The translations under genes and the position numbers were made by a program. The notes beneath the pieces were generated by a model that saw only the letters and a list, made by a program, of their open reading frames with translations, had not been told where the DNA came from and ran no database searches. Shown here piece by piece: positions 1-64,000 of a stretch of DNA of 64,000 bases. This stretch comes from an archaeon (GTDB taxonomy: Archaea; Nanobdellota; Nanobdellia; Woesearchaeales; GW2011-AR9): positions 1-64,000 of the forward strand of contig JABHQR010000020.1 in assembly GCA_018696395.1 (NCBI GenBank), written 5' to 3'. Each line of letters begins with the position of its first letter. Within the stretch, counting starts at the first letter, position 1.

Positions 1-90
1 CTGAGCAGGTTCTTCAACTGGAGCTTCTTCTACAGGTTGTTCTTCCTGAGCAGGTTCTTCAACTGGAGCTTCTTCTGCAGGTTCTTCTGC
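1..90. repeat. 45-bp tandem repeat encoding the acidic tail of the cold-shock protein
   Basis: ctgagcaggttcttcaactggagcttcttct at 1 recurs at 46 (period 45 bp, 15 aa). Confidence 0.8.
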
Positions 91-315
91 AGGTTCTTCT
101 GCTGCCATGATTTCACTACCTTTCTGTAAAAGAACTACATCAGCTGCTTGCCTACCTTTATCACCATTTACTGCTTCAAAAGATACTTTATCATTATCCC
201 TTAAGAATGTTCCTTGTTTAATAGCTGTGAAATGTACAAAATATTCTTCACCATCTTCACCATTAACAAAACCATAACCTTTCTTTCGGTTAAACCATTT
301 AACTGTTCCTTCCAT
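1..315 (-). CDS. Cold-shock domain protein with acidic Pro/Glu-rich C-terminal tail (partial, runs off left edge)
   Basis: Reverse strand from ATG at 315 reads MEGTVKWFNRKKGYGFVNGEDGEEYFVHFTAIKQGTFLRDNDKVSFEAVNGDKGRQAADV, a CSD with RNP motifs, followed by EEPAEEAPVEEPAQEEQPVEE repeats. Confidence 0.93.
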   Translation of the reverse strand, partial: MEGTVKWFNRKKGYGFVNGEDGEEYFVHFTAIKQGTFLRDNDKVSFEAVNGDKGRQAADVVLLQKGSEIMAAEEPAEEPAEEAPVEEPAQEEQPVEEAPVEEPAQ

Positions 316-448
316 TTTTACTTAATTTCCTCCAAATCGTGGATGAATCAGTAACAATTTCATTACCCACCCACTTAACTTAATGAAAGCACAATTATTT
401 TATAAAGGTTTAGGTGGAAATTTGTTTATTAAAAAAATCATTGAAAAA

Positions 449-1645
449 TCAATCTAATAAATGTTCTTCCTCAACCCTTGAAATGAATATCATCCCTAAA
501 ATAGAGCTTCCAATGATTATGAAAGTAAATGTTAATGACCAATCCACTAAAATCCCAACAATAGGGTAAATTACACCAATGGTAAACTTTTTCAACATTG
601 AAATGAAAGAGATTACTGTTGAACGATTATGTGATTCAATATACTTGTTTATGTAACTGTCAAATAGAGTACTTCTAGTAAGTCCAAAACCAGTAATTAA
701 CATTAATAATAATACAGCTAAGTAAATATTTTGGTTGGTAGCAAGTACTAAATATGCTAACCCAGGTATTACTGCACTCCACAATAAATAATTCTTTTTA
801 CTTTTGAAAAGTTTTTCCATCCAAGGAACACTATTAAGGAAAATTACTTGAATTCCCGCTATCGCAGCATGTACAAACCCGAAATAGATTATTGCTACAC
901 CTAATTGTTCTAGTAGTAACTGATAAGTCCAAATTACCATGAACACTAAAGCAAAATTAGAAATCATATCAAATGATAAAATTTGTAAAATTTTATTATT
1001 TCTAAAATGTTTAACCCCACTAGAAAATATTTGTAAATACCTTTTAGATTCTTTACTTTTCTTTGTCCTAGGTTCAGTTAAGAATAATGAGATTATTAAT
1101 GCTATTATCATTGGAAAAGCCATAAATAACATTGTAGCTCTCAGTCCAAGATAAGTTGCAATCAAACTTCCGATAGGACCACTGATCATTATTGCTGCAA
1201 CATTAAAGCTTTTGAACCGAGCAAATATTTTCTTAGACAAATGTTCTGACTTGTACTTTTTCAAACTGTCATAAACCATTGCTTGATCTGCACCAGACAT
1301 TAAAGCATTAGCTATTGCCCACAAAAATTCTGCAATAACAAAAATGTAAAAGTTAGGATAAGAGGCATAAACTAAAATTCCAGCAATATTGAAAAATATT
1401 GCTAAAGCAATAGAATGTTTTCTACCAAAATAATCTGCAATAACGCCAGTAGGCACTTCCATTGCAAATGCTGAAAATACAAATACAGATTGTAAGATCA
1501 TTATCTGGGTGAAATTAATTCCACCCCAATCAATAAAGAAAGGTATTAACACTGCTGAAAAGAAATGTAAGCTTTGGAAAAACTTCAAAAAGTACATTAA
1601 GGAGATGTTACGTTTGTAAAGGTTCAATGTTGAAGAGTTTGACAT
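449..1645 (-). CDS. MFS transporter
   Basis: 398 aa, ~12 TM segments, MFS-like motif GVIADYFGRKHSIAL. Confidence 0.88.
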   Translation of the reverse strand: MSNSSTLNLYKRNISLMYFLKFFQSLHFFSAVLIPFFIDWGGINFTQIMILQSVFVFSAFAMEVPTGVIADYFGRKHSIALAIFFNIAGILVYASYPNFYIFVIAEFLWAIANALMSGADQAMVYDSLKKYKSEHLSKKIFARFKSFNVAAIMISGPIGSLIATYLGLRATMLFMAFPMIIALIISLFLTEPRTKKSKESKRYLQIFSSGVKHFRNNKILQILSFDMISNFALVFMVIWTYQLLLEQLGVAIIYFGFVHAAIAGIQVIFLNSVPWMEKLFKSKKNYLLWSAVIPGLAYLVLATNQNIYLAVLLLMLITGFGLTRSTLFDSYINKYIESHNRSTVISFISMLKKFTIGVIYPIVGILVDWSLTFTFIIIGSSILGMIFISRVEEEHLLD

Positions 1646-1710
1646 TTAGTGAGGTATTATTTTATGATATTTAAAGGTTATTTGTATCTATGAAAACAAA
1701 ACAGTTATAA

Positions 1711-2745
1711 TCACATCAATAAAACTTCAGGAAATGAATTAAAGTAATGTTCATAATAAATGACCCAAGTTTCATAATTCCTGATATCTTGATTAAATTG
1801 GATTTTTAATTGACTGACAATATTATGAAAAACTATTTGGTCTTTGACAACCAGATAAGTCCTAAAGTCCCAATCTCCAATTAATCTTTTCACAGCGATA
1901 AAATTATGATCATTCTTACAATATGAAAATAATTTCATTTCTTGTTTCTTAGTTATGCAAGAAGTGTTAAAATTAAAAACATAACCATGATAATTGAAAG
2001 CAGAAAAATTGATCTGAGTTGTAAAACCTTCGATTATACCTTTCTCTACTAATTTCTTAATCCTAATTCTAATTGCATCTGAACTTAATTTGATCTTTTG
2101 AGATAAATCGTAAGAAGATATTCTTGCATCCTCAGATAATTTTTGTATTATTTTTAGATCAATTTGATCATAAGATGGTTTAATTAAAATTTTTGGACTA
2201 GAATTTGAGTGAGGTTTAACTTCCAGCATTTTAATCTCAGGTAAAGAATGATGTTCAATGGCATCAATTTCTGCTTCAGTATCTTTCCTGATAATAATTG
2301 ATTTAAATGGCTCAAGTAATCTTTGCAATAAATTGTCAAATTCCTTAAGACTCTTTGCTAAGACAATTACTTCTAAATCCCAATGACCACTATATTCTAA
2401 GATTCTTAATACTGATTTATCTTCTTTCAAAAAATCGATAAAATTTTTTTGTTTACCTTTATCAGACTCATCAAGAATTATTAAAATATGAAACCTTTGG
2501 TAACCTAATTTTTCATAATCAATAAGGGGATGGTTTCTTAAAATGATATTATTCTTCAAAAAACGATTATAACGATAAAGTACAGTTTCTTTTGATAAAC
2601 CAATCTTTTTAGCCAATGTTGAAAAAGGCATTCTAGAATCATTAAGTAGATAAAATAATATTTTTTTATCTTTAACATCTAATTTAAAATTGTTTTTTTG
2701 TAAAGGATTGAATGAACCTAATTTTTCATACATAAAATTAATCAA
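1711..2745 (-). CDS. Lrp/AsnC-family transcriptional regulator with two HTH modules
   Basis: Two HTH segments (RMPFSTLAKKIGLSKETVLYRYNRF; ARISSYDLSQKIKLSSDAIRIRIKKL), each followed by a RAM-like region. Confidence 0.85.
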   Translation of the reverse strand: MINFMYEKLGSFNPLQKNNFKLDVKDKKILFYLLNDSRMPFSTLAKKIGLSKETVLYRYNRFLKNNIILRNHPLIDYEKLGYQRFHILIILDESDKGKQKNFIDFLKEDKSVLRILEYSGHWDLEVIVLAKSLKEFDNLLQRLLEPFKSIIIRKDTEAEIDAIEHHSLPEIKMLEVKPHSNSSPKILIKPSYDQIDLKIIQKLSEDARISSYDLSQKIKLSSDAIRIRIKKLVEKGIIEGFTTQINFSAFNYHGYVFNFNTSCITKKQEMKLFSYCKNDHNFIAVKRLIGDWDFRTYLVVKDQIVFHNIVSQLKIQFNQDIRNYETWVIYYEHYFNSFPEVLLM

Positions 2746-2852
2746 TTGATTGAATATTTAAATAATTTTCTGTTTTGAGTTAAATTCAACCCGGTGATTT
2801 TATGATAACAATCACCTTAATTCTTAGTTAAAAATTCGTGGAGGCGAAAAAA

Positions 2853-3419
2853 ATGAAACTTACTGATATATTAAACTCCAAAGGACTAGCGATGAATATG
2901 TTAAAATCCTATGCAGCAATAGGAATTATGGTAGGATTAACAATTGGAACTTACCAATGCTGTAAACACCCATTAGAAAATCAGAATTATGCTGTCCCAG
3001 AAAATTATTCATATAATCATTACCCTGTTAACCAAGTATTTAGAGATCATGATGGATATCGAATAATTTTTGATGATGAGAATGGAAGAGTACAAGAAAT
3101 TGAATTTCAAGATAACAACCATATTACATATCACCATTGGGGTTACATTTACCCAAATGTACCTGAAGATAATCATTTTTCTGACCTAAGTAACCTTGAG
3201 GGTTATATCAAGATATTTCATGATTTGGAGATTGAAGAAGAAGGATATGCTGATGCAATTATTTACAAATTACCTCAAAGTGTTTTAGATGGGGTACAAA
3301 GAGATTACAATTATGTTGAAATTCACCTCCCCTTAGATCAAGAACTTAATCCAGGATTAGAAAGGTGGGGCCATCACCCACAACACATGATTGAAGGTAC
3401 TATGAAAGAGGTGAAATAA
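2853..3419 (+). CDS. Membrane-anchored hypothetical protein, paralog 1 of 3
   Basis: N-terminal TM; NQVFRDHDGYRIIFDDENG motif; SD GGAGG upstream of ATG 2853. Confidence 0.75.
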   Translation: MKLTDILNSKGLAMNMLKSYAAIGIMVGLTIGTYQCCKHPLENQNYAVPENYSYNHYPVNQVFRDHDGYRIIFDDENGRVQEIEFQDNNHITYHHWGYIYPNVPEDNHFSDLSNLEGYIKIFHDLEIEEEGYADAIIYKLPQSVLDGVQRDYNYVEIHLPLDQELNPGLERWGHHPQHMIEGTMKEVK

Positions 3420-3420
3420 G

Positions 3421-4023
3421 ATGGATGAAAGAGAACAAGTAGGACATATGTTAGCTTTTTTAGTAATGATTGGAGGAGTTGGCATGGCAGTAGCTGTTAG
3501 TTACGATATGCATCAAAGAGACAAATTGTTGAAAGATCAGATTACACCAACAGAATATCGTGTTGAAAGACATCCTGTTACTGCTGTGTTTGACAATTAT
3601 GGGAGTTGGACAATACCAATTGGGGATTATCAACAAAAAACAAAAGATGTTTTTGGGTTTGAAGTAAAATATGTTGATGGTGAGAAAAAAGTTTACGATG
3701 ATTGGGATCAACAATGTAAAGGTTTTGTTGGTTATGGTCAACATAATCCCTGTGGTCCAATGTATCCAGACTTAACACTTGATAATTTCTTAGCACTTGA
3801 TGATCCAACAACTGAACACGTAAGAGTGTTCAAGGATTTAGGTTATGAGGAACAAGGTTATGCTAATGTTATCTGGTATAAAGTAAAACAGTTAGAAGAA
3901 GAATTGAGTTATGTTGAAGTTCATTTACCAGTTGATGAAGAAATGAAGGAAGGAATTCAACCTTTATTTTCTATTGACACAAATGAAATCCCAAGAGATA
4001 AATGGGGAAGAATGAGATTCTAA
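3421..4023 (+). CDS. Membrane-anchored hypothetical protein, paralog 2 of 3
   Basis: N-terminal TM; shares ...FKDLGYEEQGYANVIWYKV...YVEVHLPVDEEMKEG with its neighbours. Confidence 0.75.
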   Translation: MDEREQVGHMLAFLVMIGGVGMAVAVSYDMHQRDKLLKDQITPTEYRVERHPVTAVFDNYGSWTIPIGDYQQKTKDVFGFEVKYVDGEKKVYDDWDQQCKGFVGYGQHNPCGPMYPDLTLDNFLALDDPTTEHVRVFKDLGYEEQGYANVIWYKVKQLEEELSYVEVHLPVDEEMKEGIQPLFSIDTNEIPRDKWGRMRF

Positions 4024-4041
4024 AAAGAAGGTGAAATAAAA

Positions 4042-4632
4042 ATGAAACCAGAATTAGAGAGATTAGCAGATACGAGTATTGTTTCATTAGCCCAGTTAGG
4101 AGTTGCAGCATCTTTTGTTGCATTCATGTATTTTGGAGATAGATTGTTACATGAAAGAGATTATGTTGATGCAGCAGTATCTCAACAATGTAATTTGATT
4201 GAACCAAATTCTTATGTATTTGATAAAACTTCAATTGACCAAGTGTTTAGGGACCATGATGGATATCGAGTTATTTTAAGAACAGAAAATAATTCTGTGA
4301 TTGAACATAAATTTTACCCAACTCATATTTGCCCATACATAGAAAATGTTTATCCAGATGTGTTAGAGAGATATGAATTTACAGTAATGGACAATTCACA
4401 GAGAACAAATTTCAGAATTGTTAAGGATCTTGAAGAAAATGAACAACCATACATGTTATCTATTGCCTACAATGTAACTGTTGATTATACCAGAGATGAT
4501 AAAGATAAATCTAAAGATTACAATTGTTTGTATAGAGAAGTCCATATGCCATTAAGTCAAGGTCTAGAGCCAGGAAATGAGGAGTGGGGAGGAAAATACA
4601 AAAAGTATGACAACATAAAAGAGATTGATTAA
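4042..4632 (+). CDS. Membrane-anchored hypothetical protein, paralog 3 of 3
   Basis: N-terminal TM; IDQVFRDHDGYRVILRTENN and REVHMPLSQGLEPGNEEWG match paralog 1. Confidence 0.75.
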   Translation: MKPELERLADTSIVSLAQLGVAASFVAFMYFGDRLLHERDYVDAAVSQQCNLIEPNSYVFDKTSIDQVFRDHDGYRVILRTENNSVIEHKFYPTHICPYIENVYPDVLERYEFTVMDNSQRTNFRIVKDLEENEQPYMLSIAYNVTVDYTRDDKDKSKDYNCLYREVHMPLSQGLEPGNEEWGGKYKKYDNIKEID

Positions 4633-4875
4633 TTAAAAATTATTTTTATTGTTTTTTTTCAATTAAATTTATAAAATAGCTTTAAAATATTGTTCTTAGA
4701 TGGATTCAGTTAGAAAAGCTGGAAGTTGAATTTCTATTTATTTCTAAATTAGCGAGAGCTGTTAATTAAAATTTTATTTTTGTGTTAAATAAGTTAAGTG
4801 GTGTGTTTTGAAGTTTAAGATTAAAAAAAGTGTTTTAAAAAAATAAAGATAAATAATGAATGAAAATACCAATAG

Positions 4876-5841
4876 GTGAAAAAAATGTATGTTAAAGATT
4901 TCAAATGGGAAAAAGATATTACTGTAAAAAAATTAGTTGATAATATGGGACAGTTAGGTTACCAAAGTGTCCAACTAGCAAAAGCTAGCGAAGTAATCAT
5001 TAAGATGAAGAAAAATTCTGCGAAAACTTATCTTACTTTTACTTCAAACATGGTTTCTTGTGGATTAAGAGGATTTTTCGCTCAATTAGTTAAACTAAAA
5101 GTAGCAGATGTTTTAGTAACTACAGTAGGAGGGATTGAAGAAGACATCATGAAATCTTTAGGAGAAAAATTTTCAATTGGAAATTTCTCTGCTGACGATG
5201 TAGAACTTCATGAAAGAGGAATTAACCGAGTAGGAAATGTTTTCATTAAAAATGAAAGTTATATGAAACTAGAAGATTGGATGAACCCAGTATTAACTAA
5301 ACTTTACCAGAAACAAAAACGTTGGACACCTTCAAAATTATTTAAAGAAATTGGCCTTTTACTAGAGGATGATTCAAGTATTTTGTATCAAGCAGCAAAA
5401 AATGACGTACCTATATTTTGCCCAGCTATTACTGATGGGTCTTTTGGATTTCATCTTTACCTTTTCCAACAAAAACACAAAGATTTTATTGTGGATGTAG
5501 TGGCAGACTTTGGAAACATTTTGTTCACAAGCAATCATGATGAAAAGAAAGCAGTAATTTCATTAGGGGGTAGCATAAGTAAACATCACGCCATTCTTTC
5601 TACATTACTTAATGGTGGAGCTAGTTACGCTGTTTATATGACTACTGCCCACAAAACAAGTGGAAGTATGAGTGGAGCAACTACCAACGAAGCTAAATCA
5701 TGGGGTAAAGTTAAAGACGAAAGTGATGTTGCAACTGTTCATGGTGATGTTACAATCACATTTCCACTTGCCATGATTAAAGCTTTAGAAGTTTTTGAAG
5801 AGGAAGGGCTTCTACCTTTTGGAGGAGATAACAATGAATAA
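4876..5841 (+). CDS. dys: Deoxyhypusine synthase
   Basis: TSNMVSCGLRGFFAQLVK, DVLVTTVGGIEED and active-site segment TTNEAKSWGKVKDES; GTG 4876 or ATG 4885 start. Confidence 0.95.
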   Translation: MKKMYVKDFKWEKDITVKKLVDNMGQLGYQSVQLAKASEVIIKMKKNSAKTYLTFTSNMVSCGLRGFFAQLVKLKVADVLVTTVGGIEEDIMKSLGEKFSIGNFSADDVELHERGINRVGNVFIKNESYMKLEDWMNPVLTKLYQKQKRWTPSKLFKEIGLLLEDDSSILYQAAKNDVPIFCPAITDGSFGFHLYLFQQKHKDFIVDVVADFGNILFTSNHDEKKAVISLGGSISKHHAILSTLLNGGASYAVYMTTAHKTSGSMSGATTNEAKSWGKVKDESDVATVHGDVTITFPLAMIKALEVFEEEGLLPFGGDNNE

Positions 5842-6886
5842 GAACTCTGCTTACTTTGAAATATCTAAATCAAAAGTTTTGTCTCAGTTTGACATTGTTG
5901 CAAAACATTGTGATATTGTATCTTACAGTTCTAAGACAAACCCGTTAGTTACTGGGATTTTAGAAAAGAACAAAGATTGCATGTTTAGTATACATTTAGA
6001 AAACGAACTAGTTAACATAAAAGATAAATCTAAAGTTTTGTTTTTAGCTCAGGCTTGGAATGAAAATGAAATTTTAGAACTTTTGAAATTAGGGGTAAAT
6101 AAATTTGCAGTAGATAACATGCACGACCTTACAATTTTGGAGGATCTCCTTTCAAAAAAATTAGAAATAAGAATAGAGACGTTATTCTTACGTCTAAAAT
6201 TAAAAGAACGAACAATTAGGACAGAAAAATATTTTGTGTTTGGAATCTCTTCAGAAAATATTGATTTGAAAATAAAAAAATTGAGAAATAATTTGCAAAT
6301 TGTAAAATTGGGACTTCATTTCCATAGAAAAACACAAAACATGGCCGAATGGAATTATGGTTTTGAACTTGCAGAATTATTTGATGACGAATTCTTTAAT
6401 TGTATTGATTTCGTGAATATGGGAGGTGGTTTACCTGCAGCTTATGCTAATACCAACATACGATTATTGAAAGGAATCTTTACTAAAATTGATCAGTTTA
6501 GAGAATGGCTCTCTAAGAATAATATTAAATTGATAATTGAACCAGGTAGATTTATTGCAGCACCTGCCGGAAAATTGATTACCAAAGTAATTGCTATTGA
6601 TTCAGGCAATATTACAGTAAACGCTTCAGTATACAACACAGATATGGACGCTTTGATTGTTCCAGTAAAACTTTTAGTTGAGAATGAATTATCTAAAAAT
6701 ACAGAAGAGAGTAAACAATATGTTATCAAAGGGATCACACCTTGTAGTTTAGACTTGTTTCGTTATCGAGTTTACCTAAAAGAAGTTAAGATTGGAGATG
6801 AACTTGTATTTTTGAATGCAGGAGCGTATAATTTTTCTTCTAATTTTTGTAACTTAAATGTACCAGGGGTGAAAGTAGTAGAATGA
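5834..6886 (+). CDS. Fold-III PLP-dependent amino acid decarboxylase (arginine/ornithine/lysine type)
   Basis: PLP Lys region YSSKTNP; GLHFH; FVNMGGGLP; IIEPGRF; GITPCSLDLF; start ATG 5834 overlaps dys stop. Confidence 0.85.
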   Translation: MNKNSAYFEISKSKVLSQFDIVAKHCDIVSYSSKTNPLVTGILEKNKDCMFSIHLENELVNIKDKSKVLFLAQAWNENEILELLKLGVNKFAVDNMHDLTILEDLLSKKLEIRIETLFLRLKLKERTIRTEKYFVFGISSENIDLKIKKLRNNLQIVKLGLHFHRKTQNMAEWNYGFELAELFDDEFFNCIDFVNMGGGLPAAYANTNIRLLKGIFTKIDQFREWLSKNNIKLIIEPGRFIAAPAGKLITKVIAIDSGNITVNASVYNTDMDALIVPVKLLVENELSKNTEESKQYVIKGITPCSLDLFRYRVYLKEVKIGDELVFLNAGAYNFSSNFCNLNVPGVKVVE

Positions 6887-7761
6887 AATGGATGAATTTA
6901 CCGGAAGAATATTCTAATTTGGAAAAATCTAAATTTGTAATTTTACCGATATCTTATGAGAAAGACTTAACATTTGGTGTTGGAACTTCAAAAGGTGCCA
7001 TGGAAATTGTTAAATCTTCAGAACATTTAGAGTATTATGACGAAGAGTTTGATTGTGAAGTTTTTGAACAAGGGATATATTTAGAAAATGAAATGAAACT
7101 TAATTCTGAAAGTCCAGAATCAATGGTTACAAAAATTAAAGAAAAAGTTGAATCAATAGAGGGAGATAAATTTCTGATTAGTTTAGGTGGAGACCATTCA
7201 GTAACAATTGGATTAGTTAAAGGTTTGGAAAAACAAAATGAAAAATTTGCAGTTTTACAAATTGATGCTCACTCTGATTTTAGAGATTCTTGGAATGGTA
7301 GCAGATTAAACCACGCTTGTGTTATGAAAAGATTGGTTGAATCTCATGAGATTGTACAAGTTGGAATTAGAAGTCAGGATAAAGATGAGAAAGAAGTAAT
7401 TGCTAATAATAAATCAATTAAAACTATTTATGCTTGGGAGCATTCAATAAATAAAGTCAAAAAAACACTCTTAAATTTGAAATCTGATAAATTGTATATT
7501 ACAATTGATGTAGATGGATTTGATCCAAGCATGATTTCTTGTACTGGAACCCCTGAACCAGGGGGGTTGTTCTGGCAACAAATAATTGAAATTTTAAAAC
7601 TTTGTTTTGAAATGAAGACAGTTATTGGAACAGACATAGTAGAATTTGCACCAGAATATGTTATTGATGGTAAAAAACAGATTAGTAGTAGAGCAAGAAG
7701 TGAAGCTTACAGTTTAGCAAAATTAGTAAGCAAGATAATTTGTTTGAAAGTGAAAAATTAA
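6883..7761 (+). CDS. speB: Agmatinase/arginase-family ureohydrolase
   Basis: GGDHSVT, DAHSDFRD, SRLNHACVMKRL, ITIDVDGFDPSM: Mn-binding ureohydrolase motifs. Confidence 0.93.
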   Translation: MKWMNLPEEYSNLEKSKFVILPISYEKDLTFGVGTSKGAMEIVKSSEHLEYYDEEFDCEVFEQGIYLENEMKLNSESPESMVTKIKEKVESIEGDKFLISLGGDHSVTIGLVKGLEKQNEKFAVLQIDAHSDFRDSWNGSRLNHACVMKRLVESHEIVQVGIRSQDKDEKEVIANNKSIKTIYAWEHSINKVKKTLLNLKSDKLYITIDVDGFDPSMISCTGTPEPGGLFWQQIIEILKLCFEMKTVIGTDIVEFAPEYVIDGKKQISSRARSEAYSLAKLVSKIICLKVKN

Positions 7762-7790
7762 AGAAAAGATAAATTAATTATTTTTTTACT

Positions 7791-8750
7791 TTAAACTTTA
7801 GGTTCAATCGTTACACCAAAAGCATCCAAGAAATCTTTTCTTTTTTCTGCTTGTTCTTGTTCATACTTTCTTTTCAATCCAGCCATCCCATTCTTGAACG
7901 CACCAGTTGCATTGTAAACACTACGTACTGCAAAGATTATTTGTTCTTGTGTTAGTTCTGGAGTTAGGTCCAATTCAACACCAAAAGTAAAATTTGCTTT
8001 GTAAAAATCAGATTTATATTTCCTTCTATTATCTTCATTTGGATCATCGGCAGATGGATTAAACAACTCAACTTCATAATGGCCCATTAAATCTACAATC
8101 ATTTCTTCATAAAGTTTAGGATTAATATCTGTATAAATAACCCTATCTTCTTTTTCTTGTTGACTAGAATATAAGTCATCATAATACGCTCCATCGTATA
8201 AACATAAATTTACAAATCCATCTTTATTTGTGTAAACTATTCTTAACTTTCTTTCTAACCGGACTGTATCATCATTAGTATCTTCATAAGAATCAATTAG
8301 TAACCCAAAAATTTCAGGAATTGTTTCATCTGAAAAAGTTTCATGCAATTTAGGTTTTCTTGGTTTTGCTAACCTTCCATCATCAGATTCTTTATCATCT
8401 TCAGAAGGAAATTGTTGCTTCCATTCAGCTAATTCTGTTCGGTAAGTTCTTTGCATACCTCTATTTTCTGCATTTTTTTTGGCATTCTCATTAATTTTAA
8501 TATCATAATTTTGACTATCTTCCAAAGATACCCTCTCTTCTAGACATTCTTTAGAAAACTTTTTTGATAATACAGCATTACAATTAATTTCTAAATTGTT
8601 TCCAATTTTGTATTCTACTCCTCCTTCTTCAAAAGTAAAAATACTCCTTTCCCTTATTGAGGACCAAACTTTCTCTGTAACATTACCCAACTCTGCTTTT
8701 TGCAAAGCTTCTCTTACAAAAGAGTTCCTTAAATAATTGTCATCAGTCAT
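7791..8750 (-). CDS. Hypothetical protein
   Basis: 319-aa intact ORF, no recognised motif. Confidence 0.7.
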   Translation of the reverse strand: MTDDNYLRNSFVREALQKAELGNVTEKVWSSIRERSIFTFEEGGVEYKIGNNLEINCNAVLSKKFSKECLEERVSLEDSQNYDIKINENAKKNAENRGMQRTYRTELAEWKQQFPSEDDKESDDGRLAKPRKPKLHETFSDETIPEIFGLLIDSYEDTNDDTVRLERKLRIVYTNKDGFVNLCLYDGAYYDDLYSSQQEKEDRVIYTDINPKLYEEMIVDLMGHYEVELFNPSADDPNEDNRRKYKSDFYKANFTFGVELDLTPELTQEQIIFAVRSVYNATGAFKNGMAGLKRKYEQEQAEKRKDFLDAFGVTIEPKV

Positions 8751-8948
8751 TTTAGAAATAGTTAAGAGAATTTACTTAAAAGAAATGTTGTAAAAGAAAA
8801 TATAGTATGCAGAGAATAATCAGTTTATACTAAAAACCAACCAACACCACACTTAACCATCAGAAAATTTATAAAGAATAGGAATGAATTAAGCTTATTC
8901 ACAATAATAATTGGTGAAGTTATAATAAAACAAGAGAGGTAGTTTAAA

Positions 8949-9377
8949 ATGACAATAGTAAAAATTAACTTATACAAAGTTTGTGCAAACAGAAGTTTAG
9001 ACGCAAGAGGCGGACAGATTGGAATTAACAGTAATGTTTCTATTAAAGAAGTTGAAGATTTACAATTTAACATTCCTGGAAAAGCAGGTTTGAAATTCAA
9101 TTTTTCATTTACTTGTAAATACACCCCAGATTTAGGTTCAATTGAAGTAGAAGGCCAAGTATTTTATACTGGTGAAGAAGCTAAAGTTAAAGAAGTTAAA
9201 GAATTATGGGATAAAGAAAAGAAAGTTTCTGCAGAAGTTATGCAACAAGTTATTAACGCAGCATTACATAAAGGAAATATTCAAGCGATTAAAATCAGTG
9301 AAGAAGTTGGTTTACCTAGCCCATTACCTTTACCAAAAGTACAATCTAAACCTAAACCAACTGAAAAGAAAGAGTAA
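8949..9377 (+). CDS. Conserved hypothetical protein
   Basis: 142-aa ORF preceded by gagaggt-like SD. Confidence 0.75.
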   Translation: MTIVKINLYKVCANRSLDARGGQIGINSNVSIKEVEDLQFNIPGKAGLKFNFSFTCKYTPDLGSIEVEGQVFYTGEEAKVKEVKELWDKEKKVSAEVMQQVINAALHKGNIQAIKISEEVGLPSPLPLPKVQSKPKPTEKKE

Positions 9378-9456
9378 TTCTTTTCTTAATTTTTATTTTT
9401 TTGAATTAATTTATTTCTACTAAACATTTATTAAACATAACACAATCTTTATATCT

Positions 9457-10149
9457 ATGCAAAAACCAAGAACTACTCTTTTCATGTTAATGTCTTTTGA
9501 TGGAAAAATTTCTACAGGGATTGGTAAAGGATTAGATTTTGATAAAGATTTACCCAACATTAAGGGAATTAAAGAAGGTCTAAATCAATATTATGAATTA
9601 GAACAAAAAACAGACATTGTTTCTTTCAATTCAGGAAAAGTTATGGCTAAAATAGGAGTAAATACACCTAAAAATCCAATTAAAAATATAAAACAAGTTA
9701 GTTTTGTTTTAGTTGATAATAAATCTCACCTTAACAAACAGGGCATAATTAATTTAACAAATAATCTGAAAAGATTATATTTAGTAACAACAAATAATAA
9801 TCATCCTGCTTACAAACTAAACTTAGAAAATTTAGACATTATTAAATATCAAAAAAAGGTAGATTTTAAAAATTTATTTTTAAAATTAAAAGATAAATAT
9901 TCAATTAAAAGAATGACTATCCAATCAGGTGGAACATTAAACTCAAAACTAATTAGAGATGGATTAATTAACAGAGTTTCTATTGTCATCGCACCTTGTT
10001 TAATTGGTGGAAAAAAAACTTCAACCATAATGGATGGAGATTCTTTAAAAGATAAAACTGAGTTGAAACATATTAAATCATTAAAACTTCTTAAAGTTAA
10101 CAAATTAAAGAATTCTTATTTACAATTAACTTATAAAATTAATAATTAA
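9457..10149 (+). CDS. RibD C-terminal/DHFR-like reductase
   Basis: TLFMLMSFDGKISTG; IQSGGTLNSKLIRDGLINRVSIVIAPCLIGGKKTSTIMDG. Confidence 0.88.
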   Translation: MQKPRTTLFMLMSFDGKISTGIGKGLDFDKDLPNIKGIKEGLNQYYELEQKTDIVSFNSGKVMAKIGVNTPKNPIKNIKQVSFVLVDNKSHLNKQGIINLTNNLKRLYLVTTNNNHPAYKLNLENLDIIKYQKKVDFKNLFLKLKDKYSIKRMTIQSGGTLNSKLIRDGLINRVSIVIAPCLIGGKKTSTIMDGDSLKDKTELKHIKSLKLLKVNKLKNSYLQLTYKINN

Positions 10150-10200
10150 TCTGATAAAAATTTATAAAGTATTGATATACCCAGATTATAGATAATAAAA

Positions 10201-10569
10201 ATGACAGACAATCTTGAAGAATTATTTGAAAATAGTAGAGCAGACCAACCTACACTGACACCAAGAATTAATAAAGAAGAAAGTGAGAGGGAATTATATC
10301 AAGGATTTCAAGATTATGGCCTTCTGATTAAATTAATGGATTATGTTAATGAAAAGATTCCAAGAGATCAATTACTAGTCCAGATGCAAACTGCTTATGA
10401 ATTAAACTTAAAAGAGATATTTCCCAAAGTTAATAAAGATTATTTTTCTGAAACTGGTTTCTTAGGCCAATATTTAAGAAAAAATGAAGAAGTAAACATA
10501 AGCCAAATGAAAGGAGACATTGGAACTATTCTTTCAAGTATGGCCATTTTTGACAACCTTCTATATTAA
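10201..10569 (+). CDS. Hypothetical protein
   Basis: 122-aa ORF. Confidence 0.6.
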   Translation: MTDNLEELFENSRADQPTLTPRINKEESERELYQGFQDYGLLIKLMDYVNEKIPRDQLLVQMQTAYELNLKEIFPKVNKDYFSETGFLGQYLRKNEEVNISQMKGDIGTILSSMAIFDNLLY

Positions 10570-10660
10570 TTTTATATTTAATACCTAGTTTTATCAAATC
10601 TTTAACAACAATATTTATATAATATAAAAACCATGATAATTCTGTCAAGATTATTGAGGG

Positions 10661-13009
10661 GTGGGATATATGGAAAATAAAAATTCTGAACAAAAACAAA
10701 GCAAAAAACAAGAGATCAGACTAAAAGTTATGGAAGCTGTCCAAGATGATGTTAATAGAGGCATTGTTAAGATTGATTCCAATTTTATGAAACAGATTAA
10801 TATCAGTCCAGGAGATATTGTTGAAATTGTTGGGGAACGTAAAACTGCAGCTATCGCAGAACGAGCATACCCTGGAGATATCGGACTTAACATTGTAAGA
10901 ATGGATGGTAATTGTAGAAGTAATGCCAGAACAAGTGTTGGAGAGATTGTTATTATAAGAAAAGCCGAAGTTGAAGTTGCTAAAAAAGTTTTCATTGCAC
11001 CAACTAGTAACAGAATTGTGCTTAAAGCTTCACCCCATTTATTTAAAGTTGGCTTAATGGGTAAGGCATTAACTAAAGGTGATTTAGTTTCGTTAGGAAA
11101 TTCTAATTCTAAAGCAAAATATAATCCATCAAGTCCAAGAAATGTTAATGATATTTTTACAGCTATGGAACAACGTTTTTCTGGAATGGGGTTTGGTGAT
11201 TTAAAATTCATGGTGGTCAATACTGATCCAAAAAATAAAACTGTAATAGTTGGTCGTGAAACTGAAGTTGAAGTAAGTTCCAGAGCAGTAGAAATTAAAG
11301 AAGATATTTTACTAAGTGTGAATTATGAAGACATTGGCGGGTTAAGTGAAGAAATTAAAAAAGTAAGGGAGATGATAGAATTACCTTTACGCCATCCAGA
11401 AATATTTGACAAATTAGGAATAGAAGCTCCAAAGGGAGTATTATTGTATGGTCCCCCTGGTACAGGAAAAACTTTACTAGCTAAAGCAGTAGCATCAGAA
11501 TCCGCAGTACATTTCATGGAACTGAAAGCTAGTGATGTAATTTCAGGTATTCCCGGTGCTACTGAAAAGAAAATGGGAGAAATTTTTGAAGAAGCACAAA
11601 AAAATGCTCCGACAATTTTGTTCATGGATGAACTTGATTCTATCGCATTTAAAAGACAAGATCGAGGTACTAACGAATTCTTGAATACCCCTGTTTCTGA
11701 ATTATTAAAAAATCTTGACGGGTTAAGTTCAAGAGGTAAAGTTGTAGTTATTGCTGCAACCAATCGACCAAATTCTTTAGACCCAGCATTAAGAAGACCA
11801 GGAAGATTTGACAGAGAGATAGAAATTGGTGTACCTGATAAAAATGGAAGATTAGAAATTTTAAAAATTCATACTAGAAATATGCCCTTAGCTAAAGATA
11901 TCAATTTGAAAGAAATAGCTAACGTAACCCATGGTTTTGTAGGGGCAGATTTACACGCTTTAGCAAAAGAAGCAGCAATGATAGTATTAAGAAAAATTTT
12001 ACCAGACTTAAGAATTGAAGGTATTGAAGAAGGTCAAGAGATACCAGAAGAAATTTTATCAAAGCTTATGGTCTATCAAAAAGATTTCCAAGATTCTTTG
12101 AAAGTTGTAAGGCCAAGTGCTATGCGAGAAGTGATGGTAGAAGTCCCAGAATTAGGATGGAAAGATATTGGCGGACTAACAGAAATCAAACAAAGATTAC
12201 AAGAAGCAGTTGAATGGCCATTAAAGCACAGACAAATGTTTAAACATGTAGGCATCAGGCCACCAAAAGGGATTTTATTATATGGTCCTCCTGGAACAGG
12301 AAAAACAATGTTAGCTAAAGCTGTTGCAAAAGAAAGTGAAGCTAATTTTATTCAAGTTAATGGACCTAGTTTACAACAAGATGGGATTGTAGGTAAAGAA
12401 ACTGAACAATTACGTAAAGTTTTCAAACGTGCTAGACAAACTGCACCAAGTATAATTTTCTTTGATGAAATTGATTCATTTGCTAAACGTAGAGGAACTG
12501 GTGGATCTGCAATGTCAGATTCTAACGAGAATATGTTAAACCAATTATTAATAGAGATGGATGGTATTGAAATCTTAAATGATGTTGTTGTTATCGCAGC
12601 AACTAACAGGCCAGACATATTAGACACAGCATTACTTCGCCCAGGAAGGTTTGATAATATTATTTTAACCACCATCCCTGATAAAGAAGCAAGAATTGAA
12701 CTGTTTAAAATTTATACCAAAGAAATGCCAATAACAAAAAATGTAGATATCAAAGAACTTGCTGACAGAACTGAAGGTTATGTTGGGGCAGATATTGAAT
12801 CTTTATGTAGAGAAGCAGGAATGTTTGCGTTACGTCAAAACAAAAAAACTAAAGAAGTTTCTATGGAAAATTTTCAAGATGCATTGAAAGTTGTACATGC
12901 TTCAGTGGATAAAGAAATTGAAGAAACATACGAAAAACTTTCTGAATATTTCAGTAAAGCAAGATCCAAAGCAATCGGTGGAAATGAAGGCAGAGGTTAT
13001 TTTGGGTAA
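10661..13009 (+). CDS. cdc48: Cdc48/VCP-family tandem AAA ATPase
   Basis: N-terminal double-psi barrel region; two GPPGTGKT Walker A, FMDELDS and FFDEIDS Walker B, two ATNRP; GTG 10661 or ATG 10670 start. Confidence 0.97.
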
Positions 13010-13177
13010 ATTGTTTTATTTTATTTACTTTTTTATTTAATTCTCAATTATATTATGTCCAGGTCATTTCTCACCCAAAACACTTATATAACAAGCATAG
13101 TTTTGCTAAAAAACAAGTTTATACGAGTAATTCTGAATGTTTTGCTTGTAAGTCATAATTATAGGAGGAAATTAAAA

Positions 13178-13684
13178 ATGGCAGTAGAAAATGGAAATAA
13201 AATTAAAGTAGAATATACCGGAACTTTTGATGATGGTACTGTATTTGACAGTTCTGAAAAGCATGGCCAACCTTTAGAATTTGAAGTTGGTGCAGGAATG
13301 GTTATCAAAGGTTTTGATGATGCAGTTATTGGAATGGAAGTTGGCGATGAAAAAGAAGTTAAAATTGAAGCAAAAGATGCTTATGGTGAACCTAACGATC
13401 AAATGAAACAAAAAGTTCCTAAAGATCAATTACCTAAAGATCAAAAACCTGAAGTAGGGATGGTATTAGGAGTTTCAACACCTGATGGAAAACAGTTCCC
13501 TGCAAAAATCATTGAAGTAAATGATGATACAATCACAATCGATTTAAATCACCCATTAGCAGGTAAGAACTTAAACTTTAAGTTAAAGTTAGTTTCTATT
13601 GAAGAATCTTCTGCTAAAAAACCTGCTCAGGAAGAACAACCTGCAGAAACCCCAGTTGAAGAATCTGAAAAAAAAACTGAATGA
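13178..13684 (+). CDS. FKBP-type peptidyl-prolyl isomerase with acidic tail
   Basis: KIKVEYTGTFDDGTVFDSS...GAGMVIKGFDDAVIGMEVGDEKEV; SD aggagg at 13163; tail PAQEEQPAETPVEE. Confidence 0.95.
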   Translation: MAVENGNKIKVEYTGTFDDGTVFDSSEKHGQPLEFEVGAGMVIKGFDDAVIGMEVGDEKEVKIEAKDAYGEPNDQMKQKVPKDQLPKDQKPEVGMVLGVSTPDGKQFPAKIIEVNDDTITIDLNHPLAGKNLNFKLKLVSIEESSAKKPAQEEQPAETPVEESEKKTE

Positions 13685-13746
13685 TTTTTTAGTATTATTT
13701 TTTTATTTTTATAATTATTTTATTCTAAACTTTTCTTAAACTAGAA

Positions 13747-15468
13747 TCACAATCCAATTTCATAAATCTCTTCCACTTCTTTGCTACTAGTTGCTTCTTC
13801 CACTTCCTTATCATCCCTATACCTAATGAATCTAGGGAAACGTAACGCCAGACCAGATGCACAAGTATGAATTGGACTTTTAGTAACTTCTGCTGCAGAA
13901 ACTTCTACAACCAAAACTGGTTCGAACCAAACTTCCGCTTCCATTTCTTTGTTCACAGAAAGTCTTGGAGGTGCTTTTTTCAAGACATGTTTCTTCAATT
14001 TTTCAGGAATTTCAGATAAATTTTCGTCAGTTAAACCAGTACCTAACTTACACACAGTTTCAAAAGTGTCATTATCATGATTATAACTAGCACACAAATA
14101 TGCACCATAGTTCCCAGTACGTTTGCCTTTCCCATAAAAAGCACCAACAATAACTAAATCAAAATTGTCAACCATATCTTCAACATAATCTTTTTTCCAT
14201 TTAATCCAGTTCCAACCACGAGTACCTGCTTGATAAACTGAATCTTGAGATTTTATGATAATACCCTCATAACCTTCACTTAATTTTTGTTTGAAAAATT
14301 TATTAATTTCGTCAACATCACGAGTTTCAATCTTATCTGCTAAAGTAATAACATTGTTAACTTCAACTATTTCAATTATTTTATTATTTCTTTCTTTATA
14401 ACTATGGTGAATGTAAGAAACATTATCAGCTAATAATAAGTCAAACACTTTTAACTGTATTGGAACATCTTTAGCATACTTTTCAATATCATGTTTTCTT
14501 TTTCTTTGCATTAATTTCTGGAAAGGTAAAGGCTTACCATTTGGATCAACAGCAAGGATCTCACCTTCAATAACAAACTCTTTAGCTTTAATTTGAGTTT
14601 CTAAAGCTCTTATCAAATCGGGAAATTGTAAAGTAATATTATCAAGCCTACGTGAAAATAAAGTAATATTTCCCCCTTTATCTTTATGTGCTTGAACTCG
14701 TTCACCATCATACTTGGCTTCAATTGTTAAATCACTACTGATCTTATCGATAACATCTTTCAGTTCTTTTACCCTTTGACATAACATAACTTTTATTGGC
14801 CTACCTACACGAACATCAGTTTTACTAACAGCTTCTAATCCTCCACTAGTTAACTCGTCAGCAATAATTTTAAGGTCAGGACAAATGTTGTACGCTTTTT
14901 CTAAAATTTCTTTATTCTTCTTTTCACCTGTAAAAGCTATTGCCATAGCATCAAGAACAGTCATTTCACCAACACCCATACGCAAAGTACCTAATGCAAT
15001 TCTTGCAACATATTTAGCTTCTTTGCCAGAAGATTTCTGCAACATTGACGCTAATAAACCAATCTTATGATCTTGTGAACCTGAACCAGAAATTATCGAA
15101 ATTTTGTGCAATTTTTCATACAATTCTTTAACAGTAAGTTTGCCTAATGGAATTAAAGTCATAACTTTTTTTCCACAAAATTCTTCTGCGGTTAATCCAA
15201 CATCACCAGATTCTTGAAAACTTTTCTTTACTTTAGAAGATTCTGCACCAGATGCAGTTATAATAGCTTTCAAGACTTGTTTCTCAGCCATACCTAACAC
15301 TACCCCCTCATAATCAGAAGAAATTTTTCCAAGTGTAAGGTAAGCTAATATACCTAATTCTTCTTTAGGTACTGATTTAAAAAAATCAGACAAGAGTTCT
15401 CTAATTTTATTACCTGAAGAAATAATTTCAAGTTCATTGTACAAGTCTGCTAATTTACTAAAATCCAT
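13747..15468 (-). CDS. lig: ATP-dependent DNA ligase
   Basis: Nucleotidyltransferase motif I EAKYDGERVQAHK, SRRLDNIT, EGIIIK, WIKWKKDY; likely start MDFSKLADLYNELE at 15468. Confidence 0.96.
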   Translation of the reverse strand: MDFSKLADLYNELEIISSGNKIRELLSDFFKSVPKEELGILAYLTLGKISSDYEGVVLGMAEKQVLKAIITASGAESSKVKKSFQESGDVGLTAEEFCGKKVMTLIPLGKLTVKELYEKLHKISIISGSGSQDHKIGLLASMLQKSSGKEAKYVARIALGTLRMGVGEMTVLDAMAIAFTGEKKNKEILEKAYNICPDLKIIADELTSGGLEAVSKTDVRVGRPIKVMLCQRVKELKDVIDKISSDLTIEAKYDGERVQAHKDKGGNITLFSRRLDNITLQFPDLIRALETQIKAKEFVIEGEILAVDPNGKPLPFQKLMQRKRKHDIEKYAKDVPIQLKVFDLLLADNVSYIHHSYKERNNKIIEIVEVNNVITLADKIETRDVDEINKFFKQKLSEGYEGIIIKSQDSVYQAGTRGWNWIKWKKDYVEDMVDNFDLVIVGAFYGKGKRTGNYGAYLCASYNHDNDTFETVCKLGTGLTDENLSEIPEKLKKHVLKKAPPRLSVNKEMEAEVWFEPVLVVEVSAAEVTKSPIHTCASGLALRFPRFIRYRDDKEVEEATSSKEVEEIYEIGL

Positions 15469-15679
15469 GTTATAAATGAAAAAAATTGATTTATTTAAAG
15501 GTATCTTTGATGTTTTAAGTTTAATATAAACACAAACAAACAAAAAAAGCAAGTGTAACTACTGAAACATAACTAATATTAGAAAGATTTATATATGAAA
15601 CCGCTTGTAAGCTACAAAATAAAGAGATTGATAGAAAAATAGTGATCAGATAATATTTAATGGAGGAATATATTAAAAA

Positions 15680-16006
15680 ATGGATACAAAAGCAAAAGTA
15701 GGATTAGCAGCGTTAGTTGTTGGTGGAGCAAGTGCTCTATTCGTAGCAGGTCATAGTTATGGTGATTTTTTAGATTCAATGCCAGTAGTTGGAAACACAA
15801 TTGAAGTTGGAGATTCAGAATTTACTATAAAAGAATTAGATTTACCAAGAGACAGAAATACTTTAATCAAAGTTGGATCAGAATTATGTGGTTATGATTC
15901 TTCAAATTCAGGTTATATGAAATTTGAAGGATTTGATACAAGAGTTGGCCCAGATTACAGTGTAACAGCAACACCAAAGTACACAGAAGACAAGTGTTTT
16001 CAGTAA
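15680..16006 (+). CDS. Small hypothetical protein with N-terminal TM
   Basis: 108 aa, SD ggagga, hydrophobic N-terminus. Confidence 0.65.
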   Translation: MDTKAKVGLAALVVGGASALFVAGHSYGDFLDSMPVVGNTIEVGDSEFTIKELDLPRDRNTLIKVGSELCGYDSSNSGYMKFEGFDTRVGPDYSVTATPKYTEDKCFQ

Positions 16007-16080
16007 ATTTTTTCTTTTTACTTTATTATTAATTTAAATTTCTTACAAAATATAAAAAACTAAAATATTGTCCCTTAAAC

Positions 16081-17484
16081 TTAATCTTCAAACCCTAACC
16101 TTCTCAAGATAAGCTCAGGACTGAATTCTTCCAAATCTCCATACCTTTGACCCATACCTAAGTAAAGGATAGGTTTCTTAATTGTATACGCAATAGAAAG
16201 CGGTGCACCACCATCTTCGTCAATGTCAGCTTTACTTAGTATAGCGGCATCTAAATTAACAAGTTCGTTAAACTTCTCTGCTTGTTCAACACAATCATTA
16301 CCAGTAATACTTTCACCTACAAAAACTTTCAAATCAGGATTTGTCACACGACAAATTTTGTCCAATTCCGCCATTAAGTTGGTATTAGAATGTAATCTTC
16401 CAGCAGTATCTATCATCACCACATTAATTTTATGTTTCTCAGCATGTTTAACTGCATCATAAGCTACAGCTGCAGCATCACTACCATAATCATGTTTAAT
16501 CATCTTTATTCCAAGTTTGTTAGCATGATCTTCTAACTGTTGAATTGCTGCTGCCCGAAAAGTATCAGAAGCTGCAAATACTATAGAATTACCTTTTTCT
16601 TTTAGTAAGTGTGCTAATTTTGCAATGGAAGTAGTTTTACCAGCACCGTTGATACCAAAAAACATGATAACATAAGGTTTTCCTTCAGATTTTTTCTGTT
16701 CAATTCTGTCTAAAAGACTAAACCTTTCAATAGATAAAATTTCTTTAAGAGTATTACTTAAAACTTCTTTAATTTTAGTTGGAATATCACGAGGTAAAGG
16801 TTGATTAACAAGTTCATGTTTCAAATCTTCTTTAATTCGTTCAATAACTTTAACAGAAACATTACTTTCTAATAAAACAAGTTCAAGATCCCAAAATAAA
16901 TCTTCAAATTTTTCAGAAGATATTGTTTTAGTTGTAAGTGCTTGTTTAAATTTACTAAAGAAACCTTTTTTTTCTGGAGAAATTTCTTTAACTTCTTTAG
17001 TTGTTTCTTCAATATCTTTTTCAGTTACAATATTTTCTTCTTTAGAAATTTTTTCTTTAACTTCATCAATTATTTCTTGTGAACTAGGTTTAATTATTTC
17101 AATTTTAGGTTCAGAACTATCAACTTTCTTTTCCCCAACTGAGATCTCTTGTTTTTTTACTTCTTCTTTTACTTCAGAACCACTCTTCTTTTCAGTTCTC
17201 TTTTCCTCAGCTTGTAATTCTTCTATCTCTCTTTGAATAGGAACTTCTTCTTTTTCAGATTCATGAGCAACATCTAATTCTTGTTCGATAAAATTTTGTT
17301 CGGGCTCATTTACTTTTTCTGATTTATCACTGGTAGATTTTTCTTCTGCCTCTAAAACTGGTTCTTCTTGAGATTCTTCTTTAATTAATTCTTTTAATTC
17401 TTCAGACTCTTCTGCAACCTCTTCAGTCTTTTTCGAGAATAATGAAAGACTTTTCTTCAACTTATCTTTTAATTTTCCGAACAT
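16081..17484 (-). CDS. ftsY: Signal recognition particle receptor FtsY
   Basis: GINGAGKTTSIAKLA, DTFRAAAIQQLE, VMIDTAGR, LSKADIDEDGGAPLS; long acidic N-domain. Confidence 0.97.
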   Translation of the reverse strand: MFGKLKDKLKKSLSLFSKKTEEVAEESEELKELIKEESQEEPVLEAEEKSTSDKSEKVNEPEQNFIEQELDVAHESEKEEVPIQREIEELQAEEKRTEKKSGSEVKEEVKKQEISVGEKKVDSSEPKIEIIKPSSQEIIDEVKEKISKEENIVTEKDIEETTKEVKEISPEKKGFFSKFKQALTTKTISSEKFEDLFWDLELVLLESNVSVKVIERIKEDLKHELVNQPLPRDIPTKIKEVLSNTLKEILSIERFSLLDRIEQKKSEGKPYVIMFFGINGAGKTTSIAKLAHLLKEKGNSIVFAASDTFRAAAIQQLEDHANKLGIKMIKHDYGSDAAAVAYDAVKHAEKHKINVVMIDTAGRLHSNTNLMAELDKICRVTNPDLKVFVGESITGNDCVEQAEKFNELVNLDAAILSKADIDEDGGAPLSIAYTIKKPILYLGMGQRYGDLEEFSPELILRRLGFED

Positions 17485-17510
17485 TTTTGTTTATCTCTTA
17501 AATGATTAAT

Positions 17511-17915
17511 TTATAATTCTTGATTTTCTAAAAAATTAATTTTATCCATTGCTTGATACCCAACAGTTTCTAAAAGTTTTTCTATTTCTTCCACTGATTG
17601 AGTAATTTTACCTTCTTGTTCTTCTAATAATTTAATTGCCCCAGGAATTGGTTTTTCCACAGTAGTATTCATACCAACATTAATTATTACATTTTCATTG
17701 TTCATTAATTTAGCTTTAACAAAAATACCATTAGATACCTGAGCAAGTATTTCTGTATCAATCTTAGTTTTTTGAATTTCTAATAAAGCACTTTTTGAAA
17801 TATCAATTTCAACCAAATGTTGTTTAAGTTCTTCAACTTGATTTGATAATACTTCAATCTGTTGTTGCATCTGTTGAATTTCCATAATTTCCGCTTGTTT
17901 ATCTTCTGAAACCAT
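17511..17915 (-). CDS. pfdA: Prefoldin alpha subunit
   Basis: Coiled coil - beta hairpin (GIFVKAKLMNNENVIINVG) - coiled coil; adjacent to ftsY. Confidence 0.9.
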   Translation of the reverse strand: MVSEDKQAEIMEIQQMQQQIEVLSNQVEELKQHLVEIDISKSALLEIQKTKIDTEILAQVSNGIFVKAKLMNNENVIINVGMNTTVEKPIPGAIKLLEEQEGKITQSVEEIEKLLETVGYQAMDKINFLENQEL

Positions 17916-17999
17916 AATAAAAGAGAATTATATTACTTATTTTATAAAATTAACTGAATGTTTGATTATATACTGATAAAGTTTAAAGAAAAAAATAAG

Positions 18000-18127
18000 T
18001 GTGGGGGAAGGGATTTGAACCCCTGAACCTACTAAAGGACAGGATATCTCAAGTAATAATACTCAATTGAGTACTCAGACTTAATTTCTTAAGTCCTGCG
18101 CATTTGACCAAACTTTGCTACCCCCAC
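18000..18127 (-). tRNA. tRNA-Leu(UAA), type II, with 42-nt intron after position 37 (18046-18087); CCA not encoded
   Basis: Acceptor GTGGGGG/CCCCCAC, T-arm AGGGG-TTCAAAT-CCCTT, anticodon stem CAGGA/TCCTG, anticodon TAA, long variable arm; intron CTTGAG pairs with anticodon-loop CTTAAG. Confidence 0.92.
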
Positions 18128-18248
18128 ATGTTTGGATCGCAGGTGCCCTAAACTTAGTAGCTACCTTGGAAAAATGCTTTCCATTTAAAAAAGTTGTTGT
18201 TTAGAAGGCATTATCAAAAAGGAATAATTTAAAATATCAAAAGAAATT

Positions 18249-18857
18249 ATGTGGGACATGTACCAAAAATTAGCTAAAATATTCAAGACTAAAACTAAAG
18301 CAGATGAAATTTTATTGTTGCTTGATGATCAGAAAGAAGTTGTTAGGCAAGCATTTTATGAAGAAGAATTTCCAAAAATAGAAGATTTCTGTAAAAAAAA
18401 TAATATTTTTGTATCAAAATCAAAGTTCAAAATATTATTTTCAGATGAAGAAAGTGGAATGTATTCTAATAAAGGAATCACAATACAAGAAAAAGATAAA
18501 AGGCATGCACCTTATTTTTATTATTTTTCTAAATCTGAAGAAAAATCTTACTTAGCTAATTATTATGAATTGATTGGAAATATCGAAGAATTTGGTAAAT
18601 TGTTAGGATATCCTTCTTGTTGTATAAAATATTTTGTTAATAATTTCAGTTCAAGAAACCCTGATCCAGAGATCAAAGATTGCCATCCATTATTGAATTT
18701 ATCTAAAAGAGAACAAGATGCAGTATTAATTTCACATTTCCCATGTAACAAAGAATGTGAGAAAAGTGTTAAATTAGCAAAGGAAAAAATAATAGTAATT
18801 TCTAAATATTCTCTTGAGAGAGTGAATGAACTTAAAACTAAATTAGGAATAAAATAG
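18249..18857 (+). CDS. DUF483-like hypothetical protein
   Basis: FGKLLGYPSCCIKYFV...HFPCNKECEKSVKLA motif. Confidence 0.65.
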   Translation: MWDMYQKLAKIFKTKTKADEILLLLDDQKEVVRQAFYEEEFPKIEDFCKKNNIFVSKSKFKILFSDEESGMYSNKGITIQEKDKRHAPYFYYFSKSEEKSYLANYYELIGNIEEFGKLLGYPSCCIKYFVNNFSSRNPDPEIKDCHPLLNLSKREQDAVLISHFPCNKECEKSVKLAKEKIIVISKYSLERVNELKTKLGIK

Positions 18858-18964
18858 TTTTTGTTAAGTATATTTTAGCATATACACTAGTTGGTTTACA
18901 TATCCCTCATGTTTATAAAAACAACAAAAAATCCTTAATACTTCAAGGAAATGAGGATAATAAT

Positions 18965-19237
18965 ATGAGATATGTTACACAAGTAGGAAATGAATTTTAT
19001 GCGTTTAGTAGTAAAGAAGGGCCAACACAAGTGTATTTAATGAGTTTATCAGAAAATGGAAGAGGAATTAATTTTATAAATATTGGTAATGATCAAGCAA
19101 GAATATTAAGACCAAGTCTTGATAATTTAGTTAAAACAGGAAATTATTTTGAAGGAGAAAGATTAGCTCTTTCTGATTATGGGAATTTGTTAAGAATAAA
19201 TAAGAATATAGAACCAATTGAAGTTGGTTGCAAGTAA
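18965..19237 (+). CDS. Small hypothetical protein
   Basis: 90-aa ORF with archaeal spacing. Confidence 0.55.
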   Translation: MRYVTQVGNEFYAFSSKEGPTQVYLMSLSENGRGINFINIGNDQARILRPSLDNLVKTGNYFEGERLALSDYGNLLRINKNIEPIEVGCK

Positions 19238-19285
19238 ACATTCTAAAGGAAAAAATAATAAAGGGAGCAGTTATAAAACTGGAAT

Positions 19286-19885
19286 ATGCAAAAAATAAGT
19301 CCAGAGAATATTAACAAAAAAACAAACCGTTCTCTTAACGAAGAACAGATCATAGATATTGATTCATTAAACCAACCAACATTTCGTGAAACTCACCCAA
19401 AAATTCACAAAACAATAATAATTAGTTCAAGTTTATTCATGGCTTTGTTAATGATATCTTTTGTGTTTGCAACATTTCCTATTGACTCTATCATTAAATC
19501 TTATTTTGAATCTAGCCCATTAGAAGGTAATGTTATTGACACAGAAGAGTTTAAAGTGTATTTTCTTAACGAAACTGAAAATGATTTACAAGAATGGTAC
19601 ATAGCAGAACAGAAGTATGAATTTAGTGCTTGTTTATTGGGATATAAAATTAATGAGGATTATTACATCACAAGCGCATACCAACCTGAAATGTATGAAC
19701 AAACTTTTAATCATGTTAATTTTGAATCTTGTTCTCAAGAGACTAAAATTATGTTACATACTCACCCTTACAAAAGTTGTATTGCTTCAGATACAGATTT
19801 AAACACATTAAACCAAACCAGACAAAGTAATCCAGAAGTAATTATGTTAATCATGTGTGAGCCAGATAGATTTAGTGTATATTAA
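19286..19885 (+). CDS. Membrane-anchored JAMM/MPN-like metalloprotease domain protein
   Basis: TM ~45-65; YEFSACLLGY (Glu) ... MLHTHPYKSCIASDTDL = HxHP(x7)SxxD. Confidence 0.7.
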   Translation: MQKISPENINKKTNRSLNEEQIIDIDSLNQPTFRETHPKIHKTIIISSSLFMALLMISFVFATFPIDSIIKSYFESSPLEGNVIDTEEFKVYFLNETENDLQEWYIAEQKYEFSACLLGYKINEDYYITSAYQPEMYEQTFNHVNFESCSQETKIMLHTHPYKSCIASDTDLNTLNQTRQSNPEVIMLIMCEPDRFSVY

Positions 19886-19922
19886 ATTATCAAAAAATGA
19901 TTAATTTAAATAAGATAATTAA

Positions 19923-20315
19923 TTACATCATAACAACTACTTTCTTTTTCTGCCTTATTGTTAAATAAGGTCTAGTCAACTTTCTTTTCAAAGCAATGTC
20001 TTGAGTTAATACTAAAACCCCTTGTTTTGATTCTAAGATTAAATTATCATCAGTTGATAGTTCAGGTTTTTGATCTGCTAACAATTTAACTTCTTTAGAT
20101 CCCATCTTCTGAGTTAGAATGCTTAAAGCTAATTTAGCGTACAGTTTATATTTCAATTTTTGTTCTACTTTAATCTTTTCTAACTCAGTAATAGTTGATT
20201 TAAGTACATATAATTGATAAGTAAAATCACAACAATATCCCACTTCGGTAAATACATCTAAGTTAAACTCTGCAACTGCCATTAAAGCGTTAGTGTCAAG
20301 GATAATCTTTTTCAT
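19923..20315 (-). CDS. PIN-domain protein (Fcf1/Utp24-like)
   Basis: IILDTNALMAV ... TELEKI ... STDDNLILES ... VLTQDIALKRKL: PIN acidic residues. Confidence 0.88.
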   Translation of the reverse strand: MKKIILDTNALMAVAEFNLDVFTEVGYCCDFTYQLYVLKSTITELEKIKVEQKLKYKLYAKLALSILTQKMGSKEVKLLADQKPELSTDDNLILESKQGVLVLTQDIALKRKLTRPYLTIRQKKKVVVMM

Positions 20316-20382
20316 ATATTGAAAGAAACATAAGTTAAGTTAAAAATGTTATTGTTATTATAAAAATTAAAAAATATTAATC

Positions 20383-21234
20383 TCAATTCATTCTTTTAAT
20401 TTCTTGACATGCTGCCACAATAAAAATTTTGGATAATACTAGCACTAACAAGAACAAAATTGCAGATGAGATCATATAATAAACATTACCTAAAGACATT
20501 GTAAAAAAGTAGATTAAATAAGAAGAACCACTAATTAACAGAATCATAAACAAGAAAAAAGGGATAATATAAAGTATTTTCTTTATTGCAATTTCAAAAA
20601 AGTTAGTGAAAAATTTATTCCATTTCACCACAGTTATTTGAGTAAAAAATACCAATAACAAATAATTCAAAAAGAAAAAGAACCCAATTAATCCTTGGAC
20701 CGTATAATTAAACACAGTTTCACTAACATTCAAAGCAAACATTACAATAAGATAAGAAAAAATAGACGAAGGGATTATTATTATGAATATAGATACAAAA
20801 TATTTTAACCAAGATTTTAAAATTGATTTTAGTTTAAATTTAAAGGAGGTTTCTTTTTTCCAACCTTGACTTAACATAAATATACTTCCGATCCAAAGTA
20901 ACGGATTAAGTATTAAATAAATCGCCAATAGATAAATAGATAATTGAAAAACATTTTTCATCATAGATTTATAAGCTGAATATATGGACGCATATTCAGT
21001 AACCAGTGGTTCTAAAGAGTCTAAACTTTGATCTGTAACATCTATATTATTTAGGGGTTCAGTGATTTTAGTTAAATCTTCAAAAATTTCTAATTGATAA
21101 TGAACAATAGAATATGATGAGCCAACTAAAATACTTAATTGTAAAATTAATAGTATCAAAAACAATAATTTTCTCTTTTTGATTGCTAAGAAAATTTTCT
21201 TAAATATCCTTGAACTGATTTCTATCAACCTCAT
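20383..21234 (-). CDS. Multi-pass membrane protein
   Basis: 283 aa with several hydrophobic segments. Confidence 0.75.
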   Translation of the reverse strand: MRLIEISSRIFKKIFLAIKKRKLLFLILLILQLSILVGSSYSIVHYQLEIFEDLTKITEPLNNIDVTDQSLDSLEPLVTEYASIYSAYKSMMKNVFQLSIYLLAIYLILNPLLWIGSIFMLSQGWKKETSFKFKLKSILKSWLKYFVSIFIIIIPSSIFSYLIVMFALNVSETVFNYTVQGLIGFFFFLNYLLLVFFTQITVVKWNKFFTNFFEIAIKKILYIIPFFLFMILLISGSSYLIYFFTMSLGNVYYMISSAILFLLVLVLSKIFIVAACQEIKRMN

Positions 21235-21396
21235 ATTTCATTAAGTTCATACTAGGAGTATAAAAAAATATCGGAAATGTAAAGGTAAAAATGATTGAAA
21301 ATTAACATAAATCAGATTTATGTTTATTATAGCTTACGCTAACCTAAACCCTATTAATGTTAGAAAATAGTAAAATAATTTTTAATCATTACAAAC

Positions 21397-21609
21397 TTAT
21401 GCATACATGCTTCGCTTGTAAAGACGATAATTACCCTTCATGACCCCTCCAGATGCAAAAGGACTAATTCTAATTTTAACAATTTTCCCTTCTTTTGTTG
21501 TTAATTCAAAAAAGGTTTTGTTTTCCAACCTGGCTTGAGCAATTAATCCAATCAGTTCACATTCATTAATAGGAAATGAATCTAGCCCCATCATTTCTTT
21601 AATATTCAT
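21397..21609 (-). CDS. Small hypothetical protein
   Basis: 70-aa ORF. Confidence 0.5.
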   Translation of the reverse strand: MNIKEMMGLDSFPINECELIGLIAQARLENKTFFELTTKEGKIVKIRISPFASGGVMKGNYRLYKRSMYA

Positions 21610-21631
21610 TACACTTAAAAATCTAATAAAA

Positions 21632-21850
21632 TTAGATTAATCCTCTTCTTTTTGGACCAGACTTGTTAATGTATTTATTACTTAAATCCCTACTTAAGGA
21701 GATATCGCCAAAATACCAAGAATATGGATCACCCATTTCTCCTTCTGCCTCTTTAAGTTTCCGGCCAAGCCGAATCTGTTCCAAGAGGATGAAATCATCT
21801 TTATCCTCAAACTGTTTCATTTTAAACCACCCCATTAATTTACATAACAT
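21632..21850 (-). CDS. Small hypothetical protein
   Basis: 72-aa ORF (likely ATG at MKQFEDKDD), opposite strand also open. Confidence 0.45.
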   Translation of the reverse strand: MLCKLMGWFKMKQFEDKDDFILLEQIRLGRKLKEAEGEMGDPYSWYFGDISLSRDLSNKYINKSGPKRRGLI

Positions 21851-21932
21851 TTAAATATATATACCTTCCCCTAATTAAATATATCCCCATATGTATAGCA
21901 TATGCTAAAAGGGGTTAAATTGCGGGGAAAAA

Positions 21933-22883
21933 ATGGAATATAGAAAATTAATATCTTTTGGTAAAAGTAGTTTTGTTGTCTCTATACCAAAACCATGGAT
22001 TACAAAACAAAAATTGAAGAAAGGAGACGTATTGTACTTCCAAGATCAAGGTCCAAACTTGATTTTAATGCCAAAAATAAATGAAGAAAATGAAGATAAA
22101 AGTATTACAATTAATGTTGATGGAAAAACTGCAAGACAGATCCAAAGAGAATTAATTCCTGCGTACATGAACAATTTTAAGGTAATTACTTTTGTTGGTA
22201 AAGAAATTAAAAACAAAGCTAAAGATATAGAACCAATTGTTCAGAACTTAATAGCTTTAGAAATCATGGAACAAACTTCTAGTAGAATTGTTGCTAAAGA
22301 TTTTCTTAATTTCAAAGATTTATCATTAAATAACCTTGTTAGAAAAATGGACATAATAACAAGATCAATGATTGAAGATTGCGTAAATATGTTTAATGAA
22401 GATTCTTATGAAAATATTAATCACAGAGACAGAGATGTTAACCGAATCAGTTATTTAGTATTTAGAATAATTAATTATGGTCTTGAAAATCAAGCTTATA
22501 GTTCAAAACATTTCAAAATGGATGCAAGAGATTTATTCCAATATTATTTATTAACTTACCATGTTGAAGCATTAGCTGATGATGTTAGAAGGGTTGCAAG
22601 ATTTATGAAACAAGTTGACCTTGACAAAAATGAAAAGAAAGAATTAGTTCAGTTAATTAAAGATGGCCAAGAGAATTATCTTAAAACAATGAAAGCATTC
22701 CATAATAAGGATTTCAGTTTAGCTCATCAGATAGCTGAACAGAAAAAAGAGATCATAAATAGGTCTGAAATCCTTTTTGAGAAGATAAGAGATATAAAAG
22801 GTTCAGGCGAGTTAATCAATCACCTAAAAAGAATGATTGTAAATATCCACAAAATGGCAAGAATTATCCACTATAGGATCTGA
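21933..22883 (+). CDS. SpoVT/AbrB - PhoU domain regulator
   Basis: MEYRKLISFGKSSFVVSIPKPWITKQKLKKGDVLYF AbrB-like N-terminus plus PhoU-like helical repeats. Confidence 0.88.
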   Translation: MEYRKLISFGKSSFVVSIPKPWITKQKLKKGDVLYFQDQGPNLILMPKINEENEDKSITINVDGKTARQIQRELIPAYMNNFKVITFVGKEIKNKAKDIEPIVQNLIALEIMEQTSSRIVAKDFLNFKDLSLNNLVRKMDIITRSMIEDCVNMFNEDSYENINHRDRDVNRISYLVFRIINYGLENQAYSSKHFKMDARDLFQYYLLTYHVEALADDVRRVARFMKQVDLDKNEKKELVQLIKDGQENYLKTMKAFHNKDFSLAHQIAEQKKEIINRSEILFEKIRDIKGSGELINHLKRMIVNIHKMARIIHYRI

Positions 22884-22954
22884 CCACTTTGAGATAGTAA
22901 AAGAGAGTAAGATTTATATAGTATATACCTTTTTAGAGTCCTAGAGGGTTTAAC

Positions 22955-23242
22955 TTGACAGACAGTAGACTTGAAGGGATTATTGAACTATTAAATCAAA
23001 ATTTAGATAATAGGAACTTAGAACAGAGACAAGAATATTTAAAAGAAGTTCATAGACAGATTATTTATTGGACTGAAGAAGGAGTTCAAGAAGGGCCATT
23101 TTATGATTATTTGATTTCTGGAACAAGAAGTAATAGAGGTTTGATCTTTAATATTAAAGAGTTATATGAACAAAATAAAATGCAAACAGAAATTGAAGAA
23201 TTAAATTCTGCATACCCTAGTCAAGACCAAGATGTTAGTTAA
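22955..23242 (+). CDS. Small hypothetical protein
   Basis: 95-aa ORF, TTG start. Confidence 0.5.
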   Translation: MTDSRLEGIIELLNQNLDNRNLEQRQEYLKEVHRQIIYWTEEGVQEGPFYDYLISGTRSNRGLIFNIKELYEQNKMQTEIEELNSAYPSQDQDVS

Positions 23243-23351
23243 TTTATTAATATAAAACATTAGCAATTAAATTAATTTAATAAAGTGATATGATTAAAAT
23301 CAGATTACTGCATTAATGATAGCAATAATAACTTAATATAAATCCAATAAA

Positions 23352-24917
23352 ATGCACCAAGATACTAAACAAACACAAGTATTTCCTTTCAACTTAGATC
23401 AGATTAAAAATATTGAATATGAAACTGTGTTAGGGGCAAAGATCAAAAATTTACATTTTGATGAAATTATTGAACAACACAATTCTACAATTGGAAAAAT
23501 AACTTTAGATTTGAAAGACCCGTCAGGAGTAGAATACCAATCAAAAAAGTTCTTTAAAAAACCTAAAATCCGGCCTGAAAGATCAGATAATGCAATTTTA
23601 AGTCATGAAAATGAAGCGTGGGTACTTGAAAAATTATCTGAAGTAAAAGGATTAGAAGATTATGTTCCAGAACTAGAATTTAGGTATACTGATAGATCTT
23701 CAGGAGACATGTTTATCATAATGGAGCTCCTAAAAGGACAATCAAAACAAGAATCATTGGGAGAATTATTTACAAACATTCAAAAAGAAGAAAATTTTAC
23801 CAAAAAATATCTTTTAGAAAAAGCAAGAGTAATGCAGGTAAGAAATAACATTATAGACATTGCAAATTTTAATGGGTTAGTTAGAGACCATTTTTGTAGT
23901 TCTGATGCAAATAATCGAAGCAGGCAAGAATTAATTGATTATCTTGGTAAACCAAAGGATGCTTATAGAGTTAGAAATATTAAACAGAAAGATAGATTAC
24001 TTAAACATTTATTGAGAATAATTCATTTTGATAATTTTGGAGGATTACAAGGAAAAAAGTTTGAATCCAATCCAGAACATAAAGACACACATTTAAATCA
24101 AGTTATGAAGAAATTTAAAATTGATTTATTACAAGATTTGAATGAATATATTGATTTAAAATATAGTGCTCTTTCACTTAACAAATACAAAGGCACAAGA
24201 TCCAGAATAAGATTACAACAAGGCGATTGTAGAATTCAACACATTTTTGATAAAACATTTTGTGACTATGAAGATTTCGGTAGTTGGGAATGGTACCATG
24301 ACATAGCAACTTTCACCTGTTCTGACTTATCAAAATTACCAATTGAAGAGATTCCTTTGACAGTTTCATTATACTTAATTGCTGAAAGTATCAGGGGTGA
24401 TGAAAGTAGAAAAGTTACTAAAAAAGAATTAAGGGAACTATTAAAAGAAACTTCTAATCTAGAAAGAATTAAAAAAACAACTGGACAAGATTTAATCAGA
24501 TTAATAAATAAAATTGGCCTTGAAACAACTGACGCAAATGATTTAACACTGGGTTATGTTGCAGGAGTTATTGAAAACAGAATCATAACTAATGGGGCTA
24601 AGAAAAAATCAAGTTCAGAAGAATTAAAATTGTTCTACCCTTACCACGACATGCCAAGATATCAATTATACCAAACAGATTTAAACGAGATAAGTGAATT
24701 GTTCAATGCATTAACTGAAGGAGTGTTAGTTATCCCATTAGATTATTGTTCTTCCCCTAGAAAAGCTAGAAATATGTTTTACAGATTAGGAAGCATTTTA
24801 CAAAAAACAGAATTAATTGATATCCCTAACTTAAATAATTTAAGAAAGGAAAGATCTGGTTATTCATTTTTTATAACACCACCACCAAATCAAAATGAGA
24901 AAATAAAAAGTAAGTAA
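23352..24917 (+). CDS. Divergent APH/protein-kinase-fold protein
   Basis: LQQGDCRIQHIFDKTFCDYEDFGSWEWYHDIATF resembles HGDxxxxN...IDFExxxxxDPxxDLA; FIIMELLKG hinge-like segment. Confidence 0.6.
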   Translation: MHQDTKQTQVFPFNLDQIKNIEYETVLGAKIKNLHFDEIIEQHNSTIGKITLDLKDPSGVEYQSKKFFKKPKIRPERSDNAILSHENEAWVLEKLSEVKGLEDYVPELEFRYTDRSSGDMFIIMELLKGQSKQESLGELFTNIQKEENFTKKYLLEKARVMQVRNNIIDIANFNGLVRDHFCSSDANNRSRQELIDYLGKPKDAYRVRNIKQKDRLLKHLLRIIHFDNFGGLQGKKFESNPEHKDTHLNQVMKKFKIDLLQDLNEYIDLKYSALSLNKYKGTRSRIRLQQGDCRIQHIFDKTFCDYEDFGSWEWYHDIATFTCSDLSKLPIEEIPLTVSLYLIAESIRGDESRKVTKKELRELLKETSNLERIKKTTGQDLIRLINKIGLETTDANDLTLGYVAGVIENRIITNGAKKKSSSEELKLFYPYHDMPRYQLYQTDLNEISELFNALTEGVLVIPLDYCSSPRKARNMFYRLGSILQKTELIDIPNLNNLRKERSGYSFFITPPPNQNEKIKSK

Positions 24918-24948
24918 ATTGATAGAAAATAGAGAGATAAATAAAATA

Positions 24949-25911
24949 ATGTTAGTTGATTTACATACACATACCTCATGTTCAGATGGTTTACTTAGTG
25001 AGAGATTATTAGTAAAATATGCTAGATTTAATAATGTTAAATTCTTATCAATAACTGACCACAATTATTTTTCTTACAGAGAGGAATTAGTTCAGTATGC
25101 AAAAAGATTAGGGATCAGATTAATCCCAGGAGTAGAGTATAGTACAAAAGAAAATTTGCACAAAGCACACATTTTAGGGTATGGAATTGAAGAATTACAC
25201 CCAAGATTAAATGAATATTCGTTTGAATATAAAGAACAAAAAACTGCCCAAACAAGAGAAATGTGTTTAAGAAGTGTCGATGAACCTTTAATAATTGGCC
25301 AAGATAGAAAAATTGAAGTCCCCATTGAGTTATTAGGGGAGGGTAAAGAAAATAAATTTGTTTATTCGTGGAGCGAATTTTTTCATATTATGCCAGAAAT
25401 TTATCGAAAGATTAAAAGAGAAAATGACCCTAGTATGGATGAAGAAGATGCTGCAGGTTTAATGGTGGGATCAATTAAATCTTATAAAAAATTTAAAGAT
25501 ACATTTGTTAATTTAAGAAAAGGAGAAAGGTTATGGAGAAGTTCTATTAAAATAGATTATATCTCAACTAAAGAAGTAATACAATGTATTCTTGAAAGTG
25601 GGGGGATACCAGTTTTAGCACACCCTAAAGAACATAAATTTTATGAACCAGGCATTAAGGAATTACAAAATTCAGGACTTCAAGGTTTAGAAGTATTTAC
25701 TCAAAAAAATCGTGATAGATATGATTATTATTTAGATATTGCCAATAGATTAAACTTAGCCATTAGTGGTGGGACAGATTTCCATTACCCTAGTTTAAGA
25801 AATAGAATGGGACAAATTTTAAAGAGAGATGTGATCTCACCTTTCCCAGAAGAAGAACAATATTTGCCAATTAAAAGAGAAATGATTACTGTACTCAGTA
25901 AATTAATATAA
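24949..25911 (+). CDS. PHP-domain phosphoesterase
   Basis: MLVDLHTHTSCSDG, SITDHN, IPGVEYS, VLAHPKEH, GGTDFHYP. Confidence 0.92.
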   Translation: MLVDLHTHTSCSDGLLSERLLVKYARFNNVKFLSITDHNYFSYREELVQYAKRLGIRLIPGVEYSTKENLHKAHILGYGIEELHPRLNEYSFEYKEQKTAQTREMCLRSVDEPLIIGQDRKIEVPIELLGEGKENKFVYSWSEFFHIMPEIYRKIKRENDPSMDEEDAAGLMVGSIKSYKKFKDTFVNLRKGERLWRSSIKIDYISTKEVIQCILESGGIPVLAHPKEHKFYEPGIKELQNSGLQGLEVFTQKNRDRYDYYLDIANRLNLAISGGTDFHYPSLRNRMGQILKRDVISPFPEEEQYLPIKREMITVLSKLI

Positions 25912-26067
25912 TTTATGATTATCAAAAAAGTTCTAAATCAAACTTATTAATTATAACAAAAAAAGTTATTCGTCAACCTAGATATAGGAAATATTATCAA
26001 AATTTTTTGTAATTAAAAATCACCTGGGCGGAATGTTATATCCTTTAAGGCAATAATTACTATTTTC

Positions 26068-28251
26068 TTAGAAAGTGTTCATCAATATGCTACCTGCAAA
26101 TGCATTAAACAGTATCATCACCACACCAGCAATAAAACAGTAAAGTAAAGTGCCATTAATCAAAGCTTTTCCTAAAGAATATCTTTCTGCTAATTTATCA
26201 GAACCATTTTCAATCCCATTAGCAAGAACAGTTAAAATGTACGCTAATTGAACAATGTAAACACCAACAATAATTTGGAAATGAAAAGTAGGAATCCCAA
26301 TACCAAAAATAGTTAACATGCCACTATATCCAGCTGATGCACCATCAGACGCAAATTCTGTTAATTGCGCACTTAATTTAGTGAGCACAGTAGAGATCAT
26401 TGAAGTTATCCCAACCACAATACCGGCGATTGCAGGAGTTAAAAAAGCAACCTGAGCTTTCATAGATCCAATAATCTCACCCATCAGATCTTTCAACCTT
26501 TCTTCAACACGATGAATTTCTTTAATATACCTTGACATTGAAAGTAAAGCTTCAGCAGCCGCCATAGGACCTTTCTTACTACTTTCTATCAAAACTTTCA
26601 TTGAAGATTCAATTACTTTAGAAGGAAACTGAACTACTGCACCAACTTTAGAATTAAATAATGCTTCTTCTAAACCCATACCCAACCTAGTGATATTATG
26701 TGATGCTAATGAAAAAAAGTCTCCTGAAGTAGTACCTTTCATTGCTTCTGAAACCTTACCAAAAGCTATCTCTGCTGGCAAACCATCGCCTAACCTATTA
26801 CCTAACTGAAATAATGCAGAGGAAAATTCATCTTCTAATTTGTTTGTGTTTTGACGTATTTTAATTACATTCTTTGACCTTAATGAGAAATAAAGTCCTA
26901 AAGAAACTCCCAACCCTGATACCACAACCAAAGATAATAATGATGCGCCAATACCATAAGGACCAACTTTTATATCATCTTCACAAGTAGCATATTCTGG
27001 AGGACACACATAACCCAACATTTGGTAATTCCCGTCTTCATCTTGAATTTCAAAAGCAGGATTTAAAGTATGAAATATTATCGGGCTGAAACCAATAAGC
27101 ATGGTAACTGCTAACATAGTTAAAGCAAAAAACATTGGATTAATAGCAATTTGAAAAGTTTTAGTGATAGGAATTAAAACATTTTGATATTTTTTCACAC
27201 CTTTATTATGTTTAGCAATATCTTCATGACCATAACCAGCAGGACGTTTAGATAAAATCACCCTACCTAAATAATACACACCAATAGGTAAACTAACATT
27301 ATACAACATAGATATGTATATTGCCATTCTTATTGCAGAACTTTCTGGGCCGCTCATGAAACTTACCACTAAAGGTAAAATAACTAACCCTAAAATAGGT
27401 AAAATAATACCAAGCATGTTTAACATAGTCATTGGAGATTTTAAACTGTGTGCATACTGTAACATATTTTCATAAGTTCCATCTAAAATAACATCTAAAG
27501 ATTTGTCAAGTAACGATAATCTTCGATCCTCAGAAGGTTCAAGTAAAGATGCTTCAATTAAATGGAAAGCTTCCACAAAATCTTTGTTCCATTCTTTCCA
27601 AGTTTGTAAATAAGAATCTGCAGATTCACGAATGTTTGGATACCTTTCAGTTTCAGTATCCCATAAAATTTTTCTAAAATCTAAAGATAATGGGGGATTA
27701 AGATGAGAACCTGCAAATTCAATTGCACGTTCTAAGTTAGAAGTGTGACGCATGTAAGTAACTAAATAAAATACACTTTGAACCATTTGATTACTAGCTT
27801 TCATTCGCCAAGAATTAGCCATAAATTCAGGAACTTTTTGTAATGCAAATACCATTAAAAAACCGGCCACTAAAAAAAACATTACAAAAAACATCATGTT
27901 AAATATTGCAAATGAAATGAATGATCCTAAAAAAACTATTGCCAAAGGTAATAACATTGATAATGCAATAACTCCCGAAGGTGTGGTGTTAAGGTGACAT
28001 ATGTCTAAATGTTTTTGAAGTTTATCCTTTTGTTTTTGAGGTAATTTTAATTTAAGTATATTCTGAGAAAAATTACAAGCTTTTTCGTATAAAGAATAAT
28101 GCCCAGGATAAAGTTCTTTCTTAAAATCAGTATATTCTACAGAAGTGATTTTTGAAGAAGGATTTGTAGGGTTAGCTGCCTGATCACCAAACTCAGATTT
28201 AATACGTTCTTTATATTTTACAATAAGGTCTTCATACTCTTGATCAGCCAT
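26068..28251 (-). CDS. Archaeal T2SS/T4P-type membrane platform protein (TadC/FlaJ-like, duplicated T2SSF domain)
   Basis: 727 aa, two T2SSF-like modules, GLPAEIAFGKVSEAMKGT. Confidence 0.85.
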   Translation of the reverse strand: MADQEYEDLIVKYKERIKSEFGDQAANPTNPSSKITSVEYTDFKKELYPGHYSLYEKACNFSQNILKLKLPQKQKDKLQKHLDICHLNTTPSGVIALSMLLPLAIVFLGSFISFAIFNMMFFVMFFLVAGFLMVFALQKVPEFMANSWRMKASNQMVQSVFYLVTYMRHTSNLERAIEFAGSHLNPPLSLDFRKILWDTETERYPNIRESADSYLQTWKEWNKDFVEAFHLIEASLLEPSEDRRLSLLDKSLDVILDGTYENMLQYAHSLKSPMTMLNMLGIILPILGLVILPLVVSFMSGPESSAIRMAIYISMLYNVSLPIGVYYLGRVILSKRPAGYGHEDIAKHNKGVKKYQNVLIPITKTFQIAINPMFFALTMLAVTMLIGFSPIIFHTLNPAFEIQDEDGNYQMLGYVCPPEYATCEDDIKVGPYGIGASLLSLVVVSGLGVSLGLYFSLRSKNVIKIRQNTNKLEDEFSSALFQLGNRLGDGLPAEIAFGKVSEAMKGTTSGDFFSLASHNITRLGMGLEEALFNSKVGAVVQFPSKVIESSMKVLIESSKKGPMAAAEALLSMSRYIKEIHRVEERLKDLMGEIIGSMKAQVAFLTPAIAGIVVGITSMISTVLTKLSAQLTEFASDGASAGYSGMLTIFGIGIPTFHFQIIVGVYIVQLAYILTVLANGIENGSDKLAERYSLGKALINGTLLYCFIAGVVMILFNAFAGSILMNTF

Positions 28252-28317
28252 CTATCTACCTGTTTATATTTTATATTATTAGGGTAAAGAGTTGGAGTTT
28301 AAAAAGGTTATAGTTTT

Positions 28318-29328
28318 TTAGAGATCAAAAATAGGTCCTAAATCTGGCCATTTTACAATGATTTCTTCAAAGTCAGATTGAGAATAAGATTTTTTTTTCT
28401 TACTAACTTTTTTAAATAAAAAATTTTTTAGAACAGAAGAATCTGTTTCTAGAAATACACCCCAATCTTCACCCATCTGATTGAGAATGTAATCTAAATT
28501 TGACTTATCAGTGTTATAATTTTCATTATGAATCATTTCACCAACAGCACTTACAACAGGAATTATCCTTTCTACTGGAAAACAAGGATTTAGTAAGTAA
28601 CCTGAAATATTTTTTAAAAGTTTTTTATTTCTATTTGGTGGACTTAAAACTAGTCTACTTGGTTTACTTGTATCTGAAGCCATCCAATTATCCCATATGA
28701 TTATTCCCCTATTTTCAAAAATAGGCAAATCTTTAAGTTCAATTGAACGATTCCAAGTTTTTATTCCTGTTAAAATAAAAGAGATCTCTGGAGGCATATT
28801 TTGATCTAATGATGCCAAATAATTTTCTAACTCTTCTTTTTCTCCTTTATATTTACCCGGACAGAAACCAATGATGTTACAATTATGTTTTACATACAGT
28901 TCTGTCGCTAATTCAGCTTGATATTTCATCTGATCCATTCTCGCACCACCTGCAACATCATCAAAAAGTAAAGTAAATCCATCAACACCTAAATTTAGAA
29001 GATGATCAATGGTAGGTTGCAAAGAATTCTTTTTCCAACGATTATATCTTCCAGGAGCTAAACCCCAATAAAAATTAACATTATTGGATTTCGCTTTATC
29101 AAAAGTATAACCCCATTTTTCAGAATCTCCAATTAGTTCAATTGAATAAGCTCTTTCATAATTTCTACCACGTAAAAGTTTAGGATCATAAACATAAGTG
29201 TTCAAACCTTTAAAACTCATAAATTCTAATAACTTAATTCTTTTATTATGATTGAATTCTTTATATTGGCCATTAATTTGATCTTTAATTTTCCAATAAA
29301 AACCTTCAACAATACCATGATATTTCAT
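28318..29328 (-). CDS. GH84-like beta-N-acetylglucosaminidase (O-GlcNAcase-like)
   Basis: MKYHGIVEGFYW, LNTYVYDPK, FTLLFDDV, FILTGIKTWNRSIELKDL, GIIIWDNWMASDTSKPSRLVLSPPNR..LKNISGYLLNPCFPVE parallel the recalled OGA order. Confidence 0.82.
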   Translation of the reverse strand: MKYHGIVEGFYWKIKDQINGQYKEFNHNKRIKLLEFMSFKGLNTYVYDPKLLRGRNYERAYSIELIGDSEKWGYTFDKAKSNNVNFYWGLAPGRYNRWKKNSLQPTIDHLLNLGVDGFTLLFDDVAGGARMDQMKYQAELATELYVKHNCNIIGFCPGKYKGEKEELENYLASLDQNMPPEISFILTGIKTWNRSIELKDLPIFENRGIIIWDNWMASDTSKPSRLVLSPPNRNKKLLKNISGYLLNPCFPVERIIPVVSAVGEMIHNENYNTDKSNLDYILNQMGEDWGVFLETDSSVLKNFLFKKVSKKKKSYSQSDFEEIIVKWPDLGPIFDL

Positions 29329-29403
29329 AATACTTGAAAAATACTTGAATATTAAAAAATTTAGTATAAGTTTATGATACAAATATGTGAAAATTAAGGT
29401 ACC

Positions 29404-29844
29404 TTACTTATTAAGATAGATCAAACTTAAAATCATACAAACTAAAAACGTTAAAGGAGCTACTAAAAGAGAAATTATAAAAGAAATGGCATGAAGTATT
29501 TCAAAAAATTGAGACAAAAAAGTGATATTCTCAGACAAAATTGCCATTGCATAGAAAAAGTTGTGTAGTAAAGTAAATACTAAAGGTGCAATTGTTGAAA
29601 TCCCTGTTAAAGTTAGAAATAATTTTAACCTTCTACTAACCTTATTACTTGGAATTACTTTTCTAGCTAAGAATATAAGAACTATTCCTAAAATCAGGAA
29701 TAATAATCCGAGAAAAGCAACTACTAAGAATAATGATCTGGTAAGATCAGAAATAAATATGAAATAATTAATTATTAACGTGAATATGATTGCTTGAGTG
29801 TAAAGGATTATTTTAACATAAGATTTTGTTGGCAAATCGTTCAT
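29404..29844 (-). CDS. Multi-pass membrane protein
   Basis: 146 aa, 4 hydrophobic segments. Confidence 0.7.
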   Translation of the reverse strand: MNDLPTKSYVKIILYTQAIIFTLIINYFIFISDLTRSLFLVVAFLGLLFLILGIVLIFLARKVIPSNKVSRRLKLFLTLTGISTIAPLVFTLLHNFFYAMAILSENITFLSQFFEILHAISFIISLLVAPLTFLVCMILSLIYLNK

Positions 29845-29953
29845 TTTTAAGTTAATGATTACTTAGTTTAAATTTTTTACTAAAATCATTTATAAAAATA
29901 TATTTCTCAGCACAATAAACAATTTAAGTTAAACATACTTCAATAAACATAAG

Positions 29954-30778
29954 ATGACTAATGATAAATTTGAAAAATATGAAAATTTAATTTCTGGCCA
30001 GGAAAATCTTGAAGAAAAAGCATTAATTATTTCTGAAATTGATGATCTTCTTGAACCCTACAAAAAACAAATGTTTGTCCAATTAGAATTTAATGAAAAG
30101 AGTCAAAGGGAACAAATTGCTTTTGGAATTACTGATGAAGGAGATGAATTCAGTGGAATGAGGTTGTATAGTTATGGAGTAAAGATTGCCATAGGAGTAT
30201 ATCAAGAAATGAAATATTCTGGAAAAAAGTTCGATATTACAAATAAAGAAGTAAAACTAGAAACAGGTTTTATGGATTCATTAAGTAAACCATTTTGGAT
30301 GGAAAAATTGCCAATTTATTCCCAATTAATTCAAAAAGATGATAGTTTATTAGTTTGGAATAAAAATTTACCTGTTTTTTATACTAATAAATCTGAGTTT
30401 GATGAGTCAAAACATTCATTTACACCAGGCAGAGTGTATGCACCTCATTCATTACCAAGTAATGGATTAGATTCTGTTGCAATTGTATTAGGAACTGGCG
30501 TAATTGCAAAAATGTTTGGTTTAGAAAAAAGTGAAGGAATAAACAATACTGAAACTCTTTTTCAAGCAATTCTGGTTCAAAATGGAATTGATGCTAGTTT
30601 AATTACTGAAGTAATAAAAGAAGATTACAAACTTAAAGGAAATTTATACGAACCAGTTAGAGAATTAGTTGAAAAAATTCCAAAAAAATTTTTCAGAGAA
30701 AGTATATTTGCTTATGATATTGAAAAGCCAGAAGGATATAATATGACCTGGAAAGAAAGAACTAAATTAGGAAGATAA
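29954..30778 (+). CDS. Hypothetical protein
   Basis: 274-aa ORF. Confidence 0.7.
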   Translation: MTNDKFEKYENLISGQENLEEKALIISEIDDLLEPYKKQMFVQLEFNEKSQREQIAFGITDEGDEFSGMRLYSYGVKIAIGVYQEMKYSGKKFDITNKEVKLETGFMDSLSKPFWMEKLPIYSQLIQKDDSLLVWNKNLPVFYTNKSEFDESKHSFTPGRVYAPHSLPSNGLDSVAIVLGTGVIAKMFGLEKSEGINNTETLFQAILVQNGIDASLITEVIKEDYKLKGNLYEPVRELVEKIPKKFFRESIFAYDIEKPEGYNMTWKERTKLGR

Positions 30779-30781
30779 AAA

Positions 30782-31270
30782 TTATACTTTACCTCTCATA
30801 TAAAAAAATCCGCCAACTGTAGTCATAATAAGCAATATCATTGCATAATCTGAAAATTCTGGGGCTGGACTCCCCCCACCTTGTGCGGAGACATTGTTTA
30901 CTACAGCATTCTCAGAACCGTCCATGACATAATCAGAACCCTCTGCCCCATCAGCATAATTTCCACCACGAGCAAAATAATTTCCAACATTTGGAGAATC
31001 ACCTGCCACTGGATGTTCATCAGTTTCTTCATAAATTAAAATCCACCCATCAAAACCATTTTCAAAATAGATATAATAATCACTTGCTCCTGCTTCTTTA
31101 ATCCAATAATTATGAGAATTAGTATTTTCACCGACATAAGTGTAAAGGCCATTAGCGTTGGAATAATCTTCCATGTGAGTTATACCTGTTACGTTTAAAT
31201 CTGCTATTGCAAATACCGAAAATGATAAAAGTATTACCATTAAAACAAATAAAATTATTTTTTTCAACAT
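30782..31270 (-). CDS. Secreted protein with signal peptide and C-terminal PEF-TM-Arg tripartite signal
   Basis: N-terminal signal; C-terminus PAPEFSDYAMILLIMTTVGGFFYMRGKV. Confidence 0.75.
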   Translation of the reverse strand: MLKKIILFVLMVILLSFSVFAIADLNVTGITHMEDYSNANGLYTYVGENTNSHNYWIKEAGASDYYIYFENGFDGWILIYEETDEHPVAGDSPNVGNYFARGGNYADGAEGSDYVMDGSENAVVNNVSAQGGGSPAPEFSDYAMILLIMTTVGGFFYMRGKV

Positions 31271-31357
31271 CTTTTAAATTAAACAATTTGTTTTCATTAA
31301 TAAATGTTTTTATTACTTGCGAAAAGAATATAATCTGAATTAGATTTAATTATAGAA

Positions 31358-31555
31358 ATGAACAATAAAATTAAAATACTATATACTAATTGGAAAGGAG
31401 AAACTAAAATCAGAAAAATTATCCCTAAAGAGGTAGTTTTTATTTCAAATGAATGGCATAAAGAAAAACAGTGGTGTTTAATAGCATTAGATTTAGATAA
31501 ACAAGCAGAAAGAACGTTTGCATGTAAAGATATTAAATCTTGGTTTTTAAAGTAA
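31358..31555 (+). CDS. Small stand-alone WYL-like protein
   Basis: IKILYTNWKGETKIRKIIPKEVVFISNEWHKEKQWCLIALDLDKQAERTFACKDIKSW. Confidence 0.75.
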   Translation: MNNKIKILYTNWKGETKIRKIIPKEVVFISNEWHKEKQWCLIALDLDKQAERTFACKDIKSWFLK

Positions 31556-31577
31556 ATTAATTGAAAAAAAGGGAAAA

Positions 31578-31949
31578 ATGAATAAATATTTGAAAAAAAT
31601 ATTGTTAGGTTTTATTATTTGGGTAATTCCATTTGTAACTAGCTTTTTTGTATGGGATGTAGCAGCAAATGAACCTACAATCAGTATAGCTTGGTTTAAT
31701 TCATTAATGGTTTTTACTTGGTCAATAGGTTTTGCAATTGCAGCATTTTTGTATTTTAAAGATATTAAAGTAAATAAATTTTCAGAAGGTTGGAAAACAG
31801 GTTTAATTTGGTATATTGAATTATTATTGTTAGACCTTTTATTTTTAGTTGGATTGTTTGGAATGTCTTTAGGAGATTATTATCCTATGCTTTTAACTTA
31901 CTTAAATGTGATAGTTATAAGTTCTGCAATTGGGTATATTAAGAAGTAA
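31578..31949 (+). CDS. Small membrane protein
   Basis: 123 aa, 4 TM segments. Confidence 0.65.
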   Translation: MNKYLKKILLGFIIWVIPFVTSFFVWDVAANEPTISIAWFNSLMVFTWSIGFAIAAFLYFKDIKVNKFSEGWKTGLIWYIELLLLDLLFLVGLFGMSLGDYYPMLLTYLNVIVISSAIGYIKK

Positions 31950-31951
31950 TT

Positions 31952-32392
31952 TTATTTTTTATATTTTTTCATCCAATAAGTAGTTTCTTCCTTCGTGGCA
32001 TTTCTAATTAGGTGCGTAAATTCTTTTACTTTTATTTTTTCAATTTTAACAGGTTTTACTGCAACTAAGGAAATAAATTGGCGTTTATCAATTTGAGTTT
32101 GTTTAAACGTTTCAACAGGTACATGATACACATAGATATATTCCTGTTTTGGAAATCCCCCATAAATTCTTGCATTTAATTTGTCCCCAATATACTCATC
32201 GATACTACCACCAGTAACACCTTCACAACCAAGAATACCCATAACAATTGCTAAATCTTTCCGATCCGTAGCATATACACCAAACTGATTATTTTCAGAT
32301 CTTTCTTCAGAATCATCTCCTTGTGAGGGATTTAGTTTATCTCCAATTAATTTATGTGGACTTCCATGAAAAAGTACTTTTAATTTCCCCAT
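31952..32392 (-). CDS. Hypothetical protein, possible ADP-ribosyltransferase-like fold
   Basis: VLFHGSPHKLIGDKLNPSQ...FGVYATDRKDLAIVMGI pattern. Confidence 0.55.
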   Translation of the reverse strand: MGKLKVLFHGSPHKLIGDKLNPSQGDDSEERSENNQFGVYATDRKDLAIVMGILGCEGVTGGSIDEYIGDKLNARIYGGFPKQEYIYVYHVPVETFKQTQIDKRQFISLVAVKPVKIEKIKVKEFTHLIRNATKEETTYWMKKYKK

Positions 32393-32451
32393 AATAAATT
32401 AAAAGATTAAAACATATATAAATTTTCTTAACATGACAATTAAAAGAAAAT

Positions 32452-32898
32452 TTATTTTGGTATGTGTTTAATTACCTGCAAGATTGTTTGTTCTAATTTT
32501 TTAGGTTCATCAGTCCCAATCCGATATATTTTGTTGTTTTTCATCCTGATTTCAACTGCATCAAAACCGGAGACATTGTAAATTGACATATAAGGCCAAA
32601 ACCAAGTCCTTATACCCCACCCATAATACCAATGATTCTTTACAACTCTTGCTGAGATTATTTCTTTTAATATAAAACGTTTTTTATATATCCCATAACC
32701 AAATTTAATTTGAAGATGATTTTCATCAACCATCACATTAAGTGATGAAAAAGAAACTAAAATAAAAAGAATAAAAAACATAAAAATAAGAATTAAAGGA
32801 TTAAAATTATTTTTATACAAAATAACCCAAAAAAGTACACTTGTGGCAAATAAGGTAAAAATGATTAAATGTCCTATTTGGGTATGTTTGTAATTCAT
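32452..32898 (-). CDS. Membrane protein with bacterial PH-like domain
   Basis: Two N-terminal TM segments then NVMVDENHLQIKFGYGIYKKRFILKEIISARVVKN. Confidence 0.6.
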   Translation of the reverse strand: MNYKHTQIGHLIIFTLFATSVLFWVILYKNNFNPLILIFMFFILFILVSFSSLNVMVDENHLQIKFGYGIYKKRFILKEIISARVVKNHWYYGWGIRTWFWPYMSIYNVSGFDAVEIRMKNNKIYRIGTDEPKKLEQTILQVIKHIPK

Positions 32899-33001
32899 AT
32901 CTTTAAGTTGACTTCACAGCATTATAAACTTTATTATTTCAAAAGGTGGAATTTCTAAATCATCGTCATACGTTTTTTCTGTATGAAAAAAAAAGGATCA
33001 G

Positions 33002-33262
33002 TTATTTTTTAGCAACGTATTTCATCCATAATTTTTTAAAAAATGGTAAAGATAAAGTTGAAAGCATGAATCCAGTTGTTGGAACAATAGAATTTATGAA
33101 AGGTTTTGGTAGTTGGGCAATATAAAAAAAAAGTACAATTGTTGCATAAGTTAATATTGCAATAATTATTTTCCTAGACCAACTTGTTTCCCAAGCTTTA
33201 TCATATTCTACTTTACTATTTCTTTGTTCAATTGCAATAAGTCTTTTTTCGATACCAACCAT
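33002..33262 (-). CDS. Small membrane protein (probable cassette ORF)
   Basis: 86 aa, 2 TM; lies between GTCATACGTTTTTTCTG (32965) and GTATAAC (33325). Confidence 0.6.
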   Translation of the reverse strand: MVGIEKRLIAIEQRNSKVEYDKAWETSWSRKIIIAILTYATIVLFFYIAQLPKPFINSIVPTTGFMLSTLSLPFFKKLWMKYVAKK

Positions 33263-33324
33263 ATTTATTTAAATATAAATTAGGGTTTATTAAATTTTCT
33301 CTTAAGTGGCTTTAAAAAAAATAA

Positions 33325-33352
33325 GTATAACATTAAGACCCCATTAGTTTCG
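33325..33352. repeat. Truncated attC-like site
   Basis: GTATAACATTAAGACCCCATTAGTTTCG: left arm resembles site B minus CGCGAT; right end TTAGTTTC is reciprocal to GAAACTAA of site A. Confidence 0.6.
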
Positions 33353-33499
33353 TTTTCTGCTACGAAGTCCGGAAAACTTGCGTTCACAGAGTTGTGTTTA
33401 AGCTCATATCAATCTGAAACGTAGCCGAGACATACTATCCAAAGAACAAAGGAAAGTTCAGGAATAAAGTATTGAAACAGAAAAACCCATAAAGTTTAA

Positions 33500-34105
33500 A
33501 TGACATCAAAGATTAATGGTAATACAATGAAGACAATAACTGCATTCAATAGGGATGATTTTAGAAGGTGGTTGGCAAAGAATCATGATAAAGAAGATAA
33601 GGTTTCTGTTGTAGTTTACAAAAAACATACCGGGAAGTCATCTCCATCTCACAGAGAATTGATGGAAGAGGCAATTTGTTTTGGTTGGATTGATACAATA
33701 CTCAAGAGATTAGATGAAGAAAGATATATAAGAACATTTTCTAGAAGGAATAAAAATAGTAAGTGGAGTGATAATACCCTGATGTATGGTAAACAATTGA
33801 TTAAAGAAAAAAAAATGACTGCTATTGGATTAAAGTTTTACAAAGAAGGATTAAAAAAGCCAACACATGATTTTGGCATACCAAAAAACCCTGATATGCC
33901 TATTGAGTTAAAGAAAGCATTGAATAAAAATAAAAAAGCTAAAGATAATTTTGAAAAGTACTCTGTTTCTCTCAAAAAGGTGTTTTATAGATGGATTTTA
34001 CGTGGGAAACGTGAAGAAACCAGAGCTAAGAGGATTAAGTTAACAGTTGAGAAAGCAAAAATTGGCAATAAGGATGTTTTTGGAACACAAAAAAAAAATG
34101 TTTAA
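33500..34105 (+). CDS. YdeI/OmpD-associated-family protein (cassette ORF)
   Basis: DDFRRWLAKNHDKEDKVSVVVYKKHTGKSSPSHRELMEEAICFGWIDTILKRLDEERYIRTFSRRNKNSKWSDNT. Confidence 0.85.
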   Translation: MTSKINGNTMKTITAFNRDDFRRWLAKNHDKEDKVSVVVYKKHTGKSSPSHRELMEEAICFGWIDTILKRLDEERYIRTFSRRNKNSKWSDNTLMYGKQLIKEKKMTAIGLKFYKEGLKKPTHDFGIPKNPDMPIELKKALNKNKKAKDNFEKYSVSLKKVFYRWILRGKREETRAKRIKLTVEKAKIGNKDVFGTQKKNV

Positions 34106-34158
34106 TTTACCCTCTTTTTGTTTCTTTTTTCTAAAAAGAAAATGGTGAAAATTTAATT

Positions 34159-34243
34159 GAAACTAACATCAGGATTATGAGAAGTTCGCGAAGCGAATTT
34201 GGGAAAATTCAGCAGGAATTTTCCTCATAATCCTTGTTATACG
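34159..34243. repeat. attC-like site A
   Basis: TAACA-tc-AGGATTATGAG ... CTCATAATCCT-TGTTA; inner hairpins TTCGC-GAA-GCGAA and AAAATTC-AGCAG-GAATTTT; 2-nt extrahelical bulge on left arm. Confidence 0.8.
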
Positions 34244-34295
34244 TTTTTTCTGCAAGAAAAAATCGCGAAGTGAAACGGAGCGACAGTATGACGCA
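34236..34295. repeat. Cassette leader repeat, copy 1 (60 nt, one mismatch to 36189-36248)
   Basis: GTTATACGTTTTTTCTGCAAGAAAAAATCGCGAAGTGAAACGGAGCGACAGTATGACGCA. Confidence 0.9.
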
Positions 34296-34304
34296 AGGGG
34301 CACA

Positions 34305-35066
34305 TTACATTCGTTTAAAATATTCAGATGAAACCCATTTACCAAAATTGTTAAGAATTGAGGTCGCACTCTTTCTATCTGGCGATTTACTTTCAGCCAT
34401 TTTCAAAACAGCATTTATTTGTTGCTTTTTTTCAGGAAAATATTTAGTGAAAATTTTTGTCATTTCATCAAGATCAGTAGTCCAGTAATTTTCATCTTCC
34501 ATCACGATGGAAAATGCAGTTCTGATAATCTTTTTCATTATTGATTTTATTTGAAGTTTAGCTTCTTCAGAATTTGCAGATTTTATTTTCTTTTTTGCTT
34601 CTGCAATATTTTTATCGACATCTGAATGCAAATTTCTGGCTAACTTTTTTGTTGGGCTAAACTTCATCTCTTTTTGAAAAAGATTATCTCCAAAAATTTT
34701 CACGCTTAGAATTGTGAGAAAAAATCTCCAACCGAATGCTTCTTTACCTCGTAAAACTTCATTTTTGTAAGTGATAGCAAAACCAACTTCCCTGAATACT
34801 TTTTGATATTTTTCCGAAAGTGAAGTTTCTAAATCTTTTAATTGAGCTTTCAATTTTGTGCTTGGTTTTGCTTTTAGAACTACCACTATATCTAAATCAG
34901 AGGTTGGAGATTTTGCTTTTCCTGTAGCAACACTCCCATATAAATAAATGCTGTGGATTTTATCAGAAAATTTCAGCAATTCTGATTTTACATCTTTAAC
35001 AATCGGATTATATTTTACTGAAACTTTTTTTAGTGCGACCTCTTTTTTAATGTAAATGGGTTTCAT
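34305..35066 (-). CDS. MNT-type nucleotidyltransferase domain protein (cassette ORF)
   Basis: YLYGSVATGKAKSPTSDLDIVVV = GSxxxGxxxxxSDxDxxV. Confidence 0.88.
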   Translation of the reverse strand: MKPIYIKKEVALKKVSVKYNPIVKDVKSELLKFSDKIHSIYLYGSVATGKAKSPTSDLDIVVVLKAKPSTKLKAQLKDLETSLSEKYQKVFREVGFAITYKNEVLRGKEAFGWRFFLTILSVKIFGDNLFQKEMKFSPTKKLARNLHSDVDKNIAEAKKKIKSANSEEAKLQIKSIMKKIIRTAFSIVMEDENYWTTDLDEMTKIFTKYFPEKKQQINAVLKMAESKSPDRKSATSILNNFGKWVSSEYFKRM

Positions 35067-35116
35067 ATTTTAAAAATAAACTTTGAAATATATAAATGTG
35101 CTCCTGAGTAATATTG

Positions 35117-35209
35117 CGTATAACATCGCGATTAAGAGAAGTGCGAACGTAGTGAGCATTTGGGGAAATTTTCTGCAAGAAAATTTACCTCTTAATCGAT
35201 GTTAAATAC
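35117..35209. repeat. attC-like site B
   Basis: TAACAT-cg-CGATTAAGAG ... CTCTTAATCG-ATGTTA; AAATTTTCT-GCA-AGAAAATTT inner hairpin; ends CGTATAAC / GTTAAATAC. Confidence 0.8.
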
Positions 35210-35289
35210 TTCCGATAGGAACGAGGAATAGTCTGCAAGACGGTTTTTTGCGAAGCAAAAAAATTCCGAAGAGTAAATTTGGAGCCCCG

Positions 35290-36093
35290 TTACAATCTTT
35301 CCTTTGATTGCAATAGATCTTTAATCCTGGATTCATCCCAACCAATATATTCTAATCCATAATATTTTGAGAGAAATTCTTTTTTCAAACCTATTGGACC
35401 ATATCCATTAAAATCATCTTCATTTTTTATTCCTTTTTCTTCTAAAATAAAATATCTCCATGCTTCCATATGTGCCCTTCTGGTGTTTGAATCAATTCCA
35501 TCTGAAATTGGAAGATTTGAAGGAGTGTTATATCTAAATAATCCATTATGATAAAATACTTCATGATTACCATCAAGTGTATCAATAGAAAAATCCAGAT
35601 CTTCATCTGAAGGAAAACTCGCTAATTCATCATATCCAGGATGTGAATGCATTTCAGCTTTGTATACTCCTGAATTTTTTATTGCATGTAAAACCTTTGG
35701 TAAGGAATCATGAATTCCTCTCAGATTAACATACCAAGAAGAATCGATTAATAATATATCTGTTTCTAAATTTCCTTTAGAAATTGGTAGTCTTTGTAAA
35801 GTTTGAAAATCTGATTCGTAAGGGGGTTTTTCCAACAGATAAGCACCCTCGGGTAAATCTTGATTTTCAACATATTCTTCTAAGGATCTGATTGTGGGAA
35901 AAATAGAGGGCAATTCTTTTAGATTTCCAACTACTGCTTGCTCTAATTCTTGCCAACTGCAACCTCCTCGCAAATGTTGCAAGAAAGGAACATCTTCAAA
36001 TCTTTCATATAATGATTTACTAGCCACGTTATTACTTATAAGGAGTAAATAAGTATATAAATCTATCGGTTTTGAAGCATTAATTCTCTTCAA
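35290..36093 (-). CDS. JAMM/MPN-like protein (cassette ORF)
   Basis: EMHSHPGYDELASFPSDEDL resembles HxHP...PSxxD. Confidence 0.65.
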   Translation of the reverse strand: MKRINASKPIDLYTYLLLISNNVASKSLYERFEDVPFLQHLRGGCSWQELEQAVVGNLKELPSIFPTIRSLEEYVENQDLPEGAYLLEKPPYESDFQTLQRLPISKGNLETDILLIDSSWYVNLRGIHDSLPKVLHAIKNSGVYKAEMHSHPGYDELASFPSDEDLDFSIDTLDGNHEVFYHNGLFRYNTPSNLPISDGIDSNTRRAHMEAWRYFILEEKGIKNEDDFNGYGPIGLKKEFLSKYYGLEYIGWDESRIKDLLQSKERL

Positions 36094-36110
36094 GGGGCTC
36101 CAAATTTATT

Positions 36111-36196
36111 GTATTTAACATCAGGATTATGAGAAGTTCGCGAAGCGAATTTGGGTAAAATCCTGCAAGGATTTTCCTCATAATCCTTGTTATACG
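36111..36196. repeat. attC-like site C
   Basis: GTATTTAAC...; 40 nt identical to site A (36116-36155 vs 34164-34203); AAAATCCT-GCA-AGGATTTT hairpin; ends GTTATACG. Confidence 0.82.
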
Positions 36197-36248
36197 TTTT
36201 TTCTGCAAGAAAAAATCGCGGAGTGAAACGGAGCGACAGTATGACGCA
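36189..36248. repeat. Cassette leader repeat, copy 2
   Basis: GTTATACGTTTTTTCTGCAAGAAAAAATCGCGGAGTGAAACGGAGCGACAGTATGACGCA. Confidence 0.9.
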
Positions 36249-36260
36249 GGAGCCAGCCCG

Positions 36261-36725
36261 TTATTTTCTAACTCTTACAATTACACCATTGTTAGCTTTT
36301 TGTAATTCTTTTGTAGAAATTTTTACAAGCGAATTTTCAGAACCGCCACCAGTGTAAACAATATCTTTTTCGATAACTCTTTGATCAATAAGAAATTTTG
36401 CATCATAACCAAATGAGGGGGTTCCACCACAAGGATATCCTGTTTTCTGCAAAATTTCATCAGGTGTGGCGGTTCGTGGTCTTTCAATATTCAAGGCTTT
36501 ACTAACTCGTGAAGTGCTTGCTCTATCTTCACCCTTGACAATAGCAACAATAAGATTTCCATTCGAATCAATCATGCAAATATTTTTTACAAAATCATCA
36601 GTATTTGCATTTACAGCTTTAGACGCATCTTCAACAGAATGACATGATTGATTGAAACTAAGATGTTCGCCTTGAATATTATTTTCTTGTAAAAATTTCT
36701 TTAATCTTTCTTCGTATTGATTCAT
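36261..36725 (-). CDS. YbaK/aminoacyl-tRNA deacylase-family protein (cassette ORF)
   Basis: VKNICMIDSNGNLIVAIVKGEDRASTSRVSKAL ... GYPCGGTPSFGY. Confidence 0.9.
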   Translation of the reverse strand: MNQYEERLKKFLQENNIQGEHLSFNQSCHSVEDASKAVNANTDDFVKNICMIDSNGNLIVAIVKGEDRASTSRVSKALNIERPRTATPDEILQKTGYPCGGTPSFGYDAKFLIDQRVIEKDIVYTGGGSENSLVKISTKELQKANNGVIVRVRK

Positions 36726-36788
36726 AGTATAAAAGAATTACAAATGTTATTTAAATGTGTTGTGTAGGGCTGGCTCCGAGTAATATTG

Positions 36789-36885
36789 CGTATAACATCG
36801 CGACTAAATGAAGTTTCTGAGCAAAGCAAAGAAATTTGGGAGAGCGAAGTGCAACGAGTGAACCATTTAGTCGCTGTTCTATACC
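36789..36885. repeat. attC-like site D
   Basis: CGTATAACA-tc-GCGACTAAATG ... CATTTAGTCGC-TGTTC; 26 nt upstream/left arm identical to site B (36778-36803 vs 35106-35131). Confidence 0.78.
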
Positions 36886-36956
36886 CCGAAACAGAATGAG
36901 TGAGTGAAACGAACATCATGAATTGAGAATGCAATGTGGTCAAGCGTTAGCGAAGA

Positions 36957-37113
36957 AGTTTTCTCGTAAATAAATGTGAACGAAGTGAACCAAAAATAAG
37001 TTTTTTAAAGACGAGAAAATTGTATGGAACTGTTTCTAGGCGAAGGTTGGAAACAGTTAGGTGAAAGGTCACAAGGGCTAATTCGAGAAAATCTTGTCAG
37101 TAGGGAGATTTTC
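36957..37113. promoter_or_regulatory. Non-coding region with three strong inverted repeats; candidate attI-like or regulatory region of the recombinase
   Basis: TTTTCTCGT/ACGAGAAAA (36959/37011), AACTGTTTC/GAAACAGTT (37028/37050), GAAAATCT/AGATTTTC (37087/37106). Confidence 0.5.
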
Positions 37114-37186
37114 CACCTGAAACAAACCCCCCCACTTACCCACTGGTCAAGTATACAGATTATTTATAAGTAAAAGCCCCACATAA

Positions 37187-37210
37187 CTACCTTCTGTAAA
37201 AAGGAGGTAG
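37187..37210 (+). promoter_or_regulatory. Hairpin overlapping the recombinase Shine-Dalgarno
   Basis: CTACCTTC ... GGAGGTAG flanking TGTAAAAA, immediately before ATG 37216. Confidence 0.5.
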
Positions 37211-37215
37211 AAAAA

Positions 37216-38028
37216 ATGTTTAAAACTTTAATTGAAGAATGTCAACTAAGAAATTATTCTAAAAGAACTAGTGAATCTTACCTTTACTTTAACAAAAAAT
37301 TCATCAAATTCTGTAACAAAAAAACTCAAGAAGTTAATTATAAAGATATAAGATCATTCTTACTACACTTAATTTCAAGAGGATATTCAAGTTCATACGT
37401 AAATCTTGCTCACAACTCAATTAATTTTTATTACACACAAATATGTAAAAGAAAGTTTGAAAAAATAAGTTTTCAAAAAAGAGAACAAAAAATTAAAGAA
37501 ATCTTAAGTAAAGAAGAAATTGTTAAACTGATAGAAGTTACAGATAATATTAAACATAAATTAATCATATCATTACTATATTCTAGCGGAATCAGAATCA
37601 GTGAATTAATCAAAATAAAATTGAATGATATTGACCTAAAAAATAAAACATTATTAGTTAAACAAGGTAAAGGTAAAAAAGATCGTTACACGATTATTTC
37701 ACAAAAAAATGTCACAGAGATTATAAATTATATTAGCAAAAAAAGACATACAAAAAACCAATATTTGTTTGATTCAAAACAAGGACATATTACTTCAAGA
37801 ACAGTACAAGAAATTTTAAAGATAGCTTCCAAAAAAGCTAAAATAGTAAAACAAGTAACACCACACAGGTTAAGGCACAGTTTTGCCACACACCTTAAAC
37901 AAAATAATACTAACATTTTTGATATTCAAAGGTTATTAGGACACAAAGATGTAAGAACTACCAAAGGATACATTAACAATAATCAAAACGATTGGACCAA
38001 ACTAATTAGAAGCCCCAGAGATTATTAA
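37216..38028 (+). CDS. Tyrosine recombinase (XerA/Xer-like), possible cassette integrase
   Basis: SGIRISEL (Arg), KQGKGKKDR (Lys), HRLRHSFATHL (HxxR), LLGHKDVRTTKGYI (His, Tyr); 270 aa. Confidence 0.95.
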   Translation: MFKTLIEECQLRNYSKRTSESYLYFNKKFIKFCNKKTQEVNYKDIRSFLLHLISRGYSSSYVNLAHNSINFYYTQICKRKFEKISFQKREQKIKEILSKEEIVKLIEVTDNIKHKLIISLLYSSGIRISELIKIKLNDIDLKNKTLLVKQGKGKKDRYTIISQKNVTEIINYISKKRHTKNQYLFDSKQGHITSRTVQEILKIASKKAKIVKQVTPHRLRHSFATHLKQNNTNIFDIQRLLGHKDVRTTKGYINNNQNDWTKLIRSPRDY

Positions 38029-38034
38029 AAATAA

Positions 38035-40344
38035 TCATTCACCTTTCATTTTTCTGACTTCTTTCCTTAACCATTCCTTATACTCAAACAAGATTCTTTT
38101 AGAATCTAACCGACCATACTCTTCACGAATTTTACCAGAGATGATATGAAGTTTATCATTAGCTTTAATTACAAAATCTGCTTCTAACAAATCACCATTA
38201 CCAGTTTTAGTATAAGCTTCTACTATTGCTTCTTTACAATCCCCCCTTAACAAAATATTTTCCCAAACAGAATTCCAATCACCTGCAAAATCTTTAATAT
38301 TACCAGCAATACGTTTCAAAATTTCCGAATTACCGTTCATTAAATCTTTAGTAACTTCTAACTCATCAGTCTGAGGATTGTACACCATCAAATCAACAAA
38401 CGCACCTTCAGATAAAGGATCATTTTCCCAAGTTTTTCTTACTTCGGTAACCCTTAACACCCTTTTCAATTTATGTAAACCTGAAGCAGACCTGACAGGA
38501 TTAGCGATCACAATAATATCAGTTGCTTTAAATGAAGTTTTCGGAACCCCAATATCATTAACTACTCTATCATATACACCATAAGGTGAGGCTGCGTGGA
38601 TTGTACCCGCTACAACGTTAGCTGCTGCACCTACCCTCATTGCTTCATAAAGTGAAATCGCTTCCTTACTTCTAACTTCACCAACAAACAAGGCCGAATC
38701 TCCCAAACGTAATGTCGACCTGATGCCAGTAGATGCGTCAACTTCAGAACCTTTCTGTAAAGATAAAGCAGAACCAACTTTCAAAGATTCAATATTATAA
38801 CCTAACTTTCGGAGTGAATCACATGGTAATTCAAGAGTGTCTTCAATAGTAATAATTCTGTACCTTCGCATGATTTCTACCAATACACTCCCCAATAAAC
38901 TACTTTTACCAGAACTTCTAGTACCTGCAATAAGTAAAGTTACATTTCCATCTATTAAAAAACTTAACAGACCAGCTGCAACTTTGTTCATCATCTTAAA
39001 TTTAGGTATCATATATAATGGGAATGTCCAAGGATGGTCCCGGTGTCTTCTGAACGAAAAACCTAACCCAAAAGGGTCTAATGGTGCAGTAACTGCTGAA
39101 ACTCTTGCAGTAAAGGTAGAAGTAGAAATTTCCGTATCAAGGATAGGATTAGCTTCATCTAACGGTCTCCCTGACATTAGCCTTAATTTTGTTGCCCAAC
39201 TATCAACTTCTTGAGGAGTGGGATAAACGTTAGTGTAACAGTCACCAAAATCTTGATGTACAATAAATATTGGTAATGAACCGTTCGGAGAATTTATGTT
39301 AACATCCTGTATTTTCGGATCAGTTAACATCATTTCAATTAAACCAAAACCAACTGTAAACCTTAACAAAGTCCTAGCCAACATTTCAATTCTTTTGTCC
39401 CTTAATTTCAAATTTTTATGAGCAGCAAGGTCAGTGATTAAATCCCGACTAATATTAAAAAAAACTTCCCTCATTCTTTCAGGATCAACAAACTCTTCTT
39501 TCCCTGGTTTATGTTCAGACAGAATACGTTTTGCATCATCCAACAGTTCATACTCTTCTTCATTGAACCTCATTTCAGGAGTAGAAATATGGTACAAGTT
39601 ACGAATGCTATCTTCAAACCCAAAAATGTTAACTTCAGTTTTGTCATTATCACCAAAAGTATAAGAGTCTAACAATTCACTATCAACAGGATATTCACTC
39701 AACAGTTTAGTGTACATAAAATCAGGTTTAGTTAATGGATGAAAGATGTAAGAATAAATTTGCCGATCACCTAATTTATAATCTTTAATATGAGGTAATA
39801 AATTTTTAATAAGTTTAGTATTCTCCAACAAATGAATAATTTCTTGCAAAATAGTAAAATATTTTTGTTGACTTGCTTTATGTCGAGGATCAAAAAGGTT
39901 ATCTAACTTAACTTTTTCTCCTCGTTCCAACCTTTTAAGTTTAACATAAGCAGATAATGGATCTTCTTTAAGTAATTTTGAACTAATCCTTTGAAATTCT
40001 GCATAACTTCCTCTGATATAACGTTCATGTAAAGGATCGGTTACCAAAAAAGAATATTTGTAACGTTCTTCTTTGTTGATTTTATGGTATAATCTAGCAA
40101 GTTCAATTAAAATTTCTACCTGGGAAAAATCGTAATCATAACTTCTTCGTTGAGAAAGAACAACATTAGTAACACCAGATACTTTAAGAATTAAATCAAT
40201 AACTTTAGCCATACATTCTGGACTGTACTCAATAGAAGGGGGAATAGCACAACTCTCTAAATAAATTTTTAATACTTTATTCTCACCTTCATGGTAAGTT
40301 TCGTAATCAAAACATTTTTTATCTGTATCTATGTCAACCATCAT
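38035..40344 (-). CDS. Type II/IV secretion system (pilus-type) ATPase
   Basis: LIAGTRSSGKSSLLGSVLVEI Walker A, IITIEDTLELP, FVGEVRSKEAISLYEAMRVG, GTIHAASP. Confidence 0.93.
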   Translation of the reverse strand: MMVDIDTDKKCFDYETYHEGENKVLKIYLESCAIPPSIEYSPECMAKVIDLILKVSGVTNVVLSQRRSYDYDFSQVEILIELARLYHKINKEERYKYSFLVTDPLHERYIRGSYAEFQRISSKLLKEDPLSAYVKLKRLERGEKVKLDNLFDPRHKASQQKYFTILQEIIHLLENTKLIKNLLPHIKDYKLGDRQIYSYIFHPLTKPDFMYTKLLSEYPVDSELLDSYTFGDNDKTEVNIFGFEDSIRNLYHISTPEMRFNEEEYELLDDAKRILSEHKPGKEEFVDPERMREVFFNISRDLITDLAAHKNLKLRDKRIEMLARTLLRFTVGFGLIEMMLTDPKIQDVNINSPNGSLPIFIVHQDFGDCYTNVYPTPQEVDSWATKLRLMSGRPLDEANPILDTEISTSTFTARVSAVTAPLDPFGLGFSFRRHRDHPWTFPLYMIPKFKMMNKVAAGLLSFLIDGNVTLLIAGTRSSGKSSLLGSVLVEIMRRYRIITIEDTLELPCDSLRKLGYNIESLKVGSALSLQKGSEVDASTGIRSTLRLGDSALFVGEVRSKEAISLYEAMRVGAAANVVAGTIHAASPYGVYDRVVNDIGVPKTSFKATDIIVIANPVRSASGLHKLKRVLRVTEVRKTWENDPLSEGAFVDLMVYNPQTDELEVTKDLMNGNSEILKRIAGNIKDFAGDWNSVWENILLRGDCKEAIVEAYTKTGNGDLLEADFVIKANDKLHIISGKIREEYGRLDSKRILFEYKEWLRKEVRKMKGE

Positions 40345-40562
40345 CTACCTTTTAATTCTTTTTTTGTTAGTTAATTTAACCTAAGTACTACTCTTTAGCA
40401 ATCACACAAGTTTATAAGAGTAAATCTTATTTATTTAGTAAAAGTATAGTATAATACTAAATATTATATTGTAGTTAAATTTTCATGGTTTAAATAATTT
40501 CCCACACCACAAGATATAAAATTAACATAAAACTAAATTTAATAAAACAAGTCAAATCAAAA

Positions 40563-41030
40563 ATGGTTAAAAAAGATACAGCTAAAAATGAACCAAACAG
40601 TTTTGATAATGCTAAATTGTATACTTGGTTAAAGGCCCTAGAAATAAAAATTAACAGATTAGAAAGAGAATTTAATTTAGTTAAAGATAATTTAGGTAAA
40701 AAAGGCCAAGAATCCAGTAAAAAAGTTAAATCAATGGAAAAAGATTTTGTTGATGCAAAACATGAGGTAGAATTATCTAACACTAAAATTGATATGTTAA
40801 TTAAAGAAATTAAACAAACTGCTGGAAAAGAAGAAGTTGAAGTTATTAAAAAATATATCGAATTCTGGAACCCATTAAATTTTGTTACTCAAAAGGACTT
40901 AGAAAGATTATTTGAAACAAAAAAAGAAGAAATGTTAAGAGAGATTAGGTTAGCTCAAACAGAATCTAAAAGTGAGAAGAAAAATGATGATAATGTCGAT
41001 CAAAAAATTAACAAAAAGGAGGTTAAGTAA
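40563..41030 (+). CDS. Coiled-coil protein
   Basis: 155 aa, heptad-rich, KYIEFWNPLNFVTQKDLERLF. Confidence 0.7.
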   Translation: MVKKDTAKNEPNSFDNAKLYTWLKALEIKINRLEREFNLVKDNLGKKGQESSKKVKSMEKDFVDAKHEVELSNTKIDMLIKEIKQTAGKEEVEVIKKYIEFWNPLNFVTQKDLERLFETKKEEMLREIRLAQTESKSEKKNDDNVDQKINKKEVK

Positions 41031-41032
41031 AA

Positions 41033-41686
41033 ATGCCATTATTCCCTTCTAATCAACCAAAAATTAATGTTCCTGAAAAAATATCTCAATTAAGACAACA
41101 AGGGCTTACAGATGATATGATAATTAACGAAATGAAAGGTCAAGGAGTAAATGAAACTCAAGTAATATCTGCATTAAGTCAGATAAACAATTCAATGCCA
41201 CAAAATAATGATTATGGAAATCAAGGAGGACAAAACATGCCAATGCAAGATCAAAATTATGGAGGCGGAACACCGCAACCACCAAATTACCAAGATATGC
41301 CGCAAGGACCACAAATGCCACAAAACCAACCAAGTGGAGGAAATGGTGCAGATAACATTTATGAAAGGATAGAAGAGATTACTGAAGGTATCATTGACGA
41401 AAAGTGGGATGAGCTAATTGCTGAAGTTCGGAAAATTATTGATTGGAAAGATAAAATGACTGAAAAGATTAACCGAATGGATACTGAGTTAGGTAAACTA
41501 AAAGAAGATTTCAAAACTTTACACCAAGGAGTACTAGGTAAAATGGAAGATTACGACAATAAAATGCAAGAAGTTGGAACAGAACTAAAAGCAGTAGGTA
41601 AAGTTTTCAAAGATGTTGTGCCAGTATTTACAGAGAATGTTAAAGAACTTAAACATATAACTTCAAAAATAAAAGAAGGAAAATAA
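41033..41686 (+). CDS. Coiled-coil protein with Gln/Pro/Gly-rich linker
   Basis: 217 aa; N-terminal UBA-like LRQQGLTDDMIINEMKGQGVNETQVISALSQ, then coiled coil. Confidence 0.72.
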   Translation: MPLFPSNQPKINVPEKISQLRQQGLTDDMIINEMKGQGVNETQVISALSQINNSMPQNNDYGNQGGQNMPMQDQNYGGGTPQPPNYQDMPQGPQMPQNQPSGGNGADNIYERIEEITEGIIDEKWDELIAEVRKIIDWKDKMTEKINRMDTELGKLKEDFKTLHQGVLGKMEDYDNKMQEVGTELKAVGKVFKDVVPVFTENVKELKHITSKIKEGK

Positions 41687-41738
41687 AATTATGTTTATTT
41701 TTTTTACATATTTATTATTAATTAATTCTTATTAATTT

Positions 41739-42533
41739 TCAGAAAGGGATTAAAGGTTTGTATAAAGCCGCAACAAAATCAGTTAATTCATAATACAGAT
41801 TCATTTCAACCTGTAATCTTTTAGCTTCAAATTCTTTAAACTCCCTACTTCTTTTGTTAGAGATAATTCCCATTGGAGAATTAATTTCTTCTATTTCAAA
41901 CTCTTGATTTAAGTCTGCCCAATAGTTAAGGCCATGTTTATCTGTAAAAACAACTTGTTCTCTAAGAAAATTATCAGTTCTAATAATCCTTTTAGAATAA
42001 CCGAATTCAGGTACAGATACTTCAACCACAAACAATTCCCCGTTGTAAGTTCCAAATTTATCATCTTCAAATATAGGTTCCTTATCTTCTTCAACAATTG
42101 GGTTATTAATTACACCAATCGCATAAACAACTCCTTTTTTCCTACATTGATCTTTGAGACTTTCTAAATGTTCAGCATAACTAGAAGCATTACCAAACCC
42201 AAGATTAGCAAATATTGCAAAGTCACCTTCTCTCCTAATTTTTTTATTAACATATTGATTGTAAATATTACCAGTTGGGCCCATGCCCACCATTCTTCCA
42301 GAAAAATATTCATTCAAATCTTCAGGCAGATTATGCATAGTTGCTAAAGAAGCTACCCGATCAATTTCATCTTGAAATTGATCAACATTACTTCTCCCAT
42401 CACTTAAATCACCATCATAATTTTCTAACAAATTAACTTTACCACACAAGTTAATAAATTCCTCATTTTCAGAATAATAGGGAGATAAATAAGAACTAAT
42501 AAAATTCAAAACTTTCTCTCTAAGATTTAACAT
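41739..42533 (-). CDS. Hypothetical protein
   Basis: 264-aa ORF. Confidence 0.7.
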   Translation of the reverse strand: MLNLREKVLNFISSYLSPYYSENEEFINLCGKVNLLENYDGDLSDGRSNVDQFQDEIDRVASLATMHNLPEDLNEYFSGRMVGMGPTGNIYNQYVNKKIRREGDFAIFANLGFGNASSYAEHLESLKDQCRKKGVVYAIGVINNPIVEEDKEPIFEDDKFGTYNGELFVVEVSVPEFGYSKRIIRTDNFLREQVVFTDKHGLNYWADLNQEFEIEEINSPMGIISNKRSREFKEFEAKRLQVEMNLYYELTDFVAALYKPLIPF

Positions 42534-42623
42534 GCAAACTAAAAGAGATTATATTTTTTATAAAGATTTCTAGCTTACTGTTACTAAAAATTAAATTAAA
42601 TAAGAATAACTGTAAAAAATAAA

Positions 42624-43175
42624 CTAATTAGTTAGTAATGCAACCGAGAAGATTGCTATACCAAACAAGACAATTAAACCAAGTACTTTAGGGTGAAACA
42701 GTGTTGTCATTAAGTTCTCATCGAAATCTCCGGAATCAGTTAATTCACCACTAGAATCAACTGTTTCACCAGTTTGTTGCGATTGTTCCAACAAATCTTG
42801 ACCCATAACATTACCAAAACCTGCTAAGATGATTACAATGGCTATACCCAAAATTACCCACTGAACAGACTTGTCCCTAACAGCTAATGCCAAATCAGCA
42901 TCTTTAGCACCAAGTATTTGAAATGCCATTAATAACAGGATCAGGAAAACGAACACTACCACAAACCATGGTGCAATAAAAACTATCATAGCAACTACAG
43001 TATCGGAAAGAATTGCAAGCATAGCTGCAGAAAATGCTACCACTGCATTGATCACAGGTGAATCACCAATAATCTTAACTTTTTGTAAAATTGCAAAAAC
43101 AAGAGAAAAGATTAGTAAAAAAGGAAAAATAATACTAAAGTAATTTACTAATCCCAAATCAATTACACTAACCAT
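42624..43175 (-). CDS. 4-TM membrane protein, paralog 1 of 3
   Basis: LVNYFSIIFPFLLIFSLVFAILQKVKIIGDSP..NAVVAFSAAMLAI. Confidence 0.75.
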   Translation of the reverse strand: MVSVIDLGLVNYFSIIFPFLLIFSLVFAILQKVKIIGDSPVINAVVAFSAAMLAILSDTVVAMIVFIAPWFVVVFVFLILLLMAFQILGAKDADLALAVRDKSVQWVILGIAIVIILAGFGNVMGQDLLEQSQQTGETVDSSGELTDSGDFDENLMTTLFHPKVLGLIVLFGIAIFSVALLTN

Positions 43176-43204
43176 TTTATTTCCTTATTTTTACCTTGAT
43201 TGAT

Positions 43205-43804
43205 TTATTTCTTCTCAAACATCTTAGCAAAACTTTTTAGCATTTCATTGCCGCCACTTTTAGGTTTATCATCTTTAGTAATGAACCACACTAATAAACC
43301 GAACACTAACAAGATTATCAACAGTTCTGTGACTTCGGCAGTCCACCAATTGAAAACGTCGTAAGGTCCTTGCCATAAATTTAATGCTGCCCCAAATATA
43401 AACACTACAAAACCAATTGCAACTACTGCGATTACAGGTGCAGCAGCTTTAGAAAAGTCAGTACTAAATATCCCCATTAACAATAATAACATGATTGCAG
43501 CAATAGCCACCAACGATATACTAGGTAATGCAGAGTTCATAACTTGTACTGGATCATAACCCAAAGGATAAGAACCGGTAATGTGTGGTGTTACAAACAA
43601 TAATCCTAACACTAATGCAATTATAACATTAAACTGTTTTTTATCGCCAAGGATTTTAGTTTTTTGCATTACTGCAAAAATAATTGTAAACACTAACAGG
43701 AATGGTAAAAGGAAATCTACAACCCCCCATGCTTGGAAATAGTATGCTAAATTGGAAAATGTTGCCATCTTGAACGACCTCTTTTTATTTTTTACTTTAA
43801 GCAA
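43205..43804 (-). CDS. 4-TM membrane protein, paralog 2 of 3
   Basis: VVDFLLPFLLVFTIIFAVMQKTKILGDKKQFNVIIALVLGLLFV. Confidence 0.75.
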   Translation of the reverse strand: MLKVKNKKRSFKMATFSNLAYYFQAWGVVDFLLPFLLVFTIIFAVMQKTKILGDKKQFNVIIALVLGLLFVTPHITGSYPLGYDPVQVMNSALPSISLVAIAAIMLLLLMGIFSTDFSKAAAPVIAVVAIGFVVFIFGAALNLWQGPYDVFNWWTAEVTELLIILLVFGLLVWFITKDDKPKSGGNEMLKSFAKMFEKK

Positions 43805-43844
43805 TAATAATTATAAAGTATTTTAATCTTTTCATTAATTTACT

Positions 43845-44384
43845 TTAATCTTTCTTTTTTGGACTTGGATCCCTTACAATGAACCAAACAAACCCAACCA
43901 TAATTAATAGGAAAACAAAACTACTTACCCATTCCATATCCATTTGATTTAATAAAGTCAGTAATCCTTCAAACCAACCTAATGCATTAATGAAGATTAC
44001 TGAAATACCAATGAATATTAAAAACATGAAAAATTTCATCCAAGCAGGAAAGTTTTCTAAACTAAACTCTTTCTCACCCGTGTGCATTGCACCGACAAGT
44101 AACATGAAACAAATGATTAGTATTAAGATAAGTACAGTATTTGCAATAACTTCGTTAATTGTAGATACTAACGTAGTAGAAGCGATAACTAAAAATGCAC
44201 TTACAAAAGCAACGATAGCATTAATGTTCTTTTTAGTACTACCATCTTTATCAGTACCTAGAATTTTTGTCTTTTCTAAAATTGCAAAAACAATTGTAAA
44301 CACTAACAAGAAGGGTAAAATAACATCATATAACCCTAGGACTTCAAAAAAACCAATAGTTTCCCTAAACATGCTGTCTACCAT
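43845..44384 (-). CDS. 4-TM membrane protein, paralog 3 of 3
   Basis: LYDVILPFLLVFTIVFAILEKTKILGTDKDG..NINAIVAFVSAFLVI. Confidence 0.75.
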   Translation of the reverse strand: MVDSMFRETIGFFEVLGLYDVILPFLLVFTIVFAILEKTKILGTDKDGSTKKNINAIVAFVSAFLVIASTTLVSTINEVIANTVLILILIICFMLLVGAMHTGEKEFSLENFPAWMKFFMFLIFIGISVIFINALGWFEGLLTLLNQMDMEWVSSFVFLLIMVGFVWFIVRDPSPKKKD

Positions 44385-44486
44385 CTATCTATATTTACCT
44401 CTTATACTGAGTAATAATTAAATATTAATAGTATTTAAAGGTTTCTGCGATGTAAGGGTTGAGAGATGAGAGTAAAATAAAGTTAT

Positions 44487-45509
44487 TCAAGAATCATAAT
44501 TAACTAAAGTGATTTTTTTATCTTCAAAAATGTCATCAAAATAGTTTTCTGAAAAATTAACTGATTGTCGCTTACTAGGCTGACCTAACTTTAAAAGATT
44601 ATTGTACTCAGAATAAGTTGGACCAACCCTAACACCCTCATTACAATTAATAAAATAATTATCCTCAACTGAACCATTGCCCCCCCTTAACCAAATTCCC
44701 ACATTAGTTTTGTAAATAAGGTTTCTTGCAATATGAAAAGTCCCTTCATGATTAGCATGAGTATCAATAGCATGTCCATTAAGTTCTAAATCTCCAAAAG
44801 GTAAAAGATTTAAACCACACTGCCTCACCAAATTCGTAGTAAAGTTATAATGAACATTAATCCCACTAGAAGCAATCGCATGACTACATTTCTCAATTAA
44901 TGATCGAGATACTTTAACTTGACTAGAATTTACATTTACCCCATAACCCATATTTTTTCTTGTTCCTAAATCATTTTTCCAACCAGAAGTATCTTTCATC
45001 AAACTAAAGGAAATAATTGATTGATTAACCAAACCATTTGAATAAAAAAATTCAATACCTGACCTTCCAAAGTTCTTAATATTGCACCTATTTACTCGAA
45101 CAGAATCACAGTGTTTAAACATAATTCCAACACTTTCTTTAAAATAACTATGAGGTCCGATAAGATTTAAGTTTTGAAATAAAATATTCTCAGAGTTAAT
45201 TATTTCAAAAAGAGAATGCCCACCATTTAAAAAAACATTAGTTCTGATTGAATTATTTTCAATCGAACCAGTAAAACAAACATTTTTCAAATCCCTTATT
45301 TTAATAGTGTTATTTACAATTAAATTACAAGGAGGTAAAATAAGATTACAATTATTTCCCATATTAAATACTAAGAAATCTTCAAAAGAGAAAGAGTTAT
45401 TAAGAACTATCGGCACTAAATTAGAATTTTGGTTGATAAAATAATTGGACCTCTTAGAAGATAAAACTAAATTCATAAATTCTTTTTCAAAAATATCTTT
45501 GTGAACCAT
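44487..45509 (-). CDS. Right-handed beta-helix (pectate-lyase-like) protein
   Basis: Repeated parallel-beta-helix coils: ENILFQNLNLIGP, DSVRVNRCNIKNFGRSGIEFFYSNG. Confidence 0.75.
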   Translation of the reverse strand: MVHKDIFEKEFMNLVLSSKRSNYFINQNSNLVPIVLNNSFSFEDFLVFNMGNNCNLILPPCNLIVNNTIKIRDLKNVCFTGSIENNSIRTNVFLNGGHSLFEIINSENILFQNLNLIGPHSYFKESVGIMFKHCDSVRVNRCNIKNFGRSGIEFFYSNGLVNQSIISFSLMKDTSGWKNDLGTRKNMGYGVNVNSSQVKVSRSLIEKCSHAIASSGINVHYNFTTNLVRQCGLNLLPFGDLELNGHAIDTHANHEGTFHIARNLIYKTNVGIWLRGGNGSVEDNYFINCNEGVRVGPTYSEYNNLLKLGQPSKRQSVNFSENYFDDIFEDKKITLVNYDS

Positions 45510-45564
45510 AATAACTATGTCAAATCAAAAACTATAAATAAACGTAGTGGTAAGAGATACAAAC

Positions 45565-48500
45565 CTAAATCTTCAAACTAGTAACTTTACTAATTCCATT
45601 GTTCATGGATACACCATACAATGTGTCTGCTTCTGAGATTATAGAATCGTTATGACTAATAACAATGTACTGGGCATTACCAGAATAACTACTGATCAAG
45701 TTTGCCAACAGTTCTGAATTATGTTTATCCAAAGCTGCGTCAATCTCGTCTAAAATGTAAAATCTTGCGGGTTGGTATTCCTGAATAGCGAAAATGAATG
45801 CCAATGCAGTTAATGTTTTTTCTCCACCTGACAAAGATTTCAAATCCATAAACCTTTTACCACTCAATTTTACTTTAATACTTAAACCATCTTCAAATGG
45901 TTGGCCTGGATTATTTAATTGTAAATGCGCATCACCTTTCTTGAAAAGGTTAGTAAATATTTTCTTGAAATGATCGTTTGCTTGATTAAAAGTTTTCATG
46001 AAATGTTCTTTTTTCATAACTTCAATTTCGTTCATTAAACTTAACACTTCAATTTTTTCTTCATGCAAAGATTCTTTTTTCTCAATTAAAGAATTAAACT
46101 CTTTTTCAACTTCTTCATAAATTTCTAAAGCTTTCATGTTAACTGCAGACATTTGAGATAACATAGCTTCAAACTTAGATATTTCTGCAAATAGTTCTTG
46201 TTCAGTTTTATTTTTTACAAGTTCAACATCTTTAAACTTTTCAAACTCTTCTTGTAAAACTGAGAGTTTAGCTTTAACTTCAGCATTTTTTAAAGAGATT
46301 AAATTGTGGTCACGTTCCAAGGCCCGATTAGTATCCCTAATTTTTTCAACTTTATTTTCAATATCATTTATTTGGTTGCTTAACTTTTCTCTCTTGTTAA
46401 ACATCTCACTATATTTAGAATAAAACGCTTTACTTTCTACTTCTTTTACTTTTAATTCTGAATCTTTAACTTTAACTTTTTCACTTAAATCTTTAATTTC
46501 AAACTTAAAATCTTCCTGTTCTTTATTGTGTTGTTTAAGAATTTCTTGAATTTTTTCTATCTCTGGTAAAATTAACTTTTCTGATTGGCTAGTTAAATTT
46601 TTCAGATCATTTTCTTTAGTGAGAATAGTTTCACGACATTTTTGTCTAGATTCTTCAAACGCACTTAACTGAGCAATTAACCTAGGGTTGTTTAATTCAG
46701 TAAGTTTAGTTCTTAACATTTGTTTATCAGATTTCAAACCCGCTAATTCCCTGTTAATAATAGAAATATTTTTTTGTACTTCCGAAATTAAACTGTCAAC
46801 TTCTTTCAATCTACCTTTAAGTTCTTTTTTAAGATTAGCACTAGCATCAAGATCTGAACTGTCAAGATGTAAAGTTTTTTCTAAAGTAATGATCTCTCCT
46901 TCCAATTCACCTTTTTGTTTTCTTAAATTATCAATCTGATTTTCGTTACTTTCACGTTTATGTTCAAGGTTAGCGATAACTCTTTTCTGTTCATTAATCT
47001 CAGATTCCATTTTGTCAAGTTTCTGTAATGAATCTTTTTCTTGGAACGCAGATGCAGCTTTTCTTGCCAAGAACCCACCTTTCATAACACCGCTAGATTC
47101 GGCCATATTACCATCAAGACAAGCCATCCTGACCTTACCAATACCAACTTTTCTTGCAGAATCAATATCTTCAACAATTAAAGTGTTACCAAACACGTAA
47201 GAGAAAGCTTTCTTGTACTCACTTTTGTAATCAATTAAATTTAATGCAAAATCATGCACACCACTTTGTTTTAATAATTGTTTATCTCCGCTGTTAATTT
47301 CCCTGTATCTAATCCTATTTAATGGAATGAAAGATGCTGAACCTAACCGATTATCTTTCAAATATTTGATACATTCAGCAGCAGATTTATCATCTTTAAC
47401 AACTAAAAAGTTAGTTTTGTTTCCTGCAGCTGATTCTAAAGCTTGAGAATATTTTTTATTAACTTGACCTAATTGAGCAATTGTCCCAAAAACTTCAGGA
47501 AATTTTCTTTTATTTTCTAAAATGTTTGATACTGCCCGGTTCTGTGACATACTAACTTGGATAGATTGAGTTTTAGCGTTAAGTTTAGCAAACTCATCTT
47601 GTTGTTCAACCAAATTTCTTCTTGCATTAGCTAACTGTGAAGCATAACTACTATCTTGTTCTAAACATTGGTTTAATTGTAATGTTGCATTTTTGAATTC
47701 GTTCTTTTTACTTTTAAGATCATCAACTTGTTCTTTATTTTGTTTTTTAATTTCTTCAACTTTCTTAATTTGCTGGTCCAAATTTTGAATCTGATATTCT
47801 ACCCGATCTTTTTCTCTTAACAAATCTTGCTGTTGCTGCCTAATTTTTTGTACTTCTTCTTGCAATTTTTCAATATCTTGATCTTTAGAAGCTAAATTTG
47901 ATTCTAATTCACTACCAGAACCCATTTTATGTTTCTTTCTAAACTCAGAAATTTTCTGTTCAAATTCTATCAATTCTTTTTTGTTCCTAGCAATAGTATG
48001 ATTTATTTCTTTAATTTCATCATTATTTCCTTGGCACTTATTTTTCAGTTCTTTCATCTCTTCATGAAACTGTGCTTTTCTTAACTCAATCTTGTTAATT
48101 TCATCTTTAAGTGTAGAAACCCTAGTTTTATCCTGGATAAGTTCAGTTTTAAGTTCTTCAATTTGATTACTTAATTCAACTTGTCCCTTTTCACCTTTTT
48201 GTTCAATCTCTTTATTAATGTCAGAAATTAAGTTACGTTTCCCCTGAATTTCAGCCCTTAACTTGTCAATATTTTCATCGTAACCTTTTCTTTTCTCTTC
48301 CAATTTATTAATTCTTTCAACATAATCAGAATTTTCTTTACTTCTAGTTTCAATTTTAAGATGAATATGTGTCGCACGACTAGAATCAATTTTACATTTA
48401 AGTTCTTTAAATTTAAGTGCCTGGTCACGATCTTTTTTTAGTTCACGCAAATAAGCTTTCCTTTCTTTAAGTATGATACCTGCATTGTTTAATTTATCTT

Positions 48501-49056
48501 CAACTTTATCAAGTTCAAGAAGAGCTTTCCTTTTCTTTTCTTCATAATGAGAAACATCACTTATCTGTTCAATAATCTTTCTCCTTTCAACAGGATGCAT
48601 ATCTACAAACCTAGTAATGTCACCTTGAAGGATAATATTGTACCCATCAGGATTAATCTGAGCAGAAGATAATAAATCTATGATTTGTGTTCTGGTATAT
48701 TTCTTACCATTAATTTTGTAAATACTGTTACCAGATTTAGTGATCACTCTAGAGACTTTAACTGTATCATTATCATGAGGGAACACATTAGAAGTGTTAT
48801 CAAACTCAATCTCTACCATACCCATTTTGGCAGGTTTATGTTTTTTCCCACCATTAAAGATTAAATTTGCAGCTTTCTCTGCCCGCATAGATTTAGCAGA
48901 TAACCGACCTAGAACGAAACATAATGCATCACCAATGTTACTTTTTCCTGAACCGTTTGGTCCAAGCACGCAATTATATTTATCACCGAACTCAATATCA
49001 GTTTTGTGTGCAAAACTCTTGAAACCATGAACAGTTAATCTATTTATCTTTGTCAC
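45565..49056 (-). CDS. smc: Chromosome segregation protein SMC
   Basis: LGPNGSGKSNIGDALCFVLG, long coiled coils, hinge, LSGGEKTLTALAFIFAIQ, FYILDEIDAALD. Confidence 0.98.
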   Translation of the reverse strand: MTKINRLTVHGFKSFAHKTDIEFGDKYNCVLGPNGSGKSNIGDALCFVLGRLSAKSMRAEKAANLIFNGGKKHKPAKMGMVEIEFDNTSNVFPHDNDTVKVSRVITKSGNSIYKINGKKYTRTQIIDLLSSAQINPDGYNIILQGDITRFVDMHPVERRKIIEQISDVSHYEEKKRKALLELDKVEDKLNNAGIILKERKAYLRELKKDRDQALKFKELKCKIDSSRATHIHLKIETRSKENSDYVERINKLEEKRKGYDENIDKLRAEIQGKRNLISDINKEIEQKGEKGQVELSNQIEELKTELIQDKTRVSTLKDEINKIELRKAQFHEEMKELKNKCQGNNDEIKEINHTIARNKKELIEFEQKISEFRKKHKMGSGSELESNLASKDQDIEKLQEEVQKIRQQQQDLLREKDRVEYQIQNLDQQIKKVEEIKKQNKEQVDDLKSKKNEFKNATLQLNQCLEQDSSYASQLANARRNLVEQQDEFAKLNAKTQSIQVSMSQNRAVSNILENKRKFPEVFGTIAQLGQVNKKYSQALESAAGNKTNFLVVKDDKSAAECIKYLKDNRLGSASFIPLNRIRYREINSGDKQLLKQSGVHDFALNLIDYKSEYKKAFSYVFGNTLIVEDIDSARKVGIGKVRMACLDGNMAESSGVMKGGFLARKAASAFQEKDSLQKLDKMESEINEQKRVIANLEHKRESNENQIDNLRKQKGELEGEIITLEKTLHLDSSDLDASANLKKELKGRLKEVDSLISEVQKNISIINRELAGLKSDKQMLRTKLTELNNPRLIAQLSAFEESRQKCRETILTKENDLKNLTSQSEKLILPEIEKIQEILKQHNKEQEDFKFEIKDLSEKVKVKDSELKVKEVESKAFYSKYSEMFNKREKLSNQINDIENKVEKIRDTNRALERDHNLISLKNAEVKAKLSVLQEEFEKFKDVELVKNKTEQELFAEISKFEAMLSQMSAVNMKALEIYEEVEKEFNSLIEKKESLHEEKIEVLSLMNEIEVMKKEHFMKTFNQANDHFKKIFTNLFKKGDAHLQLNNPGQPFEDGLSIKVKLSGKRFMDLKSLSGGEKTLTALAFIFAIQEYQPARFYILDEIDAALDKHNSELLANLISSYSGNAQYIVISHNDSIISEADTLYGVSMNNGISKVTSLKI

Positions 49057-49163
49057 AAATATCCCCTCTCTTTGGATACTAAAATAATAAAGTAGAACTA
49101 AATAGAATTATTAACGTTTAAAAAGATTGTGTTTTTGGATTGAGTGTTTGAAAATGCATATTA

Positions 49164-49505
49164 TTACTCAACCTTTTCTAATCGAAACATGCCACCTCGA
49201 ACAATCAATTCTAAGTCTTTCTCCTTAAAATAAGGTCTTAATTCACCAAATATGCTACCAGCATGATAATGAGACACATCTTCTTCCAATTCTTTCCTAT
49301 CATCATACATTATATTTTTAACCTTATGAGAAGCAATGATTTGGCTTTGACTATCAGTTACAGTGTAAGTTCTCACACAATCATAAATCCCCCTATCTGC
49401 AGCAGTATATCCTGGTTGAAGGTCTACACCCATGTGATATTGTTCACCTAATTTAATCTCATGTTTCAGATATCCTACAAATGTTCCGAAATGGTTAAAT
49501 TTCAT
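49164..49505 (-). CDS. Hypothetical protein
   Basis: 113-aa ORF. Confidence 0.6.
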   Translation of the reverse strand: MKFNHFGTFVGYLKHEIKLGEQYHMGVDLQPGYTAADRGIYDCVRTYTVTDSQSQIIASHKVKNIMYDDRKELEEDVSHYHAGSIFGELRPYFKEKDLELIVRGGMFRLEKVE

Positions 49506-49510
49506 TTTAT

Positions 49511-50158
49511 TTACCTAATCCCCCCAATATGAGGTATTAAATAAGCTCTTAACCTTCTTGTTCTGCTAAATTCAACTGAAGCAGAAGGATCAATTAAAGA
49601 TAATTCTTCTGGTAACTTATAATCAATCGCTTTTCTATTTTCTACAAAATCAAATTTACGATCATCTTCGTCAATATGACTATAATCTAACCAAACATCC
49701 CCTAAATTAAATTGCCTAATTGATTCAATTAACCTTACAGTTTGTGGTTGGTAAAAAGTAAATCTTTCATTACCATGACTCCCTAAAACTTTTTTTTCCA
49801 TCCCTCTAAGATGTAACATTTGGTTAATTTGCTGAGAAGTATATCTTTTCAAACTTTTTTCACCCCTCCAAGCAGGGTTTCTATCAACTAACCTAGCAAA
49901 AGCACTTTTTCCATCTTTGTAAAAAATAGCTGCAGTATAGATTCCTTTCCTTGTATTATCTTGTAATAAATCTAAATAAGTTGATTGGTTAGGCAATAAA
50001 TTTGCAAATACCAAATCAATATCCCTCCTACTATTATCCTGCATTTGACAATGAAATTCCACACCATACTCATAAGTATCATCAATTGTAAAGATAGAAT
50101 CTTCCAATTGATCACAAATAAATTCTAATGCTCTTGCTTTTTCTTTTTTCTTAACCAT
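49511..50158 (-). CDS. Hypothetical protein
   Basis: 215-aa ORF. Confidence 0.65.
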   Translation of the reverse strand: MVKKKEKARALEFICDQLEDSIFTIDDTYEYGVEFHCQMQDNSRRDIDLVFANLLPNQSTYLDLLQDNTRKGIYTAAIFYKDGKSAFARLVDRNPAWRGEKSLKRYTSQQINQMLHLRGMEKKVLGSHGNERFTFYQPQTVRLIESIRQFNLGDVWLDYSHIDEDDRKFDFVENRKAIDYKLPEELSLIDPSASVEFSRTRRLRAYLIPHIGGIR

Positions 50159-50248
50159 TTTTGATTTTCACCTTAATTTTCGAATTTGAAAATTATTCAC
50201 TTTTTAGTAACAAAAAGTTTATAAATCTTTCTTATATTTAGTTATAAA

Positions 50249-50788
50249 ATGCCACATATTAATAGATTTTCCGCCTCAAGTAACTATCCAAGCATTAGAA
50301 TCACTGGTGTTCGTAATGATAGCGACAAGGCTGTTTTTAATGAATTATCTGATTTATTGAATAATTTTTATGGGAGAGTTGAAGATTATAATTTACAAAC
50401 ATCAACTTTCACACCAGGAAGAAGTAGATACGAACTTAATTTAGTTAAAACTGGAATATCTGAAAACTTTGAATATTTAGATGATGGAAGTGGAAGAGTT
50501 AGAATTTATGGTAAAAATGGAAAATCTAGAATCAAGGACTCTCCAGTAGAGATTATTGGTCAAGGCAAGATAGTAATATGTCCCAAAGGATTTACACAAA
50601 AAATTGATAGACCACCTAGAAGATTTGATTATGCTGTTGCAAGACACGAATTCAGAGAAGCACTGTTTGACGTTTACTTTAACAGAAAAGCTAATGGGAG
50701 AGATAGTAATCGAACAAGTGAACATGATAGAAACTCATTCCTAAATTATGTAGAAAGATTAGGCAGACGTTATGAAGTATTAAAGTGA
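50249..50788 (+). CDS. Hypothetical protein
   Basis: 179-aa ORF. Confidence 0.65.
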   Translation: MPHINRFSASSNYPSIRITGVRNDSDKAVFNELSDLLNNFYGRVEDYNLQTSTFTPGRSRYELNLVKTGISENFEYLDDGSGRVRIYGKNGKSRIKDSPVEIIGQGKIVICPKGFTQKIDRPPRRFDYAVARHEFREALFDVYFNRKANGRDSNRTSEHDRNSFLNYVERLGRRYEVLK

Positions 50789-50843
50789 TTATATATGTTT
50801 TTATAACTAAAGTTTTATAAATTAATCTTTAAAAAATATAACT

Positions 50844-51236
50844 ATGACATTTCACCAAGGATTAAATGAGATAGTAATTTCAGATTCTATAGGGCATGTA
50901 GGGATTAATTATAACACTAAAAAACCTAGTCTCCTAAGATGCAATCAACTTCGTAAAATAAATGCACCTAAAACTAAAGGATTTGTATCTTTAACCGATA
51001 TGATCAATGAAGGTATTGGTGAAATCCGAGAAGAAATCAAAGTTATTGAATATAATGATTTACAAGAGTTAGGTAAATACATTGGAAGAAATATTTACAG
51101 AACCACAAACTCAATTAAAGAAATCTCATTCGAACCATTAGAGGGATATAGAAAACTTAATGTAAGTGAAAAATTGGAATATATTGCAGGATTAATGCAA
51201 GGTTATTTGACCCACCTTAATTCATTAGAAAACTAA
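50844..51236 (+). CDS. Hypothetical protein
   Basis: 130-aa ORF. Confidence 0.6.
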   Translation: MTFHQGLNEIVISDSIGHVGINYNTKKPSLLRCNQLRKINAPKTKGFVSLTDMINEGIGEIREEIKVIEYNDLQELGKYIGRNIYRTTNSIKEISFEPLEGYRKLNVSEKLEYIAGLMQGYLTHLNSLEN

Positions 51237-51256
51237 ATCAATTACAAAAAAAGTTC

Positions 51257-52549
51257 TTATTTCCCAACTAACTTACCAACAAAAACGTTATGTTTATCAC
51301 GAGATAGTTTCAATTTAACTTTCTTCCCTTCTCTGAAAGGACAGTTAGGTACAGAAATATTCCTATTACCTGCAACCGCAATACAAGAACGATTAAATCT
51401 ATCTTCGATCACCAATTTAGCAGTTATGACATCACCCAATTTGAATGGTTTAGGCAATTCTTTAGTTTTATGAATATTGAAATCTTCTTTACATAACTTC
51501 AATTTGTAACCATGCGTTTCACTAAGTTCTGATAAAAATAAATAAAAAGTTTGCCAAGTCCATGCACGACAAGGATTCCTCCCTGTTTTATAATTTAAGA
51601 AATTTTGTATTCCTAAAATCGGTTCGTTGGGCAAACTTTTAACAAACTCAACAATTTTTTCCATCTCCTGCTCATTGAATCCAGGAACAATTATTGGTGC
51701 AATTAAAACTTTAACTTTTTCAGAAGCATATTTAATCATTTCAGTAACATGTTTAACATTATAATTGTCAACACCAGCCATTCTTTTAGCCAATTCAGGT
51801 TCAATAGCGTCTAAAGAAAAATTTATTCTTAACTTACCATTTTTGCTAAGTCTGTCAAGAATATTTTTGGTAAGTAATGTCCCGTTTGTATCGATAGAAA
51901 CACAACTTACATTCCTCATTTGTTGTATTTCACTGATTAATTCTTCCATATCGGCATAAAGAAAAGGCTCCCCTTGCACACCTATATGAACTTCTACTTT
52001 TTCATGATCAACATTTTTATTAATGAAATTAAGTAATTTAGAAAGTTCTTCAATTAAATACTCTTTTTCAACCACAAAATCTTTTTTATCAGAGTTAAGC
52101 CCTTCAGAAACAGAACAATACATGCAATTAAGATTACAGGAAGTGATTGGTTTAATTTCAATTATAGAACTGTCACGATAAACAATACCAAATGCAACAT
52201 TACCAATTAAAGGAACACCTGAATTCCTATGAATGTAAAATGTTTTATTCCCAGTTAAACTGTTGGTTAATTCTTCAAAACTGTCTGCTAATAATTGAGA
52301 AAATAATAATTCTGCTTTTTCTTGTTTAATTTCAGGAAATTCTATTGTATGTTCATCAAGTAATTTGAACGACCCAAGATATTTATTTAATTGTTTAAAA
52401 CTAATTTTTGAATTAAAAAATTTAAGTAATGTGATTTTAAGACTTTTTTCAGGTAAATCAACAGACGTATCTTTTGAATTATCTTCGGTTTTATCACTAT
52501 TACAAACAAATTCTTGGAATGATAATGTTTCAAAATTTAGTTTAGCCAT
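51257..52549 (-). CDS. Radical SAM protein with C-terminal TRAM-like extension
   Basis: SCNLNCMYCSV cluster motif, GVQGEPFLY, VSIDTNGTLL. Confidence 0.92.
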   Translation of the reverse strand: MAKLNFETLSFQEFVCNSDKTEDNSKDTSVDLPEKSLKITLLKFFNSKISFKQLNKYLGSFKLLDEHTIEFPEIKQEKAELLFSQLLADSFEELTNSLTGNKTFYIHRNSGVPLIGNVAFGIVYRDSSIIEIKPITSCNLNCMYCSVSEGLNSDKKDFVVEKEYLIEELSKLLNFINKNVDHEKVEVHIGVQGEPFLYADMEELISEIQQMRNVSCVSIDTNGTLLTKNILDRLSKNGKLRINFSLDAIEPELAKRMAGVDNYNVKHVTEMIKYASEKVKVLIAPIIVPGFNEQEMEKIVEFVKSLPNEPILGIQNFLNYKTGRNPCRAWTWQTFYLFLSELSETHGYKLKLCKEDFNIHKTKELPKPFKLGDVITAKLVIEDRFNRSCIAVAGNRNISVPNCPFREGKKVKLKLSRDKHNVFVGKLVGK

Positions 52550-52714
52550 ACGATTACTTTTTTATTAAGTGGCTTTTATAAACTTTTTTGAACTTTATAA
52601 CTTGTAAGAGACAATTTAAATTGAACTTTTTTATGCTTAAATCTTGATTGTTGCGTTTAAATTGTGGTTTTCAAAAAAAGATAAGTTTTAAAACGATGAG
52701 ATTACCTAAAATAC

Positions 52715-53635
52715 TTGGGGGTTGGTATGTCTGAAATCAAAGTAACTTTAGAATCGTTGTACGATATATTAAGAAATGAAAAGAAGAAAGAAGAATTACA
52801 ACAGTTGGAAAACTCTTTTCATGTAGATGTAGTTTCATATCTCCGAACTAAAAAAGCACTTCTTGACGCACATAAAGATAAAGATGAACTTTTTGCTAAT
52901 AATGAAAGAGAAAAATTAGAATATGAGTTAAGAAGCATCAAACGTATATTAAAAGAGATTTATGAAAAACGTGAGAAAAAGATTATTGACATTGCTTTAA
53001 ACAAAAGCAGAACCAGGTCAGATATTATTGAAACTAATATGATGTTAAGAGAAGAAAAAGAGTTTTATGATAGAATTGTGAAATTATTTGATATGTTTAG
53101 AACAGGAGTATTATTAAAATTATTTCAAGGAGAATTACCTTTCTTAGTTACCGATCATACTATTGACAGAGATATTTCTTCAAGTAAAACAGAAATTTAT
53201 CTGGAAGATAAACCTAAAAAAGATAATTTTAAAAAATTTGAAAATGTTGATGGAATTGCAATTGAACCCAACCTTGATGAAGATACCGAAGAACATAAAG
53301 TACAAGAACCATCTACTGAATCTGAAGAAGACAATTTAGATTTTGAATCAGAAAATCAATTAGATGAAAAGAGTGAAAGTGAAGAAGACCTAGAAACAGA
53401 ACAATATGGTGAAGATGAAGAAAATAAAGAAGCAGAAATTTCTAAATCAACTCAATCAGATGAACCAGATAAACCTAAACAAAAAATGACTAAAGTAAAA
53501 TTCTTACATCCAGTACCAAGATTTATTTGGAAAGATATGAAAGAGTATGGTCCTTTTGAAAAAGAAGAAATTGCAGAAGTTTTTCCAGAAATTGCTAATC
53601 TCCTTATTAGGAAAGGCCGTGCTGAAGAGGATTAA
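52715..53635 (+). CDS. Archaeal GINS subunit Gins51-like with long acidic linker
   Basis: A-domain-like TLESLYDILRNEKKKEELQQLENSFHVDVVSYL; C-terminal B-domain-like VKFLHPVPRFIWKDMKEYGPFEKEEIAEVFPEIANLLIRKGRAEE. Confidence 0.85.
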   Translation: MGVGMSEIKVTLESLYDILRNEKKKEELQQLENSFHVDVVSYLRTKKALLDAHKDKDELFANNEREKLEYELRSIKRILKEIYEKREKKIIDIALNKSRTRSDIIETNMMLREEKEFYDRIVKLFDMFRTGVLLKLFQGELPFLVTDHTIDRDISSSKTEIYLEDKPKKDNFKKFENVDGIAIEPNLDEDTEEHKVQEPSTESEEDNLDFESENQLDEKSESEEDLETEQYGEDEENKEAEISKSTQSDEPDKPKQKMTKVKFLHPVPRFIWKDMKEYGPFEKEEIAEVFPEIANLLIRKGRAEED

Positions 53636-53724
53636 GTGGATTAATAATTTATTTTATCGAAACATATATAATATAAAATTACTTCTATAATAATTTGATG
53701 TTAATTAAAAAAGAGAATATTTAG

Positions 53725-55263
53725 ATGTTAAAAAATAAAGGACAAGTTACTGTCTTTATGATATTAGGTATTGTAATTTTGTTAGCTGTAGGTTTAGTTC
53801 TATATTTGGGCACCATCAACATGGTATCTGATCTGACTATTAATCAAAACTCATTAAATAGTTATGTCAGTCATTGTTTATCTTCTAGTTCTGTTGAAGC
53901 AATAAATTATGTGTTTTTGCATGGCGGAAATTATGAAAATAATTCTAAGCATTTGGGAGAGATGAATTTACCTTATGTTTATTATGAAAATGAGATTTTA
54001 TTAAATAACCTTAACATGATCGAAGAACAAGTTTCTTTAGGTATTGAAGATTATTTTATAGAATGTATTGATGACTTTTCACCCTACAATGAAAGTATTG
54101 AAAATATTGAATATTCTGAACCATTAGTAAATGTTGAATTTAGAAGTCAAGAAACTTTAATTGAGTTATATTTTCCGATTAAAATCTCCCAGGGGTTATC
54201 AGTAGAAGAGATTAAAGATTTTAGTTTAGAATTACCATTAGATTTTGTTTCTAAATATGAAATAATTGAATTAATAGTTGAAGAATATTATTCTGACCCC
54301 ACTAATCTTAATTTAGGATATTATTCAAATTTGTTATATCAAGATGATTATTCTCTTTCAGTAATTCAAGGAGAAGATAATGACAATAAATTACAATCTA
54401 ACCCAGATTATAGCATCATTTCTTTAAATTATGGGTTTGAACTCGAAGATGAACCATTAATCTTTCTTTTACTCTTAGATTATGAATATTCATCAATTGA
54501 TGATTATACTAACCTATGTAACAATTCAGAAATAAAAATTGAGATATCACAAGTTGAAAATTCAGGAAGTGGAAATAGTCAAAATTTAATTTATTATAAT
54601 GAAAATGTTTTTGAAAATTTAGCTATAATCAATTCTAATGAACTAAGTTTGTTTGTGAATAGTGAGTCTAATAATAAACAAGATGGATTAATTGTCACTA
54701 AAGGAGATGGTTATTTGCATTTTTTATTAGAAGGTGGACAAACTGTTGATGATTTAGAGATCATGGATTTTGAGATTAGTGCTAATAATCTTTCTTTTAT
54801 TAAAATTGTAAATGATGAAACTAACCCAGTTGAAAATTATAATGATGGTATTTCAGATGACGTAGCATATCAAGATGAAATTTCAATAAATTTAGAATTA
54901 AATTCAGTTTCAGCTAAATTAAGAGTTACAAGTAATGATGATGCATTTTATTTGTATTATTCCTGTGAAGATAATCTTTTTCTAGAAGATTATGGTGACT
55001 TCGTCCCATTAAATTTAAATGCTGTTGATGAGATAAATATTACCCTTGATGAAATTTATGAATATCAAATTGATGCTGAAGGTATAAACTTAACTTATGA
55101 TGTTGATTCAGAATATATTGATATTGATTCAGATACAGGGATATTAAGTATAGACCCTTTAAATTTTGGAGAAGGACAATTTTTATATTATGTTTATGTT
55201 GAAGACGCATATAATGACTCTTCAATTGCACCACTGATATTAAATATAAACTTAAGTGATTAA
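53725..55263 (+). CDS. Type IV pilin-like N-terminus, large extracellular protein
   Basis: MLKNKGQVTVFMILGIVILLAVGLVLYLG class-III-signal-like start; acidic beta-rich ectodomain. Confidence 0.7.
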   Translation: MLKNKGQVTVFMILGIVILLAVGLVLYLGTINMVSDLTINQNSLNSYVSHCLSSSSVEAINYVFLHGGNYENNSKHLGEMNLPYVYYENEILLNNLNMIEEQVSLGIEDYFIECIDDFSPYNESIENIEYSEPLVNVEFRSQETLIELYFPIKISQGLSVEEIKDFSLELPLDFVSKYEIIELIVEEYYSDPTNLNLGYYSNLLYQDDYSLSVIQGEDNDNKLQSNPDYSIISLNYGFELEDEPLIFLLLLDYEYSSIDDYTNLCNNSEIKIEISQVENSGSGNSQNLIYYNENVFENLAIINSNELSLFVNSESNNKQDGLIVTKGDGYLHFLLEGGQTVDDLEIMDFEISANNLSFIKIVNDETNPVENYNDGISDDVAYQDEISINLELNSVSAKLRVTSNDDAFYLYYSCEDNLFLEDYGDFVPLNLNAVDEINITLDEIYEYQIDAEGINLTYDVDSEYIDIDSDTGILSIDPLNFGEGQFLYYVYVEDAYNDSSIAPLILNINLSD

Positions 55264-57517
55264 AAAAATGGGCCAGAAAAATAATTTAAAATTTTTAGTT
55301 GTAATTTTAATATTTTTATTTTCTGTTACATTTATTGTTGCACAAGTAGTACCAGCAAGTACAACTGAAGTTGATTGGTATAATGAAGATCAATTTTATG
55401 ATAATTTTGCAAGTGACCCTTATTCTGCATTTGAATATAATCAAGATATGGCCTGGTCCGCAATGTATAATGACCCCAATATTATGGCAACAAATCCAGA
55501 TGCTATGTTAGCTGCCTTTGAAAATAATCCAGCTCAAGCAATAACAGTAATTAATGATAACATTGAAAATAATAATGTTAATGTATTACAAAAAGAGTAT
55601 ATAAATTCAGATGGAGAAACTATAATTAATGAAAATTATGATTTATTAACAGAAAATTTTGAATTATCAATTATTGATGATATAAGTCTTTTAGAAGGTA
55701 ATCCTGAAGCTCAAAAAGCTTGGTTAGAAAATTATGGTGTATCTGATGAAGGGTCAACAATTTCTAGTTATGATGGTACAACAATGGTCACTGAGGGGGA
55801 GTTTGGAAGTACTTTTAATATTCTGGCGGTTGATGGAGCAACAATTTTAGAAGATGGGAGGTTAGTGTTAAGTTCCGGTTTGGAAGTTTCAAGTTCAGAT
55901 GAAATTGATTTTAAAAAAGATGAACTAGGAGATTATGTGTATGAAGATGGTCAGCAAGTTTTGGTGATCTCTGGTGGAACTGTTGATGGGTCAAATGTGG
56001 AGATATCTGAGATTGGAAAAATAGAATTTACAGATGCTATTTTACAATTAGATGATGTTACTTACCAAGGAGATTTTATCTATCAAGAAAATGATAAAGG
56101 AATTTCTATATCAAGCATGGAGGGTTATGTTGATAGATATACCAACAAACCTTATGTGAAACAATGTAGTTTTAAAGGTACAATAATTGACCCTGAAACT
56201 GGAAATTATAAAAGTTTAATCTTAAAAGGTAATGTTGAATTAAAAACAAATTATGCGACCCTTAATGTTGAGGGAGATGAAGATACTGAAGTTTATTATA
56301 TTCAAACTTTATATCGTTCTAATGGTGAACATTTTTGCCAGGATGAATATTCTTGTATTATTGATGTAACAAGAAACTCTATTTATAATGAAGAGTTTAG
56401 GCATGAACTTATTTTTGATCATGTTAAAAATAATGACGGCATTACTTTTTCAAGTAATGTATATTATTCAAAAGTAGAAGTTAATGATTTAGATTCAGGT
56501 TATGTTAATTATATATCATTATCAGATTCTGGTTCAATTGAAAGTAAAATTGTTGTGAAAAAAAATGGAGAAATTCATGTGTTTGGTGATTTAAAAGAAA
56601 CAAATTCTGGAAGGTTTGATGTTGAATATTACACTGAAGAATCTTGTGCTGCCGATGGTTGTTCACGAAAAAAACACCATTTTTCAACAGATGAACATTT
56701 AAAAAGTGATGTGGCAGATTACTTTTCAGAAGGGTTAATTGATAAAGCATTAAGTTCTTTTGATGGAACTGATTCTGAAGAAGTTGGATTTGTTACTTGT
56801 ACCCAAGGTGTAGATTGTGAAAGAAAATTTGCTGAAAGTTTTGGACAAGTTATAGGTGTGCCAGAAGGTTCTAATGCTAGAACTACCATCATAATCACAG
56901 GAGATAATCCAACTTCAGCTGAAGCATTAGAAGATTGGTGTGAAATTAATGGAGGATGTTATATCATGAATAGTCGTGATATGCCTGAAACTACTTCGAG
57001 TGAAAAATTAGTAGTTACAGGCCATCATTTTGGGGGAGATGAATATACTGATGAAATATGGAGAGATCCAGATTCGGCTGTTAAAGGAACACATACACCA
57101 ATTGATGTTATTGAATATTCTGATTTTCCTAGTGGGGATGTTACTGGATTATATTTTAGTGCTTGTAATACAGTGGTCCCATTATCAAGAGATGATGCAT
57201 TAGAACCAGTATTAGGATTATTTTATAAATATGAAAATTTGGAAGTTGTTCAAGGAACAACAGGAGCAGCACCATTAGTAGAAAAGTTTAAAGGAAATAA
57301 TCCTCTGACCAGTGGAGAAATTAATTTACCTGATAATTTAGAAGAAATTAAAGATTTACAGTTTAGTACCGGTGATCCTAGAATGCCAAACCATAGAGCT
57401 TGGTATTATAAAACCGATGATACCCTATATTATACTACTGATGGACATCAATCATCTCTTGATAAAAAGGAAAATCAGATAGAATTAAGTCCTGCATTAG
57501 CAGATGCAGATATTTAA
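55256..57517 (+). CDS. Secreted protein with caspase/CHAT-like C-terminal domain
   Basis: Signal peptide NLKFLVVILIFLFSVTFIVAQ; C-terminus LVVTGHHFGG ... GLYFSACNTVVPL; GTG 55256 or ATG 55268 start. Confidence 0.65.
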   Translation: MIKKMGQKNNLKFLVVILIFLFSVTFIVAQVVPASTTEVDWYNEDQFYDNFASDPYSAFEYNQDMAWSAMYNDPNIMATNPDAMLAAFENNPAQAITVINDNIENNNVNVLQKEYINSDGETIINENYDLLTENFELSIIDDISLLEGNPEAQKAWLENYGVSDEGSTISSYDGTTMVTEGEFGSTFNILAVDGATILEDGRLVLSSGLEVSSSDEIDFKKDELGDYVYEDGQQVLVISGGTVDGSNVEISEIGKIEFTDAILQLDDVTYQGDFIYQENDKGISISSMEGYVDRYTNKPYVKQCSFKGTIIDPETGNYKSLILKGNVELKTNYATLNVEGDEDTEVYYIQTLYRSNGEHFCQDEYSCIIDVTRNSIYNEEFRHELIFDHVKNNDGITFSSNVYYSKVEVNDLDSGYVNYISLSDSGSIESKIVVKKNGEIHVFGDLKETNSGRFDVEYYTEESCAADGCSRKKHHFSTDEHLKSDVADYFSEGLIDKALSSFDGTDSEEVGFVTCTQGVDCERKFAESFGQVIGVPEGSNARTTIIITGDNPTSAEALEDWCEINGGCYIMNSRDMPETTSSEKLVVTGHHFGGDEYTDEIWRDPDSAVKGTHTPIDVIEYSDFPSGDVTGLYFSACNTVVPLSRDDALEPVLGLFYKYENLEVVQGTTGAAPLVEKFKGNNPLTSGEINLPDNLEEIKDLQFSTGDPRMPNHRAWYYKTDDTLYYTTDGHQSSLDKKENQIELSPALADADI

Positions 57518-57554
57518 TAAAGAGATTATAGTTAAATATATCACTTAATGCAAT

Positions 57555-58274
57555 TTATTTATAAATAATTATATTAGTATCACAACCTTCTGTAGAAAAT
57601 TCATAAACTTCAGACATTTCTTTATCTCTTAAAGCAATACATCCCCAAGTCCAGTCTCTACCTACACCACCACCATGAAGTTCGATGTAACTTCCTAAAT
57701 CAGTATTTTGCGGTGGTATTTGACATTTTTCATTAGTTTTAAGAATTGAATCATATTCACTTTTACTAATTAATTCAGAAGACAATCCTCTTTTTGCATC
57801 TTCAATATTTGGATAATTAATATGCAATGCTTTCCCAAATTTTCCTACTTTTTTATGTGCAACATAAAAAATCCCTTCCGGCGTACTTCTGTCCCCCATT
57901 TTGATTTTATCACTTCTTGGGTCTGTACCTAATGAAATTGGAAAAGTATCAATTAATAAATTTCCTTGATATAATCTTAATTTTCTACTTGATTTATCCA
58001 CCAAGATATATCTTGAATCTTCTTGGAAATCAAAATCATATAATTCAGGTCTTTTTAATTTTAGTTCATTAACTATTTCTAAAAGTGTCAAAGAATCGTC
58101 TAATGAGATCGCTTCTTCAAAATTTAATTGAGATCTATTTTCAGTATTAGGTTGATAATTTAAATTTGTATTTTTAAGATAAGAATTGTCTGACAATAAT
58201 ACTATCCCCCCAACTATACTAACTGGAATTAATCCAGCCAAAGATAATTGAGTTAAATCTTTTAATCTCCCCAT
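57555..58274 (-). CDS. YkuD-type L,D-transpeptidase
   Basis: ILVDKSSRKLRLYQGNLLIDTFPISLG, STPEGIFYV, IELHGGGVGRDWTWGCIALRDKEMSEVY. Confidence 0.92.
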   Translation of the reverse strand: MGRLKDLTQLSLAGLIPVSIVGGIVLLSDNSYLKNTNLNYQPNTENRSQLNFEEAISLDDSLTLLEIVNELKLKRPELYDFDFQEDSRYILVDKSSRKLRLYQGNLLIDTFPISLGTDPRSDKIKMGDRSTPEGIFYVAHKKVGKFGKALHINYPNIEDAKRGLSSELISKSEYDSILKTNEKCQIPPQNTDLGSYIELHGGGVGRDWTWGCIALRDKEMSEVYEFSTEGCDTNIIIYK

Positions 58275-58424
58275 ATTTATCCTAAAAAAGAGATTTTATT
58301 TAAATGTTTTCACTAATCAGGAGTAATTTTGATAAATTTATTGGTGTAATAATATTTTTTGATATTAACTAAAACACATATTTTCTACAAAATTTTAATA
58401 ACTGGCACTTAATTCATTAACTTT

Positions 58425-59186
58425 ATGTCTTTCCTTAAAAAAACTTTAACTCATGATAAAACTGAAACATTCATCAATGAACAAGTAGGTGAATCGTACC
58501 ATTCTTTTACTGGCGCTGTAGATGAAGCTTTGAAAAAGTATGCGGTTCCTTGTAAGATTAAAGAACTAGCAAAAACAGGAAAATTAACTATTTTAGATTA
58601 TTGTTTTGGAATGGGGTACAATTCTGCAATGGCAATTGATGTTGCTCTGAAAGAAAATCCTGAATGTGAAATTGAAGTTATTGGATTAGAATACGATCCA
58701 GAAATTGTTACAAAAATTCAAGAAGTGAATCCACCAATAAAGTTCTTTCAACATTACAAAAATTTAAATCCAACAAATTTGGAATTTGTTAAAGATAACG
58801 TTAAAGTAAAATTAATTTTAGGTGATGGGAGAAAAACTGTTAAAACTTTACCTGATAATTATTTTGATGCAGTGTTTTATGATCCATTTTCACCAAAAAC
58901 TGCTCCGGAAATGTGGATAGTTGAAACATTTAAAGAGATGCATAGGGTCATGAAAGATACAGCAACCTTAGCAACATATTCTTGTGCCAGGATGGTAAGA
59001 GAGAATATGTCTGAAGCAGGATTAATTTATGATGATGGTCCAGTTGTAGGCAGACGTGGACCAGGAACTATTGCCACCAAATGGAAATTTGATTTGTGTG
59101 GTAAAGATATTGATCAACTTAATGAAGAGATTAAAGCTAAAATGAATGATGTTAAGGAGAAACAAAATGTCAAACAAGAAAGTTGA
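58425..59186 (+). CDS. MnmC-like SAM-dependent methyltransferase
   Basis: YHSFTGAVDEA, LTILDYCFGMGYNSAMAI, DAVFYDPFSPKTAPEMW, ATYSCARMVRENMSEAG..VGRRGPGTIA. Confidence 0.88.
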   Translation: MSFLKKTLTHDKTETFINEQVGESYHSFTGAVDEALKKYAVPCKIKELAKTGKLTILDYCFGMGYNSAMAIDVALKENPECEIEVIGLEYDPEIVTKIQEVNPPIKFFQHYKNLNPTNLEFVKDNVKVKLILGDGRKTVKTLPDNYFDAVFYDPFSPKTAPEMWIVETFKEMHRVMKDTATLATYSCARMVRENMSEAGLIYDDGPVVGRRGPGTIATKWKFDLCGKDIDQLNEEIKAKMNDVKEKQNVKQES

Positions 59187-61125
59187 ACTTCTTTTACCAG
59201 CAGGTAACATTAACACATTAAATGCAGCAGTAGAAAATGGTGCTGACGCAGTATATTTTGGTGTTGGAAAATTTAATGCTAGAAGAAGGGCAACCAATTT
59301 TAATTTTGAAAATCTTAATGAAGTTGTTAATTATTGTCATCAAAATGGAGTCAAGATTTATTGCACCATGAACATTTTAGTTAAAAATCACGAAGTTAAA
59401 GATTTCTTCAAAGACATAAAAAAAATTTATTTAGCTAATGTTGATGCAGTAATTATTCAAGAACTTTCTTTTTTACCAATTATTAAACAGAATTTTCCAG
59501 GTTTGGAAGTTCATATTTCTACTCAAGCAGCAGTAAGTAACACTTACTTTAATGATTTGATTAAATTAGCAGACAAAGTAGTTTTACCAAGAGAGTACAG
59601 TAAAGAAGAAATACAAAAATTTATTGAAAAAACAAATCTGCCAACAGAGATTTTTGTCCAAGGAGCATTATGTTTTAGTTATAGTGGAAGATGTTTATTT
59701 TCAAGTTTTCTTGGTGGCAGAAGTGGTAATCGAGGATTATGCGCTCAACCTTGTAGAAAAAAGTATAATGGAAAATATTTGTTAAGTATGAAAGATTTGT
59801 GTTTAGTTGAAAAAATCCATGAAATGATTGAGATAGGAATTTCTGCTTTCAAAATTGAAGGCAGGTTAAGAAGTGTGAAATATGTTACTGCAGCAACAAA
59901 ACTGTATCGAAAAGTTATTGATGATTATTATGCTGGAAAATTAAATAATAATTCAGGTTTAGAAAAATTTGATTTAGAATTATACAAAGAGTTAGAACTT
60001 GCTTTTAACAGAGAATATACTGAGGGGTATTATGTTAATGACAAAGAATTAGTTTCTTCAGATAGACCAATGGGAAGAGGGATATTTTTAGGTGTTATGT
60101 TTGGAAATAATAAAATTGAATTGCAAGACGACTTAATTATTGGTGATGGATTAGGTATCTGGTTCAAAAACAGAGTTGATGGTGCTTTGTTAAAAAAAAT
60201 GGATAAAGATGGTGAAAGCATTAATGAAGCTAAAAAAGGTGAAATTGTAAAATTATTTATTCGTGCACCAACTGGAACTAAAATTTACAAAACTTCAACT
60301 CAAAAAGAAGTTACCAAAATTGAGTTTGTTAGAAATGAACCAATTATTGTTAAGGAAAGGAAAGTTAATGAATTAGAATTGCCCAATATTGAAGTTTCAG
60401 GGGGAAAAAATGAAACTGAATTGTTAGTTAAAGTGTATTCATTACCTGACCTTATGAAATCTGTTAGTGCTGGAGCAGATAAAACGTTCTACAATATTTT
60501 TGCTAAGGATTTTTCTAATAATATGGACGCATATGTTCCAAGAATCTTATCTGACAATGATGTTGAAAAAGTATTAAACTTAATTGAATTAAAAACAATT
60601 AAAAATATATTAATTGGTGATTTGGGTGCTTACCTAGCAATTAATAAAAAGTTTGGTGACAAAGTTAAGATTTATTTAGATTATAATGTAAATATCTTTA
60701 ATGACATTGATTTACAACATTATGAAAATAGTGAAAAAATAATTTCCCCTGAACTTAATTTTAACGAATTATCCAATTTTAAAAATAAAGATTTCACAGT
60801 TTTAGTTCATGGTAATGTTATTTTAATGAATACTAAATATCCTAACTTACCAAAAAATCTTCGTGACGAAAAAAAGTTTGATTTTCCAGTAAGAAAAGAA
60901 CATGATTATTACCAGGTACTTAATGCTAGAGAGTTAGGATTATATTCTAAAATTTTGAAACTGAAAAATATCGGTGTGAATAAATTCTTTTTAGATTTAG
61001 ATAGTAAATTAAATTGTGATATCAAGAAAATTGTGAAAACATATCATTCGATTCTGAATGGAAAAGAAGTTTCTTACACTACTAAAAGGATAACTAAAGG
61101 ACATTGGAGTTTAGGTGTCGAGTGA
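59167..61125 (+). CDS. U32 peptidase-family protein
   Basis: LLLPAGNINTLNAAVENGADAVYFGVGKFNARR, GALCFSYSGRCLFSSFLGGRSGNRGLCAQPCR, FKIEGRLRS. Confidence 0.94.
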   Translation: MSNKKVELLLPAGNINTLNAAVENGADAVYFGVGKFNARRRATNFNFENLNEVVNYCHQNGVKIYCTMNILVKNHEVKDFFKDIKKIYLANVDAVIIQELSFLPIIKQNFPGLEVHISTQAAVSNTYFNDLIKLADKVVLPREYSKEEIQKFIEKTNLPTEIFVQGALCFSYSGRCLFSSFLGGRSGNRGLCAQPCRKKYNGKYLLSMKDLCLVEKIHEMIEIGISAFKIEGRLRSVKYVTAATKLYRKVIDDYYAGKLNNNSGLEKFDLELYKELELAFNREYTEGYYVNDKELVSSDRPMGRGIFLGVMFGNNKIELQDDLIIGDGLGIWFKNRVDGALLKKMDKDGESINEAKKGEIVKLFIRAPTGTKIYKTSTQKEVTKIEFVRNEPIIVKERKVNELELPNIEVSGGKNETELLVKVYSLPDLMKSVSAGADKTFYNIFAKDFSNNMDAYVPRILSDNDVEKVLNLIELKTIKNILIGDLGAYLAINKKFGDKVKIYLDYNVNIFNDIDLQHYENSEKIISPELNFNELSNFKNKDFTVLVHGNVILMNTKYPNLPKNLRDEKKFDFPVRKEHDYYQVLNARELGLYSKILKLKNIGVNKFFLDLDSKLNCDIKKIVKTYHSILNGKEVSYTTKRITKGHWSLGVE

Positions 61126-61227
61126 GTTTAAATACCCTGAAGAGTAGTTACACTAAGAGAAAATTATTTAAATAAGCTCTTTATTATTAATTTAAATTAT
61201 AATTATTGCAATGCGAGGTAAATTAAA

Positions 61228-62121
61228 ATGACTAATATTATGGCTTATGTTAAAAATCCAGTTGAAGGAAGCAATTCTTGTTTTGGAGTAGTAATGGCAG
61301 ATGGTTTAGCTAGCACTGGTAATGAGAAGGATGGAGGATACCAAAAACTATTCCCTATAGGAAAAAATTATTTACTTGGAACTGGCGATGGAGGCAAGAT
61401 TCAATTTGTTGCAGATGAATTATATGGAAAAAATGAATTAGGTCCAGAAATTCTTAGTGAAAAATTAATTGATCTTTCAAATAAATATTTTGTTTTTGGT
61501 CAAGGAGAACAATTAAATTTCATAGTTGTAGGACCTGATTCAAAAAGAGGACTTGCAATTTATAATATATCTGCTAATAGAATTAAAAAGCCAATTTTGA
61601 CAAGAGGAACATTTAGTTTTGATGGCTCTGGTTCCAGTTTTGTATATAAGGCATTAGAAAGAGACGCTAGTAAAGGAATGTTAATTGATTATAAAAAATT
61701 GACTATTGCAGATTTATCAAGCACATTATTTGATTTTGGACATGTTGCTAAAAGAAGTTCTGGAGTAAATGATGAATTTCAATATGGTTTTATCACACCC
61801 GAAGGTAATGCTACATTAATTGATCCAAGAATTAATATAGTATACCCATTAAAGGAGTATTTAGATGAAAATAGAAAATTAAGTCCTGAATTAAAAGAAA
61901 GGAATGATAATTTCTTTAAATCATTGAATCAAGTTTTGTATGAAAAACATATGTTAAATGTTCAAAGCAATAAAAACCTCACAGAGCTATTATCAGCTGA
62001 TCCAAGTATAAGCAAAGAAGAACTAATAGCAAACTTATCTAAATTAAAAGAAGCAGTTGATAATAATAGAGATAAAATAAATGAAATGATAATGAGTTAT
62101 ATAAAAGAACATAATAAATAA
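61228..62121 (+). CDS. Proteasome-fold (Ntn-like) hypothetical protein
   Basis: FGVVMADGLAST..KLFPIGKNYLLGTGDGGKIQFVADEL ... FSFDGSGSSFVYKAL resembles proteasome-subunit layout. Confidence 0.55.
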   Translation: MTNIMAYVKNPVEGSNSCFGVVMADGLASTGNEKDGGYQKLFPIGKNYLLGTGDGGKIQFVADELYGKNELGPEILSEKLIDLSNKYFVFGQGEQLNFIVVGPDSKRGLAIYNISANRIKKPILTRGTFSFDGSGSSFVYKALERDASKGMLIDYKKLTIADLSSTLFDFGHVAKRSSGVNDEFQYGFITPEGNATLIDPRINIVYPLKEYLDENRKLSPELKERNDNFFKSLNQVLYEKHMLNVQSNKNLTELLSADPSISKEELIANLSKLKEAVDNNRDKINEMIMSYIKEHNK

Positions 62122-62123
62122 AA

Positions 62124-62744
62124 TTATTTTTTCTTATTTCTCCCTCTATTTTTTACTTGTTCAAACCTTGCTAAAATAGCTTCTGCTTCAGGGAAGGTGT
62201 CCTTATACCCTTTCAAAGTATGTTCAAATATTCCTGGATAGAATTGGAAATGTTTACTTGCTAAAGCTCTGTCTAACAAAAATAAATCAACAGCTTTATC
62301 TTCAACCTTTCCTGAGAAAAATGATAAGCCAAAATCAATAACTTTCAGTTCACCACTTCTAGTTTCTTTTAAAATGTTTGAAGTAGTGAAATCACCATGA
62401 ATAATATCTTTAGTATGCATTAATGCTAGTTTTTTACCAATTTCTTGTGCCAAAATTTGATAATCATCTTTAGTACTTTCATTATCAAGAACATCTCGGA
62501 CTGTTTGTCCTTCAACAAAATCCATTGTAATCATCATTCTGTTATCACAGAAATCATGTAATCTTGGACTTGGAAATTTCATATCTCCCAATTTATGTAA
62601 AACTTTAGCTTCTCGCCTAGTTCTAAACTTTCTTAAACTATCATCTAGTTGAGGTAACCGATAATCTTTACTTAACCTTTCTTTGATAACTTTATTTTTA
62701 TCTCTGAAAATTTTTGCTTCTGCGCCTTGTGCTAATAGTTCCAT
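62124..62744 (-). CDS. bud32: KEOPS kinase Bud32
   Basis: LAQGAEAKIF, KFRTRREAKVLHKL, DIIHGDFTTSNIL, VIDFGLSFFSGKVEDKAVDLFLLDRAL. Confidence 0.96.
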   Translation of the reverse strand: MELLAQGAEAKIFRDKNKVIKERLSKDYRLPQLDDSLRKFRTRREAKVLHKLGDMKFPSPRLHDFCDNRMMITMDFVEGQTVRDVLDNESTKDDYQILAQEIGKKLALMHTKDIIHGDFTTSNILKETRSGELKVIDFGLSFFSGKVEDKAVDLFLLDRALASKHFQFYPGIFEHTLKGYKDTFPEAEAILARFEQVKNRGRNKKK

Positions 62745-62948
62745 GGTTAAATAAGAAAATCAAGCTGAGTTTAAATATGTTTTCTTTGTGATGTGGTTGG
62801 TCAAACCCTCAGTTGATACTACTAATAAGTTGTAAAACTAAAGAAAAATTTATATACTAGCTATGTTTTTTAGATGGTAGAAGCATAACTAAGACATGAT
62901 ATTTATTGAAATAGCATGGTTTGTGAATATAGCTTTGGAGAATATAAA

Positions 62949-63092
62949 ATGCAAGAATTTACAATTACAAAAAAAATAAGTAAACAAGGAAAAAATAGTA
63001 TTATTGTTGTTCCAAAAATTTTACATGATCATTTGCAACCAAATGATTTGGTAGAAATTAATATTAAAATTCTAAAGCGAGGTAATGAATAA
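62949..63092 (+). CDS. Small AbrB-like DNA-binding protein
   Basis: MQEFTITKKISKQGKNSIIVVPKILHDHLQPNDLVEINIKILKRGNE (47 aa), not in ORF track. Confidence 0.65.
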   Translation: MQEFTITKKISKQGKNSIIVVPKILHDHLQPNDLVEINIKILKRGNE

Positions 63093-63093
63093 A

Positions 63094-64000
63094 ATGAGTA
63101 AAGATGAGAATATAATTTATAAAAAGAAAGATCATCAAAAATTTACAATTAAAAAAAATGAGTGTTTAGAAAATCTTATCAGAGACAAGTACGGTACTCA
63201 AAATCTACTTAATTTTCCAATAACAGATAGTGATTTAAAAAAAGCACTCGATGATTTGTATAGAGATCCAGAAAGCTGGAAGAAACCGTCTAATCCAGTA
63301 ACACCACCTGCAGAACCACAAAAAGTGCTAACTAACTTAGAAGAAATTTTAACACCATTAGATGCAGTAATTTTAGACCCACAACTTAAAGATGATATTA
63401 TTGAAAGATGTTCAGTACCAGAATTATTAATGGGTGAAAAACCACAATATGCTGGCGTAATCTTGTATGGTCCACCAGGTACGGGTAAAACTGTAACTTT
63501 ATCTGCCATTGCAGAAGTATATTCAAATACAGGATCATTTTCACATGAAGTTTCTTTTGCTAATGTTAACTCCAAATGGTTAGGAGAGTTTGCTAAGAAT
63601 ATGCAAAAGTTGTTAGACAATGCCATTTCTGAGGCTGATAGAAGAGGTAAACCATCATTCTTATATTTTGATGAAGGTTCAGTATTAACTAAGAAACCAG
63701 TGGAAGGGTCAACTACTGCCAATGCATATCAAGAAGCATTAGATGTGTTAAAAAGAGTTATTGGTAACGATAATCGTGTTGTAGTAGCAATCAGTACTAA
63801 CATTTTACCTGACAGTTTTGAAGCAGCTTTAGTACGTGATGGTCGTTTGACTTCATACTTTGTAGGACATCCTGGTCCTGAAGAAAAAAGACAATTATGG
63901 CAACTTTTTGCTAACAAATATGTTGGGATGGAACTTAATTATGAACAAGCAAGTGAATTAGCAGAATATATCCCTAACGAACAAGGTGCTTTTATTGAAC
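63094..64000 (+). CDS. AAA ATPase (partial, runs off right edge)
   Basis: [64 protein letters not shown]. Confidence 0.9.
   Translation, partial: MSKDENIIYKKKDHQKFTIKKNECLENLIRDKYGTQNLLNFPITDSDLKKALDDLYRDPESWKKPSNPVTPPAEPQKVLTNLEEILTPLDAVILDPQLKDDIIERCSVPELLMGEKPQYAGVILYGPPGTGKTVTLSAIAEVYSNTGSFSHEVSFANVNSKWLGEFAKNMQKLLDNAISEADRRGKPSFLYFDEGSVLTKKPVEGSTTANAYQEALDVLKRVIGNDNRVVVAISTNILPDSFEAALVRDGRLTSYFVGHPGPEEKRQLWQLFANKYVGMELNYEQASELAEYIPNEQGAFIE

Follow-up and report, generated by a model that had tools for sequence, protein, structure and literature searches.

The DNA analysed here (the window) covers the opening 64 kb of a contig of 117 kb from a 1.38-Mb genome assembled into 24 contigs and 98.9% complete. 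The same contig also encodes archaeal-type CDC48, ATP-dependent DNA ligase, and SRP54 GTPase, and from these genes, together with archaeal kin in genome searches, we judge the chromosome to be archaeal. At 33–38 kb, four imperfect palindromes are interleaved with single genes and adjoin a divergent tyrosine recombinase (Table 1). The open reading frames that a preliminary description had placed beside this recombinase were recovered as described, and Pfam searches backed its YdeI, NTP-transferase, YbaK, and recombinase assignments. The open reading frame strands confirmed that four of the five cassette genes are directed away from the recombinase. The JAMM-like frame had no match in the Pfam search, leaving its motif as the only basis for that label. 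The YdeI gene shares 87% and 82% nucleotide identity with genes at array loci L121 and L106, which belong to two other genomes and have surroundings that differ from those in the window.

Table 1. Features of the cassette locus, with positions given in the window.
Feature	Position	Strand	Sequence elements	Basis or remark
Degenerate start box, leftmost cassette-like segment	32965-32973	+	GTCATACGT	In register with site 3' ends (family D3)
86-aa protein, degenerate leftmost segment	33002-33262	-		ORF; no Pfam family
Degenerate or truncated junction	33323-33351	+	AAGTATAAC ... ATTAGTTTC	Second degenerate junction
YdeI/OmdA-family cassette gene	33500-34105	+		Pfam
attC-like site 1	34155-34244	+	Cores GAAACTAAC (34159-34167), GTTATACGT (34236-34244)
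Outer inverted repeat, NTP-transferase cassette	34297-35105		GGGGCACATT (34297-34306) / AATGTGCTCC (35096-35105)	Sequence and fold pairing
NTP-transferase (nucleotidyltransferase) cassette gene	34305-35066	-		Pfam
attC-like site 2	35112-35209	+	Right core GTTAAATAC (35201-35209)
Outer inverted repeat, JAMM-like cassette	35274-36108		TAAATTTGGAGCCCC (35274-35288) / GGGGCTCCAAATTTA (36094-36108)	Repeat test and fold pairing
JAMM-like cassette gene	35290-36093	-	HSHPGYDELASFPSDED	Motif read by eye only
attC-like site 3	36107-36197	+	Right core GTTATACGT (36189-36197)
Outer inverted repeat, YbaK cassette	36249-36777		GGAGCCAGCCC (36249-36259) / GGGCTGGCTCC (36767-36777)	Sequence and fold pairing
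YbaK/tRNA_edit (aminoacyl-tRNA editing domain) cassette gene	36261-36725	-		Pfam
attC-like site 4	36784-36884	+	Right core GTTCTATAC (36876-36884)	Closest to recombinase
attI-like site	37022-37058	+	Box GTATGGAAC, hairpin TGTTTCTAGGCGAAGGTTGGAAACA, GTT	Fold z -5.6
Conserved promoter motif	37141-37149	+	CACTGGTCA	Upstream of TATA-like TTTATAAG (37163-37170)
Tyrosine recombinase, 270 aa	37216-38028	+		Pfam; R-K-H-R-H-Y intact

Four of the palindromic sites reported previously are full imperfect palindromes, but the leftmost "site" at 32965 is a half-box only. Folding as single-stranded DNA, which had been proposed as a check, gave better folds than dinucleotide shuffles for three sites on either strand (z -4.6 to -7.5); the fourth (36784-36884) beat them only weakly (z about -2). 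The sites meet the attC criterion of an imperfect palindrome with extrahelical bases and a variable terminal structure. A covariance model built from the four found no fifth copy in the genome among the best 150 first-look candidates scored, a search that could miss weak copies. Copies dispersed singly, like a REP/MITE family, would have refuted the preliminary description; that search gave none, and all four sites lie in one array. An IMG/VR scan with one exact 23-mer, a weak test, returned nothing, and no Rfam family matched the palindromes, the sole Rfam match being a tRNA. This match covers 128 nt (18000-18127, minus strand) where ARAGORN called none, and is probably an intron-containing archaeal tRNA.

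Core boxes and outer repeats of the cassettes

In integrons, both complementary core boxes belong to one cassette, and for that reason they sit at two neighbouring sites of an array. We examined this rule in a comparison set of 43 loci with 120 sites, placing the boxes by alignment columns. A 9-bp inverted core, GTTN6 ... N6AAC, marks the two ends of each cassette; GTT is present in 112 of the 120 sites and AAC in 116. As full 7-mers, the integron consensus cores GTTRRRY and RYYYAAC occur in only 35 and 34 of the 120 sites (about 7.5 by chance), and the family core is GTTANNY. Across 77 adjacent pairs, the right box of one site matched the left box of the next at 5.16 of 6 variable bases, 49 pairs being perfect, compared with 2.74 for the two boxes of the same site, 2.83 for non-adjacent sites of one locus, and 2.70 between loci. 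The match is limited to exactly the 9 bp of GTTN6 and is at background level beyond them, and in a cruder first-pass box test none of 20000 permutations scored as high. At the three internal junctions of the window the boxes match at 8/9, 9/9, and 8/9 positions, and the right box of the degenerate junction at 33323-33351 is an exact complement (8/8 after the first base) of the next site's left box.

The integron criterion of a complementary core at both cassette ends, with exchange at G|TT, is thus met. Repeats that recombination at the box had not moved would not yield pairing between adjacent sites, which supports the cassette reading, and we take the rule as the signature of cassette exchange at G|TT in true integron-type arrays. 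That the palindromes are instead REP/MITE-like repeats, structured RNAs, or intergenic terminators might be suggested by their strong structure, intergenic position, and side hairpins. We consider this very improbable, given the lack of dispersed copies among the candidates scored, the lack of an Rfam family match, the break of homology at the box, and above all a 9-bp box that belongs to the cassette and not to the site. We regard the integron-like cassette logic as close to certain.

The stems covary: across 87 aligned sites, 97.7% of cells were paired and both sides had changed in 368 instances, whereas controls with slid partners gave no more than 62. This alignment was fitted to the structure, so the count leans towards it. 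All 87 sites have a 2-3 nt arm bulge, always on the same arm. Loci L113, L114, L126, L095, and L106 have junctions in which AAC and GTT are only a few to about 20 nt apart; these resemble near-loopless attC and were missed by the covariance model.

Beyond the core, cassettes carry an additional, cassette-specific outer inverted repeat with a mean length of 13 nt. One arm adjoins the right box; roughly 40-110 nt separate the left box from the other arm downstream of it. Repeats of at least 9 nt were found in 61 of 65 cassettes, compared with 14% when ends were swapped. Folds of the circle junction averaged -52.9 kcal/mol versus -38.7 for swapped ends and were lower in 61 of the 65. Because the complete structure would exist only in an excised circle, we infer that the circle, itself inferred, is the substrate. 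A class 1 integron control offered only two usable cassettes, so absence of the outer repeat from bacterial integrons is not established.

The adjoining recombinase and the attI-like site

Twenty-five site-linked recombinases all retain the catalytic residues R, K, H, R, H, and Y. The recombinase in the window passes the archaeal XerA model NF040815 (XerA_Arch; 223.4 bits, cut-off 220) and fails the integron integrase model TIGR02249 (175 versus 265 bits). TIGR02249 is unspecific at low E-values, with matches in each of the 14 control genomes, so we relied on its cut-off alone. In alignment with V. cholerae IntI4 (2a3v), residues 170-189 of the query span 178-239 of the chain and the insert is missing; in most linked recombinases an HxLRH motif follows GKG by 59-68 aa. 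The criterion of an IntI with its additional specific domain is therefore not met. An AlphaFold model (pLDDT 88, pTM 0.68) was closest to XerA and then to IntI4, with TM-scores of 0.5-0.6 and an uncertain interdomain angle. The extra region of IntI contacts the extrahelical base (PMC3053210); since that region is absent here, site recognition must differ from that of IntI. Site-linked recombinases are scattered over a few groups of the recombinase tree, and a single clade was rejected, the label requiring about 10 changes. At 18 loci of unlinked recombinases of the same family we found no convincing site.

Just upstream of the recombinase gene lies a distinct hairpin that the preliminary description did not list, with a box that complements the last attC core at 8/9 positions. 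The left box of such attI-like sites complements the last attC box in 21 of 25 loci, compared with 6.2% when boxes from other loci are used, so that the criterion of an attI beside the integrase gene is met in those 21. In every one of the 25 loci with an array as well as a recombinase, the recombinase gene is 3' of the sites and shares their strand. The first recombinase-array pairs had been picked partly after this pattern was noticed, and 40 further genomes were therefore added; 27 of 28 nearest pairs agreed in position and strand, and the exception keeps the strand.

These data bear on whether the array is a CALIN, an attC cluster mobilised in trans by a true IntI elsewhere, with the XerA-like neighbour incidental. 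CALINs make up the majority of archaeal integrons described to date (PMC9668308), and some arrays lack a nearby recombinase: none was seen in the fetched stretches of L102, L119, L120, L122, and L127, despite kilobases of downstream sequence. The fixed position and strand of the recombinase, the match of the attI-like box to the last attC, and the lack of any IntI above the curated cut-off in 148 relatives, 54 of which carry sites (E<=1e-3), make a CALIN unlikely in our view. The adjacent XerA-type enzyme likely drives the array, an inference, since recombination has not been shown.

The motif CACTGG[A/T]CA occurs upstream of 16 of the 25 linked recombinases, just before TATA-like boxes and sometimes in tandem (7-bp period) or inverted. 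We counted 27 copies in the 400 bp upstream of the 25 genes and 7 in the remaining 382 kb. The counts come from the loci in which the motif was noticed; upstream copies in L139, L149, and L154, fetched for another reason, lend support. The motif is a possible operator of the integrase gene, regulation being inferred.

The close relatives L103 and L105 share the hairpin and recombinase within a 4.7-kb stretch of 94% identity. Their homology breaks off at the AAC of the attI-like site, the point at which the cassette box starts. A comparison of relatives, as the preliminary description had called for, thus finds array content that differs between close relatives. Where similar palindromes recur between genomes, the right flank was kept in 8 of 28 cases and the left in none of 28, and three pairs with the same left flank carry different palindromes. 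Together with the L103/L105 break, these flanks point to the classical layout when the locus is read on the minus strand. An array reversed relative to the integrase, with each palindrome travelling with its left cassette, was set aside on the flank data and the attI-like site but is not fully excluded. Assignment of palindromes to neighbours remains provisional, resting on few cases (the 28 flank comparisons, three left-conserved pairs, and one platform pair), and an enzyme acting exactly like IntI would make the side of the bulge agree with the opposite assignment.

That the array is active or recently active is an inference, supported by intact boxes, catalytic residues, and turnover among relatives; no recombination was observed. 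It is possible, if less probable, that the array is a fossil, built by such a system but now immobile in this lineage. Its left end is degenerate, the segment adjoining the attI-like site has no gene, and three of the four junctions match at 8/9 rather than 9/9 positions, but the recombinase, the stems, and most boxes are intact, and content differs among near relatives. Because of the degenerate left end and the geneless segment, we leave present activity in this genome open.

Distribution of the sites across genomes

With the 87-site model and a threshold of E<=1e-6, 127 of 380 genomes from across the phylum, about a third, had sites, which were often clustered. They also occurred in 11 of 101 Spirochaetota genomes. 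In one of these, G440 (L164 and L168, on a 2.0-Mb contig), the sites obey the box rule, and downstream of them, on the same strand, is a recombinase that lacks the IntI insert; no IntI above the cut-off was found in ten site-bearing Spirochaetota genomes. A CPR contig labelled Parcubacteria (L040:1-16768) has an array, an attI-like platform, and a recombinase, and it also encodes bacterial RF-1 and the competence protein ComEC. No site was matched in four genomes of other bacteria or in four class 1 integron regions. The Spirochaetota and CPR sites are what would favour bacterial contamination of the archaeal bin. Archaeal-type genes, however, flank the array on the same contig, and with sites in about a third of the sampled genomes of the phylum we give contamination almost no credence.

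Among the cassette open reading frames in L094-L133 are matches to an EcoRI-type methylase, a type II restriction enzyme, GmrSD, Fic, and AIPR, and to several PADLOC models. Judging from such predicted products, defence-like genes are common among the cargo.

Comparison with known systems and proposed mechanism

Like a bacterial chromosomal integron (IntI, attI, and attC), the archaeal arrays have a divergent integrase, an adjacent attI-like site, and single-gene cassettes cut at G|TT. Further shared features are R''/R' complementarity within the cassette and imperfect palindromes that fold and have extrahelical bases on one of their arms. They differ in that the integrase lacks the IntI-specific domain, the attI-like site is itself a hairpin, and the bulge is on the arm next to the cut, whereas the bacterial bulge is on the other arm (read from L174). 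The core is GTTANNY rather than GTTRRRY, and cassettes have the extra outer repeat (against a bacterial control of two cassettes only). Cassette genes, which often carry their own TATA-like box, do not meet the one-orientation rule, 37 pointing away from and 28 towards the recombinase.

Ghaly et al. 2022 reported archaeal integrons in 75 of 6718 MAGs, mostly CALINs, and six IntIs with the IntI-specific domain (PMC9668308). Our observations agree with theirs in finding attC clusters in archaeal MAGs, including Nanoarchaeota, and differ in the share of sampled genomes bearing sites and the link to a non-IntI recombinase (dataset overlap is unchecked). XerA, described as a chromosome-dimer resolvase (PMC8371274), is the nearest solved structure (PDB 5hxy, 4a8e), but the copies examined here sit at cassette arrays. 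The literature we searched gave no account of arrays that rely on a non-IntI recombinase, with subscription papers and preprints outside our scope. The outer repeat completing the fold in the excised circle, the bulge on the opposite arm, and the CACTGG[A/T]CA promoter motif are new anatomy.

We hold with good confidence, though recombination has not been shown, that the locus is a cassette array of integron type in which a XerA-like recombinase takes the place of IntI. The preliminary description had proposed an integron-like platform with sites and an integrase outside the bacterial model; the box rule, the clustering of sites, and the fixed recombinase position support this, as do the attI-like site, the array differences in close relatives, and the missing IntI insert. 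In the minus-strand direction the locus shows the classical layout, with the divergent recombinase followed by the attI-like hairpin directly upstream of it and then by repeated units of TTN6, gene, N6AAC, palindrome, and G. Cassettes would recombine at G|TT, presumably through the recombinase, with the palindrome folding into a single-strand hairpin as the inferred substrate. An excised circle would unite the cassette ends in one long stem comprising the outer repeat, the 9-bp core, the bulge, and the inner stem, and reinsertion beside the recombinase would probably use this stem as its substrate. We lean, less firmly, towards a widespread second kind of integron, found in DPANN and also in CPR and Spirochaetota, with a XerA-type enzyme lacking the IntI domain and a site completed by its outer stem only in the circle.

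The current view is that integrons need a special IntI domain to read extrahelical bases. If our reading is true, a plain Xer-type enzyme working with cassette logic would alter both the definition of integrons and the way they are looked for, and would open a window on their origin from Xer recombinases. It would also account for many of the archaeal "integrase-less" attC clusters, and would mean that a large share of small-genome archaea own a dedicated gene-capture platform.
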